This document shows, in pieces, positions 1 to 64,000 of a DNA stretch of 64,000 nt (within the stretch, counting starts at the first letter, position 1; each line of letters begins with the position of its first letter). Source of the stretch: Streptomyces toyocaensis (GTDB lineage: Bacteria > Actinomycetota > Actinomycetes > Streptomycetales > Streptomycetaceae). A program made the translations under genes and the position numbers. The notes under the pieces are model-generated. The model searched no databases and was not told the DNA's origin. It saw only the letters and a list, made by a program, of their open reading frames with translations. The stretch is from assembly GCF_000725125.1 (NCBI RefSeq), contig NZ_JFCB01000019.1, positions 62,001-126,000 on the forward strand, given 5' to 3'.

Positions 1-1590
1 CAGCGGGATGATCAGCATGTTGTCGTGCGTGGTCGCCCTGTCCATGTCGAGCAGCGCCGCCGTGCCGCCGCCCACCTGCGCGTCGGCGTCCGGCACGGCG
101 TGCACGGCGTCCCGCACCCTCTCGACGGTCTGCTTCGCCGCCTCGCTGTCCGCCGGGGCGGTCATGGTGGCCTCGAACAGCACCTTGCCCTCGAAGGCCG
201 GCTTCGTGCCCGGCGGAAGTGCGAGGGAATCCGGGACGACCCCTTCCGTGCCCGCGACCGCGCGGCCCACCTGCCGGGCCTGGGCCTGGTCGCTGACGAC
301 GACGAGCGGATCGCCGCTGCCCGCCGGGAAGTACCGCGCGGAGACCTCCTGGCCGGTGATCGAGTCCGGTTTCCCGGTGAACGCGTCCGCGTTGCCGATG
401 CCCTCGGCGCGGAGCTGGATCAGGCCCAGCGAACAGATCGCCAGTACGGCCGCGGTCACGGCCCAGACCGTCCGCGGGCGGCGCGCGATGCCGCGGCCCA
501 TGCGGGCCCACTTTCCCCGTTCGGCCGGGTCGGGGGTCCCGTGGTGCGGGATCACCGGCCAGAAGATCCAGCGGCCGAAGATGACCAGCAGCGCCGGGAA
601 GAGCGTCAGCAACGCCAGCAGGGCCACCGCGACACCGATCGCGGCGACCGGGCCGAGGCCCCGGGTGGAGTTCATCTCGGCGGCCAGCAGCACGAGCATG
701 CTCACCACGACGGTGGCCCCGGAGGCGAGTACGGCGGGCCCCGCGCGGTGCAGGGCCAGCGCCATCGCCTCGTGCCGGTCCTCGTGCCGGCGCAGTTCCT
801 CGCGGTAGCGGGCGACCAGCAGCAGGGCGTAGTCGGTGCCGGCGCCGAAGACGAGGACCAGAAGGATGCCGGCGCTCTGCCCGTTGACCGTGAGTCCGCC
901 GTGCTCGGCCAGCAGATAGACGAGGGCCTGTGCCGCGAACAGCGCGACGATCACCGAGAACAGCGGCACCAGCAACAGGGTCGGACTGCGATAGGTGATC
1001 AGCAGCATCACGACGACGACGGCCATCGCGGAGAACAGCAGCGTCGAGTCGATGCCCTCGAACCCCTCGGCGAAGTCCGCCGACGTGCCGCCCGGTCCCG
1101 TGATGTGCACGGCGAGCCCGTCGACGCTCTCGCCGACGTCGTCGCGGATCGAGTCGACCGCGGGCCCGATCCGCTCCCAGCCCTGCTCGTCCATCGTGAT
1201 CGGCACGAAGACCTGCGCGGCCCGCGGACCGGTCTGCCGGTCGAACACCGGGCCCCGGGTCTCGGCGCCCCTGATTCCGTGGTCGCTCAACCGCCTGAGC
1301 TGATCCACGTCCTCGGCGATCCGCTCCCGGTCGGCGGCCGTCAGCCCGCTGTCCCGTGCGTAGACCACGATCGCCGGGATCTGCTCGGGCCGGAAGTCCT
1401 CGGAGATCTCCAGCACCTGCGTCGACTCCGCGGAGCCCGGCAGCCAGGACGCCGCGTCGTTGTCCTGGGCGTCGGTGAGCTTCTGAGCGAGCGGCGCCGT
1501 CACGAGCAGCACCACCAGCCACAGCACCAGCACCAGCCACTTGGAACGCCGCCCGCACACCAGCCGGGCGATGCCTCGTTCACCTGTCAT
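1..1590 (-). CDS. MMPL family (RND-type) membrane exporter, truncated at the left edge
   Basis: Reading leftwards from the ATG at 1590 gives an open frame of 530 codons that runs off the window. It begins [18 protein letters not shown] and then a strongly hydrophobic helix. A periplasmic-type loop follows, then a block of membrane helices (about residues 180-330, with [14 protein letters not shown] between helices), then a second external domain. This N-terminal half of a duplicated layout is typical of the MMPL/MmpL-like proton-driven transporters of actinobacteria, which export lipids or hydrophobic compounds. The substrate cannot be told from the sequence. It is transcribed divergently from rpe across about 80 bases. 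The second half lies outside the window. Confidence 0.85.
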
Positions 1591-1660
1591 GAAGACCTCC
1601 GCGGCAGGACCGCGGCACCGGCCCCCAGGGGGCCCCGCCCCCCGGGTACAGCGCAGCGCA

Positions 1661-1666
1661 TACGCT
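1661..1666 (+). promoter_or_regulatory. Probable -10 hexamer of a leaderless rpe transcript
   Basis: TACGCT lies six bases before the rpe ATG at 1673. That spacing puts the expected transcription start on or next to the start codon. No Shine-Dalgarno sequence precedes the ATG, which agrees with a leaderless message, a common arrangement in Streptomyces. No convincing -35 element is visible. Confidence 0.35.
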
Positions 1667-1672
1667 TGGGCC

Positions 1673-2359
1673 ATGGCCCCGCAGATCAGCCCCAGCATCC
1701 TGTCCGCCGACTTCGCCCGCCTCGCGGACGAGGCGAAGGCGGCGGAGGGAGCCGACTGGCTCCACGTCGACGTCATGGACAATCATTTCGTCCCGAACCT
1801 CACGCTCGGCGTGCCGGTCGTGGAGTCGCTCGCGCGTGCGACGGACACTCCGCTGGACTGCCATCTGATGATCGAGGCCCCCGATCGGTGGGCGCCCCAG
1901 TACGTGGAGGCGGGGGCCGGGTCCGTCACCTTCCATGTCGAGGCGGCCACCGCGCCCGTGCGGCTGGCCCGGGAGATCCGCGCCAAGGGCGCCCGTGCCT
2001 CCATGGCGCTCAGGCCGGCCACGCCCGTCGAGCCGTACGAGGACCTGCTCCCCGAACTCGACATGCTGCTGATCATGACCGTGGAGCCGGGCTTCGGGGG
2101 CCAGGCGTTTCTCGACATCATGCTTCCGAAGATTCGCCGCACCCGCGAGTTGATCAGCAAGCACGGTCTCGAGCTCTGGCTCCAGGTCGACGGCGGTGTC
2201 TCGGCCTCCACCATCGAGCAGTGCGCCGACGCCGGCGCCGACGTCTTCGTCGCGGGATCGGCCGTGTACGGGGCGTCCGATCCGGCCGAGGCGGTACGTG
2301 CACTGCGCAAGCAGGCCGAGGACGCCACGGCCGGGGCGTCCTGGGCGGGCGACCACTGA
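1673..2359 (+). CDS. rpe: Ribulose-phosphate 3-epimerase
   Basis: Interconverts D-ribulose 5-phosphate and D-xylulose 5-phosphate in the pentose phosphate pathway (cytosol). The protein is 228 residues, normal for this TIM-barrel family. It starts [16 protein letters not shown], the standard N-terminus. Expected metal ligands are visible at about His31, Asp33, His64 and Asp173, in the contexts HVDVMD, CHLMIE and QVDGGV. The phosphate-binding run VEPGFGGQ is intact. The frame is open further upstream, but homology begins at this ATG. The gene stands alone between the divergent MMPL gene and a sugar-type regulator 102 bases downstream. Confidence 0.97.
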
Positions 2360-2461
2360 GCTACAGGAACATGAACGGCGCCCAGCAGGGCTGATCGACC
2401 GCGCCGGATCTGCAAGGATGAACAGCGAATCCAGAGTGTGAACAGCAGTGAGGAGAGCGCC

Positions 2462-3481
2462 GTGTCGGGTATGTCGGCGGGCCGGTCAGCCATGCGGATG
2501 GGACCCGCTGAGCTGGTGCAGGCGGCGGCCATGGCCCGCCGCTTCTACCTCGAGGGCAAGTCCAAGATCCAGATCGCGGAGGAGTTCGGCGTCAGCCGCT
2601 TCAAGGTGGCCCGGGTCCTGGAGACCGCCCTCGAACGGGATCTCGTGCGGATCGAGATCCGTGTGCCGGCCGAGCTGGACGCCGAGCGCTCCGACGCGCT
2701 CCGCGCCCGCTACGGCCTCAGGCACGCCGTCGTGGTCGAGTCCCCGGCCGAGGCCGAGGAGACACCCGACCCCGAGAACCTGGGAGAGGTGGCCGCCGAC
2801 CTGCTCGGCGAACTGGTCAACGAGGGAGACGTGCTGGGCCTCGCCTGGGGCCGCTCCACCATCCACATGGCGGCGGCCCTCGACCGGCTGCCGCCCTGCA
2901 CGGTCGTGCAGCTGACAGGCGTCTACGACGCCGGGACCGCCGAGCGCGGCTCGGTGGAGGCCGTACGGCGCGCCGCGCAGGTGTCGGGCGGCGACGCCCA
3001 CCCCATCTACGCGCCGATGCTGCTGCCGGACGAGGCCACCGCGGAGGCGCTGCGTCACCAGACGGGGATCGCGCGGGCCTTCGAGTACTTCGACAAGGTC
3101 ACGGTCGCCTGTGTGTCCATCGGCTCCTGGGAGCCGGGCATCTCGACGGTGCACGACATGCTCAGCGACGAGGAGCGGGCGCACTACGCCTCGCTCGGTG
3201 TCGCCGCGGAGATGTCCGCGCACCTCTTCGACGCCGAGGGCCGCCGGGTCGGCCGGGACCTGGGGGAGCGGTGCATCACGGTCAAGACCGACCAGCTCCG
3301 CCGGGTCCCCGAGGTCGTCGCGATCGCCGGCGGCCAGCGCAAGGGGCCGGCGATCGACGCGGTACTGCGCTCGGGTCTCGTCACCAGCCTGGTGACGGAC
3401 ACCTCGGCCGCGGACTACCTGATGACGGCGGGCACCACCCCGCGGTCCGCCCTCAACCGCGCGGACCCGGACGGCCCCTGA
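2462..3481 (+). CDS. SorC/DeoR-type sugar-binding transcriptional regulator
   Basis: DNA-binding regulator with an N-terminal helix-turn-helix (about residues 20-60, with KIQIAEEFGVSRFKVARVLE) and a C-terminal SorC-type sugar-phosphate sensing domain. That domain carries the family signatures GLAWGRST, VVQLTGVY and IAGGQRKGPAIDAVL. I chose the GTG at 2462 because GAGGAG lies six bases upstream. An in-frame GTG at 2438 would add eight residues but has no ribosome site. The ligand is probably a sugar phosphate, and its place directly after rpe suggests pentose phosphate metabolism, but the effector cannot be read from the sequence. 339 residues, normal for the family. Confidence 0.88.
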   Translation: MSGMSAGRSAMRMGPAELVQAAAMARRFYLEGKSKIQIAEEFGVSRFKVARVLETALERDLVRIEIRVPAELDAERSDALRARYGLRHAVVVESPAEAEETPDPENLGEVAADLLGELVNEGDVLGLAWGRSTIHMAAALDRLPPCTVVQLTGVYDAGTAERGSVEAVRRAAQVSGGDAHPIYAPMLLPDEATAEALRHQTGIARAFEYFDKVTVACVSIGSWEPGISTVHDMLSDEERAHYASLGVAAEMSAHLFDAEGRRVGRDLGERCITVKTDQLRRVPEVVAIAGGQRKGPAIDAVLRSGLVTSLVTDTSAADYLMTAGTTPRSALNRADPDGP

Positions 3482-3493
3482 CGGCGGTGAGGC

Positions 3494-3511
3494 GGTGCCG
3501 GCCGCGGCACC
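3494..3511. terminator. Short hairpin after the SorC-type regulator
   Basis: GGTGCCG and CGGCACC pair across a four-base loop, 13 bases after the regulator stop. No T-run follows, which is usual in Streptomyces. The rest of the gap to guaB1 is GC-rich and shows no gene. Confidence 0.4.
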
Positions 3512-3686
3512 GGCCGCGCGCGCGACGGGCCCCGCCTCCCTCGCCCTCCCGGCCCGGTCGCGCGGGCTGCCGGCCCTCCCTTGGAGGAACCTCCGAGCAC
3601 CCCTCCGACCGCCTCGGACGATGCGACCGGGGAGGGCGCACCGGTCGTCATGGGACAATGAAGTACGTGCTCTTCCCCCTGGCTGA

Positions 3687-5171
<1,485 letters not shown>

Positions 5172-5188
5172 CGGCTGCCGCCGCCCCA

Positions 5189-5226
5189 CGGCCCCCGCCG
5201 CTCCCGCACCGGGAGAGCGGGGGCCG
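5189..5226 (+). terminator. Rho-independent-type terminator of guaB1
   Basis: A strong hairpin begins 18 bases after the guaB1 stop. CGGCCCCCGC (5189-5198) pairs with GCGGGGGCCG (5217-5226), and inside it CTCCCG pairs with CGGGAG around a short loop. There is no U-run. Confidence 0.7.
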
Positions 5227-5247
5227 CGGTGCGTCCGGGCCCGGGAC

Positions 5248-5350
5248 GCAACGGCCGAAAGCCCCCGCGCAACGAACACCCGCGTCCCCGCGAGCAACGC
5301 AATGATCTTACGGAGGTGCGCAAGGTTGCTGCATTTCAGGAGCAACGAGG
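5248..5350. promoter_or_regulatory. Array of GCAACG-type elements upstream of the amino acid permease (candidate Lrp/AsnC sites)
   Basis: Five related elements lie in the 300-base gap before the permease. They are GCAACGGC at 5248, GCAACGAA at 5269, GCAACGCAA at 5294, the inverted form GCAAGGTTGC at 5320 and GCAACGAG at 5342. Start-to-start steps are 21, 25, 26 and 22 bases, roughly two to two and a half helical turns. A weak promoter (TTTCAG, 18 bases, TAGGGT at 5358-5363) overlaps the last elements. The exact word GCAACGAA recurs upstream of davA. Multi-turn arrays of degenerate sites are what Lrp/AsnC octamers wrap, and such a regulator follows the permease. The assignment is inference. 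Confidence 0.45.
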
Positions 5351-5471
5351 AACCTCGTAGGGTTACGCGCTGTACGTGGTGCGGCGGGGACCCCGCTCGG
5401 CGGGTCCCGGCTGTCGCGGGAAGCCGTCGGTCCCTGCCGCGGAAGACCGGCAGTGATGAAGGAGTCAGCGC

Positions 5472-6950
5472 GTGCTCGACCAAGGCGCACCCCCGCACAA
5501 CGGCAGTCCCGCCGCCCCGCCGTCCCCGGGCGCCGGCGCGCGCCTCATGCGCCGCAAGCCCGTGGAACGCCTGGTGGCCGAGGGTGGCCAGGGCGAGGGC
5601 GGGTCCCTGCGCCGCTCCCTCGGGCTGTGGCAGCTGACCATGATCAGCATCGGTGCCACCCTCGGTACCGGCATCTTCGTGGTCCTCGGCGAGGCCGTGC
5701 CCAAGGCCGGCCCGGCGGTCACGCTGTCCTTCGTCATAGCCGGTCTGACAGCTCTGTTCTCCGCCCTCTCCTACGCCGAGCTGGCGGGCACCATCCCGGT
5801 CTCGGGCTCCTCCTATTCGTATGCGTACGCAACGATGGGCGAGCTGATCGCCTGGGTCTGCGGCTGGTGCCTGATGCTGGAGTACGGCGTGTCGGTCGCG
5901 GCCGTCGCCGTCGGCTGGGGCGAGTACCTCAACGAACTGCTCGACGGCACCATCGGCGTCACCATCCCGGCCGCGCTGTCCGCCCCGCCCGGCGACGGAG
6001 GCGTCTTCAACCTGCCCGCGCTGATCGTCGTCCTGCTCGCCATGGCCTTCCTGATGGGCGGCGCCCGCGAGTCCGCCCGCGCCAACACGATCATGGTCGT
6101 CGTGAAGATCGGCGCACTGGTGCTGTTCTGCGCCATCGGCGTCCAGGGCTTCCGCTCCGGCAACTACGAGAACTTCATGCCGCTCGGCATGGCCGGCGTC
6201 AGCGCGGCCGGCGCGACGCTCTTCTTCTCCTACATCGGGTTCGACGCCGCCTCCACGGCCGGTGAGGAGGCCAGGAACGCCCAGCGCGACCTGCCCCGCG
6301 CGATCCTGCTGTCGCTCGCCATCATCACCGCGCTGTACGTCCTGGTCGCCGCCGTCGCCGTGGGCGCCAAGCCCTGGCAGGACTTCACCGACTCCGAGGC
6401 CGCGCTCGCCCAGATCATGAGCGAGGTCACCGGCCAGACCTTCTGGGGCACCCTGCTGGCGTTCTGCGCCGTCATCGCCATCGCCAGCGTCGTCCTGACC
6501 GTGCTCTACGGCCAGACCCGCATCCTGTTCGCCATGTCCAGGGACGGGCTCGTGCCCAAGGCGTTCGGCAGGGTCAGCCCGAAGACCGGCACACCACGCA
6601 CCAACACCCTGATCGTCTCCCTCTTCTGCGGCGTGCTCGCCGCCGCGATCCCGCTCGGCCAGCTCGCCGACGCCACCAGCATCGGTACCCTGTTCGCGTT
6701 CGCCCTGGTCAACGTCGCCGTCGTGGTGCTGCGCCGGTCCCGCCCCGACATGCCGCGTACCTTCCGGGTGCCGCTGTCGCCGCTGCTGCCCGCCCTCGGC
6801 CTCGCGTTCTGCCTGTGGATGATGGGCAGCCTGTCCACCGTCACCTGGGTGGTCTTCGGTGTCTGGATGGCCGTCGGGCTCGTGTTCTACTTCCTCTACG
6901 GCTACCGCCGCTCCCGGCTCGCCGCACCGGCCACCTCAGAAGCGAAGTGA
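5472..6950 (+). CDS. APC-superfamily amino acid permease, cationic amino acid transporter type
   Basis: A 492-residue inner-membrane transporter with about 12 hydrophobic helices. The first carries the APC substrate/ion motif IGATLGTGIFVVLG. Later motifs include SYAELAGTIPVSGSSYSYAYATMGE and FFSYIGFDAASTAGEEARNAQRDLPRAI, both characteristic of CAT-family (YfnA-like) permeases for arginine, lysine and related amino acids. GTG at 5472 is preceded by AAGGAG at good spacing. An Lrp/AsnC regulator begins 10 bases after its stop, so the two are co-transcribed. The substrate is inferred from family type and from motif sharing with the davA-davB pair. Confidence 0.9.
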   Translation: MLDQGAPPHNGSPAAPPSPGAGARLMRRKPVERLVAEGGQGEGGSLRRSLGLWQLTMISIGATLGTGIFVVLGEAVPKAGPAVTLSFVIAGLTALFSALSYAELAGTIPVSGSSYSYAYATMGELIAWVCGWCLMLEYGVSVAAVAVGWGEYLNELLDGTIGVTIPAALSAPPGDGGVFNLPALIVVLLAMAFLMGGARESARANTIMVVVKIGALVLFCAIGVQGFRSGNYENFMPLGMAGVSAAGATLFFSYIGFDAASTAGEEARNAQRDLPRAILLSLAIITALYVLVAAVAVGAKPWQDFTDSEAALAQIMSEVTGQTFWGTLLAFCAVIAIASVVLTVLYGQTRILFAMSRDGLVPKAFGRVSPKTGTPRTNTLIVSLFCGVLAAAIPLGQLADATSIGTLFAFALVNVAVVVLRRSRPDMPRTFRVPLSPLLPALGLAFCLWMMGSLSTVTWVVFGVWMAVGLVFYFLYGYRRSRLAAPATSEAK

Positions 6951-6960
6951 ACCACCCGCA

Positions 6961-7413
6961 GTGCTGAACGATCTCGACGAACGCATCGTGCACGCCCTCG
7001 CCGAGGACGCCCGCCGCTCCTACGCGGACATCGGCCAGCTCGTCGGCCTCTCCGCGCCCGCCGTGAAACGGCGGGTGGACCGGCTGCGCGCCACCGGGGC
7101 CATCACCGGATTCACCGTCCGCGTCGACCCCGCCGCCCTCGGCTGGGAGACGGAGGGGTTCGTCGAGATCTACTGCCGCAGCAACACCTCCCCGGAGACC
7201 ATCCAGCGGGGCCTGGAGCGCTACCAGGAGGTCGTGTCCGCCTCCACCGTCACCGGGGACGCCGACGCGGTCGCCCAGGTCTTCGCCTCCGACATGCGCC
7301 ACTTCGAACGGGTCCTGGAACGGATCGCGGGCGAGCCGTTCGTGGAGCGGACCAAGTCCGTGCTGGTCCTGTCCCCGTTGCTGCGACGGTTCTCCTCGGG
7401 TTCGCCCACGTAG
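6961..7413 (+). CDS. Lrp/AsnC family transcriptional regulator
   Basis: 150 residues. The N-terminal helix-turn-helix (about residues 5-50, LDERIVHALAEDARRSYADIGQLVGLSAPAVKRRVDRL) is followed by a RAM/ligand-binding ferredoxin-like domain (GFTVRVDPAALG, VSASTVTGDADAVAQV). Start is the GTG at 6961, 10 bases after the permease stop; homology begins there, although the frame is open further upstream. It is the obvious candidate regulator for the permease and, through shared GCAACGAA elements, for davA-davB. Feast/famine regulators of this kind usually respond to the amino acid whose transport or breakdown they control. Confidence 0.93.
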   Translation: MLNDLDERIVHALAEDARRSYADIGQLVGLSAPAVKRRVDRLRATGAITGFTVRVDPAALGWETEGFVEIYCRSNTSPETIQRGLERYQEVVSASTVTGDADAVAQVFASDMRHFERVLERIAGEPFVERTKSVLVLSPLLRRFSSGSPT

Positions 7414-7446
7414 GCAGGCCCGCACCGGCGGCGTACGCTGGCTTTC

Positions 7447-8208
7447 ATGCGGAGTCAGGATGATTCCGGACATACGGTGATCGGCTCGTCGGCTGTTCCG
7501 AGTCTCCCCGTGTTCGTCGACTCCACCGGCAGGCGCGCGAGGATCCTCCGGCGCACCGGGTACGGCGTGGCCGGTACGGTGGCCGCCTACCTGGCGGTCC
7601 TGGGACTGAGCCTTATGGGGGCGACGCCCTTCGCGCCGGGCGCCCTCCTGCCACCCCTGCCCGGCGAGGCCACGGCGCCGACGGCGCCGACGGCGCCGGA
7701 ACGCCGGGGCCCGGACGACGGACCCCTGCCGCCCAGCGGCGTGCTCGACCCGGCGCGGAGCGGTCCCGGTGACGCGGGCGCGGCGTTCGGCCCGGGCACC
7801 CCGCCGGTGCCGCCGCTCCTGTCGCCCGGTGGGCCGCTCCTCACCCCGGCGGGCCCGCTCGTCCCCGGAGGCCCGGTGTCCACGGCCCCTCCCGCACCGC
7901 AGCCCCCCGGTACGGGAGCCCCACCGTCGTCGCAGGAGCCCGACGGCCCCGTCCCCGACGACCCGTCCGCACCCGCGCCCGACACGGGAAGCGACCCCGC
8001 CCCGCCGCCGGCCCCGGAGGAACCGCCGCCGGCCACGGACGGACCGCCGTCGGCTCCGGGCGAGCCGCCCGCCCCCGAGTCCCCGCCGGGAACGCCGCAG
8101 CCCGTCCCGCCCTCGGGTACCTACGAGCCCCCGCAGGCGCCGTCGGGTGCCCCGGACACCACGGGAGGCGCCCCGCCCGGTGACGTGCCCGCAGCCGGGA
8201 CGTCCTGA
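7447..8208 (+). CDS. Proline-rich single-pass membrane protein of unknown function
   Basis: 253 residues. A short cytoplasmic N-terminus with basic residues (RRARILRRTG) precedes one transmembrane helix (about residues 40-60, VAGTVAAYLAVLGLSLMG). About 190 residues of proline/glycine/alanine/serine-rich low-complexity sequence follow, predicted to lie outside the membrane and to be disordered. I recognise no enzymatic domain. Its TGA overlaps the ATG of the next gene (TGATG), so the two are translationally coupled. It probably serves the polysaccharide synthase, for example as a wall-spanning spacer or partner, but that is inference. Confidence 0.8.
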   Translation: MRSQDDSGHTVIGSSAVPSLPVFVDSTGRRARILRRTGYGVAGTVAAYLAVLGLSLMGATPFAPGALLPPLPGEATAPTAPTAPERRGPDDGPLPPSGVLDPARSGPGDAGAAFGPGTPPVPPLLSPGGPLLTPAGPLVPGGPVSTAPPAPQPPGTGAPPSSQEPDGPVPDDPSAPAPDTGSDPAPPPAPEEPPPATDGPPSAPGEPPAPESPPGTPQPVPPSGTYEPPQAPSGAPDTTGGAPPGDVPAAGTS

Positions 8209-10388
8209 TGCGCCGCCGTCCCCACCGCCCGGCCCGGCCCTCACGGACGCGAACCGGTCCGCGTCACCACCGGGCGTCCCCGCGGCCCCGGCACCGCTTC
8301 CGCATCGTCGTCCCGCTCGTCGTGCTGGCCTTCGTCGTCTCGGTACTGCTGACCGAGGGGTACACGACCCGGACCTTCCCCGGGGACCAGGAGGGGCGCA
8401 CCGGGCGGCCGGCCACCGGGGTGCCCCGGGAGGTCACCGGCGGCGGTCCGGTCGTCGACACCACCCGCGACCACCCGAGCACCTACCGGGTGCCCGACCG
8501 GACGGTCGTCCTCACCTTCGACGACGGCCCGGATCCCGTGTGGACGCCCCGTATCCGCGCCGTCCTCGACCGCCACGGCACGCCCGGCACCTTCTTCGTC
8601 ACCGGTCAGCAGGCGGTGCGCCACCCCGGGGTCCTGCGCGCCGTCATCCGCTCCGGCCACGAGATCGGCGTGCACACCTTCTCCCACCGGGACCTCTCCA
8701 CCCGGTCCGCGAGCGGCGTCGACCGCGAACTGGCGCTGACGCAGCTCGCCCTCGCCGGGGCCGCGGGCATCAACAGCTCGCTCCTGCGGATGCCCTACTC
8801 CTCGACGACCGCCGCCCTGGACCGGGCGGACTGGTCCGTCGCCCGGCACCTGGGTGACAAGGGCTACGTCCTGGCCTTCGTCGACCGGGACACGAGGGAC
8901 TGGCAACGGCCGGGAGCCCGCGCCATCGCCGACGCGGCCGCACCGGGCGCGCCGGGCCGGGGAGCGGTCGTCCTCATGCACGACGCGGGAGGGGACCGGT
9001 CCCAGACCGTCGAGGCCCTCGACGAACTGATCCCCCGGCTCCAGGCCCAGGGGTACCGCTTCACCACTCTCGCCGACGTCCTCGGCACCGACAGCCTCAC
9101 CAGCCCCGTCGACACCGGGACCCTGTGGAAGGGGCGGGTGTTCGTGGCCGCCGTGACCGTGTCGGGGACGGCCATGTCGGTCATCGGTGTGCTGCTGCTG
9201 GTCGTCGGATCCCTCGTCCTCGGCCGGTGCGTCCTGCTGCTGGTCCTCGCCCGCCACCACGCCCACCGGCGCCCGCACCACGCCCCCGGACCGCCTGTCA
9301 CCCGGCCCGTCAGCGTCGTCGTACCCGCGCACAACGAGAGCCTGTGCATCGCCAAGACGCTCCGCTCGCTCGCGGCCGGCGACCATCCCGTCGAGATCGT
9401 CGTCGTGGACGACGGCTCCGACGACGGCACGGCCGACATCGCGGAGTCACTCGGCCTCCATGCGGTCACCGTCGTCCGGCAACCGAACGGCGGCAAGGCC
9501 TCCGCCCTCAACACCGGCGTCCGGCGGGCCTCCCACGACCTCGTCGTCATGCTCGACGCGGACACGGTCTTCGCCCCCTCGACCGTCCGGCGTCTCGTCC
9601 AGCCGTTCGCCGACCCCGCCGTCGGTGCCACCGCCGGCAACGCCAAGGTCGGGAACCGGCGGGGTCTGCTCGGCCGTTGGCAGCACATCGAGTACGTCAT
9701 GGGCTTCAACCTCGACCGTCGCATGTACGACCTGCTGCGCTGCATGCCCACCGTCCCCGGCGCCGTGGGTGCCTTCCGTGTCACTGCCCTGCGGGACGCC
9801 GGGACGATGAGCGGCGACACCCTCGCCGAGGACACCGACATCACCATGGCCCTGCACCGGGCCGGGTGGGAGATCCGCTACGTCGAGGACGCGCTCGCCT
9901 GGACCGAGGTACCGACCTCGCTGCGGCAACTGTGGCGCCAGCGCTACCGCTGGAGCTACGGAACCCTGCAGGCCGCGTGGAAACACCGGCACGCGCCGGC
10001 CGAGCGCGGCCACGCGGGACACTTCGGCCGCGTCGGCCTGCCGCTGCTGACCGTCTTCCAGATCCTCACCCCGTTGCTCGCCCCCCTCATCGACCTGCTG
10101 ACCGTCTACGGCCTGGTGTTCGGGAACCCGCTCGTCACCCTGCTGGCGTGGACCGGCGTGCTGGCCGTGCAGACCGTCTGCGCGGCCTACGCCTTCCGTC
10201 TCGACGGGGAGAGCCTCCGGCCGCTGTGGGCGCTCCCGCTGCAGCAGTTCGTCTACCGCCAGCTCATGTACCTGGTGCTCGTCCAGGCCTGCCTCACCGC
10301 GGCCAACGGCTACCGGCTGCCCTGGCAGCGCCTCAGGCGCAGCGGCGACGTCGTGCTGCCGCCCCCGCTCTCCGCACCGGAACGATGA
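8208..10388 (+). CDS. Bifunctional polysaccharide deacetylase / family 2 glycosyltransferase
   Basis: A 726-residue membrane protein. After an N-terminal helix, a NodB deacetylase domain (about 95-290) shows the metal-binding TFDDGPDP and HTFSH motifs. A second membrane segment (about 305-340) leads to a processive GT2 domain (about 365-600) with VVPAHNES, VVDDGSDDG, the DAD metal motif, the AEDTD acceptor motif and QRYRW. More helices follow. The DAD, ED and QxxRW set is that of hyaluronan, chitin and PgaC-type synthases. Fusion with a deacetylase suggests a partly de-N-acetylated beta-linked N-acetylglucosamine polymer at the cell surface, as proposed for Streptomyces MatB. It is coupled to the upstream proline-rich protein. 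Confidence 0.92.
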   Translation: MRRRPHRPARPSRTRTGPRHHRASPRPRHRFRIVVPLVVLAFVVSVLLTEGYTTRTFPGDQEGRTGRPATGVPREVTGGGPVVDTTRDHPSTYRVPDRTVVLTFDDGPDPVWTPRIRAVLDRHGTPGTFFVTGQQAVRHPGVLRAVIRSGHEIGVHTFSHRDLSTRSASGVDRELALTQLALAGAAGINSSLLRMPYSSTTAALDRADWSVARHLGDKGYVLAFVDRDTRDWQRPGARAIADAAAPGAPGRGAVVLMHDAGGDRSQTVEALDELIPRLQAQGYRFTTLADVLGTDSLTSPVDTGTLWKGRVFVAAVTVSGTAMSVIGVLLLVVGSLVLGRCVLLLVLARHHAHRRPHHAPGPPVTRPVSVVVPAHNESLCIAKTLRSLAAGDHPVEIVVVDDGSDDGTADIAESLGLHAVTVVRQPNGGKASALNTGVRRASHDLVVMLDADTVFAPSTVRRLVQPFADPAVGATAGNAKVGNRRGLLGRWQHIEYVMGFNLDRRMYDLLRCMPTVPGAVGAFRVTALRDAGTMSGDTLAEDTDITMALHRAGWEIRYVEDALAWTEVPTSLRQLWRQRYRWSYGTLQAAWKHRHAPAERGHAGHFGRVGLPLLTVFQILTPLLAPLIDLLTVYGLVFGNPLVTLLAWTGVLAVQTVCAAYAFRLDGESLRPLWALPLQQFVYRQLMYLVLVQACLTAANGYRLPWQRLRRSGDVVLPPPLSAPER

Positions 10389-10549
10389 ACGGCGGCCGTG
10401 GGAAATGCCGGGCGGGATCCGGGGGGCCGGTCTAGCATGGGCTCCATGACCTGGCGACATTGATCCTTCCGCCGCGCCTCCCGAGGTCCGCCTCGGACGC
10501 CGCACGTCCTCGACGTCCGGTGTCCGAAACGCCCTCTTGGGAAGGCCTC

Positions 10550-11752
10550 ATGACTCTCACGCCCACGCGTGCCTCCGACGTCCGCGTGCGACGGCTGACG
10601 ACCACGCTGTACGGCTACTCGTTCCTCGAAGAGTTCGTCCTCCTCTACCCGGTGTACGCGCTGCTGTTCAGCGACACCGGTCTTTCCGTCTGGCAGATCT
10701 CCTCCCTGTTCGCCCTGTGGTCGGTCACCGGCGTGCTGCTGGAGGTCCCCTCCGGCGTCTGGGCCGACGCGGTCTCCCGCCGGCTGCTGCTGTGGCTCGG
10801 CCCTCTGCTGACCGCCGCAGGCTTCGCCCTGTGGGTGCTGCTCCCGTCGTACGGCGCCTTCGCCGTCGGCTTCGTCCTGTGGGGTGCGGGCGGGGCGCTC
10901 GGCTCCGGCGCGCTGGAGGCGCTGGTTCACGACGAGCTGGAGCGGATCGACGCGGCCGACCGTTACGCCCGGATCATGGGGCGGGCCAGGGCCGCGGGTC
11001 TGGTCGCCGTGATGGCGGCGATGGGACTCGCCGGTCCCGTGCTCACCTGGGGCGGTCACACCGCCGTCGGCGCCGCCAGCGTGCTGGTGTGTCTGCTGGC
11101 GGCCGCCGCGGCACTCCGGTTCCCCGAGCACCGTTCCCCGGCCGAGGGGCACGAGAGCTGGACGGCGACCCTGCGCGCCGGACTCGCCGAGGCCCGCGCC
11201 GACCGGTCCGTGCGGGGGGCGCTGCTCCTGGTCCCGGCCGTGAGCGCGGTCTGGGGTGCCCTCGACGAGTACACACCGCTGCTGGTCCGGGCCACCGGGG
11301 TGGCCGACGGGACGGTGCCCTGTCTGCTCCTGCTGATCTGGGCCGGCGCCACCGCCGGAAGCCTGCTGGCCGGGGAGGGGGAGCGGCTCGGTACGAGGGG
11401 TCTCGCCGCCGTGCTGGCCTTCGCCGGACTCGCCCTCGCCGTGGGCGCGGCCGACGGCACCCCGTCGGGGCTGGTCCTCGTCGCCCTCGCGTTCGGTGGC
11501 TTCCAGGCGGCGACCGTGCTGGCCGACGCCCGGCTCCAGCGGCGCATCGAGAACACCCGGCGGGCCACCCTGACCTCGGTCGCGGGACTGGGCACGGAGC
11601 TGGCGACGATCGCGGTCTTCGGAGGTTACGCCCTGGTGGCCTCGGGGACCGCGCACGCCACCGCCTTCGCGGTGTGCGCGGTGCCGTACCTGGCGACGGC
11701 GGCGCTGCTGCTGGCCGGCGGGAGAGCCGGGGCCGCCACGCCACGGGCGTGA
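10550..11752 (+). CDS. MFS transporter
   Basis: A 400-residue polytopic protein with about 12 helices. The loop 2-3 region GVWADAVSRRLLLWLG is a recognisable MFS motif A variant, and the N-terminus YSFLEEFVLLYPVYALLFSDTGLS resembles small MFS proteins annotated as drug or metabolite exporters. I chose ATG 10550 (TLTPTRASDV) because a GGGAAG site lies just upstream and homologues begin there, although the frame extends 30 codons further back. It appears monocistronic. The substrate is unknown. Confidence 0.85.
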   Translation: MTLTPTRASDVRVRRLTTTLYGYSFLEEFVLLYPVYALLFSDTGLSVWQISSLFALWSVTGVLLEVPSGVWADAVSRRLLLWLGPLLTAAGFALWVLLPSYGAFAVGFVLWGAGGALGSGALEALVHDELERIDAADRYARIMGRARAAGLVAVMAAMGLAGPVLTWGGHTAVGAASVLVCLLAAAAALRFPEHRSPAEGHESWTATLRAGLAEARADRSVRGALLLVPAVSAVWGALDEYTPLLVRATGVADGTVPCLLLLIWAGATAGSLLAGEGERLGTRGLAAVLAFAGLALAVGAADGTPSGLVLVALAFGGFQAATVLADARLQRRIENTRRATLTSVAGLGTELATIAVFGGYALVASGTAHATAFAVCAVPYLATAALLLAGGRAGAATPRA

Positions 11753-12131
11753 CGCGTCCGCCGCCGCTCCGGTGGGGGCGAGCGTCCGACGCCTGCGGCG
11801 CGGCCGCGGGTCGGGTGGGGGCTGGTGCAGCGGCCGCTGTCGGTGGGTGGGTCGGGGGTGTCCGTCCTCGGACTGGCGCGACGGCGTCGCCGGGAAGGGC
11901 CGGCGGCGCGGACGCGCCGGCCACTGCGGGCGAACGCCCCCGCCCCTCCCGTTCCCGCGGGCGGTCGTGCCGCGGGGCGGCACGGGTGGGCGCGACGGCA
12001 CCCCGTAGGCGCCGGGCTGCGCGAACACCCCCGGCCCGCACCAACCCGGGGCACCTCGCAGGCGCGGAGCACCATGACCCGCCCCCGGCCCGCCGGGATC
12101 ACGGGCCCCTGACCCGCGCGCCCGGCCTCGT
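11753..12131. other. Gene-free GC-rich gap between the MFS gene and davA
   Basis: No supportable gene on either strand. The frames that stay open here are arginine/proline-rich antisense artefacts without ribosome sites. The right end of the gap (from 12132) holds the repeated GCAACGAA elements and the davA promoter described separately. Confidence 0.5.
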
Positions 12132-12190
12132 GCAACGAATCGCCGCGCATCCCACCGCGGACGCAACGAACCGCTCACCGGCGCGCAACA
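12132..12190. promoter_or_regulatory. GCAACGAA elements upstream of davA (candidate Lrp/AsnC sites)
   Basis: Two exact GCAACGAA copies (12132-12139 and 12163-12170) and one partial copy (GCAACA, 12185-12190) are spaced 31 and 22 bases apart, close to three and two helical turns. They end nine bases before a plausible -35 box, the position expected of activator sites. The same word occurs upstream of the cationic amino acid permease at 5269. Binding by the Lrp/AsnC protein encoded at 6961-7413 is inferred. Confidence 0.45.
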
Positions 12191-12198
12191 GCTCCTCC

Positions 12199-12228
12199 TT
12201 GTCCCGCCGAGCCGCCCGACCGTACCGT
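12199..12228 (+). promoter_or_regulatory. Candidate davA promoter
   Basis: TTGTCC (12199-12204) and TACCGT (12223-12228) are separated by 18 bases and lie about 45 bases before the davA start codon. The -35 is a poor match to TTGACA, which fits a promoter that needs an activator. Confidence 0.4.
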
Positions 12229-12271
12229 CTATCTGGCCCCCTGAACCCCCGCGTACCGGTGAGGAACACGC

Positions 12272-13060
12272 ATGCGCACCGCCCTGCTCCAGAGCTCCGG
12301 CCGGCCCGGATCCGTCGTCGAGAACCTCAAGGTCCTCGACGAGGCGGCCGGCCGCGCCGCCGCCGCGGGCGCCGGGCTCCTCGTCACCTCGGAGCTGTTC
12401 CTGACCGGGTACGCGATCGGCGACGACCTCGGCCGGCTCGCCGAGCCCGCCGACGGCGACGCGGCCGACGCGGTCGCGGAGACCGCCACCCGGCACGGCC
12501 TCGCCGTCGCGTACGGCTACCCGGAGCGCGACGGCGACACGGTGTACAACTCCGTCCAGCTCGTCTCCGCCGACGGCACCCGCCTGGCCAACTACCGCAA
12601 GACCCACCTCTACGGCTGCTTCGAGCGGGACCACTTCACCCCGGGGGAGCTGACCGTCGTCCAGGCCGACCTCGACGGCCTCACCATCGGCCTGATGATC
12701 TGCTACGACGTGGAGTTCCCGGAGAACGTACGCGCCCACGCGCTCGCCGGCACCGATCTCCTCCTGGTGCCCACGGCGCAGCTGCACCCGTTCCAGTTCG
12801 TCGCCGAGTCCGTCGTGCCGGTGCGGGCGTTCGAGAACCAGATGTACATCGCGTACGTCAACCGGGTCGGTCAGGAGGGCGAGTTCGAGTTCGTGGGCCT
12901 GTCCACGCTCGCGGCCCCCGACGGAGTCGCCCGCGCCCGGGCCGGCCGTGCCGAGGAACTCCTCCTGGCCGACGCCGACCCCGTCCTCCTCGCCGCGTCC
13001 CGCGAGAACAACCCGTATCTGCCGGACCGCCGCCCCGCCCTCTACGGGTCCCTCGTCTGA
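12272..13060 (+). CDS. davA: Nitrilase-superfamily amidase, probable 5-aminovaleramidase
   Basis: A 262-residue carbon-nitrogen hydrolase with the complete Glu-Lys-Cys triad: Glu41 (VTSELFLTGY), Lys110 (NYRKTHL) and Cys144 (LMICYDVEFPE). Overall sequence and length resemble Pseudomonas DavA, which hydrolyses 5-aminovaleramide to 5-aminovalerate. The gene directly downstream encodes a DavB-like flavoenzyme that would make the amide, which strengthens the assignment. ATG is preceded by GTGAGG. Specificity for the lysine-derived amide rather than another omega-amino amide is inference from the pairing. Confidence 0.85.
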   Translation: MRTALLQSSGRPGSVVENLKVLDEAAGRAAAAGAGLLVTSELFLTGYAIGDDLGRLAEPADGDAADAVAETATRHGLAVAYGYPERDGDTVYNSVQLVSADGTRLANYRKTHLYGCFERDHFTPGELTVVQADLDGLTIGLMICYDVEFPENVRAHALAGTDLLLVPTAQLHPFQFVAESVVPVRAFENQMYIAYVNRVGQEGEFEFVGLSTLAAPDGVARARAGRAEELLLADADPVLLAASRENNPYLPDRRPALYGSLV

Positions 13061-13098
13061 GCCTCCCCCGTACCACCCCCGCAAGGAGTCCGTACCCC

Positions 13099-14796
13099 AT
13101 GACGTCCACGGTGCCCAACGCCGTCGAGCACACCGACGAGCAGCAGCCGCCGATCACCATGTTCGGCCCGGACTTCCCGTACGCGTACGACGACTTCCTC
13201 GCCCACCCGGCGGGGCTCGGGCAGGTACCGGCGACCGAGCACGGCACCGAGGTGGCGGTCATCGGCGGCGGCCTGTCCGGCATCGTCGCCGCGTACGAAC
13301 TGATGAAGATGGGCCTGAAGCCGGTGGTCTACGAGGCCGACCGGATCGGCGGGCGGTTGCGCACCGTGGGCTTCGACGGCTGCGACGGTTCCCTGACCGC
13401 CGAGATGGGTGCGATGCGCTTCCCGCCGTCCTCCACGGCGCTGCAGCACTACATCGACCTGGTGGGTCTCGAGACCCGCCCCTTCCCCAACCCCCTCGCC
13501 GAGGCCACGCCCTCGACCGTGGTCGACCTCAAGGGCGAGTCGCACTACGCCGAGACCCTCGACGACCTGCCCCAGGTCTACCGGGACGTGGCCGACGCCT
13601 GGGCCAGATGCCTCGAGGAGGGCGCCGACTTCTCCGACATGAACCGCGCCCTGCGGGAGCGGGACGTCCCGCGCATCCGCGAGATCTGGGCGAGGCTGGT
13701 CGAGAAGCTCGACAACCAGACCTTCTACGGCTTCCTCTGCGACTCCGAGGCGTTCCGGTCCTTCCGGCACCGCGAGATCTTCGGCCAGGTCGGCTTCGGC
13801 ACCGGTGGCTGGGACACCGACTTCCCCAACTCCATCCTGGAGATCCTGCGGGTCGTCTACACCGAGGCCGACGACCACCACCGCGGCATCGTCGGCGGCT
13901 CCCAGCAACTGCCGCTCAGGATGTGGGAGCGCGAGCCGGAGAAGATCGTCCACTGGCCGTACGGCACCTCGCTGAAGTCCCTCCATGTGAACGGCGAGCC
14001 CCGCCCGGCCGTCACCCGGCTCCACCGCACCGCGGGCAACCACATCACGGTGACCGACGCGGACGGCGACATCCGCACCTACCGGGCCGCGATCTTCACC
14101 GCGCAGTCCTGGATGCTGCTCTCCAAGATCGCCTGCGACGACTCGCTCTTCCCGATCGACCACTGGACCGCCATCGAGCGCACCCACTACATGGAGTCCT
14201 CCAAGCTCTTCGTGCCGGTCGACCGGCCGTTCTGGCTGGACAAGGACGAGGAGACCGGCCGGGACGTCATGTCGATGACGCTCACCGACCGCATGACCCG
14301 CGGGACCTACCTGCTCGACGACGGCCCCGACAGGCCCGCCGTCATCTGCCTGTCGTACACCTGGTGCGACGACAGCCTGAAGTGGCTGCCGCTGTCCGCG
14401 AACGAGCGGATGGAGGTCATGCTGAAATCGCTCGGCGAGATCTACCCCCGGGTCGACATCAGGAAGCACGTCATCGGCAACCCGGTGACCGTCTCCTGGG
14501 AGAACGAGCCCTACTTCATGGGCGCGTTCAAGGCCAACCTGCCGGGCCACTACCGTTACCAGCGACGCCTGTTCACGCACTTCATGCAGGACCGGCTGCC
14601 CGAGGACAAGAGGGGCATCTTCCTCGCCGGTGACGACATCTCCTGGACGGCCGGCTGGGCCGAGGGCGCCGTCCAGACCGCGCTGAACGCGGTCTGGGGC
14701 GTCATGCACCACTTCGGCGGCGAGACCGACCCGACCAACCCGGGCCCGGGCGACCTCTACGACGAGATCGCCCCGGTCGAACTGCCCGAGGACTGA
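13099..14796 (+). CDS. davB: FAD-dependent amino acid monooxygenase, probable lysine 2-monooxygenase
   Basis: 565 residues. A Rossmann FAD-binding motif (VIGGGLSG, residues 54-61, with Glu79 ending the ADP fold) is followed by GGRLRTVGF. The C-terminus has the FAD-contacting GDDISWTAGWAEGAVQTALNAVWG. The N-terminal stretch PITMFGPDFPYAYDDF and many other segments closely match what I recall of Pseudomonas lysine 2-monooxygenase DavB, a member of the L-amino acid oxidase/tryptophan 2-monooxygenase group. The reaction is oxidative decarboxylation of L-lysine to 5-aminovaleramide. ATG 13099 has AAGGAG ten bases upstream. davA ends 38 bases before it, so the two form an operon. A different cationic or aromatic amino acid remains possible. 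Confidence 0.85.
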   Translation: MTSTVPNAVEHTDEQQPPITMFGPDFPYAYDDFLAHPAGLGQVPATEHGTEVAVIGGGLSGIVAAYELMKMGLKPVVYEADRIGGRLRTVGFDGCDGSLTAEMGAMRFPPSSTALQHYIDLVGLETRPFPNPLAEATPSTVVDLKGESHYAETLDDLPQVYRDVADAWARCLEEGADFSDMNRALRERDVPRIREIWARLVEKLDNQTFYGFLCDSEAFRSFRHREIFGQVGFGTGGWDTDFPNSILEILRVVYTEADDHHRGIVGGSQQLPLRMWEREPEKIVHWPYGTSLKSLHVNGEPRPAVTRLHRTAGNHITVTDADGDIRTYRAAIFTAQSWMLLSKIACDDSLFPIDHWTAIERTHYMESSKLFVPVDRPFWLDKDEETGRDVMSMTLTDRMTRGTYLLDDGPDRPAVICLSYTWCDDSLKWLPLSANERMEVMLKSLGEIYPRVDIRKHVIGNPVTVSWENEPYFMGAFKANLPGHYRYQRRLFTHFMQDRLPEDKRGIFLAGDDISWTAGWAEGAVQTALNAVWGVMHHFGGETDPTNPGPGDLYDEIAPVELPED

Positions 14797-14824
14797 CCCC
14801 GCCGGCCCTGCGAGAGCGTCCGGG

Positions 14825-15511
14825 TCAGTCCGGCAGCGGGGTGAGCAGCATGCGCCCGGCGAATCCCACCGCCGTGTCCAGCCGCTCGGTGAGTTCCCCC
14901 GCGACATCGGGCAGCCCGCGCAGCGCCCACAGCGCACGGGCCGCCGTCCATGCGGCGTCCCGTGCGCGCTCCAGGCTCCACGCGCCGAGCAGATGGGTCA
15001 GGGGATCGGCGATCCGCAGCAGATCGGGGCCCGGCGTCAGGTCTTCGCGGATGCGCTCCTCCAGCGAGACGAGGAGGTCGCCCACCCGGTCGAATTCGGC
15101 CTCGAGGTCGACGGGTTCGCAGGGCAGCGTACGACAGGTGTCCACGACGGCGAGCGCGAGATCGTGACCGATGTGCGCGTTGATCCCCGCCAGCGCGAAC
15201 TGCAGCGGACGTACCCCCGGGTGGCGGCGGAACGCGAACAGGGGACGCCAGCAGGCCGGTGGCCGCCGCTCCTCGGACACCGCGTCGACCGCGGCCAGAT
15301 AGCGCTCCGCGAACCGCACGTCCAGCGCGATCGCCGCCCGGGCGTCCGGGAAGCACCCGGCGTCGATGCGCCGGTCCACGGCCTCCGTCACGGCGAGGTA
15401 GACACGGTTGAAGACCGCCACCCCGTCCCGCGCGGGCAGGGCCGCGTCGAGGGCGCGCATACGGGCGACGACCCCGTCCACGGGGGTCAGGACTTGTTCG
15501 CATTGCGCCAT
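14825..15511 (-). CDS. DUF5995-type protein of unknown function
   Basis: A 228-residue soluble, mostly alpha-helical protein. The features I recognise as family-typical are VFNRVYLAVTEAV near the start, ALDVRFAERYLAAVDAV, and the conserved RRHPGVRPLQFALAGINAHIGHDLALAVV, which holds histidines that could bind metal. No function is established. It converges on davB (28-base gap) and is divergent from the GH6 gene. Confidence 0.8.
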   Translation of the reverse strand: MAQCEQVLTPVDGVVARMRALDAALPARDGVAVFNRVYLAVTEAVDRRIDAGCFPDARAAIALDVRFAERYLAAVDAVSEERRPPACWRPLFAFRRHPGVRPLQFALAGINAHIGHDLALAVVDTCRTLPCEPVDLEAEFDRVGDLLVSLEERIREDLTPGPDLLRIADPLTHLLGAWSLERARDAAWTAARALWALRGLPDVAGELTERLDTAVGFAGRMLLTPLPD

Positions 15512-15612
15512 GAGCGCAGAGTGGCACCTTCGGAGTGGTACCAGTGGCGGCGGGCCCGACGCTTCCCCGGAACGGGGGAACGCGCCCGCCGTGGGGGAGG
15601 GGGAACAGTACT

Positions 15613-16803
15613 GTGTCAGGCTCGCGTGCCCGGCGCCTGTCCGCGCGAAGGGCCGACCGCCGCCGTGCCGCCCGTCGCGGCATGATGGTCGCGGCGGCCT
15701 CCGTGGTCGTCGCGGTCGGCACCGCCACCGGGATGATGTCCGCGACCGGTGACGGACGCGGTGCGGAGGCGGCCCGGCCCGGGGTCTCCTCGTCGACGCG
15801 CCTGGAACCGCTGCCCGCGGTGCCCTCGCCCTCCCCGTCGGCGTCCGGGTCCCCCTCGCCCGGGGCCGGTCCGACGAGGAAGGCCAGTCCCAGGCCGTCG
15901 GCCTCCCGGACCGGGGAGAAACGGCGGGCCGCCCCCGTGTCCACGCGTCTCTACCGCCACCCCGGGAGCCGTGTCCTGGACTGGGTGCGGGCCCACCCCG
16001 ACGACCCGCGCCGCGCGGTCATCGAGTCCCGCATAGCCGGCCGGCCGGCGGCCGTGTGGTTCGCGGACTACTCCCCGGACACGATCACCTCCCGGGTGCG
16101 GGCCGTGGCGTCCGGCGGCGCAGCGCAGGGCCGGACGCCGGTCCTCGTGCCGTACACGATCCCCGACCGGGACTGCGGCGGGCACTCCCGGGGCGGGGCC
16201 CCCGATCTGGGCGCCTACGACGCCTGGATCGACCGCTTCGCCGCCGGCCTCGGCAGCGGGGAGGTCATCGTGATCCTGGAGCCCGACTCGGTCGCCCAGT
16301 CCGAGTGCCTCTCCGCCGGGCAGCGCGCCGACCGCTTCGCCTCGCTGGCCCGCGCCGGACGGGTGCTCAAGGAGGCCAACCCCCGGGCCAGGGTCTACTA
16401 CGACGCCGGGCACTCCGGCTGGAACGCGCCGGCGAAGCAGGCCGGCTGGTTGCGGCAGGCCGGGGCCGCCTCGGCCGCCTCCTCCGACGGCATCTTCAGC
16501 AACGTCTCCAACTTCCACGCCACGGCCGACGAGATCGCCCACGACCGTGCCGTGCTCGACGCCCTCGGCGGTCCGGCGGACCTCGGCGCGGTGATCGACA
16601 CCAGCCGCAACGGCAACGGCGCCCCGGCGGACGGCGAGTGGTGCGACCCGGCCGGCCGCAAGCTCGGCCGGACCCCGACGCTCAGCACCGGTGAGACCGG
16701 GATCCACGGCTACCTGTGGGTGAAACTCCCCGGCGAGTCGGACGGCTGCACAGGGGCGCCGGGCACGTTCACCCCGTCGTACGCCTACGACTTGGCGCGC
16801 TGA
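15613..16803 (+). CDS. Secreted glycoside hydrolase family 6 (endoglucanase/cellobiohydrolase)
   Basis: A 396-residue precursor. A basic N-terminus (RRADRRRAARRG) and a hydrophobic segment (MMVAAASVVVAVGTATG) act as export signal or anchor. A serine/proline-rich linker follows, then a GH6 catalytic domain from about residue 110. The family signatures VPYTIPDRDCGGH and VIVILEPDSVAQ contain the expected catalytic aspartates. No cellulose-binding module is visible. GTG 15613 has a GGGGGAGGGGG-type site ten bases upstream. The 3' end overlaps the convergent permease gene by 19 bases. It hydrolyses beta-1,4-glucan; endo versus exo action cannot be decided here. Confidence 0.9.
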   Translation: MSGSRARRLSARRADRRRAARRGMMVAAASVVVAVGTATGMMSATGDGRGAEAARPGVSSSTRLEPLPAVPSPSPSASGSPSPGAGPTRKASPRPSASRTGEKRRAAPVSTRLYRHPGSRVLDWVRAHPDDPRRAVIESRIAGRPAAVWFADYSPDTITSRVRAVASGGAAQGRTPVLVPYTIPDRDCGGHSRGGAPDLGAYDAWIDRFAAGLGSGEVIVILEPDSVAQSECLSAGQRADRFASLARAGRVLKEANPRARVYYDAGHSGWNAPAKQAGWLRQAGAASAASSDGIFSNVSNFHATADEIAHDRAVLDALGGPADLGAVIDTSRNGNGAPADGEWCDPAGRKLGRTPTLSTGETGIHGYLWVKLPGESDGCTGAPGTFTPSYAYDLAR

Positions 16804-18188
16804 TCGTCCTCGGTGCCGTCCGTGTCGTAGGAGGACGTGCCCTCGTCGAGCAGCGGCTCCTGCGTCTTGAGGTGGGCGGGGGCGAAGGCCCGCAGCGCGT
16901 GGTAGCCCGTGATGACCACCAGCGTGCCGAGCGCGATGCCGCTGAGCGAGAAGGTGTCGGTGAACTCCATCGAGACGTTGCCGACGCCGATGATGATGCC
17001 CGCCGCGGCGGGCACCAGGTTCAGCGGATTGCGCAGGTCCACCCCGGCGTTGATCCAGATCTGGGCGCCGAGCAGACCGATCATGCCGTACAGGATCACG
17101 GTGATCCCGCCCAGCACCCCGCCCGGAATGGCCGCCACGACCGCGCCGAACTTCGGGCAGAGACCGAACAGCAGGGCGAAGCCCGCGGCCGCCCAGTACG
17201 CGGCGGTGGAGTACACGCGGGTCGCGGCCATCACGCCGATGTTCTCCGAGTAGGTGGTGTTCGGCGGGCCGCCGACGGCGGTGGACAGCATGGAGCCGAC
17301 ACCGTCGGCGGAGATGGCCGTGCCGAGCTTGTCGTCGAGGTTGTCGCCGGTCATCTCACCGACCGCCTTGACGTGCCCCGCGTTCTCGGCGATCAGCGCG
17401 ATGACCACGGGCAGGGCGACCAGGATCGCGGACCACTCGAAGGAGGGCCCGTGCAGGTCGGGCAGGCCGATCCAGTCCGCCCGGCCCACTCCGGAGAGGT
17501 CGAGGCGCCAGTGGTCGGTGACCTTGCCGCTCGCGTCCGCCGAGTGGATCCGCCCGAAGACCCGGTCCAGCCCCCAGGACAGGGCGTACCCGAAGACCAG
17601 ACCGAGGAAGATCGCGATGCGGGACCAGAAGCCGCGCAGGCAGACCACGGCCAGTCCGGTGAAGAGCATCACGAACAGGGCGGTCCACTGGTCCTGCGGC
17701 CAGTAGGTCGCGGCGGTCACCGGCGCCAGGTTGAAGCCGATCAGCATCACCACCGCGCCGGTCACGATCGGCGGCATCGTGGCGTGGATGATCCGCGCCC
17801 CGAAACGCCGCACCGCGAGACCCACCAGGAACAACGCGGCCCCGACCACGAACACGGCGCCGGTGACCGTGGCGCTCGACCCGCCCTGGGCCCGGATGAC
17901 CGCCGCGACGCCGACGAAGGAGAGCGAGCAGCCCAGGTAGCTGGGCACCCGGCCGCGGGTGGCCAGCAGGAAGACGACGGTCGCGACGCCCGACATCATG
18001 ATGGCGAGGTTGGGGTCCAGACCCATGAGTACCGGGGCGACGAACGAGGCCCCGAACATCGCCACGACGTGCTGGGCCCCGAGGCCGGCCGTGCGGGGCC
18101 AGGAGAGCCGTTCGTCGGGGCGGACCACCGCGCCGGGGGCCGGGGTGCGTCCGTCGCCGTGCAGTGTCCAGCGGACGCCGAGATCCAT
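16785..18188 (-). CDS. Nucleobase:cation symporter-2 (uracil/xanthine permease type)
   Basis: A 467-residue membrane protein of the NCS2 family with about 12-14 helices. Near the start is GAQHVVAMFGASFVAPVLMGLDPN, and the family signature is visible around IALIAENAGHVKAVGEMTGDNLDD and GGPPNTTYSENIGVMAATRVYS. This combination is typical of UraA/PyrP-like uracil permeases. The ATG at 18188 fits the start of homology, but the ribosome site is weak. It overlaps the GH6 gene tail to tail. Confidence 0.92.
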   Translation of the reverse strand: MDLGVRWTLHGDGRTPAPGAVVRPDERLSWPRTAGLGAQHVVAMFGASFVAPVLMGLDPNLAIMMSGVATVVFLLATRGRVPSYLGCSLSFVGVAAVIRAQGGSSATVTGAVFVVGAALFLVGLAVRRFGARIIHATMPPIVTGAVVMLIGFNLAPVTAATYWPQDQWTALFVMLFTGLAVVCLRGFWSRIAIFLGLVFGYALSWGLDRVFGRIHSADASGKVTDHWRLDLSGVGRADWIGLPDLHGPSFEWSAILVALPVVIALIAENAGHVKAVGEMTGDNLDDKLGTAISADGVGSMLSTAVGGPPNTTYSENIGVMAATRVYSTAAYWAAAGFALLFGLCPKFGAVVAAIPGGVLGGITVILYGMIGLLGAQIWINAGVDLRNPLNLVPAAAGIIIGVGNVSMEFTDTFSLSGIALGTLVVITGYHALRAFAPAHLKTQEPLLDEGTSSYDTDGTEDDQRAKS

Positions 18189-18363
18189 GGGCTGTCGCTT
18201 TCGTCGTGTGTCCAGCGTGTCCGGACCATTGTGGGGGCTGAGCAGCAGTGCTTCGTACAGCTGACCGGGCGGGCCCGGCCCGGCTGAGCGTCTGCTTAGG
18301 ATGAGGACGCGCCGCTGTTCGATGCAGACGGCACTCATTCCGTACGTCCCAGGAGTCCCACCC

Positions 18364-18822
18364 GTGACCGCCGAAGCCCCGCTCGCCCCCGCACTGCCGT
18401 ACGGCCGGCTGATCCCCGTGACCGTCCACTTCGACGACCTCGACGCGCTGGGGCTGCTGCACAACGCCCGTTACCCGCTGCTGGTGGAGCGGGCCTGGAC
18501 CGAGCTGTGGAACGACAACGGCGTCCGCTTCGAGGGCGACTGGGCCGCGGCCGGCGACGCCTGCAACGCGGTCAGGGAACTGCGCGTCACCTATGAGGCG
18601 CCGGTGACCCGGCCGGGTACCTACGCCGTCCACCTCTGGCTGGACCGGCTGGGCACGACCGGGCTCACCTACGGGTTCCGCTTCTGCTCGCAGGACGGAG
18701 CGGTGACCTACGCCCGGGGCAGCCGGGTGCTGGTGCGGCTGGACGCCGCGACGTTGCGCCCGGCGCCCTGGAGCGGCACGTTCAGGGACGCGGCTCGGGA
18801 ACTGCTGCGTCCGGACGCGTGA
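18364..18822 (+). CDS. Acyl-CoA thioesterase, 4HBT hotdog fold
   Basis: 152 residues. The hotdog-fold active-site region VHFDDLDALGLLHNARYPLLVERAW matches the 4-hydroxybenzoyl-CoA thioesterase group, in which the aspartate before the GLLHN segment is catalytic. It hydrolyses an unidentified acyl-CoA. GTG 18364 is chosen for AGGAG eight bases upstream; the longer frame from 18301 has no such site. The 3' end overlaps the convergent MFS gene by 41 bases. Confidence 0.88.
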   Translation: MTAEAPLAPALPYGRLIPVTVHFDDLDALGLLHNARYPLLVERAWTELWNDNGVRFEGDWAAAGDACNAVRELRVTYEAPVTRPGTYAVHLWLDRLGTTGLTYGFRFCSQDGAVTYARGSRVLVRLDAATLRPAPWSGTFRDAARELLRPDA

Positions 18823-19987
18823 CCTTCGTGCGGTCTCCCGCGCGCAGGACGCCCGCGAAGCCCGCGATGCCGCACGACAGCACCGTCACCAGGACGAAGG
18901 ACACCATCAGACTGGTCGCCTGGGCCAGCAGCCCGATCGCGCTCGGCGCGATCAGGCCCGAGGTGTAGGTGATGGTCGCGACACCCGCGATGGCCAGGCT
19001 CGGATTGGCGCCGCTGCGGCCGGCGGCGGCGAAGCAGAGCGGTACGACCACCGCGATGCCCAGACCCATCAGCGCGAACCCGCCCATCGCCGTCGCGGGG
19101 TGTTCGGCGAACACGATCAGCAGTCCGCCGAGCACGGCGACGACACCGCTCGCGCGGACCGTGCGCACGGCGCCGTAGCGGTCCACCACGTGGTCCCCGG
19201 CGATCCGGGCGATCGCCATGGTGAGCGTGAAACCCGTGGTGCAGGCCGCCGCCAGACCGGCGGAGGTCTCCAGCTGGTCGCGCAGGTAGACCGCGGACCA
19301 GTCCAGGCTGGCGCCTTCCGCGAACACCGCGCAGAAGCCGATCGCGCCGATGAGCAGGGCGGACCGGGGCGGCAGGGCGAACCGCGGCGGCGGCTCCTCG
19401 TCCTCGGCGGGCTGCAGGTCCAGCACCCAGGCACAGGCGGTCACACCCGCCACCGTCAGTACGGCGGCCGCGAGCGCGTGGTGCAGCCGGGCGTCCGAGC
19501 CGAGGTGGGCGGCGAGTGTGCCGGCCGCCGAGCCGATCAGGGCTCCGGTGCTCCACATGCCGTGCAGGCCGGACATGATCGACTTGTTGAGACGGTTCTC
19601 CACCTCGACGCCCAGCGCGTTCATCGCCACGTCGGACATGCCCGCCGTGGCGCCGAACACGAACAGGGCCAGACAGAGGGCGAGCAGGTTCGGGGCGGCC
19701 GACGGCAGGACCAGTGCGAGCGTCCACAGCGCGATCAGCCCGCGCAGGGCGGTGCGGGCACCGAAGCGGTGGCTGATGCTTCCGGCGAGCGGCATCGCGA
19801 CGGAGGCGCCGAGCGCGGGGAAGGCGAGTGCGAGGCCGAGCTGCCCGGCGCTCACCCCGGCGTGGTCCTGGATCCAGGGGACACGGGTGGCGAACGAGCC
19901 GGTGACGGCGCCGTGGACGGCGAACACCGCGGCCACGGCGTACCGGGCCCGCCTCACCTCGCGCTGTGCGTACCCCACTGCACTCAT
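18782..19987 (-). CDS. MFS transporter, divergent from a ROK regulator
   Basis: A 401-residue polytopic protein with about 12 helices. Typical segments are GAVTGSFATRVPWIQDHAGVSAGQLGLAL, RFGARTALRG and the central acidic loop EDEEPPPRF. It resembles the YbjJ-like branch of MFS permeases. ATG 19987 has a GGGAGGGG site. Its divergent arrangement with a ROK-type regulator across a 145-base region with an inverted repeat suggests sugar or glycoside transport or efflux under ROK control. The substrate is not readable. Confidence 0.87.
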   Translation of the reverse strand: MSAVGYAQREVRRARYAVAAVFAVHGAVTGSFATRVPWIQDHAGVSAGQLGLALAFPALGASVAMPLAGSISHRFGARTALRGLIALWTLALVLPSAAPNLLALCLALFVFGATAGMSDVAMNALGVEVENRLNKSIMSGLHGMWSTGALIGSAAGTLAAHLGSDARLHHALAAAVLTVAGVTACAWVLDLQPAEDEEPPPRFALPPRSALLIGAIGFCAVFAEGASLDWSAVYLRDQLETSAGLAAACTTGFTLTMAIARIAGDHVVDRYGAVRTVRASGVVAVLGGLLIVFAEHPATAMGGFALMGLGIAVVVPLCFAAAGRSGANPSLAIAGVATITYTSGLIAPSAIGLLAQATSLMVSFVLVTVLSCGIAGFAGVLRAGDRTKVTRPDAAVPEPRP

Positions 19988-20032
19988 CCCTGCCCCTCCC
20001 GGTGGTCCGTTACCGTCCGCGCCGCCGTAAAC

Positions 20033-20057
20033 TATCAGGAACCCTGCCTGAAAGATA
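20033..20057. promoter_or_regulatory. Inverted repeat between MFS and ROK genes (candidate operator)
   Basis: TCAGG (20035-20039) and CCTGA (20047-20051) form a perfect inverted repeat around seven bases. Outer TATC and GATA half-sites extend it imperfectly. It sits in the divergent intergenic region, where a ROK repressor would control both genes. Confidence 0.45.
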
Positions 20058-20132
20058 AGAGTGTTTTCGGAACGCCGTTCCCGCTGCCGGTCCTCGCGCC
20101 GACCCGTCCCGCCGATCTGGAAGGATCCCGGC

Positions 20133-21323
20133 ATGGCCGCATCCCCGAGCACCGCCAGAGCCATCAACGACCGGCTCGCGCTGCGCCTGCTCCAGCAGGA
20201 AGGCCCGCTGACCGCGGGGCAGTTGAAGGAGCTGACCGGGCTGTCCCGGCCCACCGTCGCCGACCTGGTCGAACGTCTCACCGCGGCAGGTCTCATCGGG
20301 GTGGCGGGTGAGGCCGGGGAACAGCGCCGCGGCCCCAACGCCAAGCTCTACGGCATCGTGGCGGACCGGGCGCACCTCGCCGCGCTGGACGTCCGTACCG
20401 AGGGCGTCGCCGTGGCCGTGTCCGACCTCGTCGGCGACGTCCTGGCGGAGGCTTCCCTGCCCATCACCGGGGACGCGGGAACGGGGCCCGCGGTGGAGCA
20501 GGCGGTGGCGCTGGTCGAGCGGACGGCGAAGGAGGCGGGGGCCGACCGGCTGCACACGGTCGGGATCGGCGCACCGGGACTGATCGACCCCGCGAGCGGT
20601 GAACTGCGCGACTCCACGGGCCTGCCGGAGTGGCACCGCCGCCTGGTCGCCGCGCTCCAGGAACGGCTGCCCGAGGCCCGCGTCAGCGTGGAGAACGAGA
20701 CGAACCTCGCCGCGCTGGCCGAACAGCGCGACGGCGCGGCCCGGGACCGGGACACCTTCGTCCTGCTCTGGCTGGGGCACGGCACCGGCGCGGCCGTGGT
20801 CCTCGACGGCACGCTGCGCAGGGGCGCCTCCGGCGGCACGGGGGAGATCGGCTTCCTCCCGGTCCCCGGAACCCGGGGCCTGCCCTCGGCCACGGACTGC
20901 GAGGGCGGCTTCCACTCCCTGGTGGGGGCGGCTGCGGTCGCGGACCTGGCGGCGGAGTACGGCCTCGTCGCGGAGCCCGGTGCCGAGCCGGTGGCGGCGG
21001 GGGCGGTGCGGGCCGCCGTCGCAGCGGCCGGGCCCGCCTCGGCAGGGGCACGCTTCCTCGACACCCTCGCCGACCGGATCGCGGTGGGTGTCGCGTCCGT
21101 GGTCGCGCTGCTGGACCCCGGACACGTGGTCCTGGGCGGTGAGGTGGGGCAGGCCGGCGGCGAGGCACTGGCCGCGCGGGTTCGGGACCGCCTGGCCAGG
21201 ATGTCACCGCTGCCCGCCGACGTACGGCCCAGCACCCTCGGTGGCGGCGCGGTGCTGCGCGGAGCGCTGCTGACGGCCCGCGACCAGGCCCAGAACGAAC
21301 TCTTCGGCGAACCCGGCCACTGA
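20133..21323 (+). CDS. ROK family transcriptional regulator
   Basis: 396 residues. An N-terminal winged helix (ALRLLQQEGPLTAGQLKELTGLSRPTVADLVERL) is joined to a ROK sugar-kinase-like domain with GIGAPGLIDPASGEL, NETNLAALAE and GHGTGAAVVLDGTLRRGASGGTGEIGF. The zinc motif of ROK proteins (CxCGxxGCxE) is not preserved: the equivalent stretch reads TDCEGGFHSL, so zinc binding is doubtful. ATG 20133 follows a GGAAGGA site. Probably a repressor of the divergent MFS gene. Confidence 0.9.
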   Translation: MAASPSTARAINDRLALRLLQQEGPLTAGQLKELTGLSRPTVADLVERLTAAGLIGVAGEAGEQRRGPNAKLYGIVADRAHLAALDVRTEGVAVAVSDLVGDVLAEASLPITGDAGTGPAVEQAVALVERTAKEAGADRLHTVGIGAPGLIDPASGELRDSTGLPEWHRRLVAALQERLPEARVSVENETNLAALAEQRDGAARDRDTFVLLWLGHGTGAAVVLDGTLRRGASGGTGEIGFLPVPGTRGLPSATDCEGGFHSLVGAAAVADLAAEYGLVAEPGAEPVAAGAVRAAVAAAGPASAGARFLDTLADRIAVGVASVVALLDPGHVVLGGEVGQAGGEALAARVRDRLARMSPLPADVRPSTLGGGAVLRGALLTARDQAQNELFGEPGH

Positions 21324-21370
21324 CCGCCGCCCACCCCGCGGCACCACCGGCGGTCAGGCGCGGGTTCGGT
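21308..21370. terminator. Two-part hairpin between convergent ROK and NmrA-like genes
   Basis: TGACCGCCG (21321-21329, including the ROK stop) pairs with CGGCGGTCA (21348-21356). An outer stem CGAACCCG (21308) with CGGGTTCG (21363-21370) encloses it. The symmetric position between convergent genes suggests a bidirectional terminator. Confidence 0.55.
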
Positions 21371-21436
21371 GAGCCGCACCGGGTGGACGCCCGCATCCGG
21401 CACGGCTGAGGACCTCGGGCCGGTGTCCCGGCTTCG

Positions 21437-22195
21437 TCACCGGTGGGTGACGGCGGCTCCGAGGCGCCGGGTCAGGAACTCGTCGAACGTGCCCGTGCCG
21501 ACCGCCCGCTCCGGGGCCAGGTGGCCGCCCGCGCGGAAGGCGTCGTAGGCCGCCCCGCGCAGGGGGACCCTCACCACCGCGCGGCGGCGGCCCGCGGCCC
21601 TCAGATACGCGCGGGCCAGCGAGTCGAACGTACGCACCTCCGGGCCGCCCATGTCGTCGACCCGGCCCGCCGGCGCCCCCTGGGCCAGCTCGGCCAGGCG
21701 CTCCGCCACCTCCGTGACGTCGATCGGCTGGTCCTTCACCCGGGCGGGCAACGGCATGACGGGCAGCCTGGACATGCCCTGCAGGACCCTGAGCACGAGA
21801 TCGTGGAACTGGGTGGTGCGCAGCACCGTCCAGCCGATCCCGGACTCCTCGACCAGCCGCTCCACCGCCAGCTTGGACTTGTAGTAGCCGAACGGCACCC
21901 GGTCCACGCCGACGATCGAGATGTACACCAGATGCCCCACTCCGGCCCGCCGTGCCGCCGCGATCAGGTTCCGTGAAGCCTTCTCGTCCCCGCCCCGCGG
22001 GGACGTCGCGCAGTGCACGACCGTGTCCACCCCCGCGACGGCGTCGTCCAGCCCGCTCCCGCCCTCGCGCAGATCGACGGCGTACGGCTGGGCGTGGCGG
22101 CTGAGCACCCGCACCTCGTGGCCGTCCGCGCGCAGCCGTTCGGTGAGGTGCCGGCCGAGTGTTCCGGTACCGCCGGTCACCAGGATCGTGGTCAT
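21437..22195 (-). CDS. NmrA-like NAD(P)-binding Rossmann protein
   Basis: A 252-residue atypical short-chain dehydrogenase. The N-terminal dinucleotide motif VTGGTGTLGRHLTERL is followed by HEVRVLSRH, VVHCATSPRGGD and YISIVGVDRVPFGYYKSKL, in which the Tyr-xxx-Lys pattern is partly preserved. NmrA-like members act as redox sensors or as epimerase- or dehydrogenase-like enzymes. I chose ATG 22195 because GAAGGGG lies nine bases upstream. ATG 22204 has that site touching it. Function unknown. Confidence 0.82.
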   Translation of the reverse strand: MTTILVTGGTGTLGRHLTERLRADGHEVRVLSRHAQPYAVDLREGGSGLDDAVAGVDTVVHCATSPRGGDEKASRNLIAAARRAGVGHLVYISIVGVDRVPFGYYKSKLAVERLVEESGIGWTVLRTTQFHDLVLRVLQGMSRLPVMPLPARVKDQPIDVTEVAERLAELAQGAPAGRVDDMGGPEVRTFDSLARAYLRAAGRRRAVVRVPLRGAAYDAFRAGGHLAPERAVGTGTFDEFLTRRLGAAVTHR

Positions 22196-22406
22196 GCCGT
22201 TCATCCCCTTCGGACACCGGCGCCCCCCTGCGGAGCGCCCCGCGTCCGGTGTGACGGACCGGCCACCGTCACCTGTGACATCGGCGCCGGACCGCCCCGG
22301 ACGACGTCCAGCTTCTCCGGGTCCCGTCCCGAGCGCATCCGCGTGTGGTGAGACCCGGCGGCGGGCAAGGGCCGTCGTCACCGCCGCCGGGCCGTTCTCA
22401 GTGGGG

Positions 22407-24731
22407 TCAGCAGGCTCCCTGGTCCCGCCACACTCCCCATTCGCCGGTGGTGCCGGGCTCCTCGCCCTGCGTCCACCACTGCGCCTTCCAGACGTGTCCC
22501 TCGTGGGACACCACGCTGCCCCCGCCGTACGCGGTCGCGGCGTTCCACGCCGGGTCCGCGCAGTTGCCGGGCTCGGTCGTGGGCGGGTCCGTCGGGGTCG
22601 TGCCGGTGCCCGGCTCGACGACGGTCGTCCCGCGCGCCAGGTCCGCGGCGAGGGCGTACTTCCTGCCGCCGATCGTCACCGTCCAGTTCGAGGGCGTCGA
22701 CACCGGCAGGTAGTAGTTGAACGACAGGTCGACGGTGGCCCCCGGCGCCAGCGACTGCCATGCCGGCAGCTTCAGCGACACCCGGTGGAAGTCGCCCTTC
22801 AGACCGCCCACGTTGCTGCCCGTGTGGTCGCTGCTGATGACCTTGGTGCCGAAACCGGACTGGTCCGAGGCGTTGCCCGGAGCGGCTGTCGCGTAGTCGA
22901 ACTGGAACTCGGTGCCGCCCGGCAGCGCGGTCTTCGTGCGGTTCGTGATCCGCAGCTTGGGGGTGATCGGGTAGTTGGAGTCGCCGAGCTTGAAGTCCGT
23001 GAACTCCACGTCCACGTCGACCGCCTCCGCCGGCAGGTCCGCGTTCGACTTCCTCGCGCCGTACGGCGTGGCCGACTTGAACCTGTCGTACATCAGGGAG
23101 GTGAGCGTGTCGCCCATCTCGTACTGGCCCTTCGCGGCGTTCCAGGCGTAGTCGCCGGCCAGCTCCCAGACCATCGTGCCGCCGATGCCGCGCTGCGCCA
23201 CGTAGTCGGCCTTGGCGGCGACGGACTGCTCGTCCTCGGTGGAGAGGAAGACCTTCTTCTCGGCGTTCCACAGCCAGGGGGCGACCAGCGTCGCGTCGTA
23301 CTTGCGGGCGTAGGTGCCGGTCAGCCGGGTGCCCGCCGGGAAGCCGTAGTCGGTGACGTAGTCGCCGACGATGCCCTTCTCGAGGTTCTTGGCGTGCCAC
23401 ATGGGGTTGGAACCCGCGGGGGACTCCTTGCCGTTGGCGTCCAGGTCGTGCCAGAGGTTGTCGATGCCGACGGCGCCGTCACCGCACTTGGTCAGGCCGG
23501 AGCCCGCCGGACAGGAGGACGCCGACGCCCTCCCCCACAGACCGTCGGTCCCGCCCTGCACGTTCTTGTGGCCGCGGGTGTAGTACGGCAGGCCGATGTT
23601 GATCCGGCCGGCCGGCATGGAGCCGCGGAAGTAGTGGTAGGCCCAGTCGGTGTTGAGGTAGCCGATGCCTCCGTACTGGGCGCTGCCGTAGACGTTAGCG
23701 GCGGCCAGCTCGGCGTCCTTGCCGTCGTCGAACAGGGAGGCGTTCGGGCCGGCGTACTCGTTCCAGGCGCCGTGCAGGTCGTACGACATGATGTTGACGT
23801 AGTCCAGGTACTTCTGGACCTGGAAGGTCTCCATGCCGCGCAGCAGGTAGCCGGACGAGGGCGCCGCCACCGTCAGCAGGTAGTGCCTGCCGTCGGCCGC
23901 GCCGGCGCGGTCCAGCTTCTCGCGCAGCGTCTTCATCAGTGCCGCGTACCCCTTGACCAGCCCGGCCCGGCGGGCGTTGGCGAAGGACCAGTCGAGCGGG
24001 TTGCCCGCGTCCTTCATCGTCGTCGGGTACTCGTAGTCGATGTCGACGCCGTTGAACCCGTAGGACCGGATGAAGTCGACCGCCGAGTCGGCGAAGGTCT
24101 CGATGCCGGCCTGGTTGACGGACCCGTCGGCGTTGGTGGCCATCGAGTAGAAGCCGCCGGAGTCGACGCGGTTCCCGCTCTCGTCGAAGTAGCCGCCGGT
24201 CTCGGCCCAACCGCCCACCGAGATCAGCGTCTTGACGTCCGGGTGCTGCTTCTTGAACTTGCTGAGCAGGTTGAAGTGGCCCTTGTAGGGCAGGGCGGGG
24301 TCCATCTCCGCGCCGGCCACGCCCGGCCACGTCATCCCCGTCGCCGGGTTGGCGGCGCCGTCCGCACCGACGGAGATCTTGTTGCCCTTGTCGATGTGCG
24401 CGAACGCGTAGTTGATATGGGTGATCTTGTCCCAGGGGATGTCGGACGCGAGGTAGGCGGGCTTCCCGTCCTTGCCGGTGCGCCAGCCGGTGAAGTAGCC
24501 GATCACCCGGCGCTGGTGGTCGGCACCCATCTTCTCCCGCCCGGCCGAGTCGTAGACCGAGCAGTAGGGGACGTCGACACCTGGTGTGCTGTACAGGCCG
24601 TCGGGACGGCAGGCCTCCTGTCCGGCGGCGTGCGAGACGGTGGCGGGCAGGGCGGCGAGCAGCAGGCCCGCGACCGCGGCGGCGGAGGCGAGCAACGCGG
24701 GTCTCGCCCCGGGGCGTGAGGGGGACGGCAC
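22407..24731 (-). CDS. Secreted family 18 chitinase with C-terminal chitin-binding module
   Basis: 774 residues. The signal peptide (about 1-36, LLASAAAVAGLLLAALPATVSHA) is followed by a GH18 barrel with the catalytic run GVDIDYE (Asp220, Asp222, Glu224). SVGGWAET and the Tyr/Asp of MSYDLHGAW are also present. After the barrel comes a chitinase C-terminal beta domain (about 575-705), a Thr/Pro linker and a CBM5/12-type module (CADPAWNAATAYGGGSVVSH to the end, with WKAQWWTQGEEP). GTG 24731 has GAGAGGAA upstream. From memory it corresponds to one of the S. coelicolor chitinases (SCO1444 region). The promoter carries the classic chitinase direct repeat. Confidence 0.95.
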   Translation of the reverse strand: MPSPSRPGARPALLASAAAVAGLLLAALPATVSHAAGQEACRPDGLYSTPGVDVPYCSVYDSAGREKMGADHQRRVIGYFTGWRTGKDGKPAYLASDIPWDKITHINYAFAHIDKGNKISVGADGAANPATGMTWPGVAGAEMDPALPYKGHFNLLSKFKKQHPDVKTLISVGGWAETGGYFDESGNRVDSGGFYSMATNADGSVNQAGIETFADSAVDFIRSYGFNGVDIDYEYPTTMKDAGNPLDWSFANARRAGLVKGYAALMKTLREKLDRAGAADGRHYLLTVAAPSSGYLLRGMETFQVQKYLDYVNIMSYDLHGAWNEYAGPNASLFDDGKDAELAAANVYGSAQYGGIGYLNTDWAYHYFRGSMPAGRINIGLPYYTRGHKNVQGGTDGLWGRASASSCPAGSGLTKCGDGAVGIDNLWHDLDANGKESPAGSNPMWHAKNLEKGIVGDYVTDYGFPAGTRLTGTYARKYDATLVAPWLWNAEKKVFLSTEDEQSVAAKADYVAQRGIGGTMVWELAGDYAWNAAKGQYEMGDTLTSLMYDRFKSATPYGARKSNADLPAEAVDVDVEFTDFKLGDSNYPITPKLRITNRTKTALPGGTEFQFDYATAAPGNASDQSGFGTKVISSDHTGSNVGGLKGDFHRVSLKLPAWQSLAPGATVDLSFNYYLPVSTPSNWTVTIGGRKYALAADLARGTTVVEPGTGTTPTDPPTTEPGNCADPAWNAATAYGGGSVVSHEGHVWKAQWWTQGEEPGTTGEWGVWRDQGAC

Positions 24732-24762
24732 AGTGGGTTCCTCTCCACGGAAGTTGGCTCGG

Positions 24763-24804
24763 ACCCTAAGAGGACTAGACCAAAGCGTCAATAGGTATGG
24801 ACCA
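24763..24804 (-). promoter_or_regulatory. Chitinase promoter with 12-base direct repeats (DasR/chitin-control type)
   Basis: On the minus strand a near-consensus promoter, TTGACG (24791-24786) and TAGGGT (24768-24763), has a 17-base spacer. TGGTCCATACCT (24804-24793) lies just upstream of the -35, and TGGTCTAGTCCT (24782-24771) fills the spacer. Start-to-start distance is 22 bases. This is the well-known pair of direct repeats of Streptomyces chitinase promoters, which overlap binding sites of the GlcNAc-responsive repressor DasR. Expression should be induced by chitin or GlcNAc-derived signals and repressed by glucose. Confidence 0.8.
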
Positions 24805-24955
24805 ATCTCGGGGTCGGCAAGAGGGCCCGGCGGGGGGTGAGTTGCTCCTCGTGTGACGCCCGGCGGCGTCCGCGGTCACCCGCTGTGAGGCACTCCACAC
24901 CCCTCGCTCGCGTGAAGGGGGGCCGGTCGTGGCACACTGGCCCTGTACCAGTAGC

Positions 24956-25083
24956 AGCGCACTCCGGGGTCGGTGAAAGTCCGAACCGGCGGTTACAGTC
25001 CGCGACCCGGTCGCCTCCAGCGACCGGTTGACCAGGTGAAATTCCTGGACCGACGGTTAAAGTCCGGATGGGAGGCAGTGCGC
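24956..25083 (+). ncRNA. FMN riboswitch (RFN element) of the riboflavin operon
   Basis: The conserved RFN blocks are present in order. A closing stem starts with GCGCACTCCGGGG; GGTGAAAGTCCGAACCGGCGG follows; then a variable stem (GGTCGCCTCCAGCGACC), GGTTGACCAGGTGAAATTCCTGG, ACCGACGGTTAAAGTCCGGATG and a return strand GGGAGGCAGTGCGC. It lies about 150 bases upstream of ribE. When FMN is bound it should shut off the operon by transcription termination or ribosome-site occlusion. No clear terminator hairpin stands between it and ribE, so translational control of ribE is likely. Confidence 0.95.
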
Positions 25084-25230
25084 GGCGGGCGGGCATCCAT
25101 GCGCGCCGCCGTACCGGTCCGCCGTCGTGGCGAGCCCGTCCGGCGTTCGCTCCCGGTGTCCCCGCTCGTCCTCTCTGCCGTCGTCGGCAGCCCCGGAGTC
25201 CGTGCCCGAAGAGGCAGGAGGACCCGGGAA

Positions 25231-25845
25231 GTGTTCACCGGAATCGTCGAAGAGCTGGGCGAGATCACCGCCGTCGAGACCCTCGGCGACGCCTGTCGCT
25301 TCCGGCTGCGCGGTCCCGTCGTCACCCAGGGCGCCCGCCACGGAGACTCCATCGCCGTCAACGGCGTCTGCCTCACGGTCGTCGAGCACGAGGGCGACGA
25401 GTTCACCGCCGACGTGATGGCCGAGACCCTGAACCGCTCCAGCCTCGGCGCCCTCGCCGTCGGCTCCCGCGTCAACCTCGAACGGCCCATGGCCGTGGGC
25501 GGACGCCTGGGCGGCCACATCGTGCAGGGCCACGTCGACGGCACCGGCGAGGTCCTCGGGCGCAAGCCGTCGGAGAACTGGGAGCTCGTCAGGATCTCGC
25601 TCCCCGCGGACCTCTCCCGCTACGTCGTGGAGAAGGGCTCCATCACCGTCGACGGCATCAGTCTCACCGTCGTCGACGCCGGACCCGACTTCTTCACGGT
25701 CAGCCTCATCCCCACCACCCTCGCCCTGACGACGCTCGGCATCAAGCAGCCCGGCGACCCCGTCAACCTCGAGGTGGACGTCATCGCCAAGTACGTCGAG
25801 CGGCTGCTCGGCGACCGCGCCACCGGTGAGGGGGCGGCCCGGTGA
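25231..25845 (+). CDS. ribE: Riboflavin synthase alpha chain
   Basis: 204 residues, two tandem lumazine-binding domains. The first starts [11 protein letters not shown] and holds NGVCLTV; the second starts [12 protein letters not shown] and holds DGISLTV. It dismutates two 6,7-dimethyl-8-ribityllumazine molecules to riboflavin and the pyrimidinedione. GTG 25231 is preceded by GGAGG ten bases upstream, and homology begins there. First gene after the FMN riboswitch. Its stop overlaps the ribM start. Confidence 0.97.
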
Positions 25846-26483
25846 ACTGGCTCAACTCCGAGGCGTTCGTCCTCTTCGAACAGCACATCAAGTGGTCGGA
25901 CATGATCGGCAACGTGGTCGGCCTGATCGCCCTCGCCCTCGGCTGGCGCCGCTCCCTGTGGACCTGGCCCGCCCAGTTCGTCTCCGGGCTCATCCTCTTC
26001 GCCGCCTTCGCCACCGCCCACCTCTCGGGCAGCGCGGGCAAGCAGGTGGTCGTCATGCTGGTCGCCGCCTGGGGCTTCCGGCAGTGGAACCGCGGCCGGC
26101 AGCAGGCGCAGGACGGGTCCATCGCCGTACGGTTCGCGACCTGGCGCGAGCGGGCCGCACTGGTCGCCGGGGCCGCCCTCGGCACCCTCGCCGTCGGCGG
26201 ACTGTTCACCGCCTACCCGTCCCTGTCCTGGGACCCCTGGCCGGACGCCTACATCTTCGTGGGCACGATCGTCGCCATGTACGCCCAGGCCCGCGGCATG
26301 GTCGAGTTCTGGTTCGCCTGGCTGCTCGTCGACCTCGTCGGCGTCCCCCTGAACTTCGCCAACGGCTTCGCCTTCTCCGGCTTCGTCTACGTCATCTACG
26401 GCGCACTGGTCCTCTGGGGCCTGCGCGACTGGTGGCTGCGCTCCCGCGACGCGCGGCCCGCCCTGGAAGGAGCGCCGGCATGA
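25842..26483 (+). CDS. ribM: PnuC-type riboflavin transporter
   Basis: A 213-residue membrane protein with about seven helices and the PnuC fold ([60 protein letters not shown]). PnuC relatives move nicotinamide riboside. The version encoded inside actinobacterial rib operons, RibM, is a riboflavin facilitator that also takes up roseoflavin in S. davawensis. Position between ribE and ribBA, with four-base overlaps at both ends and control by the FMN riboswitch, supports the RibM assignment over an NAD-precursor transporter. Confidence 0.92.
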
Positions 26484-27766
26484 GCGCGGCACCGATCCTG
26501 TACAGCACCGAGGACGTCGATCTGAGGCTCGACCCGGTCGAGCAGGCCGTCGCCGACATAGCGGCCGGCCGCCCCGTCGTGGTCGTCGACGACGAGGACC
26601 GCGAGAACGAGGGCGACCTCGTCATCGCCGCCGAGATGGCGACCGAGGAGATCGTCGCCTTCATGATGAGCGAGTGCCGCGGTCTGATCTGCGCTCCCAT
26701 GGAGGGCGACGAACTGGACCGCCTGCGACTGCCGCAGATGGTGGACGACAACACCGAGTCGATGAAGACCGCCTTCACCGTCTCCGTCGACGCCTCCGCC
26801 GCGCACGGAGTGAGCACCGGCATCTCCGCCGCCGACCGCGCCACCACGCTCCGGCTGCTGGCGGGCGGCAGCGCCGAGCCCGCCGACCTCGTCCGCCCCG
26901 GCCACATCTTCCCGCTGCGCGCACGCTCCGGCGGTGTGCTCGTGCGCGACGGGCACACCGAGGCCGCCGTCGACCTCGCCCGCCTCGCCGGTCTGCGGCC
27001 GGCCGGCGCCATCGTCGAGATCGCCGGTGAGGACGGCCGCATGCTGCGGCTGCCCGAGCTCGTCCCGTTCGCCCGCAAGCACGGCTTGACGATCATCTCC
27101 ATCGAGGACCTGATCGCCTACCGCCGCTCCGCCGAACCCACCGTCCGCCGCGAGGCCGAGGTCCGGCTGCCCACCTCCCACGGCACCTTCACGGCCTACG
27201 GCTACCGCTCCACCGTCGACGGCGTCGAGCACGTCGCCCTCGTCCACGGCGAGATCGGCGACGGGGAGGACGTCCTGGTCCGCGTCCACTCCGAATGCCT
27301 CACAGGCGACGTCTTCGGCTCCCAGCGCTGTGACTGCGGCCCCCAGCTCGACGCCTCCCTGGACCGCATCCAGGCCGAGGGCCGGGGGGTGGCCGTCTAC
27401 CTGCGCGGACACGAGGGCCGCGGCATCGGCCTGATGTCCAAGCTGCGCGCCTACGAACTCCAGGAGCACGGCCGGGACACCCTCGACGCCAACCTCGAAC
27501 TCGGGCTGCCCGCCGACGCCCGCGACTACGGGGCCGGCGCGCAGATCCTCGCCGACCTCGGGGTGCGCAGCGTCCGCCTGATGACCAACAACCCCGACAA
27601 GTCCGACGCGCTCGTCCGCCACGGCATCGAGGTCACCCGGCGTGAGCCGATGCCCGTCACCGCGAGCGAGCACAACCTCCGCTACCTGCGCACCAAGCGG
27701 GACCGGATGGGCCACGACCTGCCCTGGCTGGACACGCCGACCGTGCCCGTCTGCGGCAACCAGTAA
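26480..27766 (+). CDS. ribBA: Bifunctional 3,4-dihydroxy-2-butanone-4-phosphate synthase / GTP cyclohydrolase II
   Basis: 428 residues. The N-terminal DHBP synthase domain (about 15-215) has the acidic metal loop [10 protein letters not shown] (residues 37-46) and [14 protein letters not shown]. The C-terminal GTP cyclohydrolase II domain has the zinc cysteines Cys273, Cys284 and Cys286 in [20 protein letters not shown], plus [10 protein letters not shown]. Both active sites look intact. It supplies both precursors of lumazine. ATG 26480 overlaps the ribM stop and has AAGGAG upstream. The deaminase/reductase ribD is not in this operon. Confidence 0.97.
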
Positions 27767-27785
27767 GAGAACACCGAGGAGAGAC

Positions 27786-28271
27786 GTGAGCGGCAAGGGT
27801 GCACCGGAACTGTCCGTACGCAACGTCGGGGACCTGCGGGTCGCCGTCGTCGCGGCACAGTGGCACGAGAAGGTGATGGACGGACTGGTGGACGGCGCCC
27901 TGCGCGCCCTGCACGACCTCGGCATCGACGAGCCGACCCTGCTCCGGGTCCCCGGCAGCTGGGAACTCCCCGTCGTCGCCAAGGTCCTGGCCGGCCGCGG
28001 CTACGACGCGGTCGTCGCCCTCGGCGTCGTCATCCGGGGCGGCACGCCCCACTTCGACTTCGTGTGCCAGGGCGTCACCCAGGGCCTCACCCAGGTCTCG
28101 GTCGACACCGGCGTGCCCGTCGGCTTCGGCGTGCTCACCTGTGACGACGAGGAGCAGGCCCTGGACCGGGCCGGTCTGCCCGGTTCCAGCGAGGACAAGG
28201 GTCACGAGGCGGTCACCGCGGCCGTGGCGACCGCGGCCTGCCTGCGCTCGGTATCCGAACCCTGGCGCTGA
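27786..28271 (+). CDS. ribH: 6,7-dimethyl-8-ribityllumazine synthase
   Basis: 161 residues, normal length. Condenses 5-amino-6-ribitylaminouracil with dihydroxybutanone phosphate. Conserved features are [47 protein letters not shown] and the phosphate/histidine region ending [16 protein letters not shown] 27786 follows a GAGGAGAGAC site. It comes 19 bases after ribBA. Confidence 0.97.
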
Positions 28272-28305
28272 GCAGGCCCCGTCACCGCGTAGGGTAAGGA
28301 CCACC

Positions 28306-28578
28306 ATGTCCAAGAAGACGTTCGAGGAGCTCTTCACCGAGCTCCAGCACAAGGCCGCCCACGGCGACCCCGCCACCTCCCGCACCGCCGAGCTGGTCGA
28401 CAAGGGCGTCCATGCCATCGGCAAGAAGGTCGTCGAGGAGGCCGCCGAGGTCTGGATGGCCGCCGAGTACGAGGGCAAGGAAGCGGCCGCCGAGGAGATC
28501 TCGCAGCTGCTGTACCACGTCCAGGTGATGATGGTCGCCCGCGGCATCTCCCTCGACGACGTCTACGCCCACCTGTAG
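28306..28578 (+). CDS. hisE: Phosphoribosyl-ATP diphosphatase
   Basis: A 90-residue MazG-like all-helical enzyme of histidine biosynthesis that removes pyrophosphate from PR-ATP. The metal-binding E-x-x-E pattern is visible in [14 protein letters not shown] and [14 protein letters not shown]. It starts 34 bases after ribH, so the histidine genes appear to be read from the riboflavin operon as well as from any internal promoter. Confidence 0.96.
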
Positions 28579-28624
28579 ATCCGACGTTCGCGACACCACC
28601 CCTCACACGAAGGAAGCCGACCTC

Positions 28625-29488
28625 ATGCTGCGCATCGCCGTCCCCAACAAGGGTTCCCTGTCAGGCCCCGCGGGGGAGATGCTGCATGAGGCCGGCTACC
28701 AGCAGCGCCGCGAGTCCAAGGAGCTGCGGATCGTCGACCCGACGAACGAGGTGGAGTTCTTCTACCTCCGTCCGCGCGACATCGCGATCTACGTCTCCTC
28801 CGGCAAGCTCGACATCGGCATCACCGGCCGTGACCTGCTCGTCGACTCGGGTGCCGACGCCGAGGAGATCCTGCCGCTCGGCTTCGCCCGCTCCACCTTC
28901 CGCTTCGCCACCAAGCCCGGCACGGCGAACGGCGTCGCCGACCTCGACGGCATGACGGTCGCCACCTCCTACGAGGGGATCGTCGCGAAGCACCTCGCCG
29001 ACCACGCCATCGACGCCTCGGTCGTCCACCTCGACGGCGCCGTCGAGACCGCGATCGAGCTGGGCGTCGCCGAGGTCATCGCCGACGTCGTCGAGACCGG
29101 CACCTCGCTGCGCAACGCGGGCCTGGAGGTGATCGGCGAGCCGATCATGAAGTCCGAGGCGGTCGTCATCCGCCGCACCGGCGCCTCCGCCGGTGCCGAC
29201 GAGACCGTCGAGACCAAGGTGCAGCAGTTCCTGCGCCGCCTCCAGGGCGTCCTGGTCGCCCGGACGTACGTGATGATGGACTACGACTGCCGGGTCGAGC
29301 AGCTGGAGAAGGCCGTCGCGCTCACCCCGGGCCTGGAGTCCCCGACCGTCTCCCCGCTGCACAACGAGGGCTGGGTCGCCGTCCGCGCGATGGTGCCGTC
29401 CAAGGACGCCCAGCGGATCATGGACGACCTGTACGACATCGGTGCCCGTGCCATCCTCACCACGGCCATCCACGCCTGCCGCCTCTGA
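28625..29488 (+). CDS. hisG: ATP phosphoribosyltransferase, long form
   Basis: 287 residues. First and committed step of histidine synthesis. The N-terminus LRIAVPNKGSLSGPAGEML, ITGRDLLVDSGAD and the PRPP loop EVIADVVETGTSLRNAGLEV mark the two catalytic subdomains. A C-terminal ACT-like regulatory domain (about 210-287) gives histidine feedback inhibition and makes this the hexameric long form that needs no HisZ. ATG is preceded by GAAGGAAG. It lies 46 bases after hisE, as in other actinomycetes. Confidence 0.97.
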   Translation: MLRIAVPNKGSLSGPAGEMLHEAGYQQRRESKELRIVDPTNEVEFFYLRPRDIAIYVSSGKLDIGITGRDLLVDSGADAEEILPLGFARSTFRFATKPGTANGVADLDGMTVATSYEGIVAKHLADHAIDASVVHLDGAVETAIELGVAEVIADVVETGTSLRNAGLEVIGEPIMKSEAVVIRRTGASAGADETVETKVQQFLRRLQGVLVARTYVMMDYDCRVEQLEKAVALTPGLESPTVSPLHNEGWVAVRAMVPSKDAQRIMDDLYDIGARAILTTAIHACRL

Positions 29489-29507
29489 CCGGCCCCGGAG
29501 CACCCTC

Positions 29508-29978
29508 ATGTCCGATTCCACGCCGGGCAGGCCGCCCGCACTGCCCGTCACCTTCCGGCCGGCCCACACCCGGGCGGTGCTGCTCACGGCCGGCGCCGCG
29601 CTGTTCGTGGTCATCACCCTCATCGCGCTGCTGCTGGACCACCTCAGCCCGGGGGAGCGGGTCAGCTTCGTGTTCACCGCCGCGCTCCTGGCCGGCGTGC
29701 TGTTCCTGCTGGCCCGGCCGAAGGTCGTCGCCGACGAGGCGGGCGTCACCGTCGTCAACATCGTGAGCCGGCGTCGCCTGGAGTGGGCGGAGATCCTTCA
29801 GGTGAACCTCCGCCCGGGTGATCCCTGGGTCTTCCTCGACCTCAGCGACGGCACCAGCCTGCCCGCTCTCGGCATCCAGCCGGGCATCGCCAGGCAGCGC
29901 GCCGTCTCCGACGCGCGTGCCCTGCGGGCGCTCGCCGAGGACCGCTCCACGCCCGGCGACGCGGCACCGCCGGGCTGA
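29508..29978 (+). CDS. Bacterial PH-domain membrane protein
   Basis: 156 residues. Two transmembrane helices (about 23-45 and 52-70) precede a small bacterial PH domain (about 72-140) with KVVADEAGVTVVNIVSRRRLEWAEILQVNL and a following WVFLDLSDGTSLPALGIQ. Such PH-domain proteins sit beside hisG in many actinobacteria; their role is unknown. It begins 19 bases after hisG and is the last gene before a strong terminator, so it belongs to the rib-his transcript. Confidence 0.85.
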   Translation: MSDSTPGRPPALPVTFRPAHTRAVLLTAGAALFVVITLIALLLDHLSPGERVSFVFTAALLAGVLFLLARPKVVADEAGVTVVNIVSRRRLEWAEILQVNLRPGDPWVFLDLSDGTSLPALGIQPGIARQRAVSDARALRALAEDRSTPGDAAPPG

Positions 29979-30088
29979 GGACCGGGCTGCCTCCGGGGGC
30001 GCGCGGCCCGGGCCCGGGCGCGGGTCCGCTCCGGGAAGCGCCGGGGACGTTCACCTGCCGCAGTCGCCCATGTCTTGATTAATCTGGT

Positions 30089-30119
30089 GGGCGGAGGCGC
30101 CGCGACGGCGCCTCCGCCC
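30089..30119 (+). terminator. Strong terminator of the rib-his operon
   Basis: A perfect 14-base-pair stem (30089-30102 with 30106-30119) around the loop CGA lies 110 bases after the PH-domain gene. It is preceded by an unusually AT-rich stretch (CTTGATTAATCTGG). The rest of the 295-base gap to the next gene shows nothing else recognisable. Confidence 0.75.
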
Positions 30120-30273
30120 CTGTCGCCCCGCCCGGTGCCCAGGGGCTCCAGCTACCCGAGGAGTGACCCTCTCCGGCGATGGACGGATCGTCCTGCAGTA
30201 CCTGCGCCGCCCCCTGCCGACATAGTGCGGACCCGTATCGCCGGGTACGCGCGCATGCGGAGGAGACGGCATC

Positions 30274-31605
30274 ATGACCACCCCCCTGCTGCTGCTCGCA
30301 GCCGCGTTCCTGCTGATCCTGGCCAACGGATTCTTCGTGGCCGCGGAGTTCGGCCTGGTGACCGTCGAACGTCCGGACGCCGAACAGGCGGCCGCGGCCG
30401 GCGACCGGCGCGCCCGCCGCGTCGTCGAGTCCCTCCGGGAACTGTCCTTCCAGCTCTCCGGCACCCAGCTCGGCATCACCATCACCTCCCTGGTCGTCGG
30501 CATGCTGGCCCAGCCGGCGCTCGCCGGACTCCTGCACGGCCCCTTCACCGGCATCGGCGTCCCGGGGGGCGCGGTCCCCGGGGTCTCCGTCGTCGTCGGC
30601 ATGCTGCTGGCCTCGGCCGTGCAGATGGTGATCGGCGAACTCGTGCCCAAGAACTGGGCGGTGTCCCGCCCGATGCAGGTCGCGCGCTTCGTCGCGGGCC
30701 CGCAGCACGCCTTCGCCCGCCTGTTCCGCCCGGTCATCGCCGGGCTGAACGCCGTGGCCAACCGTCTGGTGCGCGCCCTGGGCCTCGAGCCCGCCGAGGA
30801 ACTGGCCTCCGCCCGCACCCCCGGTGAACTCGTGTCCCTGGTCCGGCACTCCGCCCGGGCCGGCGCCCTGGAACAGGACACGGCGGACCTCTTCGTGCGC
30901 ACCTTGTCCCTGGGCGAACTGACCGCGCAGCACGTCATGACCCCGCGCGTGAAGGTCAGCGCCCTGCAGGCGTCGGCGACCGCCGAGGACGTGGTGAACC
31001 TGACCCGGGCCACCGGTCTGTCCCGGTTCCCCGTGTACCGGGAGCGCATCGACGAGATCGTCGGCATGGTCCATCTCAAGGACGCCCTCGCGGTGTCCGT
31101 GCCCGACCGGCTGCGCACCCCCGTCGGCCGCATCGCCCGCCCCGCGCTGCTCGTCCCCGAGACGCTGCCCGTACGGCCGCTGCTCACGCGGCTGCGCAGC
31201 GAGCAGCCCATCGCCGTCGTCGTCGACGAGTACGGCGGTACGGCCGGCGTCGTCACGCTGGAGGACATCGTCGAGGAGATCGTCGGCGAGGTGCGCGACG
31301 AGCACGACGGACAGGACGTCCCCGAACTCGCCGTCGCCCCGCCCGAGGACGGCAAGCCGGCCTGGGACGTCGACGGCGGGGTCCGCGTCGACATCCTGCT
31401 GCGCATAGGCCTGGAGGTGCCCGAGGGCCCGTACGAGACGGTGGCCGGCCTGGTCGCCGACCTGCTCGGCCGTATCCCGGCCGTCGGCGACCGCGCGGAA
31501 CTGCCCGGCTGGCGGCTGTCGGTGCGCCGGGTCGGCCACTACCGCGCCGAACGCGTCCGTCTGGTCAGGACGGCCCCGCTGCCGCTCGTGGAGGCGGCCG
31601 GATGA
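30274..31605 (+). CDS. CNNM/HlyC-CorC family membrane protein (first of two)
   Basis: 443 residues with the full domain order: a DUF21/CNNM membrane domain (about 1-185; LANGFFVAAEFGLVTV and MVIGELVPKNWAVSRP), a CBS pair (about 205-330; VMTPRVKVSAL, RFPVYRERIDEIVGMVHLKD, EYGGTAGVVTLEDIVEEIVGEV) and a CorC/HlyC C-terminal domain (about 345-435). Family members are implicated in magnesium/cobalt export and sodium-linked Mg transport. Older names as hemolysins are not meaningful. GGAGGAG precedes the ATG. Its stop overlaps the ATG of the second copy. Confidence 0.93.
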   Translation: MTTPLLLLAAAFLLILANGFFVAAEFGLVTVERPDAEQAAAAGDRRARRVVESLRELSFQLSGTQLGITITSLVVGMLAQPALAGLLHGPFTGIGVPGGAVPGVSVVVGMLLASAVQMVIGELVPKNWAVSRPMQVARFVAGPQHAFARLFRPVIAGLNAVANRLVRALGLEPAEELASARTPGELVSLVRHSARAGALEQDTADLFVRTLSLGELTAQHVMTPRVKVSALQASATAEDVVNLTRATGLSRFPVYRERIDEIVGMVHLKDALAVSVPDRLRTPVGRIARPALLVPETLPVRPLLTRLRSEQPIAVVVDEYGGTAGVVTLEDIVEEIVGEVRDEHDGQDVPELAVAPPEDGKPAWDVDGGVRVDILLRIGLEVPEGPYETVAGLVADLLGRIPAVGDRAELPGWRLSVRRVGHYRAERVRLVRTAPLPLVEAAG

Positions 31606-32675
31606 GCGTCCTGCAACTCCTCTTCGCCGCGCTGCTCGTGCTCGCCAACGGCTTCTTCGTCGGCGCCGAGTTCGCACTGGTCTCGGTCCGCCGCAGTCAG
31701 GTCGAACCGCTCGGTACCGCGCGCGCCCGTCAGGTGCTGTACGGCCTGGAACACCTGCCGCAGATGATGGCGGCCGCGCAGTTCGGCATCACCGTCTGCT
31801 CGCTGACCCTGGGCGCGGTCGCCGAACCGACGGTGGCCCACCTGCTGGAACCGGTCTTCGCGTGGATGCACCTGCCGCACGGAGTGATCCACCCGCTCGG
31901 TTACGTCGTCGCGCTCGCCGTCGTGGTCTTCTTCCACCTCGTCATCGGCGAGATGGTCCCGAAGAACCTGGCCATGGCGGCCCCGGAGACGGCCGCGCTG
32001 TGGCTGAGCCCCGGACTGGTCTGGTTCGCCCGCCTGTGCGGGCCGGTCACCCTCGCGCTCGGGGCCTGCGCGCGGGCCGTCCTGCGGCTCTTCCGCGTCG
32101 AGCCGAAGGACGAGGTCGAGGCCGTCTTCACCAGCGAGCAGCTCAACCGGCTGGTGGAGGACGCGGGGCAGGCGGGCCTCCTCGACCCCGAGGAGGCCGA
32201 GCGTCTCGAGGACGCCCTGGAACTGGGCTCCCGTCCGGTGACGGACGTCCTGCTGGGCCGCGAGACGCTGGTGACGGTCACGCCCGCGGTCACCCCGGCC
32301 CAGATCGTGGAGCTCACCGCCCGCACCGGCTACTCCCGTTTCCCGGTGGCCGCGGACGGCGGCGCCTTCATGGGATACCTCCACGTCAAGGACGTACTGG
32401 ACCTGGAGGACGTGGGTCGCGCCGTCCCCCAGCGGCTCTGGCGGCGCATGACGACCCTGCGGCCCGACCTCCCCCTGGACGACGCCCTCACGGTGATGCG
32501 CCGCGCCGCGACCCACCTGGCCCAGGTCTGCGACCCCTCCGGCAGGGTCCTGGGCCTGGTGGCCCTGGAAGACGTCCTGGAACTGCTGGTGGGCGAGGTA
32601 CGCGACCCGGCCCACAGGGAGGTCACCCTGACGGAGCAGCGTACGAGCGGCGCTCCCGAGGAGGTTCCCGCATAG
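31602..32675 (+). CDS. CNNM/CorC family membrane protein (second of two, lacking the CorC_HlyC tail)
   Basis: 357 residues. The CNNM membrane domain (LANGFFVGAEFALVSVRRSQVEPLG; HLVIGEMVPKNLAMAAP) and a CBS pair (VTDVLLGRETLVTV; YSRFPVAADGGAFMGYLHVKD; VLGLVALEDVLELLVGEV) are present. The protein ends soon after the second CBS, without the C-terminal CorC_HlyC domain of its partner. The ATGA overlap with the first gene and the length difference suggest a heteromeric pair. Expected role is membrane cation (Mg2+) homeostasis. Confidence 0.92.
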   Translation: MSVLQLLFAALLVLANGFFVGAEFALVSVRRSQVEPLGTARARQVLYGLEHLPQMMAAAQFGITVCSLTLGAVAEPTVAHLLEPVFAWMHLPHGVIHPLGYVVALAVVVFFHLVIGEMVPKNLAMAAPETAALWLSPGLVWFARLCGPVTLALGACARAVLRLFRVEPKDEVEAVFTSEQLNRLVEDAGQAGLLDPEEAERLEDALELGSRPVTDVLLGRETLVTVTPAVTPAQIVELTARTGYSRFPVAADGGAFMGYLHVKDVLDLEDVGRAVPQRLWRRMTTLRPDLPLDDALTVMRRAATHLAQVCDPSGRVLGLVALEDVLELLVGEVRDPAHREVTLTEQRTSGAPEEVPA

Positions 32676-32719
32676 CCGCGTGCCGTGCGTCTTCGTTTCT
32701 GCTCCTGCCGTCGGGTCCG

Positions 32720-32748
32720 CCCGCCGGGGTCCTCACGACCCCGGCGGG
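32720..32748. terminator. Bidirectional terminator between CNNM pair and AAA+ gene
   Basis: CCCGCCGGGGTC (32720-32731) pairs perfectly with GACCCCGGCGGG (32737-32748) around a five-base loop. The right arm lies inside the last codons of the leftward AAA+ gene. Confidence 0.65.
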
Positions 32749-34595
32749 TCCGACGGACCCCGCCCCGACAGCACCTCCCCGTACGCCTGCATCAGGTCCG
32801 GCAGCCGCAGCGTCGCCAGGTCCTCACGGGTCAACGCCCCCGGGCAGACCGACAACCGCAGATCCCGGTACGCGCAGCTCTTCTCGTACAGCGTCCGCAG
32901 GAACCGCCCGTTCCCCAGCTCGTCGAGCCACCCCTGGTCCACCACGTGCCCGGCGATCGACCGCAGCTCGTCCAACGCCTCCTCGTCCCAGACGTCCCCG
33001 TTGTCGGCGGCGAGCACTTTGCCGATCTCGGTGAGTTCGAGGGGCCGGTACGAGGGGAAGTCGACACGGGTCGTGAAGCGTGAGGACAGTCCCGGGTTGG
33101 CGGCGAGGAGGCGGTCCATGCCCTCCGGATAACCGGCCAGGATCACCACGAGGTGGTCACGGTTGTCCTCCGCCCGCTTCAGCAGCACCTGCAACGCCTC
33201 GTCGCCGTACGCGTCGCCCTTGCCGTAACCGGAGTTGGACAGCGCGTACGCCTCGTCGACGAACAGCACCCCGCCGAGCGCGGAGTCGATGAGTTCGTTG
33301 GCCTTCACCGCGGTCTGCCCGAGGTACTCGCCCACCAGGTCCGCCCGCTGGGCCTCCACCAGATGGTCACCGCCGAGCAGTCCGAGGGCGTAGAAGACAC
33401 GGCCCAGGATCCGGGCCACCGTGGTCTTGCCCGTCCCGGACGGCCCCGAGAAGACGAAGTGCCGTTTCGGCGGCTGCACCGGCAGCCCCTGCCCGGCCCG
33501 CAGCCGCGCCATGTTCAGCTGCGCCGACAAGGCCTTGACCTGGCGTTTCACCGGCTCAAGTCCCACCATGCGCTCCAGTTCCGCGAGCGCTTCCTCCAGT
33601 AGCGCGGGATCGGTCGGCCCCGTCGGCAGGGGCGACCCGGGACCGCCCGCGCGCTCGCGCACCCCCGGTCCGGTGACCGACGGCAGCGGACCCGGCGGAG
33701 GCTCGGCGTCGGACAGCCGGAGGTCGCGGCCCTCGGAGCCGAAGAGCGGATCGAGCGTGTCGGGGCCGTCCATCATGTCCTGCCCGACACCCATGAGGGT
33801 GATCGCGGCGAGGTCGGCGGCATCGTCGTAGCCGTCGCCCTCGGCGATCGCCGCGAGCCGGGCGGAGGTGTCCATGAAGGCCGGATCGACCCGGTGCACG
33901 GCCCGGTACAGGGGGAGCGCCGCCGCGCTGCGGCCGGTTCCCTCATGGGCGCGCGCCAGCCAGTAGCGCAGCTCCTTCCGCTGGGGCTGCTCGCTGCGGC
34001 AGCGCATCAGCGCCGCCGACAGCAGCGGTTCGGCCTGCCCGTACATCTCCAGCCGTACCCGCGCCATGCCGCCGAAGAGGCCGGCCTCGATGCCCAGCAC
34101 CGGGTCGTCGACCAGCGAGTCGGTGTGCCGGACCAGCTGCTCCCAGTCCTTGACCAGGTAGGCGCGGCAGGCGTGCAGAAAGCGGACCTGCGGATCGGTG
34201 TCGACCGGGGGCAGTCCGGCGAGCGCCCGGTCCAGCTCGGGGACGTGGCGGCCGTCCAGCCAGTGGGAGGCGTGCGCGAGGAGCAGGTCGCGAGGGCTCT
34301 CCAGTACCGGCTGCACCCACCAGCCCAGCCAGTACCAGGAGTTCAGGGTGCGCCGGTGCCTGCCGCGCTGTTCGCCGAAGCGCTCCCGGTGCCGGAACAT
34401 CCGCAGCAGCGCGGTCGTCGTGTCGACGCGCAGCGCGTGCAGTCCGAGCCAGCCGTCGGCCATCCCCGGATCGATCCGGACCGCGGCCCGGAACTCCTCC
34501 TCGGCCTGCGGATAGGCGCCCATGGAGTAGGCGTCCACGCCTCGCAGCCAGGCCAGGTCGGCCGGGGCCTGCGGGCCCTGCGTGCCGAAGTCCAT
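32733..34595 (-). CDS. TPR / AAA+ ATPase of the CbxX-EccA type
   Basis: 620 residues. The N-terminal half is a helical TPR-like array (AYSMGAYPQAEEEFRAAVRIDPGMADGWLGL and later repeats to about residue 270). A proline-rich linker follows, then a CbbX/CfqX AAA+ domain (about 345-610). That domain has Walker A FSGPSGTGKTTVAR, Walker B GVLFVDEAYAL and the sensor/arginine-finger region LSSRFTTRVDFPSY. This is the layout of EccA, the cytosolic ATPase of ESX type VII secretion, yet no other ESX gene is nearby. ATG 34595 has GGGGGA upstream; the GTG at 34607 has none. Its client is unknown. Confidence 0.88.
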   Translation of the reverse strand: MDFGTQGPQAPADLAWLRGVDAYSMGAYPQAEEEFRAAVRIDPGMADGWLGLHALRVDTTTALLRMFRHRERFGEQRGRHRRTLNSWYWLGWWVQPVLESPRDLLLAHASHWLDGRHVPELDRALAGLPPVDTDPQVRFLHACRAYLVKDWEQLVRHTDSLVDDPVLGIEAGLFGGMARVRLEMYGQAEPLLSAALMRCRSEQPQRKELRYWLARAHEGTGRSAAALPLYRAVHRVDPAFMDTSARLAAIAEGDGYDDAADLAAITLMGVGQDMMDGPDTLDPLFGSEGRDLRLSDAEPPPGPLPSVTGPGVRERAGGPGSPLPTGPTDPALLEEALAELERMVGLEPVKRQVKALSAQLNMARLRAGQGLPVQPPKRHFVFSGPSGTGKTTVARILGRVFYALGLLGGDHLVEAQRADLVGEYLGQTAVKANELIDSALGGVLFVDEAYALSNSGYGKGDAYGDEALQVLLKRAEDNRDHLVVILAGYPEGMDRLLAANPGLSSRFTTRVDFPSYRPLELTEIGKVLAADNGDVWDEEALDELRSIAGHVVDQGWLDELGNGRFLRTLYEKSCAYRDLRLSVCPGALTREDLATLRLPDLMQAYGEVLSGRGPSDPPGS

Positions 34596-35023
34596 CACGT
34601 CCCCCACGAACCGTGCCCCGTCGGTGTGCCGGCCGGTCCTCGCCCGTCGGCTCCCTGTGGTCGAACCGCTGTGCCGCGGACCGGAGTTGCAAGGTGCGCG
34701 AAGCAGCGTCCGTAGGGCGCACCGAGGGCATCGTACCTGCGGCGGCGGCGCGTCCCCAGGGTGCCGCGCACGGCGAAGAGCGAGGTGGGAGGGGAGTGCG
34801 CCGGACCGGTAGGTGACCCAGGGTGATCGTCATATGCCACTGGGCGGTCGAAAAACGCGAAGAGAGCAGAACGAAGCCCCCGATCACGGGGGAACAACCG
34901 GGGGCTTCGCGTCTGCCGGCGACTCCGGAGAGCCGCACATTGAGAACGTAAGACCTGTACGGGCCCTCGGTCAAGCAGAGTTGAGGCGCTCCGGCAAGTT
35001 GTCCGGGACCGCTCTTCACAGGT
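34596..35023. other. Gene-free gap between kinase and AAA+ gene
   Basis: No credible gene in 428 bases. It contains the leader of the leftward AAA+ gene, a prominent hairpin at 34872-34909 (listed separately) and the probable 3' region of the kinase transcript. The stretch 34930-35020 is somewhat less GC-rich than its surroundings. Confidence 0.5.
34872..34909. terminator. Hairpin with a mutually exclusive alternative stem
   Basis: CGAAGCCCCCG (34872-34882) pairs with CGGGGGCTTCG (34899-34909), 11 base pairs. Inside it CCCCCG (34877-34882) can instead pair with CGGGGG (34887-34892). The two structures cannot form together. The simple reading is a terminator for the leftward kinase gene that ends at 35024. 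An attenuator in the AAA+ leader or the terminator of an unannotated small RNA is also possible. Confidence 0.45.
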
Positions 35024-35725
35024 TCACCACATTGCCGACGGATCGTCACCGTGCGTGAGCGGAGGGGGCGGATCATCTGTCCCGGCAGGCCCGGTGAGCA
35101 GCTTGTACCCCTCCTGGCGCTGCCGCACCAGAAGGTCCGCGAAGGGGCGCGAGGGATCGCCGGCGAAGTGCTCGCTCTCCGCGCGCACCCACCCGTCCCA
35201 GAACTCCCGCTGCTCCTCGCCGTCCCGCTCCCGGCCGCGTGACCAGGATTCCTCGCGCGGCAGGTCCATCCAGAGCAGCAGCGCCAGATGCGGGCGCAGG
35301 GCCCGGCGTCCCGCGCCGACGCCCTCCACGACGATCACGGGGGCCGGCGGCAGGAGGCGGGGCGGCCCGAAGCGGCGGGTGCGCCAGTCGTAGGGGGAGT
35401 AGTGCGCCGTCTCACCGCGGCCGAGCGGTTCGATCACCTCGCTCAGCAGCCGTGCGGTCCAGCCGAAGAGTTCCTCGTGGCTGGCGATGTCGTCGAGGCG
35501 CAGCACCGGGGCGCCGTCCAGAGCCCCGGCCAGCAGGCCGGCGAAGGTCGACTTCCCGGAGCCGGCGTGCCCGTCGACGCCGACGAGCCGGACCGGGCCG
35601 CAGGAGGGGCCGAGCCGGCGGATGCGGGAGACAAGATCGTGGATGGCTGGTTCCCGGGCCGAGGTGAGGGCGGACGGGAGCACTCTAGGCCCCGGCCCCG
35701 CGAGGCCCGCCGCGGGTCCCGCCAT
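35024..35725 (-). CDS. P-loop kinase of the uridine kinase-like group
   Basis: 233 residues. Walker A VGVDGHAGSGKSTFAGLLA, a DDIASHEELFGW segment resembling the substrate loop of uridine/phosphoribulokinase-like enzymes, then VIVVEGVGAGRRAL. Related actinobacterial proteins are annotated as uridine kinases, but the substrate is unproven. The start is uncertain: ATG 35725 gives MAGPAAGLAGPG and GTG 35683 gives a product 14 residues shorter. Neither has a strong ribosome site. It is divergent from the C39 peptidase gene. Confidence 0.82.
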   Translation of the reverse strand: MAGPAAGLAGPGPRVLPSALTSAREPAIHDLVSRIRRLGPSCGPVRLVGVDGHAGSGKSTFAGLLAGALDGAPVLRLDDIASHEELFGWTARLLSEVIEPLGRGETAHYSPYDWRTRRFGPPRLLPPAPVIVVEGVGAGRRALRPHLALLLWMDLPREESWSRGRERDGEEQREFWDGWVRAESEHFAGDPSRPFADLLVRQRQEGYKLLTGPAGTDDPPPPLTHGDDPSAMW

Positions 35726-35877
35726 TGGTCGAGTCCCATGTTGGTCGGGCGCGGCACGGCCGGGGTGCTGGCAGGATCCGCCCGGCTGCGTTCATAGTTG
35801 GCGCACACCCGCTCCACCCGGCGGACGTCCACCGTCCGCCTACCGGTCCTGTCCCGACACCTGGGGGTCCTCCACCC

Positions 35878-37251
35878 ATGAGCAGAGCCGAACTGCCGTC
35901 CCGCAGAACCCTGCTGACCGCGGCGGTCGCCGCCACCGTCGCCGGGAGCGCGGTCCCGGCGTACGCCGGGACTCCGGCCGCCGGCGCCACCGGTACCGCG
36001 GACGGCGGGCGGGCCGCCGCCCGCACCGTCGACAACCGGGCCTGGACCTCGTACACGGACTGGCGCGGCGGCACCTGCGACGGGACCCGTGCCGTCGCCG
36101 GTGTACGCCCCGGTCTGGTGATCGAGAGGCCCGCCGGCACCAAGGACTACACCGACCCGCACACGGGCCGCACGGCCGCCTGGGAGTACGCGACCTGGAC
36201 CTCGCCCGCGCACCGGCTCGCGGTTCCCGCCACGGAGGCCATCGCCTCCTGGAACGCGCACACCCCCGCGGGCACGTGGCTCGAGGTGGAGCTGAGGGGC
36301 ACGTACTCAGACGGCACGGACACCCCCTGGTACGTGATGGGCCGCTGGGCGGCCGGGGACCAGGACATCCGGCGCACTTCGGTGGACGACCAGGGCGACG
36401 GCCGGAGCAGTGTCTGGACGGACACGTTCGCCGTCGACGACACCGCCTCGGGCCTGCGTCTCGCCTCCTACCGGCTGCGCCTCACCCTCCACCGTCGCCC
36501 CGGCACCCGCCTCACTCCGACCGTGTGGCGGGCCGGCGTGATGGGCTCCGACGTGCCGGACCGGTTCACCGTCCCCGCCTCCACGCCCCGCCTGGCCCGC
36601 GAGCTGATCGTCCCGCGCTACTCGCAGGAGATCCACAAGGGCCAGTACCCGGAGTACGACAACGGGGGCGAGGCCTGGTGCAGCCCGACCTCCTCGCAGA
36701 TGATCATCGAGTACTGGGGCGGCAGGCTCACCCCGGAGCAGCTGTCCTGGGTCGACCCCTCCTACGCCGACCCGCAGATCTGCCACGCGGCCCGGTACAC
36801 GTACGACCACCAGTACGCCGGCTGCGGCAACTGGCCGTTCAACGCCGCCTACGCGGCCACCTTCGACGGCCTGCAGGGCGTGGTCACCCGTCTGCGCTCC
36901 CTCACCGACCTGGAGACGCTGATCGCCGCGGGCATCCCGGCCATCACGTCCCAGTCCTTCCTGAAGGAGGAGCTGACCGGGGCCGGGTACGGCACCTCGG
37001 GGCACCTGATGACGGTGATCGGGTTCACCGCCGACGGCGACGTGATCGCCAACGACCCCGCCTCGGACGACAACGAGGCCGTGCGCCGCGTCTACCAGCG
37101 GCGCGAGTGGGAGAACATCTGGCTGAGGACGAAGCGGTACAACGCGTCGGGCAGAGTCGTCTCCGGCACCGGAGGGGTCTGCTACCTGTACTTCCCGGCA
37201 CGTCCGACCCCGTCGCAGCGCAAGGCGCTGGCGGCGGTGGGAGTGCGCTGA
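35878..37251 (+). CDS. Tat-exported C39-like peptidase
   Basis: 457 residues. The N-terminus has a twin-arginine signal (PSRRTLLTAAVAATVAG) ending near AYA (about residue 30), so folded export by Tat is likely. A beta-rich domain of unknown role (about 50-235) precedes a papain-like C39 domain. Its probable triad is Cys268 (GGEAWCSPTSSQM), His376 (SGHLMTVIGF) and Asp393 (ANDPAS). Unlike the C39 peptidases of bacteriocin exporters, it is a free secreted enzyme, so substrates are probably extracellular peptides or wall-linked proteins. ATG 35878 begins the signal sequence; the frame is open upstream but carries no homology. Confidence 0.88.
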   Translation: MSRAELPSRRTLLTAAVAATVAGSAVPAYAGTPAAGATGTADGGRAAARTVDNRAWTSYTDWRGGTCDGTRAVAGVRPGLVIERPAGTKDYTDPHTGRTAAWEYATWTSPAHRLAVPATEAIASWNAHTPAGTWLEVELRGTYSDGTDTPWYVMGRWAAGDQDIRRTSVDDQGDGRSSVWTDTFAVDDTASGLRLASYRLRLTLHRRPGTRLTPTVWRAGVMGSDVPDRFTVPASTPRLARELIVPRYSQEIHKGQYPEYDNGGEAWCSPTSSQMIIEYWGGRLTPEQLSWVDPSYADPQICHAARYTYDHQYAGCGNWPFNAAYAATFDGLQGVVTRLRSLTDLETLIAAGIPAITSQSFLKEELTGAGYGTSGHLMTVIGFTADGDVIANDPASDDNEAVRRVYQRREWENIWLRTKRYNASGRVVSGTGGVCYLYFPARPTPSQRKALAAVGVR

Positions 37252-37393
37252 ACCCGCCCGGCGGGCGGGCCCCGGCCGCGCACCTGGGCCCGCCGTCGTG
37301 TGACCGACGTCTCGGTCTCGGACGCCGCTCACGGTGGCAAGGTGGACGGGACCGCAGGGGGAGTCCGCCCGCCACCGAGACCAGCGAGAAGCC

Positions 37394-37534
37394 ATGAGCG
37401 TGAACGCAGCGACCGTGACCCGTGTCCGCACCGGCGGCCCCCGGGAGGACGGACCGGAGATCCTCGAGCACGTGCTGGGATGGACGCTCGTCGTGGTGCT
37501 CGCGATGCTCCTGACACAGCTGGGACTGCTGTAG
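37394..37534 (+). CDS. SCO1431-family small membrane protein
   Basis: 46 residues: a polar N-terminus (SVNAATVTRVRTGGPREDGPEILEHV) and one C-terminal transmembrane helix (LGWTLVVVLAMLLTQLGLL). Small single-pass proteins of this kind are conserved in this chromosomal position in Streptomyces; the function is unknown. GAGAAG precedes the ATG. The frame is open upstream to 37334 but without a ribosome site. Confidence 0.75.
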   Translation: MSVNAATVTRVRTGGPREDGPEILEHVLGWTLVVVLAMLLTQLGLL

Positions 37535-37811
37535 CCGGCCCGGCTGAGGGGCCGGCGGATCGTTCGGGATGCCGTCGGCGGAGCTCGGCGCCGAGTGCGA
37601 GGCGGGCGTGTGGCGAAGGTATCTTCGGTAAGCGGTCGTTAACCGGTGACTCGATGCCGCCGATCGGGCATACTCACAGCGCACAGCCGCTGGTCAGCAG
37701 CTTCCGAGACCCGGGAGTGCGAGCATCGGCCAGGCACCGATACGACCCCGGCGGAGCCGCCCCCACCCAAGGCGCACGCCGATGTGCCCGAACAGGGAGG
37801 AGAGCGTCGCC

Positions 37812-38984
37812 ATGCCCGACCGCGCCCCGCAGCCGGTGGACCGGCAACTGCCGACGGAAGAGGCCCGGGATCTCATCTCGCTCGTCCGTGACGTCGCGCA
37901 GCACGAGATCGCGCCCCGGGCGGCCGAGGAGGAGGACGAGGGACGCTTCCCCCGCGAGCTCTTCACCCGGCTCTCCGAACTGGGCCTGCTCGGCCTGCCC
38001 TACGACGCCGAGTACGGCGGCGGCGACCAGCCGTACGAGGTCTACCTCCAGGTCCTCGAAGAGCTCGCCACGGCCCGCCTCACCGTCGGCCTGGGCGTCA
38101 GCGTGCACACCCTGGCCTGTTACGCGCTGGCCTCGTTCGGGGCCAAGGAACAGCAGGCGGAGCATCTGAACGCGATGCTCGACGGCGGGCTGCTCGGCGC
38201 CTACTGCCTCTCCGAGCCCGCCTCCGGTTCGGACGCGGCCTCGCTGCGCACCAAGGCCGTCCGCGACGGCGAGGACTGGGTGATCACCGGCACCAAGGCC
38301 TGGATCACGCACGGCGGGATCGCCGACTTCTACACCGTCATGGCCCGCACAGGGGCGGAGGGCCCGCGCGGGATCACCGCGTTCCTCGTGCCCGGTGACG
38401 CGGAGGGCGTGAGCGCCGCCCTGCCGGAGAAGAAGATGGGCATGAAGGGCTCCCCCACCGCCCAGGTCCACCTCGACGGCGTCCGGGTCCCCGACGCGCG
38501 GCGCATCGGCGAGGAGGGGCAGGGCTTCGCGATCGCCCTGTCGGCGCTGGACGGCGGCCGGCTCGGCATCGCCGCCTGCGCCATCGGCCTGGCCCAGGCG
38601 GCGCTCGACGAGGCACTCCGGTACGCCACGGAGCGGCGGCAGTTCGGCAAGCCGATCGCCGACTTCCAGGGGCTGCGCTTCATGCTCGCCGACATGGCCA
38701 CCCAGGTGGAGGCGGGGCGCGCCCTGTACCTGGCGGCGGCCCGGCTGCGCGACGCGGGACGGCCGTTCGCCAAGCAGGCCGCCATGGCCAAGCTGCACTG
38801 CACGGACACCGCGATGCGGGTCACCACCGACGCCGTGCAGATCCTCGGCGGCTACGGGTACACGGCGGACTTCCCGGCCGAGCGCTACATGCGCGAGGCC
38901 AAGGTCCTGCAGATCGTCGAGGGCACCAATCAGATCCAGCGCATGGTCATCGCCCGCCACCTCGCGGGGCCGGAGACGCGCTGA
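37812..38984 (+). CDS. Acyl-CoA dehydrogenase
   Basis: 390-residue FAD enzyme with the normal three-part fold. Visible are YCLSEPASGSDAASL and WITHGGIADFYTVMART (FAD/acyl-CoA binding), RRQFGKPIADFQGLRFMLADM and the C-terminal ILGGYGYTADFPAERYMREAKVLQIVEGTNQIQRM, in which the glutamate of VEGTNQ is the expected catalytic base. Oxidises an acyl-CoA to the 2,3-enoyl-CoA; chain type is not predictable. ATG 37812 has GGAGGAGAG upstream. It overlaps the convergent small gene by 38 bases. Confidence 0.94.
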   Translation: MPDRAPQPVDRQLPTEEARDLISLVRDVAQHEIAPRAAEEEDEGRFPRELFTRLSELGLLGLPYDAEYGGGDQPYEVYLQVLEELATARLTVGLGVSVHTLACYALASFGAKEQQAEHLNAMLDGGLLGAYCLSEPASGSDAASLRTKAVRDGEDWVITGTKAWITHGGIADFYTVMARTGAEGPRGITAFLVPGDAEGVSAALPEKKMGMKGSPTAQVHLDGVRVPDARRIGEEGQGFAIALSALDGGRLGIAACAIGLAQAALDEALRYATERRQFGKPIADFQGLRFMLADMATQVEAGRALYLAAARLRDAGRPFAKQAAMAKLHCTDTAMRVTTDAVQILGGYGYTADFPAERYMREAKVLQIVEGTNQIQRMVIARHLAGPETR

Positions 38985-39198
38985 ACTGGCCGAGGCCCCG
39001 CCAGGGCGCGGCGAGCCGGGTCCACTCCGGGTCGTGCCGCCCGGGCAGCGTGCGGCCCCGGTCGGCCCACGTCCGCAGGAGATCGCGGTAGATCGGCGGA
39101 TCCGGGAACCCTGCCGGGGCGGGTACGACCGCCTCCACGGGCGGCGGTACGAAGAGATGGCGCTGACGCCCGGTCGTCGTGTGCGTGGGGGTCGTCAT
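38947..39198 (-). CDS. Small conserved hypothetical protein
   Basis: 83 residues beginning TTPTHTTTGRQRHLFVPPPVEAVV, with a central PIYRDLLRTWADRGRTLPGRHDPEWTRLAA. Codon use is normal for the region and the composition is not that of a random antisense frame. No domain is recognised. The 3' end overlaps the convergent acyl-CoA dehydrogenase. The start is uncertain because the frame continues upstream to 39303 and no strong ribosome site is seen. Confidence 0.55.
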   Translation of the reverse strand: MTTPTHTTTGRQRHLFVPPPVEAVVPAPAGFPDPPIYRDLLRTWADRGRTLPGRHDPEWTRLAAPWRGLGQFSASPAPRGGGR

Positions 39199-39321
39199 AC
39201 CCGGGCCAACGCGGAAGCGGACGGGCGGGTCACCGACAGCCGGAATAGGGCGTGCGTTCGCGGTCGTCACGTCACGGCGGACGAGGGTGGCGGACCCCGC
39301 CACCCTCGCACCGGGGTGTGC

Positions 39322-39756
39322 TCAGGCGGCGTCGCGCCGCATCACCGGGACCCTGATCGGGCGCGAGCCCGGGCCCCCGACGTGAGAGAAGGGCTGGGTG
39401 CGCCAGTCGAGTCCCTGAGGGAGCGTCAACAGCAGGGCGGTGTCCTGCTCCTGGGGCTCGACGGACTCGTCCGCGGGCCGGGCGTCGGAGGCCCGGCGGC
39501 CGGTGCCGGCACACACCGTGAGCCCGAACGGGTTCCACGGTGAGGCGCACAGCGCGTGCTCGGGCAGGACGTCCTCGTCCGCCAGCAGGGCGATGGGCTG
39601 CGCGCAGTCCGGGCAGATGACCCGGTACATCTCGAAGGTGTCGTACGCGTCGGGTTCGTCGTCCGGGGTGTCGGGTTCGACGTACTCCGGTTCGGGCGTG
39701 ACGACCGGCTGCTGCCGCTTGGACGTGGTACGACCAAGGCGCTTAAGACTCTGCAT
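39322..39756 (-). CDS. Hypothetical protein with a CxxC pair
   Basis: 144 residues. A basic N-terminus (SLKRLGRTTSKRQQP) and an acidic, Asp/Pro-rich stretch (EYVEPDTPDDEPDAYD) precede a small cysteine cluster (VICPDCAQPIALL, CASPWNPFGLTVCAGTG). That cluster could be a zinc ribbon. The C-terminus is proline/arginine-rich. I recognise no family with known function. It is divergent from the Lrp regulator at 39972. Confidence 0.7.
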   Translation of the reverse strand: MQSLKRLGRTTSKRQQPVVTPEPEYVEPDTPDDEPDAYDTFEMYRVICPDCAQPIALLADEDVLPEHALCASPWNPFGLTVCAGTGRRASDARPADESVEPQEQDTALLLTLPQGLDWRTQPFSHVGGPGSRPIRVPVMRRDAA

Positions 39757-39957
39757 TGGGTTCTCCCCCTCGGGCTGGGCCGTGAAGGCACTGCGGCCTC
39801 GACCACAGCAAGCACTTCCCGTCCCCCCTGGGGTGTAATCACGAGAACATCACGGAGACCGTTCCACGGCTGTGGTGTTCGTCACATGTCACTGTCAGGG
39901 GTCCGTGCGGCGACGTCACCGTCCCCGCTCAGGTATCCGAGGCGATCAAGCGCACTG

Positions 39958-39963
39958 TAGGTT
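39958..39963 (+). promoter_or_regulatory. Probable -10 hexamer for a leaderless Lrp-type gene, flanked by an inverted repeat
   Basis: TAGGTT ends eight bases before the ATG at 39972, so the transcript is probably leaderless. GCGCA (39950-39954) and TGCGC (39966-39970) form an inverted repeat that brackets the hexamer, a plausible autoregulatory site. Confidence 0.35.
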
Positions 39964-39971
39964 CTTGCGCC

Positions 39972-40412
39972 ATGGAGGAGCTGGACCGACAGATCGTGCA
40001 GCTGCTCGTCAAGGACGGGCGGATGAGCTACACAGACCTGGGCAAGGCCACGGGCCTGTCCACGTCGGCCGTGCACCAGCGGGTGCGCAGGCTGGAACAG
40101 CGTGGCGTCATCCGCGGCTATGCCGCGGTCGTCGACCCGGAGGCCGTCGGCCTGCCCATCACCGCCTTCATCTCGGTGAAACCCTTCGACCCCAGCGCCC
40201 CCGACGACATCGCGGACCGCCTGGCCGACGTACCCGAGATCGAGGCCTGCCACAGCGTCGCGGGCGACGAGAACTACATCCTCAAGGTGCGTGTGTCCAC
40301 ACCGCACGAACTGGAGGAACTCCTCGCCCGCGTACGTTCCCTGGCGGGCGTCTCGACCCGTACCACGGTGGTGCTGTCCACGCCGTACGAGGCACGGCCG
40401 CCGCGCGTGTGA
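39972..40412 (+). CDS. Lrp/AsnC family transcriptional regulator (second copy in window)
   Basis: 146 residues. The helix-turn-helix at about 5-50 (LDRQIVQLLVKDGRMSYTDLGKATGLSTSAVHQRVRRLEQ) precedes the RAM domain with GYAAVVDPEAVGLPITAFISV and HSVAGDENYILKVRV. The GDENY turn is a typical effector-pocket segment. Neighbours are a hypothetical gene and an amidohydrolase, so the regulated amino acid pathway cannot be named. No ribosome site precedes the ATG. Confidence 0.93.
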   Translation: MEELDRQIVQLLVKDGRMSYTDLGKATGLSTSAVHQRVRRLEQRGVIRGYAAVVDPEAVGLPITAFISVKPFDPSAPDDIADRLADVPEIEACHSVAGDENYILKVRVSTPHELEELLARVRSLAGVSTRTTVVLSTPYEARPPRV

Positions 40413-40553
40413 CCCGGTGACGCCGGCCGGACGGCCGCCCGTTCCGGTGAGCGGTGCTCGCGGCCGCGACCGGTGCTCTCCGCGGGCCGGCCCGGCGGCC
40501 GTGAGCGGGACCTGCGTGGGGGGCGGCCCGCCCGGCGCGCGAGACTGTGGGGC

Positions 40554-42158
40554 ATGAGTGAACGCACCGTCCCGTCGCACACCGTCCTGCTCCGCCGCGG
40601 GGAGGTGCACAGCCCCGCCGACCCGTTCGCGACCGCCATGGTCGTCGAGCGCGGCCAGGTCGCCTGGGTCGGTTCTGAAGGAGCCGCCGACGCCTTCGCG
40701 GACGGCGTCGACGAGGTGATCGACCTCGACGGCGCGCTGGTGACTCCGGCGTTCACGGACGCGCACGTCCACACCACGGCCACCGGCCTCGCCCTCACCG
40801 GCCTCGACCTGTCCGGTGCCCCTTCGCTCGATGCCGCGCTCGCCCGTGTCCGGGAGTTCGCCGCCGCCCGCCCGGACGACCGGGTGCTGCTCGGCCACGG
40901 CTGGGACGCCGCCCGCTGGCCCGGCGGCAGGCCCCCGGCCCGCGCGGAACTCGACGAGGCCACCGGCGGCCGCCCCCTCTACCTCAGCCGCATCGACGTC
41001 CATTCCGCGGTCGTCACCACCGCGCTGCTCGACCTCGTCCCGGGCGGTGTCACCCGCGAGGACCGCCCGCTCACCGGGGACGACCACCACACGGTGCGCG
41101 CCGCCGCCCTGGGTGCCGTCACGCCGGCCCAGCGCGCCGCGGCCCAGCGTGCCGCCCTCGCCCACGCCGCCTCCCTGGGCATCGGCACGGTTCACGAGTG
41201 CGGCGGACCGGAGATCTCCTCCGAGGACGACTTCACCGGACTGCTGCGGCTCGCCGCTCAGGAGGCCGGCCCGCGCGTCGTCGGGTACTGGGCCGAACAA
41301 GACGTCGCCAAGGCCCGCGAGCTGGGCGCGGCCGGCGCCGCAGGAGACCTGTTCGCGGACGGCGCCCTCGGCTCGCACACCGCGTGTCTGCACGAGCCGT
41401 ACGCCGACGCCGCTCACACCGGCACCGCGCACCTGGACGCCGCCGCGGTGGCCGCCCATGTCGCCCACTGCACCGAGGCGGGCCTCCAGGCGGGCTTCCA
41501 CGCCATCGGCGACGCGGCGGTCGGCGCCGTCGTCGCGGGCGTGCGCGCCGCCGCCGAGGAGGTCGGCCTCGCCCGGGTCCGCGCCGCCCGGCACCGCGTC
41601 GAGCACGCCGAGATGCTCACCCCCGAGTCCGTCGCGGCCTTCGCCGAACTCGGCCTCACCGCGTCCGTCCAGCCCGCCTTCGACGCCCTGTGGGGCGGAG
41701 AGGAGGGCATGTACGCCCGTCGCCTGGGCGCGGAACGGGCCCGCACCCTCAACCCGTTCGCGGCGCTGCTGCGGGCCGGCGTCCCGCTCGCCTTCGGCTC
41801 CGACAGCCCGGTCACCCCCCTCGACCCCTGGGGCACGGTCCGGGCCGCGGCCTTCCACCGCACCCCGGAGCACCGCGTCTCCGTCCGCGCCGCCTTCACC
41901 GCCCACACGCGTGGCGGCTGGCGCGCCGTCGGACGTGACGACGCGGGCGTCCTCGTGCCCGGCGCACCCGCCGACTACGCCGTCTGGCGCACCGGCGAAC
42001 TCGTCGTCCAGGCGCCCGACGACCGGGTGGCGCGCTGGTCGACCGACCCCCGCTCCGGCACTCCCGGCCTGCCGGACCTCACTCCCGGCCGTGACCTGCC
42101 CGTCTGCCTGCGCACGGTGGTCGGAGGGCGCACGGTCTTCGTACGGCCGGGCGAGTGA
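40554..42158 (+). CDS. YtcJ-like metal-dependent amidohydrolase
   Basis: 534 residues. Metal-binding signatures of the amidohydrolase superfamily are visible: VTPAFTDAHVHTTATG near the N-terminus, FHAIGDAAVGAVV, HRVEHAEML and GSDSPVTPLDPWG near the C-terminus. This is the YtcJ/NfdA-like branch (exoenzyme or N-substituted amide hydrolases). The substrate is unknown. ATG 40554 follows a GTGGGG stretch at short distance. It appears to be monocistronic. Confidence 0.88.
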   Translation: MSERTVPSHTVLLRRGEVHSPADPFATAMVVERGQVAWVGSEGAADAFADGVDEVIDLDGALVTPAFTDAHVHTTATGLALTGLDLSGAPSLDAALARVREFAAARPDDRVLLGHGWDAARWPGGRPPARAELDEATGGRPLYLSRIDVHSAVVTTALLDLVPGGVTREDRPLTGDDHHTVRAAALGAVTPAQRAAAQRAALAHAASLGIGTVHECGGPEISSEDDFTGLLRLAAQEAGPRVVGYWAEQDVAKARELGAAGAAGDLFADGALGSHTACLHEPYADAAHTGTAHLDAAAVAAHVAHCTEAGLQAGFHAIGDAAVGAVVAGVRAAAEEVGLARVRAARHRVEHAEMLTPESVAAFAELGLTASVQPAFDALWGGEEGMYARRLGAERARTLNPFAALLRAGVPLAFGSDSPVTPLDPWGTVRAAAFHRTPEHRVSVRAAFTAHTRGGWRAVGRDDAGVLVPGAPADYAVWRTGELVVQAPDDRVARWSTDPRSGTPGLPDLTPGRDLPVCLRTVVGGRTVFVRPGE

Positions 42159-42267
42159 TCTGGGAGGGTGACGCGGTGACGATCATGCGGCGCGCCCCTG
42201 TCTCGCGACCTGCGCATCCTCGCCGCTGACCAGGCGTTTGAACCACATTACGCAGGTCAAACGACTG

Positions 42268-42298
42268 TTGACAGGCGGCCGCGGGGGGCCGGTAGGTT
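42268..42298 (+). promoter_or_regulatory. Candidate promoter of the ppm1 leader
   Basis: TTGACA (42268-42273, consensus -35) and TAGGTT (42293-42298) are separated by 19 bases. The spacing is slightly long but the -35 is a perfect match. Confidence 0.5.
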
Positions 42299-42365
42299 CG
42301 GCCGGGTCCACCACCGGACGCCCGACCGGGGAACTTCCGGCCACTCGTGTCAGCGCCGCTGGGTC

Positions 42366-42411
42366 AGGGACGGTGTGCCGCACCGGCGCACCGCCACTGG
42401 GAGCCAGGCTC
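42366..42411 (+). other. Cobalamin-riboswitch-like sequence boxes (weak)
   Basis: In order within 46 bases: AGGGA (42366), GGTG (42372), CCGGCGC (42383), CCGCCACTG (42391) and GGAGCCAGG (42400). These words and their order recall the core and B12 box of actinobacterial cobalamin riboswitches. The stem between the last two boxes is missing, and the downstream gene (ppm1) has no link to cobalamin. It may be a degenerate remnant or chance in GC-rich DNA. Confidence 0.2.
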
Positions 42412-42706
42412 AGCGTCGGCGCGGTGCCGAGGGAGGTTCCAGCCGGTAGGGGAGGTGCGACCCCGGGTGGGGCCCGGGAGCTCAGTAGACAACGGCTTCA
42501 GGTCGATCCGCAGCCGGCGGATCCCAGGCCGGCCCGAAGGGCACCGGGCCCCCATCCGCTGCCGCACCCCGCTCCGCGGCGCGACCGAAAGACGCATTGC
42601 TACCCGATCTTCGGTGAACGACACCACCATATGAACGTCCTGTCACGTCGACGCAGGACCCGACGACTATGGTGGGACCCTGCGCACAGGACATGAAGGG
42701 GCAGCA

Positions 42707-43642
42707 GTGAACGACGGCGACGGGACCCTCGAGGCGGGATCCCAGGGGCGGAAATTCGGCCCGCTCGGCACGGCTTTGGTGATCATCCCCACCTACAACG
42801 AGGCGGAGAACATCAAGGCGATCGTCGGCCGGGTGCGCAAGGCCGTCCCGGAGGCGCATGTCCTCGTGGCCGACGACAACAGCCCCGACGGCACCGGCAA
42901 GCTCGCCGACGAACTGGCCGCGGGTGACGACCACGTCCAGGTGTTGCACCGCAGGGGCAAGGAAGGCCTGGGCGCTGCCTACCTCGCGGGCTTCCGCTGG
43001 GGCATCGAGCACGGCTACGGCGTCCTGGTCGAGATGGACGCCGACGGATCCCACCAGCCCGAGGAACTGCCCCGTCTGCTGACCGCCCTCAAGGCGGCCG
43101 ATCTGGTGCTCGGTTCGCGCTGGGTGCCCGGCGGCCGCGTGGTGAACTGGCCGAAGTCCCGTGAGTTCATCTCGCGCGGGGGCAGCCTCTACTCGCGCGT
43201 GGCGCTCGATCTCCCGCTGCGTGACATCACCGGCGGGTTCCGCGCCTTCCGCCGCGAGACGCTGGAGGGCCTCGGGCTGGAGGAGGTGGCCTCCCAGGGG
43301 TACTGCTTCCAGGTCGACCTGGCCCGCCGGGCGGTCAAGGCGGGCTACCACGTCGTCGAGGTACCGATCACCTTCGTCGAGCGTGAACTCGGTGACTCCA
43401 AGATGAGCCGGGACATCCTCGTCGAGGCGCTGTGGCGGGTCACCGCGTGGGGCGTGGGGGAGCGCGTCGGCAAGGTCCTGGGCCGCGGCGACGACAGGCA
43501 GCCCAGGCCGGAGACCAGGCAGTCGGAGCCGGCGGCCGAGCAGCCGGGGCGGAAGCCAGGACGGTCCGTGCAGGACGCCGGGCACGACGCCGAGCACGTC
43601 GCCGAGCAGTCCGAGCAGGAGACGAAGCAGCCCGAGGTCTAG
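42707..43642 (+). CDS. ppm1: Polyprenol monophosphomannose synthase
   Basis: A 311-residue GT2 enzyme that transfers mannose from GDP-mannose to polyprenyl phosphate. Visible are VIIPTYNEAENI, VADDNSPDGTG, the metal-binding DADGSHQPEEL and LPLRDITGGFRAFRR. It lacks the membrane segment and acyltransferase domain of mycobacterial Ppm1. The last 60 or so residues are a low-complexity Glu/Gln/Pro tail. In S. coelicolor this enzyme feeds protein O-mannosylation and is needed for phage phiC31 infection. GTG 42707 follows AAGGGG. Confidence 0.94.
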   Translation: MNDGDGTLEAGSQGRKFGPLGTALVIIPTYNEAENIKAIVGRVRKAVPEAHVLVADDNSPDGTGKLADELAAGDDHVQVLHRRGKEGLGAAYLAGFRWGIEHGYGVLVEMDADGSHQPEELPRLLTALKAADLVLGSRWVPGGRVVNWPKSREFISRGGSLYSRVALDLPLRDITGGFRAFRRETLEGLGLEEVASQGYCFQVDLARRAVKAGYHVVEVPITFVERELGDSKMSRDILVEALWRVTAWGVGERVGKVLGRGDDRQPRPETRQSEPAAEQPGRKPGRSVQDAGHDAEHVAEQSEQETKQPEV

Positions 43643-43708
43643 GGACAGCCTCCGGCCGCCCGTGGCCCGCTTATCCCGCGCTGAGCCGGGCCCAGGCACA
43701 CTGGGAGT

Positions 43709-44299
43709 ATGACGACTGGCGCTCAGACCCCCTGGCCCGTCCGGCCCCGGCGCTCACGGCTGCGCGGCGTCCTGCCGCTCGCGGTCGCCGCCTGGCTGGT
43801 ACTCGAGATCTGGCTGCTCACGATGGTCGCGGGGGCGTCGAACGGCCTGGTGGTCTTCCTGATCCTGGTGGCCGGCCTCGTCCTCGGTTCGGTCGTCATC
43901 AAGCGGGCCGGCCGGCGGGCCTTCAAGAACCTCACCGAGACAGTGCAGCGGCAGCAGGAGGGCGCGGCCCCCGGGCCCCGGCCGAACAGCGAGGGCAACG
44001 GCCTGGTGATGCTGGGCGGCCTGTTGCTGATCATTCCTGGTCTGATCTCGGACGCGCTGGGGCTGCTCCTGCTGGTGCCGCCGGTGCAGAAGGCCGTGAG
44101 CCGGTACGCCGAGCGCACCGTCGAGCGAACGCTGCGTGACGCCACGCACGGCTCCCTGGGGGATGCCTTCCAGCAGGTCCGGATCCACCGGCCCGACGGC
44201 AAGGTCGTCCAGGGGGAGGTCATCCACGACGAGCGCGACGAGCCGGGAAGGCCTCACGGGGACGCCCCGCAGGGCCCGCCCCCGCCGCTGACGCGATGA
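43709..44299 (+). CDS. fxsA: FxsA family membrane protein
   Basis: 196 residues with hydrophobic segments at about 20-60 (LPLAVAAWLVLEIWLLTMV, VVFLILVAGLVLGSVVI) and 95-125 (VMLGGLLLIIPGLISDALGLLLLVPPV), the FxsA signature. E. coli FxsA overproduction prevents exclusion of phage T7 by the F plasmid; its normal role is unknown. The soluble C-terminus carries RYAERTVERTLRDATHG. It starts 66 bases after ppm1 and is probably co-transcribed with it. Confidence 0.92.
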   Translation: MTTGAQTPWPVRPRRSRLRGVLPLAVAAWLVLEIWLLTMVAGASNGLVVFLILVAGLVLGSVVIKRAGRRAFKNLTETVQRQQEGAAPGPRPNSEGNGLVMLGGLLLIIPGLISDALGLLLLVPPVQKAVSRYAERTVERTLRDATHGSLGDAFQQVRIHRPDGKVVQGEVIHDERDEPGRPHGDAPQGPPPPLTR

Positions 44300-44351
44300 A
44301 GCGGCCCGCGCGGGGCCCCCGGCACACGACGGACACGAGACAGGACCGGAC

Positions 44352-44405
44352 GCGAGACAGGACTGTGGGCGCCGTACCAGTACGGCGCCCACAGTCCTGT
44401 CTCGC
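44352..44405. terminator. Very long perfect bidirectional terminator between fxsA and rbpA
   Basis: A 26-base perfect inverted repeat (44352-44377 with 44380-44405) is separated by only two bases. It lies between convergent fxsA and rbpA. In practice the top pair or two would open to make a four- to six-base loop. Confidence 0.85.
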
Positions 44406-44444
44406 TGTGCGTTTGCGCTTACGCCCAGGCCCCCGCAGGGATCA

Positions 44445-44819
44445 TCACGCCGACTTTCGGCTGTCCCGGGGGTGAACCGCGATGTTCATCGCACCGGAGC
44501 GCAGAACGGCGAGACGCTCCTCGAGGACCTCTTCGAGTTCCTCTCGGGTGCGCCGCTCCATCAGCATGTCCCAATGCGTACGCGCGGGCTTGGCCTTCTT
44601 CTCCTCGGGGCCGTCGCCGTCCACCAGGAGTGCCTGGGCACCGCAGACCTTGCACTCCCACTCCGGCGGGATCTCCGCCTCGACCGAGAAGGGCATCTCG
44701 AAGCGGTGCCCCTTCTCGCATGCGTACTCCACGGCCTGGCGCGGGGCCAGGTCGATGCCGCGGTCCGTCTCGTAGCTGGTCACCACGAGGCGCGTGCCGC
44801 GAAGAGCTCGCTCACTCAT
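44445..44819 (-). CDS. rbpA: RNA polymerase-binding protein RbpA
   Basis: 124 residues. Binds RNA polymerase and group 1/2 sigma factors such as HrdB and stabilises the open complex; part of the basal machinery in actinobacteria. The core domain has the zinc-type ligands Cys34, His38, Cys56 and Cys59 (YACEKGHRF, WECKVCGAQ). The C-terminal sigma-interacting helix region THWDMLMERRTREELEEVLEERL is intact. Upstream is a textbook sigma-R promoter, in agreement with the known thiol-oxidative induction of rbpA in S. coelicolor. Confidence 0.97.
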   Translation of the reverse strand: MSERALRGTRLVVTSYETDRGIDLAPRQAVEYACEKGHRFEMPFSVEAEIPPEWECKVCGAQALLVDGDGPEEKKAKPARTHWDMLMERRTREELEEVLEERLAVLRSGAMNIAVHPRDSRKSA

Positions 44820-44880
44820 GAATCGTGCCTCCCGGGCTTGTCGCCCACAGGACAGGTGTCGCTGTCGTCGTCATCCGGTC

Positions 44881-44906
44881 AACGTCCGGTCGGCGGTAAA
44901 GATTCC
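44881..44906 (-). promoter_or_regulatory. Sigma-R promoter of rbpA
   Basis: On the minus strand GGAAT (44906-44902) is followed after exactly 18 bases by GTT (44883-44881), the SigR consensus for disulfide-stress genes. It lies about 60 bases before the rbpA start codon. Confidence 0.78.
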
Positions 44907-44989
44907 CGTTCCGTGTCCCGTTCCGGGCCCTGCGTCGCCGTCGTAGCCGCAGCCTTGTCAACCATTGCAGTACCCACCGACGCCCGGTT

Positions 44990-45016
44990 TGTCACACCTG
45001 ATAGCAGATGTCACAC
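44990..45016. repeat. 8-base direct repeat upstream of rbpA
   Basis: TGTCACAC occurs at 44990-44997 and again at 45009-45016, 19 bases apart. It lies about 90 bases upstream of the sigma-R promoter, in the divergent-free gap behind the MFS gene. It may be a regulator site for a second rbpA promoter or chance. Confidence 0.3.
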
Positions 45017-45097
45017 AGTGTTTCGGCATCTTTGACGCGCAGTAACGGTACGCCTGGCAGGCCAAACGCGTACACTACAGCCCTTTCGCGCCGAGCG

Positions 45098-46447
45098 CTA
45101 AATCCGTTCGGGAACGGGATTGCCCGCGTCGCCGATCGCCCGCCGCACCGGCACCCGTGCGAGCAGCACGAACCCCAGCACGAAGAAGCCCACCAACGAG
45201 ATGATCGCGTCCCGGTAGCTGCCGGTGAGCTGGTACGTGAGCCCGAACAGCAGCGGCCCGAGCCAGCTCATCCCCCGGTCGCTCAGCTCGTACGCCGAGA
45301 AGTACTCGGCCTCCTTGCCCGGCGGGACGAGGTGGGAGAAGAGCGAACGGGACAGCGCCTGGCTGCCACCGAGGACCAGGCCGATGCCCGCGGCAAGCAC
45401 GAAGAACCACGCGGGGGCCCCGGCAGGCAGGAAGTATCCGGCGGCCAGGGTCACGGTCCAGGCGACCAGGGAGCCCAGGATCGTGCGTTTCGCCCCGTAC
45501 CGCCGGGCCGTCCTGCCCAGTGCCAGCGCGCCCGCGACCGCCAGCACCTGCACCAGCAGCACGGCCACGATCAACGTCGACTGCCCGAGCCCCAGTTCCT
45601 TCGAGCCGTACACCGAGGCCTGGGAGATCACCGTCTGGATGCCGTCGTTGTAGACCAGGTAGGCCAGCAGGAAGGCAAGTGTCAGCGGGTGCCGGCGCAT
45701 GTCGCGGACGGTCGCCGCGAGCTGCCGGAAGCCCGGGAGGGCGGCCGCCTCCCGCGCGGGAGCGCGGCGGTCGCGCAGCCGGCGCAGCGGCACCAGCGCG
45801 AACGCCCCCCACCACAGACCGGCCGACGCCAGGCAGATGCGCACCGCCATGCTCTCGGAGACGCCGAAGCCGTCGTGGCCGGAATAGAGGACGAGGTTCA
45901 GGACGAGGACCAGGGCTCCGGCCGCGTAGCCGAAGGCCCACCCGCGCGAGGAGACGGCGTCGCGCTCCTCCGGCCGGGCTATCTGAGGCAGGTAGGAGTT
46001 GTAGAGCATCATCGCCACCGACTGCGCCGCGTTCGCGACGACCAGCAGCACACCGCCGAGCAGATAGCGCTCGCCGTCGAGGAAGAACATCCCCGCCGTC
46101 GCCGCGGCTCCGGTGTAGGCAGCGGCGGCGAGGAGCGGCTTCTTGCGGCCGGTGCGGTCGGCCGCCGCACCCACCAACGGCATCACCAGCACGGCCAGGA
46201 TCACCGAAAGGGAGACGGCGTACGCGAAGAACGATCCCGCGCGCACCGGCACGCCGAGCGGGTGGACGAAACCCTCCGCGTCCGCCGCCGCCTCGGCGAC
46301 CGACGTCAGATAGGGACCGAGGAACACGGTGAGCACACTCGTGGAGTACACGGAGCACGCCCAGTCGTAGACGTACCAGCCGCGCTGTTCGCGCCGCCGG
46401 TCGGCGGCCTCGTCGCCCGCCGGTGACCGCACGGTGTCGGTGTCCAC
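45098..46447 (-). CDS. MFS transporter, UMF1/Atg22-like
   Basis: 449 residues, about 12 helices. The N-terminus RREQRGWYVYDWACSVYSTSVLTVFLGPYL and the loop GAAADRTGRKKPLL match the UMF1/Atg22 group of MFS proteins, related to vacuolar amino acid effluxers of fungi. GGSQALSRSLFSHLVPPGKEAEYFSAYELS is another family-typical segment. It follows the GDPD gene by 51 bases in the same direction, so the three leftward genes from 47928 are probably one operon. The substrate is unknown. Confidence 0.9.
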   Translation of the reverse strand: MDTDTVRSPAGDEAADRRREQRGWYVYDWACSVYSTSVLTVFLGPYLTSVAEAAADAEGFVHPLGVPVRAGSFFAYAVSLSVILAVLVMPLVGAAADRTGRKKPLLAAAAYTGAAATAGMFFLDGERYLLGGVLLVVANAAQSVAMMLYNSYLPQIARPEERDAVSSRGWAFGYAAGALVLVLNLVLYSGHDGFGVSESMAVRICLASAGLWWGAFALVPLRRLRDRRAPAREAAALPGFRQLAATVRDMRRHPLTLAFLLAYLVYNDGIQTVISQASVYGSKELGLGQSTLIVAVLLVQVLAVAGALALGRTARRYGAKRTILGSLVAWTVTLAAGYFLPAGAPAWFFVLAAGIGLVLGGSQALSRSLFSHLVPPGKEAEYFSAYELSDRGMSWLGPLLFGLTYQLTGSYRDAIISLVGFFVLGFVLLARVPVRRAIGDAGNPVPERI

Positions 46448-46498
46448 CCGTGCCCTCGCTTCCCCGTGAACGCGCCGCGGCGACGGGGCGCGGAGGTC

Positions 46499-47266
46499 TC
46501 AGACCCAGATGCCGCGGTCCACCATGACCTTGCGCAGTGTGTCGATGTGATCGGTCATGATGCCATCCACCCCGAGGTCCAGGAGCCGGTGCATCCGCTC
46601 GGCCTCGTTGACGGTCCACACGTGCACCTGCAGACCGCGCGCGTGGGCGGCCCGCACGAAGCGGTGGTCCACCACCCGGACGCCCGACTGCTCCTCCGGG
46701 ACCTGGGCGGCGACGGCCGACCGGCGCACCGCGGCGGGCAGACCCCAGGACCTCAGCCGCAGGTTGAGCACGCCCCGGGTGCCGTACGACGTGGCCAGCC
46801 GCGGTCCGGCCAGCCGCTGCGCGCGCAGCACACGGGCCTCGGAGAACGAGCCGAGGCAGATCCGGTCCCACGAGGCGGTGCGCTCGATCAGTTCGAGCAG
46901 GGGCGGCAGCGCCGGTTCGGCCTTCACGTCGATGTTCCAGCGCGTTCCGGGGAACGTCTCCAGGAGTTCCTCGAACAGGGGCACCGGTTCCCGGCCGGCC
47001 ACGCGCGCGTGCGCCACGTCGCGCCACGGCAGGTCGGCGATCCGGCCCGTTCCGTCCGTCACCCGGTCCAGGGTCGCGTCGTGGAAGGCGACGAGGCGTC
47101 CGTCGCGCGTGGCGTGGACGTCGGTCTCGATGTACCGGTAGCCGGCCTCCACGGCGCAGCGGAACTGCCGCACGGTGTTCTCCAGGCCGTCCGCCGCCCC
47201 GCCCCGGTGGGCGAAGGCGATCGGACCGGGATGGTCGAGGTAGGGGTGGCGTATCCGCGGGGTCAC
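46499..47266 (-). CDS. Glycerophosphodiester phosphodiesterase
   Basis: 255 residues. TIM-barrel GDPD with the catalytic/metal motifs IAFAHRGGAADGLENT and ETDVHATRDGRLVAFHDATLDRVTDGTGRI near the N-terminus, and NIDVKAE further on. Hydrolyses glycerophosphodiesters to glycerol 3-phosphate and an alcohol. No signal peptide is seen, so it is cytosolic. GTG 47266 overlaps the upstream YczE-type stop (GTGA) and has no ribosome site of its own, consistent with translational coupling. Confidence 0.92.
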   Translation of the reverse strand: MTPRIRHPYLDHPGPIAFAHRGGAADGLENTVRQFRCAVEAGYRYIETDVHATRDGRLVAFHDATLDRVTDGTGRIADLPWRDVAHARVAGREPVPLFEELLETFPGTRWNIDVKAEPALPPLLELIERTASWDRICLGSFSEARVLRAQRLAGPRLATSYGTRGVLNLRLRSWGLPAAVRRSAVAAQVPEEQSGVRVVDHRFVRAAHARGLQVHVWTVNEAERMHRLLDLGVDGIMTDHIDTLRKVMVDRGIWV

Positions 47267-47928
47267 GGACGCAGTATCGCGCGCCGCGGTGGACCCGTGG
47301 CAACGACCGGGCTGCCGCCCGGCGCCGCGGGGACGGCGAAGACCCGCAGGAACAGCTGGGCGAGCGGACCGATGGTCACCGCGTACAGCAGGGTGCCGAC
47401 GCCCACGGTGCCGCCGAGGACGAAGCCCGTGACCACGACCGTGATCTCGATGGCCGTACGGACCAGCCGGACCGACACCCCCGTGCGCCGGTTCAGGCCC
47501 GTCATCAGGCCGTCGCGCGGCCCCGGACCGAAGCGCGCCGCGATGTACAGCCCGGTCGCCGCGCCGTTCAGCACGACTCCCGCCGCCGTCAGGGGCACCC
47601 GTACGGCCATGGCGTCCACGTCCGGCACAACGGCCAGCGTCGCCTCCATCGCCGCGCCGATCACCAGCACGTTGGAGATCGTGCCCAGGCCTGGCCGCTG
47701 CCGCAGCGGGATCCACAGCAGCAGCACCAACGCGCCCGTGATCGTCAGCACCACGCCCATCGACAGCCCGGTCCGCTCGGACAGACCCTGGTGCAGTACG
47801 TTCCACGGCTCGAGACCGAGCCCCGACCGCACCAGCAGCGCCGAACTCGCCCCGTACAGCGCCAGCCCGGCGTAGAGCTGCGACAGCCGGCGTGCGAGAT
47901 GCCCGTGCCGGGCCGGGTACCTGGCCAC
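47263..47928 (-). CDS. YczE/YyaS/YitT family membrane protein
   Basis: 221 residues with about five helices. The family segments SQLYAGLALYGASSALLVRSGLGLEPWNVLHQGLSERTGLSMG and GPGPRDGLMTGLNRRTG are present. GTG 47928 is chosen because AGGGGGG lies six bases upstream; ATG 47964 has no site. In many bacteria YczE-like proteins are encoded next to a MocR-type regulator (YczR) that controls them. Here a MocR gene lies divergently 100 bases away, reproducing that pairing. The transported or sensed molecule is unknown. Confidence 0.88.
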   Translation of the reverse strand: MARYPARHGHLARRLSQLYAGLALYGASSALLVRSGLGLEPWNVLHQGLSERTGLSMGVVLTITGALVLLLWIPLRQRPGLGTISNVLVIGAAMEATLAVVPDVDAMAVRVPLTAAGVVLNGAATGLYIAARFGPGPRDGLMTGLNRRTGVSVRLVRTAIEITVVVTGFVLGGTVGVGTLLYAVTIGPLAQLFLRVFAVPAAPGGSPVVATGPPRRAILRP

Positions 47929-48028
47929 AATGTGCCCCCCTGTGGTGAAAGTGGACCGATGCATGGCACCCTGTGGCGTGTCCGGTCACGCCATCCATGG
48001 CCAATCCGGGGAAGGTGGACTGATTATC

Positions 48029-49528
48029 ATGGCGCAGTGGACCTCGGCAGTGGGTGCGGCGCAACTCGCCCGGCTGCTCACCTCCCAGCAGGACCGCCCG
48101 GCCGGCCCCGGGACCCGCCGCCCGCCCGCCTACCGCGCGCTCGCCGACGGCGTCCGCCTCCTGGTGCTGGAAGGACGCGTGCCGGTGGCCGCGCGCCTGC
48201 CCGCCGAGCGGGAACTGGCCCTAGCCCTGTCCGTCAGCCGTACCACCGTCGCCGCCGCCTACGAGGCGCTGCGCGCCGAGGGCTTCCTGGAGTCACGGCG
48301 CGGTGCGGGCAGCTGGACCGCGGTGCCGGCGGGCAACCCGGTGCCCGCGCGGGGACTGGAACCGCTGCCTCCCGAGGCACTCGGCTCGGTGATCGACCTC
48401 GGCTGCGCCGCGCTCCCCGCCCCCGAACCCTGGCTCACCCGGGCGGTCCGGGGCGCGCTGGAGGAGCTCCCGCCGTACGCGCACACGCACGGCGACTACC
48501 CCGCCGGGCTGCCCGCCCTGCGGTCGATGATCGCGGACCGCTACACGGCACGGGGCATCCCCACCATGCCCGAGCAGATCATGGTGACGACCGGCGCGAT
48601 GGGTGCGATCGACGCCATCTGCCACCTCTTCGGCGGCCGCGGCGAACGCATCGCCGTCGAGTCGCCCTCCTACGCCAACATCCTGCAGCTGATGCGGGAG
48701 GCCGGGGCCCGGCTCGTCCCCGTCGCCATGGCGGAGGGCCTGACCGGCTGGGACATGGACCGCTGGCGCCAGGTGCTGCGCGAAGCGGCACCCCGCATCG
48801 CGTACGTCGTCGCCGACTTCCACAATCCGACCGGCGCGCTCGCCGACGAGGACCAGCGGCGGCGGCTGGTGGACGCGGCGCGCTCGGCGGGGACGGTACT
48901 GGTCGCCGACGAGACGATGAGCGAACTGTGGCTCGACCCCGACGTGGACATGCCGCGCGCCGTGTGCGCGTTCGACCCGGCCGGGTCCACGGTCATCACG
49001 GTCGGCTCGGCGAGCAAGGCCTTCTGGGCCGGGATGCGCATCGGCTGGGTGCGCGCTGCCCCCGACGTGATCCGCAGCCTCGTCGCCGCCCGCGCGTACG
49101 CCGACCTGGGCACACCCGTGCTGGAGCAACTGGCCGTGCACTGGCTGTTCGGCACGGACGGCTGGGAGCAGGCGGTTCAGGTGCGGCGTGCCCAGGCCCG
49201 GCAGAATCGCGACGAGCTGGTGGCCGCGGTGCGGCGGGAGCTGCCCGGCTGGGAGTTCGAGGTACCGCGGGGCGGTCTCACGCTGTGGGTGCGCACCGGC
49301 GGTCTCTCCGGCTCACGGCTCGCCGAAGCGGGGGAGCGGGTGGGCGTGCGGGTGCCGTCCGGACCTCGCTTCGGCGTCGACGGCGCGTTCGAGGGATACG
49401 TACGGCTGCCGTTCACCGTGGGTGGCGCCGTGGCCGAGGAAGCGGCGGTACGCCTGGCCGCGGCGGCGCGGATCGTCGAGACCGGCGGTACGTCCGGCAC
49501 GGAGACACCCCGCACGTTCGTGGCGTAG
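48029..49528 (+). CDS. MocR/GntR-type PLP-dependent transcriptional regulator (YczR-like)
   Basis: 499 residues. An N-terminal winged helix of GntR type (about 30-100; PPAYRALADGVRLLVLEGRVPVAARLPAERELALALSVSRTTVAAAYEALRAEGF) is fused to a fold-type I aminotransferase domain. The PLP lysine is visible in SASKAFWAGMRIGW, and VADFHNPTGAL and VADETMSELW are the other cofactor segments. It probably acts as a regulator, not an aminotransferase. ATG 48029 follows GGAAGG at longish spacing. Its divergent neighbour encodes a YczE protein. Confidence 0.92.
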   Translation: MAQWTSAVGAAQLARLLTSQQDRPAGPGTRRPPAYRALADGVRLLVLEGRVPVAARLPAERELALALSVSRTTVAAAYEALRAEGFLESRRGAGSWTAVPAGNPVPARGLEPLPPEALGSVIDLGCAALPAPEPWLTRAVRGALEELPPYAHTHGDYPAGLPALRSMIADRYTARGIPTMPEQIMVTTGAMGAIDAICHLFGGRGERIAVESPSYANILQLMREAGARLVPVAMAEGLTGWDMDRWRQVLREAAPRIAYVVADFHNPTGALADEDQRRRLVDAARSAGTVLVADETMSELWLDPDVDMPRAVCAFDPAGSTVITVGSASKAFWAGMRIGWVRAAPDVIRSLVAARAYADLGTPVLEQLAVHWLFGTDGWEQAVQVRRAQARQNRDELVAAVRRELPGWEFEVPRGGLTLWVRTGGLSGSRLAEAGERVGVRVPSGPRFGVDGAFEGYVRLPFTVGGAVAEEAAVRLAAAARIVETGGTSGTETPRTFVA

Positions 49529-49546
49529 CCGGGGCGCGGGCACCAC

Positions 49547-49566
49547 GTCCGGGCGCGGACCCGGAC
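49547..49566. terminator. Hairpin between convergent MocR and sffA genes
   Basis: GTCCGGG (49547-49553) and CCCGGAC (49560-49566) form a seven-base-pair stem with a six-base loop in the 70-base convergent gap. Confidence 0.5.
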
Positions 49567-49598
49567 GGGTCCTCAGGAGTACGCCCGTCCGGCGGGGG

Positions 49599-51329
49599 CT
49601 AGGAGGAGGACGTCTCCGCGACCGCCGCCTCCCCCGGCGCCGGCTGCGCGGCCGCCGCGTCGGCGGGCGCCTGGTCCGCCGGTGCCTCGGCGGCCACCGC
49701 GCCGACGGGCACCTTCTCCGTCGTCACCTTGTCGAGGCGTACGGACGCGGCGGAGACCGCCTCCGGTTCTGCCGCCTCCGGCTCCAGCCGCTCCGGCTCC
49801 TCGTCCGCCGGTGTGGTCCGGGGCGGCAGCAGATCCAGGACCGCCTGCCGGTGGGCGTCGCTGGTCGCGTCGTCGTACGGGTCCGGCGTCGCCGGCACCT
49901 GGAGGCGGTGCACCGGCCCCGTGCCCAGGCGGGCGTACCCGCGCCCCGGCGGGACCTGGTCGACCGGCGTGGTGTGCGGGGGCGCTCCGAGGACGGCCTC
50001 CAGCTGCTCCGCCGTCGCGGGGCCGAGGACGACCCGCGCGCGTGTGTGCCGCCGCACCGGCTCCCCGAGGGACTCCAGGCCGTCGAACTGCTCGGCGACG
50101 ACCACGGTGACGTTCGCGGGACGGCCGTGCCGCAGCGGAACCTGGAGGAACAACTGGGGGTCCTCGCGGCCGTCCGCGGCGGCCAGGTGGGTGAACGCGC
50201 TCGGCCGGTCCAGCAGCAGCCACAGGGGACGCCTGGTGTCCTCCGGCGGTGGGTCGCCCGCCTGGTGGGCGCGGTTCGCGGCGACCAGCCTGCGTTCCGT
50301 CTCGTGCGCGGCCCACTCCAGGCTGGTCAGCGCCCCCGTCAGCCCGCACTCGACGGCGAGCACGCCGTCCCGGCCGGTGAGGCAGGCGTACTCGCCGGTT
50401 CCGCCGCCGTCGACGATCACCACGTCGCCGTGGTGGAGGGCCTGCAGGGCGATGGAGCGCAACAGCGTCGAGGTGCCGCTGCCCGGCAGGCCGACGGCGA
50501 GCAGATGCGGCTCGGTCGAGCGGACCCCGGTGCGCCAGACGACGGGCGGAACGTCTCGTCGCTCCTCGCCGTGCGTGCCGTGGGTGAGCGGCAGCGTGCG
50601 CTGCACCCGGATGGGGTCGGTGAAACCGAGGACCGTCTCGCCGGGGGCGGTCACGAAGGGCTGGGCGGCGATGTCGGTGGGCAGCGGCTCGAGGACGCGG
50701 ACGGTGAGCTGGTTGCCCTCCTCGTCCCACGAGAAGTGGTATTCGCGGCCGCGGCCGGACTTGGCGCCGAGCAGATGCTCGATCCGCGCCCGGGACTCCG
50801 GCTCGCCGTCGGTGAAGTAGGCGGGGTAGCCGATCACCAGGTGGGTGACGCGGCCGACGCCGTCGAACTCGTACTCGGAGAAAACCTTCCCCCAGTCCCC
50901 GCCGTGGGCGTAGAGCGGTTCCGGGTCCTCGGCGGTGGAGAAGTACGGCACCAGCGCCTCGTAGAGCGACCTCAGGCGCTGGGCCTGCGCCTCGCCGGGC
51001 CCGTCGGGCACGGAGGGGGCGCGGTCCCGGCCCTGCCAGGCCGCCGCCGCCATCAGGGTGATGACGGCGAGCAGCGGACCGTACGGAGCGAGCGCCACGA
51101 CCAGCACGACCGACGCGATCAGGAACAGCAGCGCGCCGCGCCGGTCCTTGGGTGTGCCGGCCCACCTGCGCCGCCCGGCCGAGGCCAGCCGGCGCAGACC
51201 GCGCGTGATGGTGATCAGCGGGTGGAGGACGTCCGTGGCGCTGTCGGCCGCCGCCTTGGCCAGCTCCCTGCTCCGGGCGAACTGTGCGCTGCCGTTGCTC
51301 AGGATGCGGGGGAGGGGGCGCCGGGCCAC
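49599..51329 (-). CDS. sffA: SpoIIIE/FtsK-like sporulation protein SffA
   Basis: 576 residues. Two transmembrane helices (about 55-90) precede a cytoplasmic ATPase-like domain (about 100-440) and an acidic Ala/Glu/Pro tail. Its position and pairing with smeA match the S. coelicolor smeA-sffA operon, in which SmeA targets SffA to sporulation septa and loss perturbs septation and chromosome segregation. The nucleotide loop reads GLPGSGTSTLLRSI: the invariant Walker A lysine is threonine. The Walker B-like strand is PLWLLLDRP. DNA translocation by ATP hydrolysis is therefore doubtful for this protein. GTG 51329 has CTGGAG upstream. Confidence 0.9.
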   Translation of the reverse strand: MARRPLPRILSNGSAQFARSRELAKAAADSATDVLHPLITITRGLRRLASAGRRRWAGTPKDRRGALLFLIASVVLVVALAPYGPLLAVITLMAAAAWQGRDRAPSVPDGPGEAQAQRLRSLYEALVPYFSTAEDPEPLYAHGGDWGKVFSEYEFDGVGRVTHLVIGYPAYFTDGEPESRARIEHLLGAKSGRGREYHFSWDEEGNQLTVRVLEPLPTDIAAQPFVTAPGETVLGFTDPIRVQRTLPLTHGTHGEERRDVPPVVWRTGVRSTEPHLLAVGLPGSGTSTLLRSIALQALHHGDVVIVDGGGTGEYACLTGRDGVLAVECGLTGALTSLEWAAHETERRLVAANRAHQAGDPPPEDTRRPLWLLLDRPSAFTHLAAADGREDPQLFLQVPLRHGRPANVTVVVAEQFDGLESLGEPVRRHTRARVVLGPATAEQLEAVLGAPPHTTPVDQVPPGRGYARLGTGPVHRLQVPATPDPYDDATSDAHRQAVLDLLPPRTTPADEEPERLEPEAAEPEAVSAASVRLDKVTTEKVPVGAVAAEAPADQAPADAAAAQPAPGEAAVAETSSS

Positions 51330-51379
51330 TGCTGTCTCCAGAGGGTGCGTACGGGCGGGAGGGGCGTGGTCGGGGCGGG

Positions 51380-51574
51380 TCAGAACTTGAATCCGCCCAG
51401 GAGGCCGGCCAGGCTCTCGCCGCCCGCCTTGATGCTGGGTGCGATGGCCGTGCTGGCCAGATAGAAGCCGAAGAGCATCGCCACCAGGGCGTGCGACGCC
51501 TTCAGTCCGTCCTTCCGGAAGAAGATGAAGACGACGATGCCGAGCAGCACCACGCATGAGATCGAGACGATCAT
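51380..51574 (-). CDS. smeA: Small sporulation membrane protein SmeA
   Basis: 64 residues with two transmembrane helices (about 3-20, SISCVVLLGIVVFIFF, and 27-46, HALVAMLFGFYLASTAIA) and a short glycine-rich C-terminus. Matches SmeA in size, topology and position just upstream of sffA (50-base gap). In S. coelicolor it is made in sporogenic hyphae and brings SffA to septa. AGGAGAA lies six bases before the ATG. The upstream region (51575-51834) is unusually AT-rich around 51630-51650. Confidence 0.9.
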   Translation of the reverse strand: MIVSISCVVLLGIVVFIFFRKDGLKASHALVAMLFGFYLASTAIAPSIKAGGESLAGLLGGFKF

Positions 51575-51834
51575 GTGAGTTCTCCTGGTTCGCGGGGACA
51601 GTCACCATGAGTACTTCCAGGATCACAGAATGTATCTATACGATAAAAGGTGCAACTGGGTGGATTTTCGGAGATTACCCTCGGACGGGCCTGTCGTGAT
51701 CTTTACCTCGGGCGCATCAGGTCATGTGCCGCGCGAGCCAGTACGCTGGCGATTCACCCGTACGGCCTGCACCGCTCGCAGACGTACGCCCTGTCCCCGA
51801 TGCGTGAGCACGTGCAGTGAGAGGCGGTCCGGCG

Positions 51835-52227
51835 ATGACTGAAGCCCCCGACCCCGAGGTCGTGGAGCTGGCGACCAAGATCTTCGACCTGGCCCGGCGC
51901 GGCCGGACCGAGGAGCTCGGGGCCTATGTCGACGCGGGCGTACCGGCCGACCTCACCAACGACCGGGGTGACTCGCTCGTGATGCTCGCCGCCTACCACG
52001 GACACGCCGAGGCGGTGCGTGCCCTGCTGGACCGCGGCGCCGACGCCGACCGCGTCAACGACCGGGGTCAGACTCCACTCGCGGGGGCGGTCTTCAAGGG
52101 GGAGACCGAGGTGATCGACGCCCTGCTGAAGGGCGGCGCGGACCCGTCCGCCGGCACCCCCTCCGCCGTCGACACGGCCCGGATGTTCGGCCGTACGGAA
52201 CTGCTCGAACTGTTCGGCGAGCACTGA
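51835..52227 (+). CDS. Ankyrin-repeat protein
   Basis: 130 residues, three to four ankyrin repeats: LARRGRTEELGAYVDAGVPADLTNDRGDSLVMLAAYHGHAEAVRALLDRGADADRVNDRGQTPLAGAVFKGETEVIDALLKGGAD. Ankyrin repeats bind proteins; no catalytic part is present. ATG 51835 is preceded by GAGAGG. It is divergent from smeA. Many Streptomyces encode this short soluble form; no partner is known. Confidence 0.88.
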   Translation: MTEAPDPEVVELATKIFDLARRGRTEELGAYVDAGVPADLTNDRGDSLVMLAAYHGHAEAVRALLDRGADADRVNDRGQTPLAGAVFKGETEVIDALLKGGADPSAGTPSAVDTARMFGRTELLELFGEH

Positions 52228-52422
52228 GCGACACGCTCCGACCAGCGACGACACGGAAAACGGGGGAGGCGGTACGGGGCCGCCGAAATTTCGGTCGCGG
52301 TAGATGTGACCGCCGGGTCATCATGACGACGTGATTCACGGACGCGATGGCTGGGCAGGTGTTGCCGCACCGCGCGGGCCGTGATGCGACCCGCATGGGC
52401 CACAGACGAGAGGCAGAGAGAG

Positions 52423-52482
52423 ATGGTCTACAGCAAGCAGGAAACGGCGGGCGCCCCGACGTGTCGTCACGCGGCCAGGTAA
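52423..52482 (+). CDS. Candidate 19-residue small ORF upstream of the HEAT-repeat gene
   Basis: ATG at 52423, with a purine-rich GAGGCAGAGAGAG site just before it, opens a frame of 19 codons ending in TAA (MVYSKQETAGAPTCRHAAR). It lies in the 300-base gap between the ankyrin and HEAT-repeat genes and ends 45 bases before the latter. It could be a leader peptide or an independent microprotein. The end CRHAAR includes one Cys and a tract of Arg/Ala/His codons. Coding status is unproven. Confidence 0.4.
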   Translation: MVYSKQETAGAPTCRHAAR

Positions 52483-52527
52483 TGCACGTCCCCGGTTGCG
52501 TCGACGCTTGATGTGAGGCTGTTTCCC

Positions 52528-53946
52528 ATGTTCGATCCGGTCATAGCGCCCAGCGGTACGCTGCTCGGCCTGCTCCAGCGGGGACGCGGCGACGGCACAC
52601 TGCACGCGCTCACCGCCCCGCGCTCCGAGGCGCTCGCGGCGCTGAACCACTGTGTGCTGCGCGACCCGCGCCACGACTGGCAGGTGGAGAACCGCTCCCT
52701 CTACTACGCCCGCCTCTACCTCGACCTGCACGGCGGACTGGACGCCGTCGAGGCCCACCTCTTCGACCCCGAGGACGTCCTCGACACCGACGAGTCACGC
52801 ACCGGACTGGCCCTCGCCGTCCTCGGCCACCTCGCCTCCTACGGCAGACGGGACGCCCTGGACCTGCTGCGCGGGTACGCCGCCCGCGGCACCAACTGGG
52901 CCTGGGCCCTGGACGAGCTGGCCCTCAGGGACGACGACGCGGGCCTGCGCGCCCTGGCCGCCCCGGTCCTCGCGCGGTTCGCCACCGACGCCGAGGGCGA
53001 GGCGGAGCTGGCCGCCACCGTCCGCGACGCCTTCGAGCCACGGCCCTGGCGGCTGTGGGCCGACGATGCCCGCCCCTCCATCGCCACGCGCGTGCGTGCC
53101 GCCCAGGAGGCCGGTTCCTTCGACCGCTGGCAGCGGCAGATGCGCCCCTCGGGGCCGCGCCCGGGCTGGAGCGTGCAGGCGGTGTTCGCATGGGCCCAGC
53201 AAGGCGTGGAGCGCGGCGCCGCGCTCCACGTCCCCGCCGCCCGGTGTCTGGGTGCCGTGGCGGGCCCCGAGGACCGAGCCGAGATCCTCCGGGCCGCGGA
53301 GGACGGCACCGAGGGAGCCCGGTGCACCGCCCTGCGCTACCTCGCCGACAGCAACGATCCCGACGCCCTCGCGCTGATCGAGCGCGCGGTGGCCACCGGC
53401 TCCGCGCCCGTCGTGGAAGCCGCCGTCGACGCCTTCGAACGCATGCGCAGTCTGGTCGCCGTCGACCGGGCGCGCGGCTGGGCCCGCCGGCCCGACGAGC
53501 TGGGCGCCGCCGCGGGCCGTGTCCTCGCCTGCCGGGGAGGCGTCCAGGACCGTGACGCGGTCCTCGCGGCGCTGAGGGAGGGCGTGCGGGGCGAGGGCCC
53601 CGACGCAGCCACCCTGTGGACCCTCGTCGACGGCGCCGGCCGCCTGGGCATCACCTGCGCCGCGCCCGTGCTCCGCCACGTCTACCGTGAGACCGCCTCC
53701 TCCCACCTGCGGGGCCGGGCCGCGCGCGCCCTCGCCGCGACCGACCCCGCCTTCGGCACCGGCTTCGCCGTCGAGTGCCTGTGGGACTGCGAGGAGACCA
53801 CCCGCGAGATCGCCGCCCGGCACGCCGAGACCGGCGACACCCGGGTCGTCGACCGCCTGCGCCGGCTCGCCGCCGACCCGGCCGAGGAGGCCGAGGTGCA
53901 GACCGCCGTACGCAGCCGGATCGGTCCCGAGGAGACCGCCGTGTGA
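52528..53946 (+). CDS. HEAT-like repeat protein of unknown function
   Basis: 472 residues, almost entirely alpha-helical, rich in Ala/Arg/Leu. It is arranged as HEAT/PBS-lyase-type repeats, clearest in the C-terminal half (ARCTALRYLADSNDPDALALIERAVA; HLRGRAARALAATDPAFGTGFAVECLWDCEETTREIAARHAETGD). No catalytic motif is seen. Such repeats act as scaffolds. ATG 52528 has GAGG at ten bases; a GTG at 52513 would add five residues. A 53-codon frame is coupled at its 3' end. Confidence 0.78.
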   Translation: MFDPVIAPSGTLLGLLQRGRGDGTLHALTAPRSEALAALNHCVLRDPRHDWQVENRSLYYARLYLDLHGGLDAVEAHLFDPEDVLDTDESRTGLALAVLGHLASYGRRDALDLLRGYAARGTNWAWALDELALRDDDAGLRALAAPVLARFATDAEGEAELAATVRDAFEPRPWRLWADDARPSIATRVRAAQEAGSFDRWQRQMRPSGPRPGWSVQAVFAWAQQGVERGAALHVPAARCLGAVAGPEDRAEILRAAEDGTEGARCTALRYLADSNDPDALALIERAVATGSAPVVEAAVDAFERMRSLVAVDRARGWARRPDELGAAAGRVLACRGGVQDRDAVLAALREGVRGEGPDAATLWTLVDGAGRLGITCAAPVLRHVYRETASSHLRGRAARALAATDPAFGTGFAVECLWDCEETTREIAARHAETGDTRVVDRLRRLAADPAEEAEVQTAVRSRIGPEETAV

Positions 53947-54104
53947 CCCCCGGCGCACGCGCGGCGTACGGGCCGGACGACCGCGTCGTCGTGACCGGGT
54001 CCTTCCCCGATGTGCACGGCGTGGCCCACCGTGCGCTGCGGACCGCCCGACGCCTCGGCGTCCGCGTCCCCTCCCTCCCCCTCCCGGGCCAGGACTGCTG
54101 GTGA
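53943..54104 (+). CDS. Possible small coupled ORF after the HEAT-repeat gene
   Basis: A GTG at 53943 overlaps the stop of the HEAT gene (GTGTGA) and opens 53 codons (TPGARAAYGPDDRVVVTGSFPDVHG, then RTARRLGVRVPSLPLPGQDCW). Third positions are almost all G or C, as in real genes here. There is no homology I recognise. It may be a short coupled protein, or a C-terminal extension of the upstream protein lost by frameshift. Confidence 0.38.
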   Translation: MTPGARAAYGPDDRVVVTGSFPDVHGVAHRALRTARRLGVRVPSLPLPGQDCW

Positions 54105-54148
54105 CCTTCCTGGGGCATCTGTGCGGCGGAGCGGCGCGGCCGGGGCCT

Positions 54149-55018
54149 TCAGCGGCGGCGTACGGCGACGAAGCGGACCGGGGTGCCTGGCGAGGCCTGG
54201 GCCGCGGCCGGGAGGTCGGCGGGTCGCACCACCGCGATCACCGGGTAGCCCCCGGTGGTCGGATGGTCGGCCAGGAACACCACCGGCGTCCCGTCGGGCG
54301 GTACCTGGACGGCGCCCAGCACCATGCCCTCGCTGGGGAGTTCGTCCCGCCTGGCGCGCTGAAGGGCCGGACCGGTCGTGCGCAGTCCGATGCGGTTGCT
54401 CGCGGGGGACACGTGGTACGTGCGCGAGGTGAAGAGGCGTACGGCCCCCGGGGTGAACCAGTCGTCGCGCGGGCCCGGGGTCACCCGCAGCACCAGCTCG
54501 GCCGGGGGAGCCGGCTGCGGGGCGACGTCCACACGCGCGTGGCGTTCCCGTGGAGTCCCGAGAGGGAGCACGGCACCGTCCGTGAGAGGGGCCGGGCCGA
54601 GACCCGAGAGCAGGTCCGTGGAACGGCTGCCGAGCACCGGTTCGACCGCGATCCCGCCCGAGACGGCCACGTAGGAGCGCACCCCGCGGACCGCCGCCCC
54701 CACGTCCAGGACGGACCCCGCACGCACGCGCACCGGCGCACCCCAGGCGACCGCCCGGCCGTCCACGGTGACGGGACAGGGAGCCCCGGTGACCGCCACC
54801 GTGACCGTCGAACGGGGGCGCACGGAACAGCCGGTGAGGGTCGTCTCCAGGACGGCCGCGTCCGGTGCGTTGCCCGCCAGCCGGTTGGCGAGCGCCGCCG
54901 CGGGCGCGTCCAGCGCCCCGGAGCGTGGTACCCCGAGGTGGGCGTGACCGGGGCGGCCCCGGTCCTGCACGGTGGTCAGGGCCCCCGCGCGGACGACGGC
55001 GAGCGCGCGGTCCGTCAT
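54149..55018 (-). CDS. pxpC: 5-oxoprolinase subunit C (biotin-dependent carboxyltransferase-like, KipA/PxpC)
   Basis: 289 residues. Family features include VVRAGALTTVQDRGRPGHAHLGVPRSGALD at the N-terminus, YVAVSGGIAVEPVLGSRSTDLLSG in the middle and SEGMVLGAVQVPPDGTPVVFLADHPTTGGYPVIAVV near the end. With PxpA and PxpB it forms the ATP-dependent prokaryotic 5-oxoprolinase that opens 5-oxoproline to glutamate. Its ATG overlaps the pxpB stop, and it is the last gene of the leftward operon. Confidence 0.93.
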   Translation of the reverse strand: MTDRALAVVRAGALTTVQDRGRPGHAHLGVPRSGALDAPAAALANRLAGNAPDAAVLETTLTGCSVRPRSTVTVAVTGAPCPVTVDGRAVAWGAPVRVRAGSVLDVGAAVRGVRSYVAVSGGIAVEPVLGSRSTDLLSGLGPAPLTDGAVLPLGTPRERHARVDVAPQPAPPAELVLRVTPGPRDDWFTPGAVRLFTSRTYHVSPASNRIGLRTTGPALQRARRDELPSEGMVLGAVQVPPDGTPVVFLADHPTTGGYPVIAVVRPADLPAAAQASPGTPVRFVAVRRR

Positions 55019-55644
55019 GCCGCCGGCCCCGTCGCGGCCACCGGGACGAACCGCACACGCGTGCCGGGGGACAGCAGCGCCGCCGGCACGCGCGCGTGGT
55101 CCCAGAGCACCAGGTCGGTCGTGCCGATCAACTGCCAGCCGCCCGGCGAGGAGCGTGGGTACACGCCCGTGTAGGGGCCGGCCAGTGCCACCGACCCGGC
55201 GGGGACGGCCGTGCGCGGAGTCGGCCGGCGGGGCACGTCGTAACGCGACGGCAGACCGGTGAGGTAACCGAAGCCGGGCGCGAATCCGCAGAACGCGACC
55301 CGGAACTCGGCATCCGCGTGGACACGGGCCACCTCCCGCTCGGCGACGCCCCAGTGCGCGGCGACGTCGGCCAGGTCCGGGCCGTCGTACCGCACTGGGA
55401 TCTCGACCGTCTCCGCCGCTCCCGGGGGCGCCGACGGCGGGGCCAGGGCGGTCAGTTCGGCGGCCAGCCGGGCCGGGTCGGACAGGCCGTCGAGCAGTAC
55501 CGTGCGCGCCGCCGGGACGATCTCCCCGGCGGGCAGCGAGCCCTCCGTGCGGCGCCGCAGCAGCTCCGCGTGGAGCGCCTGGGCCTCGTCGCCCGAGCCG
55601 ACCTCCACGAGCAGGGCGTCCTCCCCGACGGGCAGCACCCTCAT
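55015..55644 (-). CDS. pxpB: 5-oxoprolinase subunit B (KipI/PxpB)
   Basis: 209 residues. The cyclophilin-like allophanate-hydrolase-subunit-1 fold is recognised by VEIPVRYDGPDLADVAAHWG, FCGFAPGFGYLTGLP and YTGVYPRSSPGGWQLIG. Works with PxpC. Overlaps both neighbours by four bases, which should give equimolar subunits. Confidence 0.93.
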   Translation of the reverse strand: MRVLPVGEDALLVEVGSGDEAQALHAELLRRRTEGSLPAGEIVPAARTVLLDGLSDPARLAAELTALAPPSAPPGAAETVEIPVRYDGPDLADVAAHWGVAEREVARVHADAEFRVAFCGFAPGFGYLTGLPSRYDVPRRPTPRTAVPAGSVALAGPYTGVYPRSSPGGWQLIGTTDLVLWDHARVPAALLSPGTRVRFVPVAATGPAA

Positions 55645-56399
55645 GAGAAGGCCTCCACCCGGACCCCGGACGCCTCCAGCGCGGCTCGCACCCGCCGTGC
55701 CAGGTCCACCGCGCCGGGCGTGTCGCCGTGCAGGCACAGGGAGCGCGCCCGCATCCCGATGCGCCGGCCCGACAGCGTGTCGACCTTCCCGTGGCGGGCC
55801 AGTTGCACCGAGCGCGCCACGACGGACTCCGGGCCGGTGACGACGGCGCCCTCCTCATGACGGGGCACCAGCGTGCCCTCGTCCGTGTACGCCCGGTCGG
55901 CGAACGCCTCCGTCACCACCGGCAGGCCCGCCTTCGCGGCCAGCTCCAGCAGCCGCGAGCCTGGCAGACCCAGGACGGGCAGCGTGGCGTCCGCGAGGAC
56001 CACGCCGTCGACGACCGCACGCGCCTGTTCCTCGTCGCGCACCACCCGGTTGTAGAGCGCCCCGTGCGGTTTGACGTAGGCCACGCGGGCGCCGGCCGCG
56101 CGGGCGAACACCTCCAGGGCACCGATCTGGTAGGCCACCTCGGCCGCCAGCTCGGCGGGCGGCACGTCCATCGCGCGCCGCCCGAACCCCGCCAGGTCCC
56201 GGTAGGAGACCTGGGCGCCGATCCGCACGCCGCGCCCGGCCGCGAGCTCGCACACCCGGCGCATGGTGGCGGCGTCCCCGGCGTGGAAGCCGCAGGCCAC
56301 GTTGGCGCTGGTGACGACGGACAGCAGCCGCTCGTCGTCGGTGAGCCGCCAGCGGCCGAAACCCTCGCCGAGGTCGGCGTTCAGATCGATCGAGGTCAT
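55641..56399 (-). CDS. pxpA: 5-oxoprolinase subunit A (LamB/YcsF family, PxpA)
   Basis: 252 residues. N-terminus DLNADLGEGFGRW, then SANVACGFHAGDAATM, GAQVSYRDLAGFGRR and YVKPHGALYN, all diagnostic of the LamB/YcsF family. Catalyses part of ATP-dependent 5-oxoproline hydrolysis. It starts 38 bases after the DUF1445 gene and overlaps pxpB. Confidence 0.95.
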   Translation of the reverse strand: MTSIDLNADLGEGFGRWRLTDDERLLSVVTSANVACGFHAGDAATMRRVCELAAGRGVRIGAQVSYRDLAGFGRRAMDVPPAELAAEVAYQIGALEVFARAAGARVAYVKPHGALYNRVVRDEEQARAVVDGVVLADATLPVLGLPGSRLLELAAKAGLPVVTEAFADRAYTDEGTLVPRHEEGAVVTGPESVVARSVQLARHGKVDTLSGRRIGMRARSLCLHGDTPGAVDLARRVRAALEASGVRVEAFS

Positions 56400-56437
56400 G
56401 GGTCCTTCGTTTCTCCTGTCGGTGCCGCGCGGATCCG

Positions 56438-57283
56438 TCACGCCACGCGGAACTGTTCGTCCCGGGCGTCGCTGAGGAACATCTGCCCCGGTGCGTGCGT
56501 GATGGCGAACGGCGGGCGGGAGGCCCTGACCGCGGCCTGCGGGGTCACCCCGCACGCCCAGAACACCGGGATGTCGTCCGGTGCGAAGTCCACCGGGTCG
56601 CCGAAGTCCGGGCGGCCGAGGTCGTCGATGCCCAGTCCGAAGGGGTCGCCGCAGTGCACGGGACCGCCGTGCACCGCGGGGAGCAGGCTGCTCTCCCGGA
56701 TCGCCGCGGAGAGCAGTCCGGGCGGCACCGGCCGCATGGACACCACCATCGGGCCGCTCAGCCGCCCCGCCGGGCGGCACTGCCAACTCGTCACGTACAT
56801 GGGAACGTTGCGGCCCTGCTGGACGTGCCGGATCGGAACGCCCGCCGCCGCCAGCGCCCACTCGAACGTGAAGCTGCAGCCGATCAGGAACGACACCAGA
56901 TCACCGCGCCAGTGCGCCCGCACGTCCGTCGGTTCGTCCACCAGCTCGCCGTTCTCCCACACCCGGTAGCGCGGCAGATCGGTGCGCAGGTCGGCGCCGT
57001 CGGCGAGGACGGTGGTCACCGACCCGGCGTCGGTGACGTCCAGGACCGGGCAGGCCTTGGGGTTGCGCTGGCAGAACAGCAGCATGTCGTACGCCCAGTC
57101 GGCGGGCACCGAGATCAGATTGGCCTGTGTGTGTCCCGCGGCCACCCCGGCCGTGGGGCCCGTGAGGCCCTCCCGGAAGCGTGCGCGGGCCGTGCGCGGG
57201 CTCCACGCGCCGGCGCTGTCGTCGGCCAGGGGCACAGGACGGTCGTCCACGACGGTCGGTGTGCGGTCGTCGGCGGGGTTCAC
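56438..57283 (-). CDS. DUF1445 putative hydro-lyase / D-glutamate cyclase-like protein
   Basis: 281 residues. Family signatures include [59 protein letters not shown] and [13 protein letters not shown]. The animal homologue is a D-glutamate cyclase that makes 5-oxo-D-proline. Linkage to pxpABC suggests this protein feeds oxoproline to the oxoprolinase. GTG 57283 has GGAG upstream and overlaps the transporter stop (GTGA). Confidence 0.9.
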
Positions 57284-58599
57284 TGCAGCTCCTTCCCGCG
57301 CGTCTCCGGCAGCCCCAGCAGTGCCAGGGCGGCGAGGCCGTAGCCGATCGCGCCGAAGACCAGCGCCCCGCCCACGCCCCAGCCGTCGGCCAGGAAACCG
57401 ACCGTCGTCGGGAAGACGGCGCCCACGGCACGCCCGGTGTTGTACGTGAAGCCCTGCCCCGTGCCGCGTACCGCCGTCGGGTACAGCTCGCTCAGGTAGG
57501 AGCCGAATCCGCTGAAGATGGCCGACATGCAGAACCCGAGCGGGAAACCCAGGACCAGGACCAGGGTGTTGGCGCCGCTGGGGATGTTCGCGTAAGCCAG
57601 GACGCAGACGGCGGACAGCAGGGCGAACAGCCAGATGTTGCGCCGGCGGCCCAGCCGGTCGGTGAGCCAGCCGCCGGTCAGGTAGCCGATGAAGGCACCT
57701 GAGATGAGGAACGTCAGATAGCCGCCGGTGCCGACGACCGACAGCTCGCGCTCCGTCTTCAGATACGTGGGCACCCAGGTGGCGAGCGTGTAGTAACCGC
57801 CCTGGACGCCGGTGGACAGCAGCACGGCGAAGAGCGTGGTGCGCAGCAGCCCCGCCCTGCCCGGCCGGTCCGGCCGGAAGATCGCCGCGAACGAGCCCCT
57901 GTGGGCGCTCCTCTCCCGCGCCGCGGCCGCCTGGGGAGCGTCCCGCACGCTGCGCCGCACCCACACGACGAGCAGCGCGGGCAGCGCGCCGGTCCAGAAC
58001 ATCACCCGCCAGGCCAGGCCGTCGTCCACCAGCGAGAAGATCATCGTGTACACGATCACGGCGAGCGCCCAGCCCACGGCCCAGGCGCTCTGGACCGCTC
58101 CGAGGGTGCGTCCGCGGTGCCGGGCGCTCGCGTACTCCGCGACGAGGATGGCGCCGACCGCCCACTCGCCGCCGAAGCCGAGGCCCTGGAGGGCACGGAA
58201 CACCAGCAGCGTCTCGTAGGTGGGCGCGAAGCCGCAGGCCACCGTGAACACCGCGTAGGTGACCACGGTCACGAGCAGGGCCTTCACCCGGCCCACGCGG
58301 TCCGCCAGGACCCCCGCGAGGGCGCCGCCGACCGCCGAGACCACCAGGGTGACGGTCGTGAGCAGGCCGGTCTGACCGCTGTTCAGATTGAAATAGGCGG
58401 ACAGCGCGACCATGGTCAGCGGCAGTGTGAAGTAATCGTATGAATCCAGGGCATAGCCGCCGAAAGCGCCGCCGAAGGCGCGTCGGCCGCGCGGCCCCAG
58501 CGCGCGCAGCCAGCCCAACGCCCCGTCGTGGGCGGTGGTTCCGGTCGGTGCGGGGCGTGGTTCGCCGGTCAGGGCCTTCGGTGGAGGGGTCGCGCTCAT
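57280..58599 (-). CDS. MFS transporter of the oxoproline/D-glutamate operon
   Basis: 439 residues, about 12 helices, sugar/metabolite:H+ symporter type: [61 protein letters not shown] and the C-terminal [14 protein letters not shown]. It is the first gene of the leftward operon with DUF1445 and pxpABC, so the likely cargo is 5-oxoproline, D-glutamate or a similar acid. ATG 58599 follows GAGGTG. Confidence 0.92.
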
Positions 58600-58666
58600 G
58601 GGCACCTCGCAGAGGGAGGACGAAGGGTGCGGGAAGGGATGAGCCGTGCCGTGTGGAGCAAGGTAG

Positions 58667-58685
58667 AGGATCGTTGAACGATCCT
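58667..58685. promoter_or_regulatory. Perfect 9-1-9 palindrome, probable GntR operator
   Basis: AGGATCGTT (58667-58675), one central G, then AACGATCCT (58677-58685). It lies between the divergent transporter operon (start 58599) and the GntR gene (start 58734). An overlapping second repeat, TTGAA (58674-58678) with TTCAA (58685-58689), shares its right arm. Its place between the two starts suits repression of both. Confidence 0.65.
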
Positions 58686-58733
58686 TCAATACTCGTGTTG
58701 TCTCGTTCTTCGGTGTGCGATTGAATTCCGGGC

Positions 58734-59438
58734 ATGACGGAGCAGCTGAGCGGACTGGCCGACGACCGGGCCCTGTTGGGCCGTACCAGCACCGCGGAGC
58801 GGGTCGCGGACATCCTGCGGAGCCGGATCGCCGAGGGCTACTTCCCGCCCGGCACCCGGCTGTCGGAGGACAGCATCGGCGGGGCCCTCGGCGTCTCCCG
58901 CAACACGCTGCGCGAGGCGTTCCGCCTGCTCACGCACGAACGGCTGCTCGTCCACGAACTGAACCGGGGTGTCTTCGTCCGGGTGCTCACCGTCGAGGAC
59001 GTGGAGGACATCTACCGCACCCGGCGGCTCGTCGAGTGCGCCGTCGTACGCGGCCTGGGCGACCCGCCCTACGGGCTTGACGCGCTCGCCGGGGTCGTGG
59101 AACAGGGGCGCAGGGCGGCGCGCGAAGGTGACTGGAAAGCCGTGGGTACGGCCAACATCCACTTCCACCGGGAGCTGGTGGCGCTCGCCGCAAGCGAGCG
59201 CACGGACGAGCTGATGCGCAGCGTCTTCGCCGAACTGCGCCTGGCCTTCCACGTGGTGGACGAGCCCGAGCGGCTGCACGAACCGTACATCGCGCGAAAC
59301 GTCGCCATTCTGGAAGCCCTTGAGGCGGGCCGGCGGGAGGAGGCCGAGCGCCTGCTCGCGGCGTACCTCGACGTGTCGCTGGAGCGCGTGGTGGAGGTGT
59401 ACCGGCGCCGGGTGGGGGAGGAGGAGCACGGCGGCTGA
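58734..59438 (+). CDS. GntR family regulator, FCD (FadR-like) subfamily
   Basis: 234 residues. Winged helix (about 18-85; [52 protein letters not shown]) and an all-helical FCD effector domain. That domain has the metal/ligand positions [22 protein letters not shown] and the late histidine region [18 protein letters not shown] regulators usually bind organic acids. Its divergent neighbours are the oxoproline/D-glutamate operon, so an acid from that pathway is the likely effector. Confidence 0.94.
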
Positions 59439-59529
59439 ACCCGTCCCCGACCGGACGGGTCGCGGCGGTGTGACAAGGGTGACGCCGGGGCGCATCTGCC
59501 TCGTTTGGGTCGTTGTCAGACCGAGGACC

Positions 59530-59535
59530 TAGTCT
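59530..59535 (+). promoter_or_regulatory. Probable -10 hexamer for a leaderless first gene of the SMC operon
   Basis: TAGTCT ends seven bases before the GTG at 59543, the spacing expected when transcription begins at the start codon. No -35 match is clear. Confidence 0.35.
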
Positions 59536-59542
59536 GTGCACC

Positions 59543-61069
59543 GTGACTTCGCCTGCATCGACGGACAGCGTTCCGCCCCAGCTCAGCGCGGGGCCGCGGC
59601 CCGCGCCGGGCCCGGCCGCCGACGAGGGTCTGGCGCGGCGGCTGCGCGCGCTCGCCTGCACCGCGCCGCTGCACGACCTCGACGCGCGCAAGGCCAACCT
59701 GGCCGGTGAGTACTCGGTGTACGGCATGGCCGAGATCGCCCTCGCCGCCATCGACCTGGTCACGCTGAACATGGACTTCGACACGGGCGCCGACCACGAC
59801 CAGGTCGTCGCCCGGCTCATCCCGCGCATCGCCGCCCAGGCCCCGCGCCGTCCCGCCGCCGAGCACGAGCGCGTGGCCCGCTGGGTCCTGGAGAACCTGA
59901 TCAACGTCGGCAGCGTCGACCGCGGCTTCCGCGCGGTGTACGGCGTGTTCGGAGCGGACGGCACCTATGTCCGCCGCGACTACGACTTCAAACTGGTCGA
60001 GGAGGTCCCCGGCCCCGGCGGCACGGTGTACCTGCGGACCACGGACGAGGCGGTCAACGTCCTGGTCGGCGCCCTGGACACCGATGTCACCAGCGCGCAG
60101 ATCGCCGCCGAGGTCAAGCTGGAGGTGCTGATCAGGCGGGGCAGGCTCGCCGACGCCCAGCTCGCCGCCGAGCAGGCCCGCTACCGCACCGTGCAGTACT
60201 CCGAGACCCTGCGCCGGGCCCTGGAGGCGACCCGTCGCAACGTCCGCGCGGTGGACTGGCTGAGCGCCGTGCCCGACATGATCGCCGAGGCCCTCGACCA
60301 CGTGGCCGACCGGTACCGCCACGAGAACGCGATCCTCACCAACATCCGCAAGGCCCGCGACGAGTCCGAGGATCCCGGGCACAAGCGCCGCGCGGCCGAG
60401 CTGGTGGACATCGTCAAGGACTGCATCCGGCGCCACACACAGCTGCAGTCCCGGCTCCTCGAGGCCGGCCCGCTGTTCCGTGCCGAGCAGGACCGGCAGG
60501 CCTTCGCCAACCCCACGTCCACCTCCGGCACCGACCTCTACGGCCATCTCCTGGCACCCCTGCTGCCCCTGCCCGTGGAGCGGGCGTCCCGGGTCACCGA
60601 CGCCTTCTTCGCCCACGGCACCGGGCTGCGCACCCCGGTCTCCGTCCGGGTCGCCGACCTCGTCGAGATACTGCTGACGCCGCCCGTGGAACGTGAGCAC
60701 CTCGGCGCGGAGATGCCGGAACCCGACCTGATCGCCACACCCGACGACAGCCGCTTCAGCGAGGAGCAGCTCGCCGCCGCCACCGAACTGCTGGACCTGC
60801 CGGCCGACGCGCCGCGCCGGCTGTCCGGGCTGCTCGCCGACGCCCGCCGCCAGGACCCCGAACTGCCCTACCTGGTCGCCCTGCTGGCGATCCACGCCGC
60901 CAGCCCGCCGTTCGGCACCGCCTACCGCCAGGGCGAACGGAAGCTGCTGTTCGCCGTGGACGACGGCACCGACCTCGTCGATCCCGAGTTCGGTGGTGCC
61001 GACCTCATCGTGGGCACGGCCCTGCTGGACGCGGCCGGCATGGCCGCCGACCGGACGGAGGCGGCATGA
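59543..61069 (+). CDS. MukF/MksF/JetA-like (kleisin-type) protein of an SMC operon
   Basis: 508 residues, soluble, mostly helical. The N-terminal part (about 25-200) looks like winged-helix sequence (HERVARWVLENLINVGSVDRGFRAVYGVFG; LRTTDEAVNVLVGALDTDVTSAQIAAEVKLEVLIRRG). The middle (about 215-330) is long amphipathic helix (AEQARYRTVQYSETLRRALEATRRNVRAVDW onward). The C-terminal quarter again looks domain-like. Size, helical middle and position as first gene before a smaller protein and an SMC-like ATPase fit the kleisin subunits of MukBEF, MksBEF and Wadjet. The family assignment rests on architecture, not on a recognised domain. GTG 59543 is probably leaderless. Confidence 0.7.
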   Translation: MTSPASTDSVPPQLSAGPRPAPGPAADEGLARRLRALACTAPLHDLDARKANLAGEYSVYGMAEIALAAIDLVTLNMDFDTGADHDQVVARLIPRIAAQAPRRPAAEHERVARWVLENLINVGSVDRGFRAVYGVFGADGTYVRRDYDFKLVEEVPGPGGTVYLRTTDEAVNVLVGALDTDVTSAQIAAEVKLEVLIRRGRLADAQLAAEQARYRTVQYSETLRRALEATRRNVRAVDWLSAVPDMIAEALDHVADRYRHENAILTNIRKARDESEDPGHKRRAAELVDIVKDCIRRHTQLQSRLLEAGPLFRAEQDRQAFANPTSTSGTDLYGHLLAPLLPLPVERASRVTDAFFAHGTGLRTPVSVRVADLVEILLTPPVEREHLGAEMPEPDLIATPDDSRFSEEQLAAATELLDLPADAPRRLSGLLADARRQDPELPYLVALLAIHAASPPFGTAYRQGERKLLFAVDDGTDLVDPEFGGADLIVGTALLDAAGMAADRTEAA

Positions 61070-61121
61070 CCGCGCGGGCAGCAGACCGTACCGACGTTCC
61101 CCACAGCGAGGAGTCCCGACC

Positions 61122-62003
61122 GTGACCGAGCACGTCGAGTGGAGTGAGCCGGAGGCCGCGGCCGCACCGGCGAGCGCCGCCGTCACGCCCGCCGACGCCG
61201 CGGACGCGGCGCGGCTCGTCGCCTTCGGCCTCCAGCCCAAACTGCAGCCCGCCCGCGACCAGGAGTACGCCGACCTGCTGCGCCGCTACCGCGAGGACCC
61301 CCCGTTCGCGCGGCTCGCCGACGCCGTGGCCACCGGGCTCGGGCTGATCGTGCTGGAGGTGTCCCCGCGCGCGGGCATGGCCGTCACCGCCGCCGAGGAC
61401 TCCGTCTTCGCCGTCCGCATGGGCGACTACGCGCGCCGTACCTCCGCCGACGGCGGTGACCGGTTCCTGCACGGGCTCGCGCACCTCGCCGTCGCCGCCA
61501 TGGCCTTCCCGCGCCCCGAGGACCTCGCCGACGACGGCTACATCGGGCGCGTCACGGTCAACGGCGTCGACGCCTTCGTCCGCCAGGCCTGCCACCGCCT
61601 GGAGGAGCGGGCCGCCGAACAGGGCGAGAACACCGACCCGGCCAGCGACACCCCCGGCCTGGAGGCCGCCTGGAGGATCTGGGCCAGACGCAGCGCCACC
61701 GGCGCCACCAAGGACGCGCGCCGGCTCGCGGGCTCCACCACCGGCATCGTGGCCAAGGCGGTCGCCTTCCTCACCGACTCCGGTTTCCTCCAGCGCACCG
61801 GCGACGACAACGGCGGCACCTACCGCACCACGGCCCGCTACCAGCTCCAGGTCCGCGACATGGCGGGCAGCGCCGCCCTCGCCGAACTGCTGGAGCTGGG
61901 CGTCGTCCCGGTCACCGACGGCACGCCCACCCTGCTGCCGCCCCAGGACGGCGACGACCTGGAACTGGTCGCCGACGCCGGCCTGCCGTTCCACTCCGCC
62001 TGA
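61122..62003 (+). CDS. MukE/MksE/JetB-like protein of an SMC operon
   Basis: 293 residues. After an acidic/Ala-rich N-terminus come helical segments (YADLLRRYREDPPFARLADAVATGLGLIVLEVSPRAGMAVTA). A C-terminal winged-helix-like part follows (GSTTGIVAKAVAFLTDSGFLQRTGDDNGGTYRTTARYQLQVRDMAG), where a recognition helix is followed by a beta-wing. MukE-type subunits are of similar size and consist of winged helices that bridge kleisin and SMC heads. GTG 61122 follows GAGGAG at eight bases. It comes 52 bases after the first gene. Confidence 0.72.
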   Translation: MTEHVEWSEPEAAAAPASAAVTPADAADAARLVAFGLQPKLQPARDQEYADLLRRYREDPPFARLADAVATGLGLIVLEVSPRAGMAVTAAEDSVFAVRMGDYARRTSADGGDRFLHGLAHLAVAAMAFPRPEDLADDGYIGRVTVNGVDAFVRQACHRLEERAAEQGENTDPASDTPGLEAAWRIWARRSATGATKDARRLAGSTTGIVAKAVAFLTDSGFLQRTGDDNGGTYRTTARYQLQVRDMAGSAALAELLELGVVPVTDGTPTLLPPQDGDDLELVADAGLPFHSA

Positions 62004-62038
62004 ACCCCCCACCTCACGAAGCCTCACGAGAGTCCGCC

Positions 62039-64000
62039 ATGTACGAGCTGTCCCGGGTCCGCCTCTACTCCATCGGGCCGGCCGGTGCGCGCTACGCCGA
62101 CACCGTGCTCGACCTGCGCGGTGTCGGCGGGGTCGTGCCGGACCCCGCGCCGGCGCAGGCGGAGTTCTTCGAGGAGGAGCCCGTCGGCCCGCCGCGCCGT
62201 CCCGCCCCCGCCGGGGTGCTCTTCCTGGAGAACGGCGGCGGCAAGTCCGTCCTGCTGAAACTGATCTTCTCCGTGATGCTCCCGGGCCACCGCAACACCC
62301 TCGGCGGCGCCAGCTCCGGTGTACTGCGCAAGTTCCTGCTCGCCGACGACTGCGGCCACGTCGCGCTGGAATGGCAGCACGTGCAGACCGGGGAGTGCGT
62401 CGTCGTCGGCAAGGTCAGTGAATGGCGGGGCCGTCAGGTCTCCAACGACCCCAGGAAGTTCGCCGAGGCCTGGTACTCCCTGCGCCCCGGCCCCGGTCTC
62501 GGCCTCGACAACCTTCCCGTCGCCGAGTCCACGGCCGTACGGCCGCCCGCCGAGGGCCAGTCGGGCGCACGGGGGCGGCGCCGCACCATGAAGGGCTTCC
62601 GGGACGCCCTCACGGAGGCCGGCAGGAACTACCCGCACCTGGAGGTGCACTGGGAGGAGATCCACGAGCGCTGGACCGAACACCTGGGCGACCTCGGTCT
62701 CGACCCGGAACTCTTCCGCTACCAGCGGGAGATGAACGCGGACGAGGGAGAGGCCGCCGGCCTCTTCGCGGTCAAGAAGGACTCCGACTTCACCGACCTC
62801 CTGCTGCGCGCCGTCACCGACACCCGCGACACCGACGGACTCGCCGACCTCGTCAGCGGCTTCGGCAACAAGCTGGGCCGGCGTGCCGAACTGATCGCCG
62901 AACGGGACTTCACCGCCGGTTCGGTCGACCTGCTGGGCCGGATCGTCGAGGCCGCCGAGGCCCGCGCCCGCGCGCGGGAGATCCACACCGCGGCCGAGCG
63001 CCGCACCCGCACCCTCGCCCGCCGGCTCTCCGCCCGCGGCGCCCGGGAACGTGTCCGCGCGGCAGACTTGACCGGGCGCGTCACCGCCGCCGCGTACGCC
63101 GTCACCCACGCCGAGTCGGCGCGCGGGCACAGCGCGCTGATCTCCGCCGAACTCGCCTACCGGCACGCCTCCCTGGCTCTCGCCGCGGCCGAGAAGTCCG
63201 CGGCGACCCAGAAGCGCGAACTCGCCGACGCGCGCACGCTGTACTCGTCCTGGCAGGCCGCCGAGGCCGTACTGCGCCACCGCGCCGCCGCCGACCGCGT
63301 GGCCCGCGTCTCCGCCGCGATCCGGGAGGCCGAGCGCGACGCGGCCCCCGCGCTGGCCGCCCGGGCCGAGGCCGCCGTCGACCTGGTGCGCGCCCTGCAC
63401 GCGGCCGCACGGAACGCCGACAACCTGGCCAACGAGGAGGAGGCACGGTCGGCCGCCCTCCAGGAGGCCAGTGACGGGGCCCACCGCGACGCCACCGCCG
63501 CGGCCACCGAGGCACAGCGGGCCCGCAGCGAGATCGGACACCTGCGACAGCGGCTCACCGAGGTCGAGCAGGAGACCGCCGAGGCGGTACGCGCCGGCTG
63601 GCTCGACGACAGCGCCCCCGACGCCGACCCCGCCAGGGCCGCCCTCGCGGCGAGCGACGCCGAGAAGACGGCGGTCGCCGCCTGGGACACTGCCCGCGAG
63701 GCGTCCCGCCGGGCCACCGAGCACGCGCGCGAGGCGGCCGCCGCGGAGAACCGCGCGGAACTCACCGCGGCCCGCGCGGCCGACGCGGCCACGGCGGCCG
63801 AGCGCGCCCACGAGGGCGAGCGCCGTACGGCCGAGGCCCTCGCGGCCGAGCAGCGGCTGGCGGAGCTGCTGAGCCTCCCCGGAAGCCCCACCGGGCGGCG
63901 GACCGGTGTGCCGGCTCAGCGCATGGACGCCGACCGCGCCGCGGCTGATTCAGGCGCCCGGCCGTCCCCGGGTGAGGAGGCCCTGACCGCCGAACAACTC
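62039..64000 (+). CDS. SMC/MukB-like coiled-coil ATPase, truncated at the right edge
   Basis: 654 codons are visible and the frame is open at the edge. The N-terminus YELSRVRLYSIGPAGARY leads to a P-loop, LFLENGGGKSVLLKLIF (Lys69), unusual in having Glu-Asn before GGGKS. A globular head continues to about residue 270. Then a very long Ala/Arg/Glu-rich stretch with heptad-like pattern begins (EAAEARARAREIHTAAERRTRTLARR) and runs to the end of the window. This is the N-terminal head plus first coiled-coil arm of an SMC-like protein. Hinge, second arm, signature motif and Walker B lie outside. It comes 35 bases after the preceding gene. Confidence 0.82.
   Translation, partial: MYELSRVRLYSIGPAGARYADTVLDLRGVGGVVPDPAPAQAEFFEEEPVGPPRRPAPAGVLFLENGGGKSVLLKLIFSVMLPGHRNTLGGASSGVLRKFLLADDCGHVALEWQHVQTGECVVVGKVSEWRGRQVSNDPRKFAEAWYSLRPGPGLGLDNLPVAESTAVRPPAEGQSGARGRRRTMKGFRDALTEAGRNYPHLEVHWEEIHERWTEHLGDLGLDPELFRYQREMNADEGEAAGLFAVKKDSDFTDLLLRAVTDTRDTDGLADLVSGFGNKLGRRAELIAERDFTAGSVDLLGRIVEAAEARARAREIHTAAERRTRTLARRLSARGARERVRAADLTGRVTAAAYAVTHAESARGHSALISAELAYRHASLALAAAEKSAATQKRELADARTLYSSWQAAEAVLRHRAAADRVARVSAAIREAERDAAPALAARAEAAVDLVRALHAAARNADNLANEEEARSAALQEASDGAHRDATAAATEAQRARSEIGHLRQRLTEVEQETAEAVRAGWLDDSAPDADPARAALAASDAEKTAVAAWDTAREASRRATEHAREAAAAENRAELTAARAADAATAAERAHEGERRTAEALAAEQRLAELLSLPGSPTGRRTGVPAQRMDADRAAADSGARPSPGEEALTAEQL

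What the first reader, a model, noticed from the sequence alone, without database searches (positions are those of the whole stretch)
59543..64000. Uncharacterised three-gene condensin-like operon (kleisin-like, winged-helix-like, SMC-like ATPase)
Gene order, sizes (508, 293 and more than 654 residues), short spacings and a long coiled-coil ATPase as third gene mirror MukFEB, MksFEB and the anti-plasmid Wadjet systems. The SMC head, however, starts with a motif (LFLENGGGKS) and an N-terminus (YELSRVRLYSIGPAGARY) that do not match the Wadjet JetC or TIGR02680-type versions I can recall. It sits in otherwise conserved Streptomyces backbone and not in an obvious island. It could be a chromosome-organising condensin specific to actinomycetes, or a defence system against plasmids or phages. 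Both readings are inference.
Basis: partly seen in the sequence, partly recalled or inferred. Interest (0 to 1): 0.75.

Follow-up and report, generated by a model that had tools for sequence, protein, structure and literature searches.

The report
Wadjet-type SMC complex lacking its nuclease
This soil bacterium carries the DNA-loop motor of an anti-plasmid defence machine without the DNA-cutting part, and most related species sampled keep it the same way, which suggests that a defence machine was turned into a second chromosome organiser.

Summary
The three genes are real. By profile they are JetA3 (620 bits) and JetC3 (1404 bits over 1550 aa) with a JetB-like KITE between them: the motor core of a type III Wadjet system. 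The "odd" P-loop (LENGGGKS) is normal for type III. The surprise is what is missing. No JetD nuclease follows (a convergent IclR gene ends 22 bp after JetC), and three JetD models find none in the own genome. This copy is near-universal in the family: JetA at 81% identity or more in 146 of 150 same-genus genomes (own included), JetB matches in 120 of 121 family genomes. JetD occurs with other, patchy JetABC copies: of 10 strong JetD3 hits in the family sample, 8 sit beside a non-core JetB and 0 beside the core copy. JetD-free clades also occur in a second family and in Pseudonocardiaceae. The motors are intact and under purifying selection. Best explanation: a Wadjet-III core that lost its nuclease and was kept as a housekeeping, condensin-like loop extruder, a type III parallel of MksBEF. 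Anatomy and distribution are shown; the chromosomal function is inferred. New variant of a known kind.

The parts
59543..61069 (+). jetA-like kleisin gene, 508 aa (GTG start)
   Evidence: PADLOC JetA3 PDLC00567 620 bits; predicted fold (pLDDT 63.4, pTM 0.36) best matches chain C of a MukBEF entry, Foldseek E 5.3e-06, prob 1.00, TM 0.23/0.25; VIA Z 14.4, 232 residues, rmsd 9.3 for 9gm7_D
61122..62003 (+). jetB-like KITE (tandem winged-helix) gene, 293 aa (GTG start)
   Evidence: No family hit of weight; homologous gene in the same place in JetD-bearing Wadjet III loci; Foldseek best hit 8dk1_E of a JetABC entry (E 6.1e-03, prob 0.98), then MukE-MukF entries; VIA weak
62039..64000 (+). jetC-like SMC ATPase gene, N-terminal 654 codons in the window; the whole gene is 1550 aa and ends outside the window (L002:6040-10692)
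   Evidence: PADLOC JetC3 PDLC00588 1404 bits for the full protein; ORF
62225..62248 (+). P-loop LENGGGKS (JetC residues 63-70)
   Evidence: Sequence; found in 111 of 117 loci

Best explanation
The operon encodes the JetA-JetB-JetC motor of a type III Wadjet system without its JetD nuclease, kept as an inherited housekeeping gene set. Most likely mechanism: JetC dimers, bridged by the JetA kleisin and the JetB KITE subunits, bind DNA, hydrolyse ATP and extrude chromosomal loops as a second condensin beside Smc-ScpAB, as MukBEF and P. aeruginosa MksBEF are thought to do. Without JetD, completed extrusion cannot end in cleavage. Shown here: gene identities, intact ATPase motifs, no JetD next to the operon or found in the genome, near-universality in the family, purifying selection, and JetD lying beside other JetABC copies and never beside the core copy where this could be seen. 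Inferred: complex formation, loop extrusion, action on the chromosome, and that the ancestor had JetD.
For: Identity: JetA3 620 bits, JetC3 1404 bits; MukF-like fold of gene 1; a JetABC chain as best fold hit of gene 2. No JetD: the next gene is a convergent IclR-type gene 22 bp away, then a NIT-HATPase kinase; own genome 0 for JetD_C PF09983, 0 for the JetD-III profile A1 with 71 of 71 candidates scored, 0 for PADLOC JetD3 PDLC00594 with 4 of 4 candidates scored. Near-universal: 147 of 150 same-genus genomes (own included) match JetA, 146 with a copy at 81% identity or more; JetB matches in 120 of 121 family genomes and 17 of 17 genera, though in one genus (g146, G543) only a distant copy. 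JetD goes with other copies: of 13 of 150 genomes with an A1 hit 11 are strong, and all 11 have more than one JetA match; of 10 JetD3 hits of 170 bits or more in the family sample, 8 lie 4.5-4.7 kb beyond a non-core JetB (7 second copies; in G543 the only copy) and 0 beside the core copy. No JetD by tblastn in the own locus or in 19 fetched same-genus loci L077-L095. Motifs kept: P-loop 45 of 45, FSGGQ 43 of 43, LFLDNP 43 of 43 core loci that hold those parts. Purifying selection: dN/dS 0.09-0.13 against the nearest fetched relative. A canonical SMC lies elsewhere in the genome (C10, 926 bits). Precedent: the review PMC10586767 (passages and section 7) says that P. [quoted passage not shown]
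Against: No experiment. The locus lies in the outer 20% of the chromosome in 26 of 31 single-contig genomes, and PMC10482375 (passages) finds Wadjet enriched towards chromosome ends, so position does not exclude defence. Loss occurs: G121 has only a distant copy, G012 has a JetA but no JetB or JetC behind it; so it is not essential. In Amycolatopsis rifamycinica (L153) and Tamaricihabitans (L176) the related locus does carry JetD, so the complex may still be able to partner it. Both models are of low confidence and the global TM scores are low (0.23/0.25 and 0.24/0.35). Gene 2's fold match is weak (best E 6.1e-03; VIA Z 6.0 for JetB, below ORC winged-helix chains at up to 6.9). Only 60 of 394 class-wide genomes match JetA, 40 of them of the own genus.
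Confidence: 0.6

Rival explanations
1. Nuclease-free defence: JetABC loads on plasmids or phage DNA and silences, compacts or mis-segregates them by complete loop extrusion, without cutting.
For: Belongs to a defence family by profile; location towards chromosome ends, where Wadjet is enriched (PMC10482375 passages).
Against: Near-universal, one match in 134 of the 147 matching same-genus genomes, low dN/dS, unlike the patchy JetD-bearing copies (JetD-III in 13 of 150 genomes).
Confidence: 0.2
2. A complete Wadjet working with a nuclease encoded elsewhere in the genome (a JetD in trans or an unrelated effector).
For: JetD-III is diverse, and PF09983 missed a JetD that lies beside JetC (G007); an unrelated nuclease could not be searched for. 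Some genomes do hold JetD of other kinds (PF09983 in 18 of 150).
Against: 0 hits in the own genome with three JetD models; 128 of 150 same-genus genomes have a hit with neither PF09983 nor A1. The PF09664 search is uninformative because its controls did not ring.
Confidence: 0.1
3. A decaying remnant of a defence system with no present function.
For: JetD missing; G012 has lost JetB and JetC at this place.
Against: Intact motifs in the core loci examined, dN/dS well below 1, 146 of 150 genomes keep a JetA of the core type.
Confidence: 0.04

Closest known systems
Wadjet type III (JetABCD)
   Same: JetA3 and JetC3 profiles, gene order A-B-C, LENGGGKS P-loop, LDNP Walker B, homologous KITE
   Different: No JetD nuclease at the locus or found in the genome; near-universal in its family instead of patchy
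MksBEF of Pseudomonas aeruginosa / MukBEF
   Same: Kleisin-KITE-SMC set without nuclease; MukF-like kleisin fold; precedent for loss of JetD followed by chromosome work (PMC10586767, passages and section 7)
   Different: No MukB, MukE or MukF family hit by sequence; belongs to the type III branch, so its lack of JetD is presumably a separate event (inference)
MksBEFG of Corynebacterium glutamicum (Wadjet with nuclease MksG)
   Same: Actinomycete JetABC-like motor in a cell that also has SMC
   Different: Has the MksG nuclease and acts on plasmids (PMC10123090, passages); the C. glutamicum control rings for JetD_C, the window genome does not
Smc-ScpAB
   Same: SMC ATPase with kleisin and KITE partners
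   Different: The canonical SMC is a separate gene in the same genome (C10); full-length JetC has no NCBIfam match

Membership tests
Wadjet type III | JetA3 kleisin | tested here: met
   PDLC00567 620 bits; MukF-like fold
Wadjet type III | JetB KITE | tested here: met
   Homologue of gene 2 in the same place in JetD-bearing loci. Fold alone is weak: Foldseek best hit 8dk1_E E 6.1e-03, VIA Z 6.0. No PADLOC hit, but JetB of the JetD-bearing locus L173 has none either
Wadjet type III | JetC3 SMC ATPase with both head halves | tested here: met
   PDLC00588 1404 bits; P-loop, signature, Walker B
Wadjet type III | JetD nuclease in the operon | tested here: not met
   A convergent IclR-type gene follows JetC after 22 bp; no JetD by tblastn in L002
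Wadjet type III | JetD nuclease anywhere in the genome | tested here: not met
   0 for PF09983, A1 and PDLC00594; the genome is in 84 contigs, completeness 100
Wadjet type III | Cleavage of small circular plasmids | not testable with these tools
   Needs experiment
MukBEF/MksBEF | Kleisin-KITE-SMC set without nuclease | tested here: met
MukBEF/MksBEF | Match to curated Muk sequence families | tested here: not met
   No Muk hit in Pfam or NCBIfam at E up to 1 for genes 1 and 2 or full-length gene 3
MukBEF/MksBEF | Organises the chromosome | not testable with these tools
   Needs Hi-C or ChIP
Smc-ScpAB | SMC_prok_B TIGR02168 match | tested here: not met
   Full-length JetC: 0 NCBIfam families at E up to 1; the locus is not among the 6 matches in the genome, 47 of 65 candidates scored
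TIGR02680-type (Wadjet II, label recalled) | TIGR02680 match | tested here: not met
   Full-length JetC: 0 NCBIfam families at E up to 1

The most novel reading that the evidence does not exclude
Type III Wadjet gave rise, by loss of JetD and probably several times, to a second condensin that is now a near-universal part of Streptomycetaceae chromosomes and shares the work of Smc-ScpAB, which could help explain why smc deletion in Streptomyces is tolerated so well.
Probability: 0.4. Interest if true: 0.82.

Novelty: new variant of a known kind. Interest (0 to 1): 0.66.

Why it matters
The review PMC10586767 (section 7 read) proposes that MukBEF and MksBEF have a history as defence systems, and notes that most work so far was on type I. 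Here is a type III case in very well sampled bacteria, with JetD-bearing and JetD-free relatives side by side (in Amycolatopsis even at the same locus), so the switch from plasmid cutter to housekeeping motor can be tested directly. It also points to a possible second condensin in Streptomyces. PMC8410768 (passages) reports that disrupting smc in S. venezuelae did not significantly affect growth rate or differentiation, though spore size and chromosome arm contacts changed. The passages shown of that paper (12 of 25 places) and of PMC13121528 (12 of 18) name no second Streptomyces condensin, and the words Wadjet, MksB and MukB do not occur in PMC12511625. Defence-system counts may score these loci wrongly, either as Wadjet or not at all.

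Tried and rejected
Considered and rejected: a new SMC family unrelated to Wadjet (PADLOC hits). A TIGR02680-type system (no NCBIfam hit for the N-terminal part, nor for the full protein). JetD just beyond the window edge. JetD remnants after JetC: tblastn of 17 JetD queries against 120 loci found JetD in 15, and no trace at E 1e-3 in the other 105; 11 of those 105 end too early downstream to judge, and L093 has no JetC.

Led nowhere: sequence searches of solved structures with the JetA and JetB profiles and with JetC gave 0 matches. PF09664 in the own genome: controls silent, so uninformative. A paper search for S. coelicolor locus tags gave nothing useful; the guess that the neighbour is conservon cvn9 is recall only. 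The phmmer JetD scan mixed true JetD with out-of-frame ORFs lying over JetC in high-GC DNA; only hits beyond the end of JetC were used, and it was replaced by tblastn. Paper PMC11329512 (mycobacterial MksB) is not held. The IFDR motif of type I JetB (PMC10586767) was looked for only by eye in an alignment of type III JetB and not seen.

Limits: PF09983 alone misses true JetD-III (G007), so absence claims rest on A1 and PDLC00594. In the genus search with A1 at most 13 candidates per genome were scored. PDLC00594 rang in none of the 14 control genomes, but it finds the JetD of fetched loci. The tree is a quick LG+G4 tree with long-branch warnings, and its at least 8 JetD state changes cannot tell gain from loss. 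Models are of low confidence (pLDDT 63.4 and 66.6); which chain of a multi-chain entry is MukF, MukE or JetB is taken from length and recall, not from the output. Family f18 has no name in the tool; its genome sizes would suit Frankiaceae, which is a guess. dS is compressed by high GC. Single-contig genomes: 33, of which 31 were used for position; G012 (lost JetB and JetC) and G079 (no match) were left out. A claim of not being in print rests only on searches of an open-licence library.
Full report
What is there. Three + strand genes stand at 59543-61069, 61122-62003 and from 62039. The window is G000:C19:62001-126000; reading on in the contig (L002) the third gene is 1550 aa, ending at L002:10692. 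A convergent IclR-type regulator ends 22 bp later (IclR_C 140 bits), followed by a large NIT-HATPase kinase. Upstream lie a GntR-type regulator (58734-59438, +; Pfam GntR and FCD) and an MFS transporter (57280-58689, -). Among the neighbours scanned with PADLOC only the IclR gene gave hits, weak helix-turn-helix cross-matches (best 32 bits, CasR).

Identity. Pfam and NCBIfam give nothing of weight for the three genes. PADLOC gives JetA3 (620 bits) for gene 1 and JetC3 (1404 bits) for the full gene 3, and nothing for gene 2. JetB of a JetD-bearing locus (L173) gets no PADLOC hit either, so that silence says little. No related chain is found in the PDB by sequence. Structure predictions (34-row alignments, low confidence, pLDDT 63.4 and 66.6) support gene 1 as a kleisin: the only two hits below E 0.001 are chains of MukBEF entries (9gm7_C E 5.3e-06, 7nz2_C1 6.2e-05; TM 0.21-0.25, rmsd over 30, as expected only if domains are hinged differently), and MukBEF, MukEF or MukF chains hold VIA ranks 1-8 (Z 13.7-14.4; the top row aligns 232 residues at rmsd 9.3); helical CorA chains follow at Z 12.7, and a JetABCD chain (8q72_E) stands at Z 9.2, rank 42. 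For gene 2 the best Foldseek hits are a chain of PA14 JetABC and chains of MukE-MukF entries; rank 5 is an unrelated acyltransferase, rank 6 E. coli JetABC, rank 10 ScpAB. None is below E 0.001, and VIA puts ORC winged-helix chains first (Z 6.9) and JetB at 6.0. Together with its place and its homology to gene 2 of JetD-bearing loci I take it as a KITE.

LENGGGKS is in 45 of 45 core loci, 11 of 15 JetD-bearing loci and 111 of 117 in all; an LDNP Walker B (Asp-Asn where SMC proteins usually have Asp-Glu, recalled) is in 109 of 109; FSGGQ in 108 of 109. These are type III features.

The nuclease is missing. PF09983 finds nothing in the own genome while the C. glutamicum control rings. Because PF09983 missed a JetD that sits right after JetC in G007, I built a JetD-III profile from ten JetD proteins, eight of them beside JetABC copies in fetched loci and two from JetD match loci (A1; invariant Glu-Asn and Asp-x-Asp). 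PADLOC calls all five JetD that I tested JetD3 (302-392 bits). A1 finds none in the own genome with 71 of 71 candidates scored; PDLC00594 finds none with 4 of 4 scored.

It is a core gene set. JetA: 147 of 150 same-genus genomes match, own included. In 146 the best copy is at 81% identity or more; G121 has only a distant copy; G050, G073 and G079 have none, two of them only 78-82% complete. JetB: 120 of 121 family genomes match, with matches in 17 of 17 genera; G543 (genus g146) has only a distant copy, G597 none, and G545, G596 and G603 give broken or partial matches. Class-wide, JetA matches in 60 of 394 genomes: 40 of the own genus, 19 of family f18, one of f46. Of 19 fetched same-genus loci (L077-L095), JetB and JetC follow JetA in 18; L093 (G012) has a JetA but no JetB or JetC. 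A match to the NIT kinase lies within the 20 kb in 13 of 19, the GntR gene directly upstream in 7 of 19. In 31 of the 33 single-contig genomes the median relative distance to the nearer end is 0.152, 26 lie within the outer 20%, and 28 are read toward the nearer end (two left out, see limits). dN/dS against the nearest fetched relative is 0.087, 0.125 and 0.132 for JetA, B, C; the one JetD-bearing pair of similar closeness (L099-L100) gives 0.175, 0.274 and 0.300. Against more distant relatives the core values also rise to 0.30, dS being compressed.

JetD belongs to other copies. With A1, 13 of 150 genomes have a hit; 11 are strong, and these 11 are among the 13 genomes with more than one JetA match (the other two, G119 and G128, were not examined). 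In five (G007, G032, G086, G107, G138) the JetD follows the second JetABC directly. In the other six the place of the second JetA was not listed; there the JetD lies at least 0.9 Mb from the core JetA in five, and on another contig in G022. PF09983, which also sees other Wadjet types, hits 18 of 150; 128 of 150 have a hit with neither model. In the family sample 13 of 121 genomes have a JetD3 hit, 10 at 170 bits or more. Of these 10, eight lie 4.5-4.7 kb beyond a non-core JetB on the same strand (seven second copies; in G543 the only copy), one (G384) has its second JetB near a contig end, one (G323) has no second JetB reported, and none is beside the core copy.

Wider picture. The genome-contig scan kept the best 80 of 564 confirmed loci, mostly Prauserella, Amycolatopsis, Pseudonocardia and Streptomyces. 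Over 120 loci, tblastn of 17 JetD queries finds JetD in 15; eleven of the others end too early downstream to judge. In Prauserella and Amycolatopsis many JetD-free loci stand a few genes upstream of a gap-pgk pair (Pfam confirms both genes in L127; elsewhere by appearance), and so does the JetD-bearing Tamaricihabitans locus for gap. In the 66-row tree the Streptomycetaceae loci (18 rows) and the f18 JetD-free loci (7 rows) are each one clade with SH-aLRT 100, and JetD state changes at least 8 times. A. rifamycinica (L153, with JetD) sits among near-identical JetD-free relatives; whether JetD was kept there or came back is open.

How it works. From the literature: JetABC is the sensor and JetD the cutter; P. 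aeruginosa MksBEF, which likely arose by loss of JetD, works on the chromosome (PMC10586767). With the motor intact, the cutter gone and the set kept by almost all species sampled, a housekeeping role in DNA organisation is the simplest reading (0.6). A nuclease-free action on plasmids or phages (0.2) and an unlinked effector (0.1) remain. The genome has a canonical SMC as well, so this would be a second condensin. PMC8410768 (passages) reports that smc disruption in S. venezuelae leaves growth rate and differentiation largely unchanged while spore size and arm contacts change; that a second complex explains this is inference.

Novelty. The kind (a Wadjet-like motor without nuclease) has a known precedent in MksBEF. 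A near-universal type III version in Streptomycetaceae was not found in nine paper searches (listings, with passages of eight papers and one section of one of them read). PMC10482375 (passages) reports Wadjet in 42% of Actinobacteria and its enrichment near Streptomyces chromosome ends; the words JetA and JetD do not occur in its main text.

Noticed in passing
L002:6040-10692 and 109 JetC loci in all: All 109 type III JetC C-terminal heads checked carry Asp-Asn-Pro where SMC Walker B motifs usually have Asp-Glu (recalled), with or without JetD, so the usual catalytic glutamate seems replaced across type III.
   Followed up: partly
L153:16692-17735 (Amycolatopsis rifamycinica): JetD is present right after JetC in one species nested among near-identical JetD-free relatives, several of which have the next gene directly after JetC; retention or re-gain is open.
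   Followed up: partly
L002:11930-15616; L177:20708-21127: A NIT-HATPase sensor kinase follows the IclR gene; in L177 a roadblock/LC7 protein follows the kinase-like frame, as in a Streptomyces conservon (recalled).
   Followed up: partly
L093 (G012): JetA is present (match to residues 9-464) but no JetB or JetC is found behind it: a decayed copy of the core locus.
   Followed up: no
L092 (G010) 6585-12577: JetC is split over two frames, the second beginning with an odd phenylalanine-rich stretch; it may be an assembly fault.
   Followed up: no
L168 (Cellulomonas timonensis): A JetABC locus without detected JetD in a genus outside the main families, with another gene after JetC.
   Followed up: no
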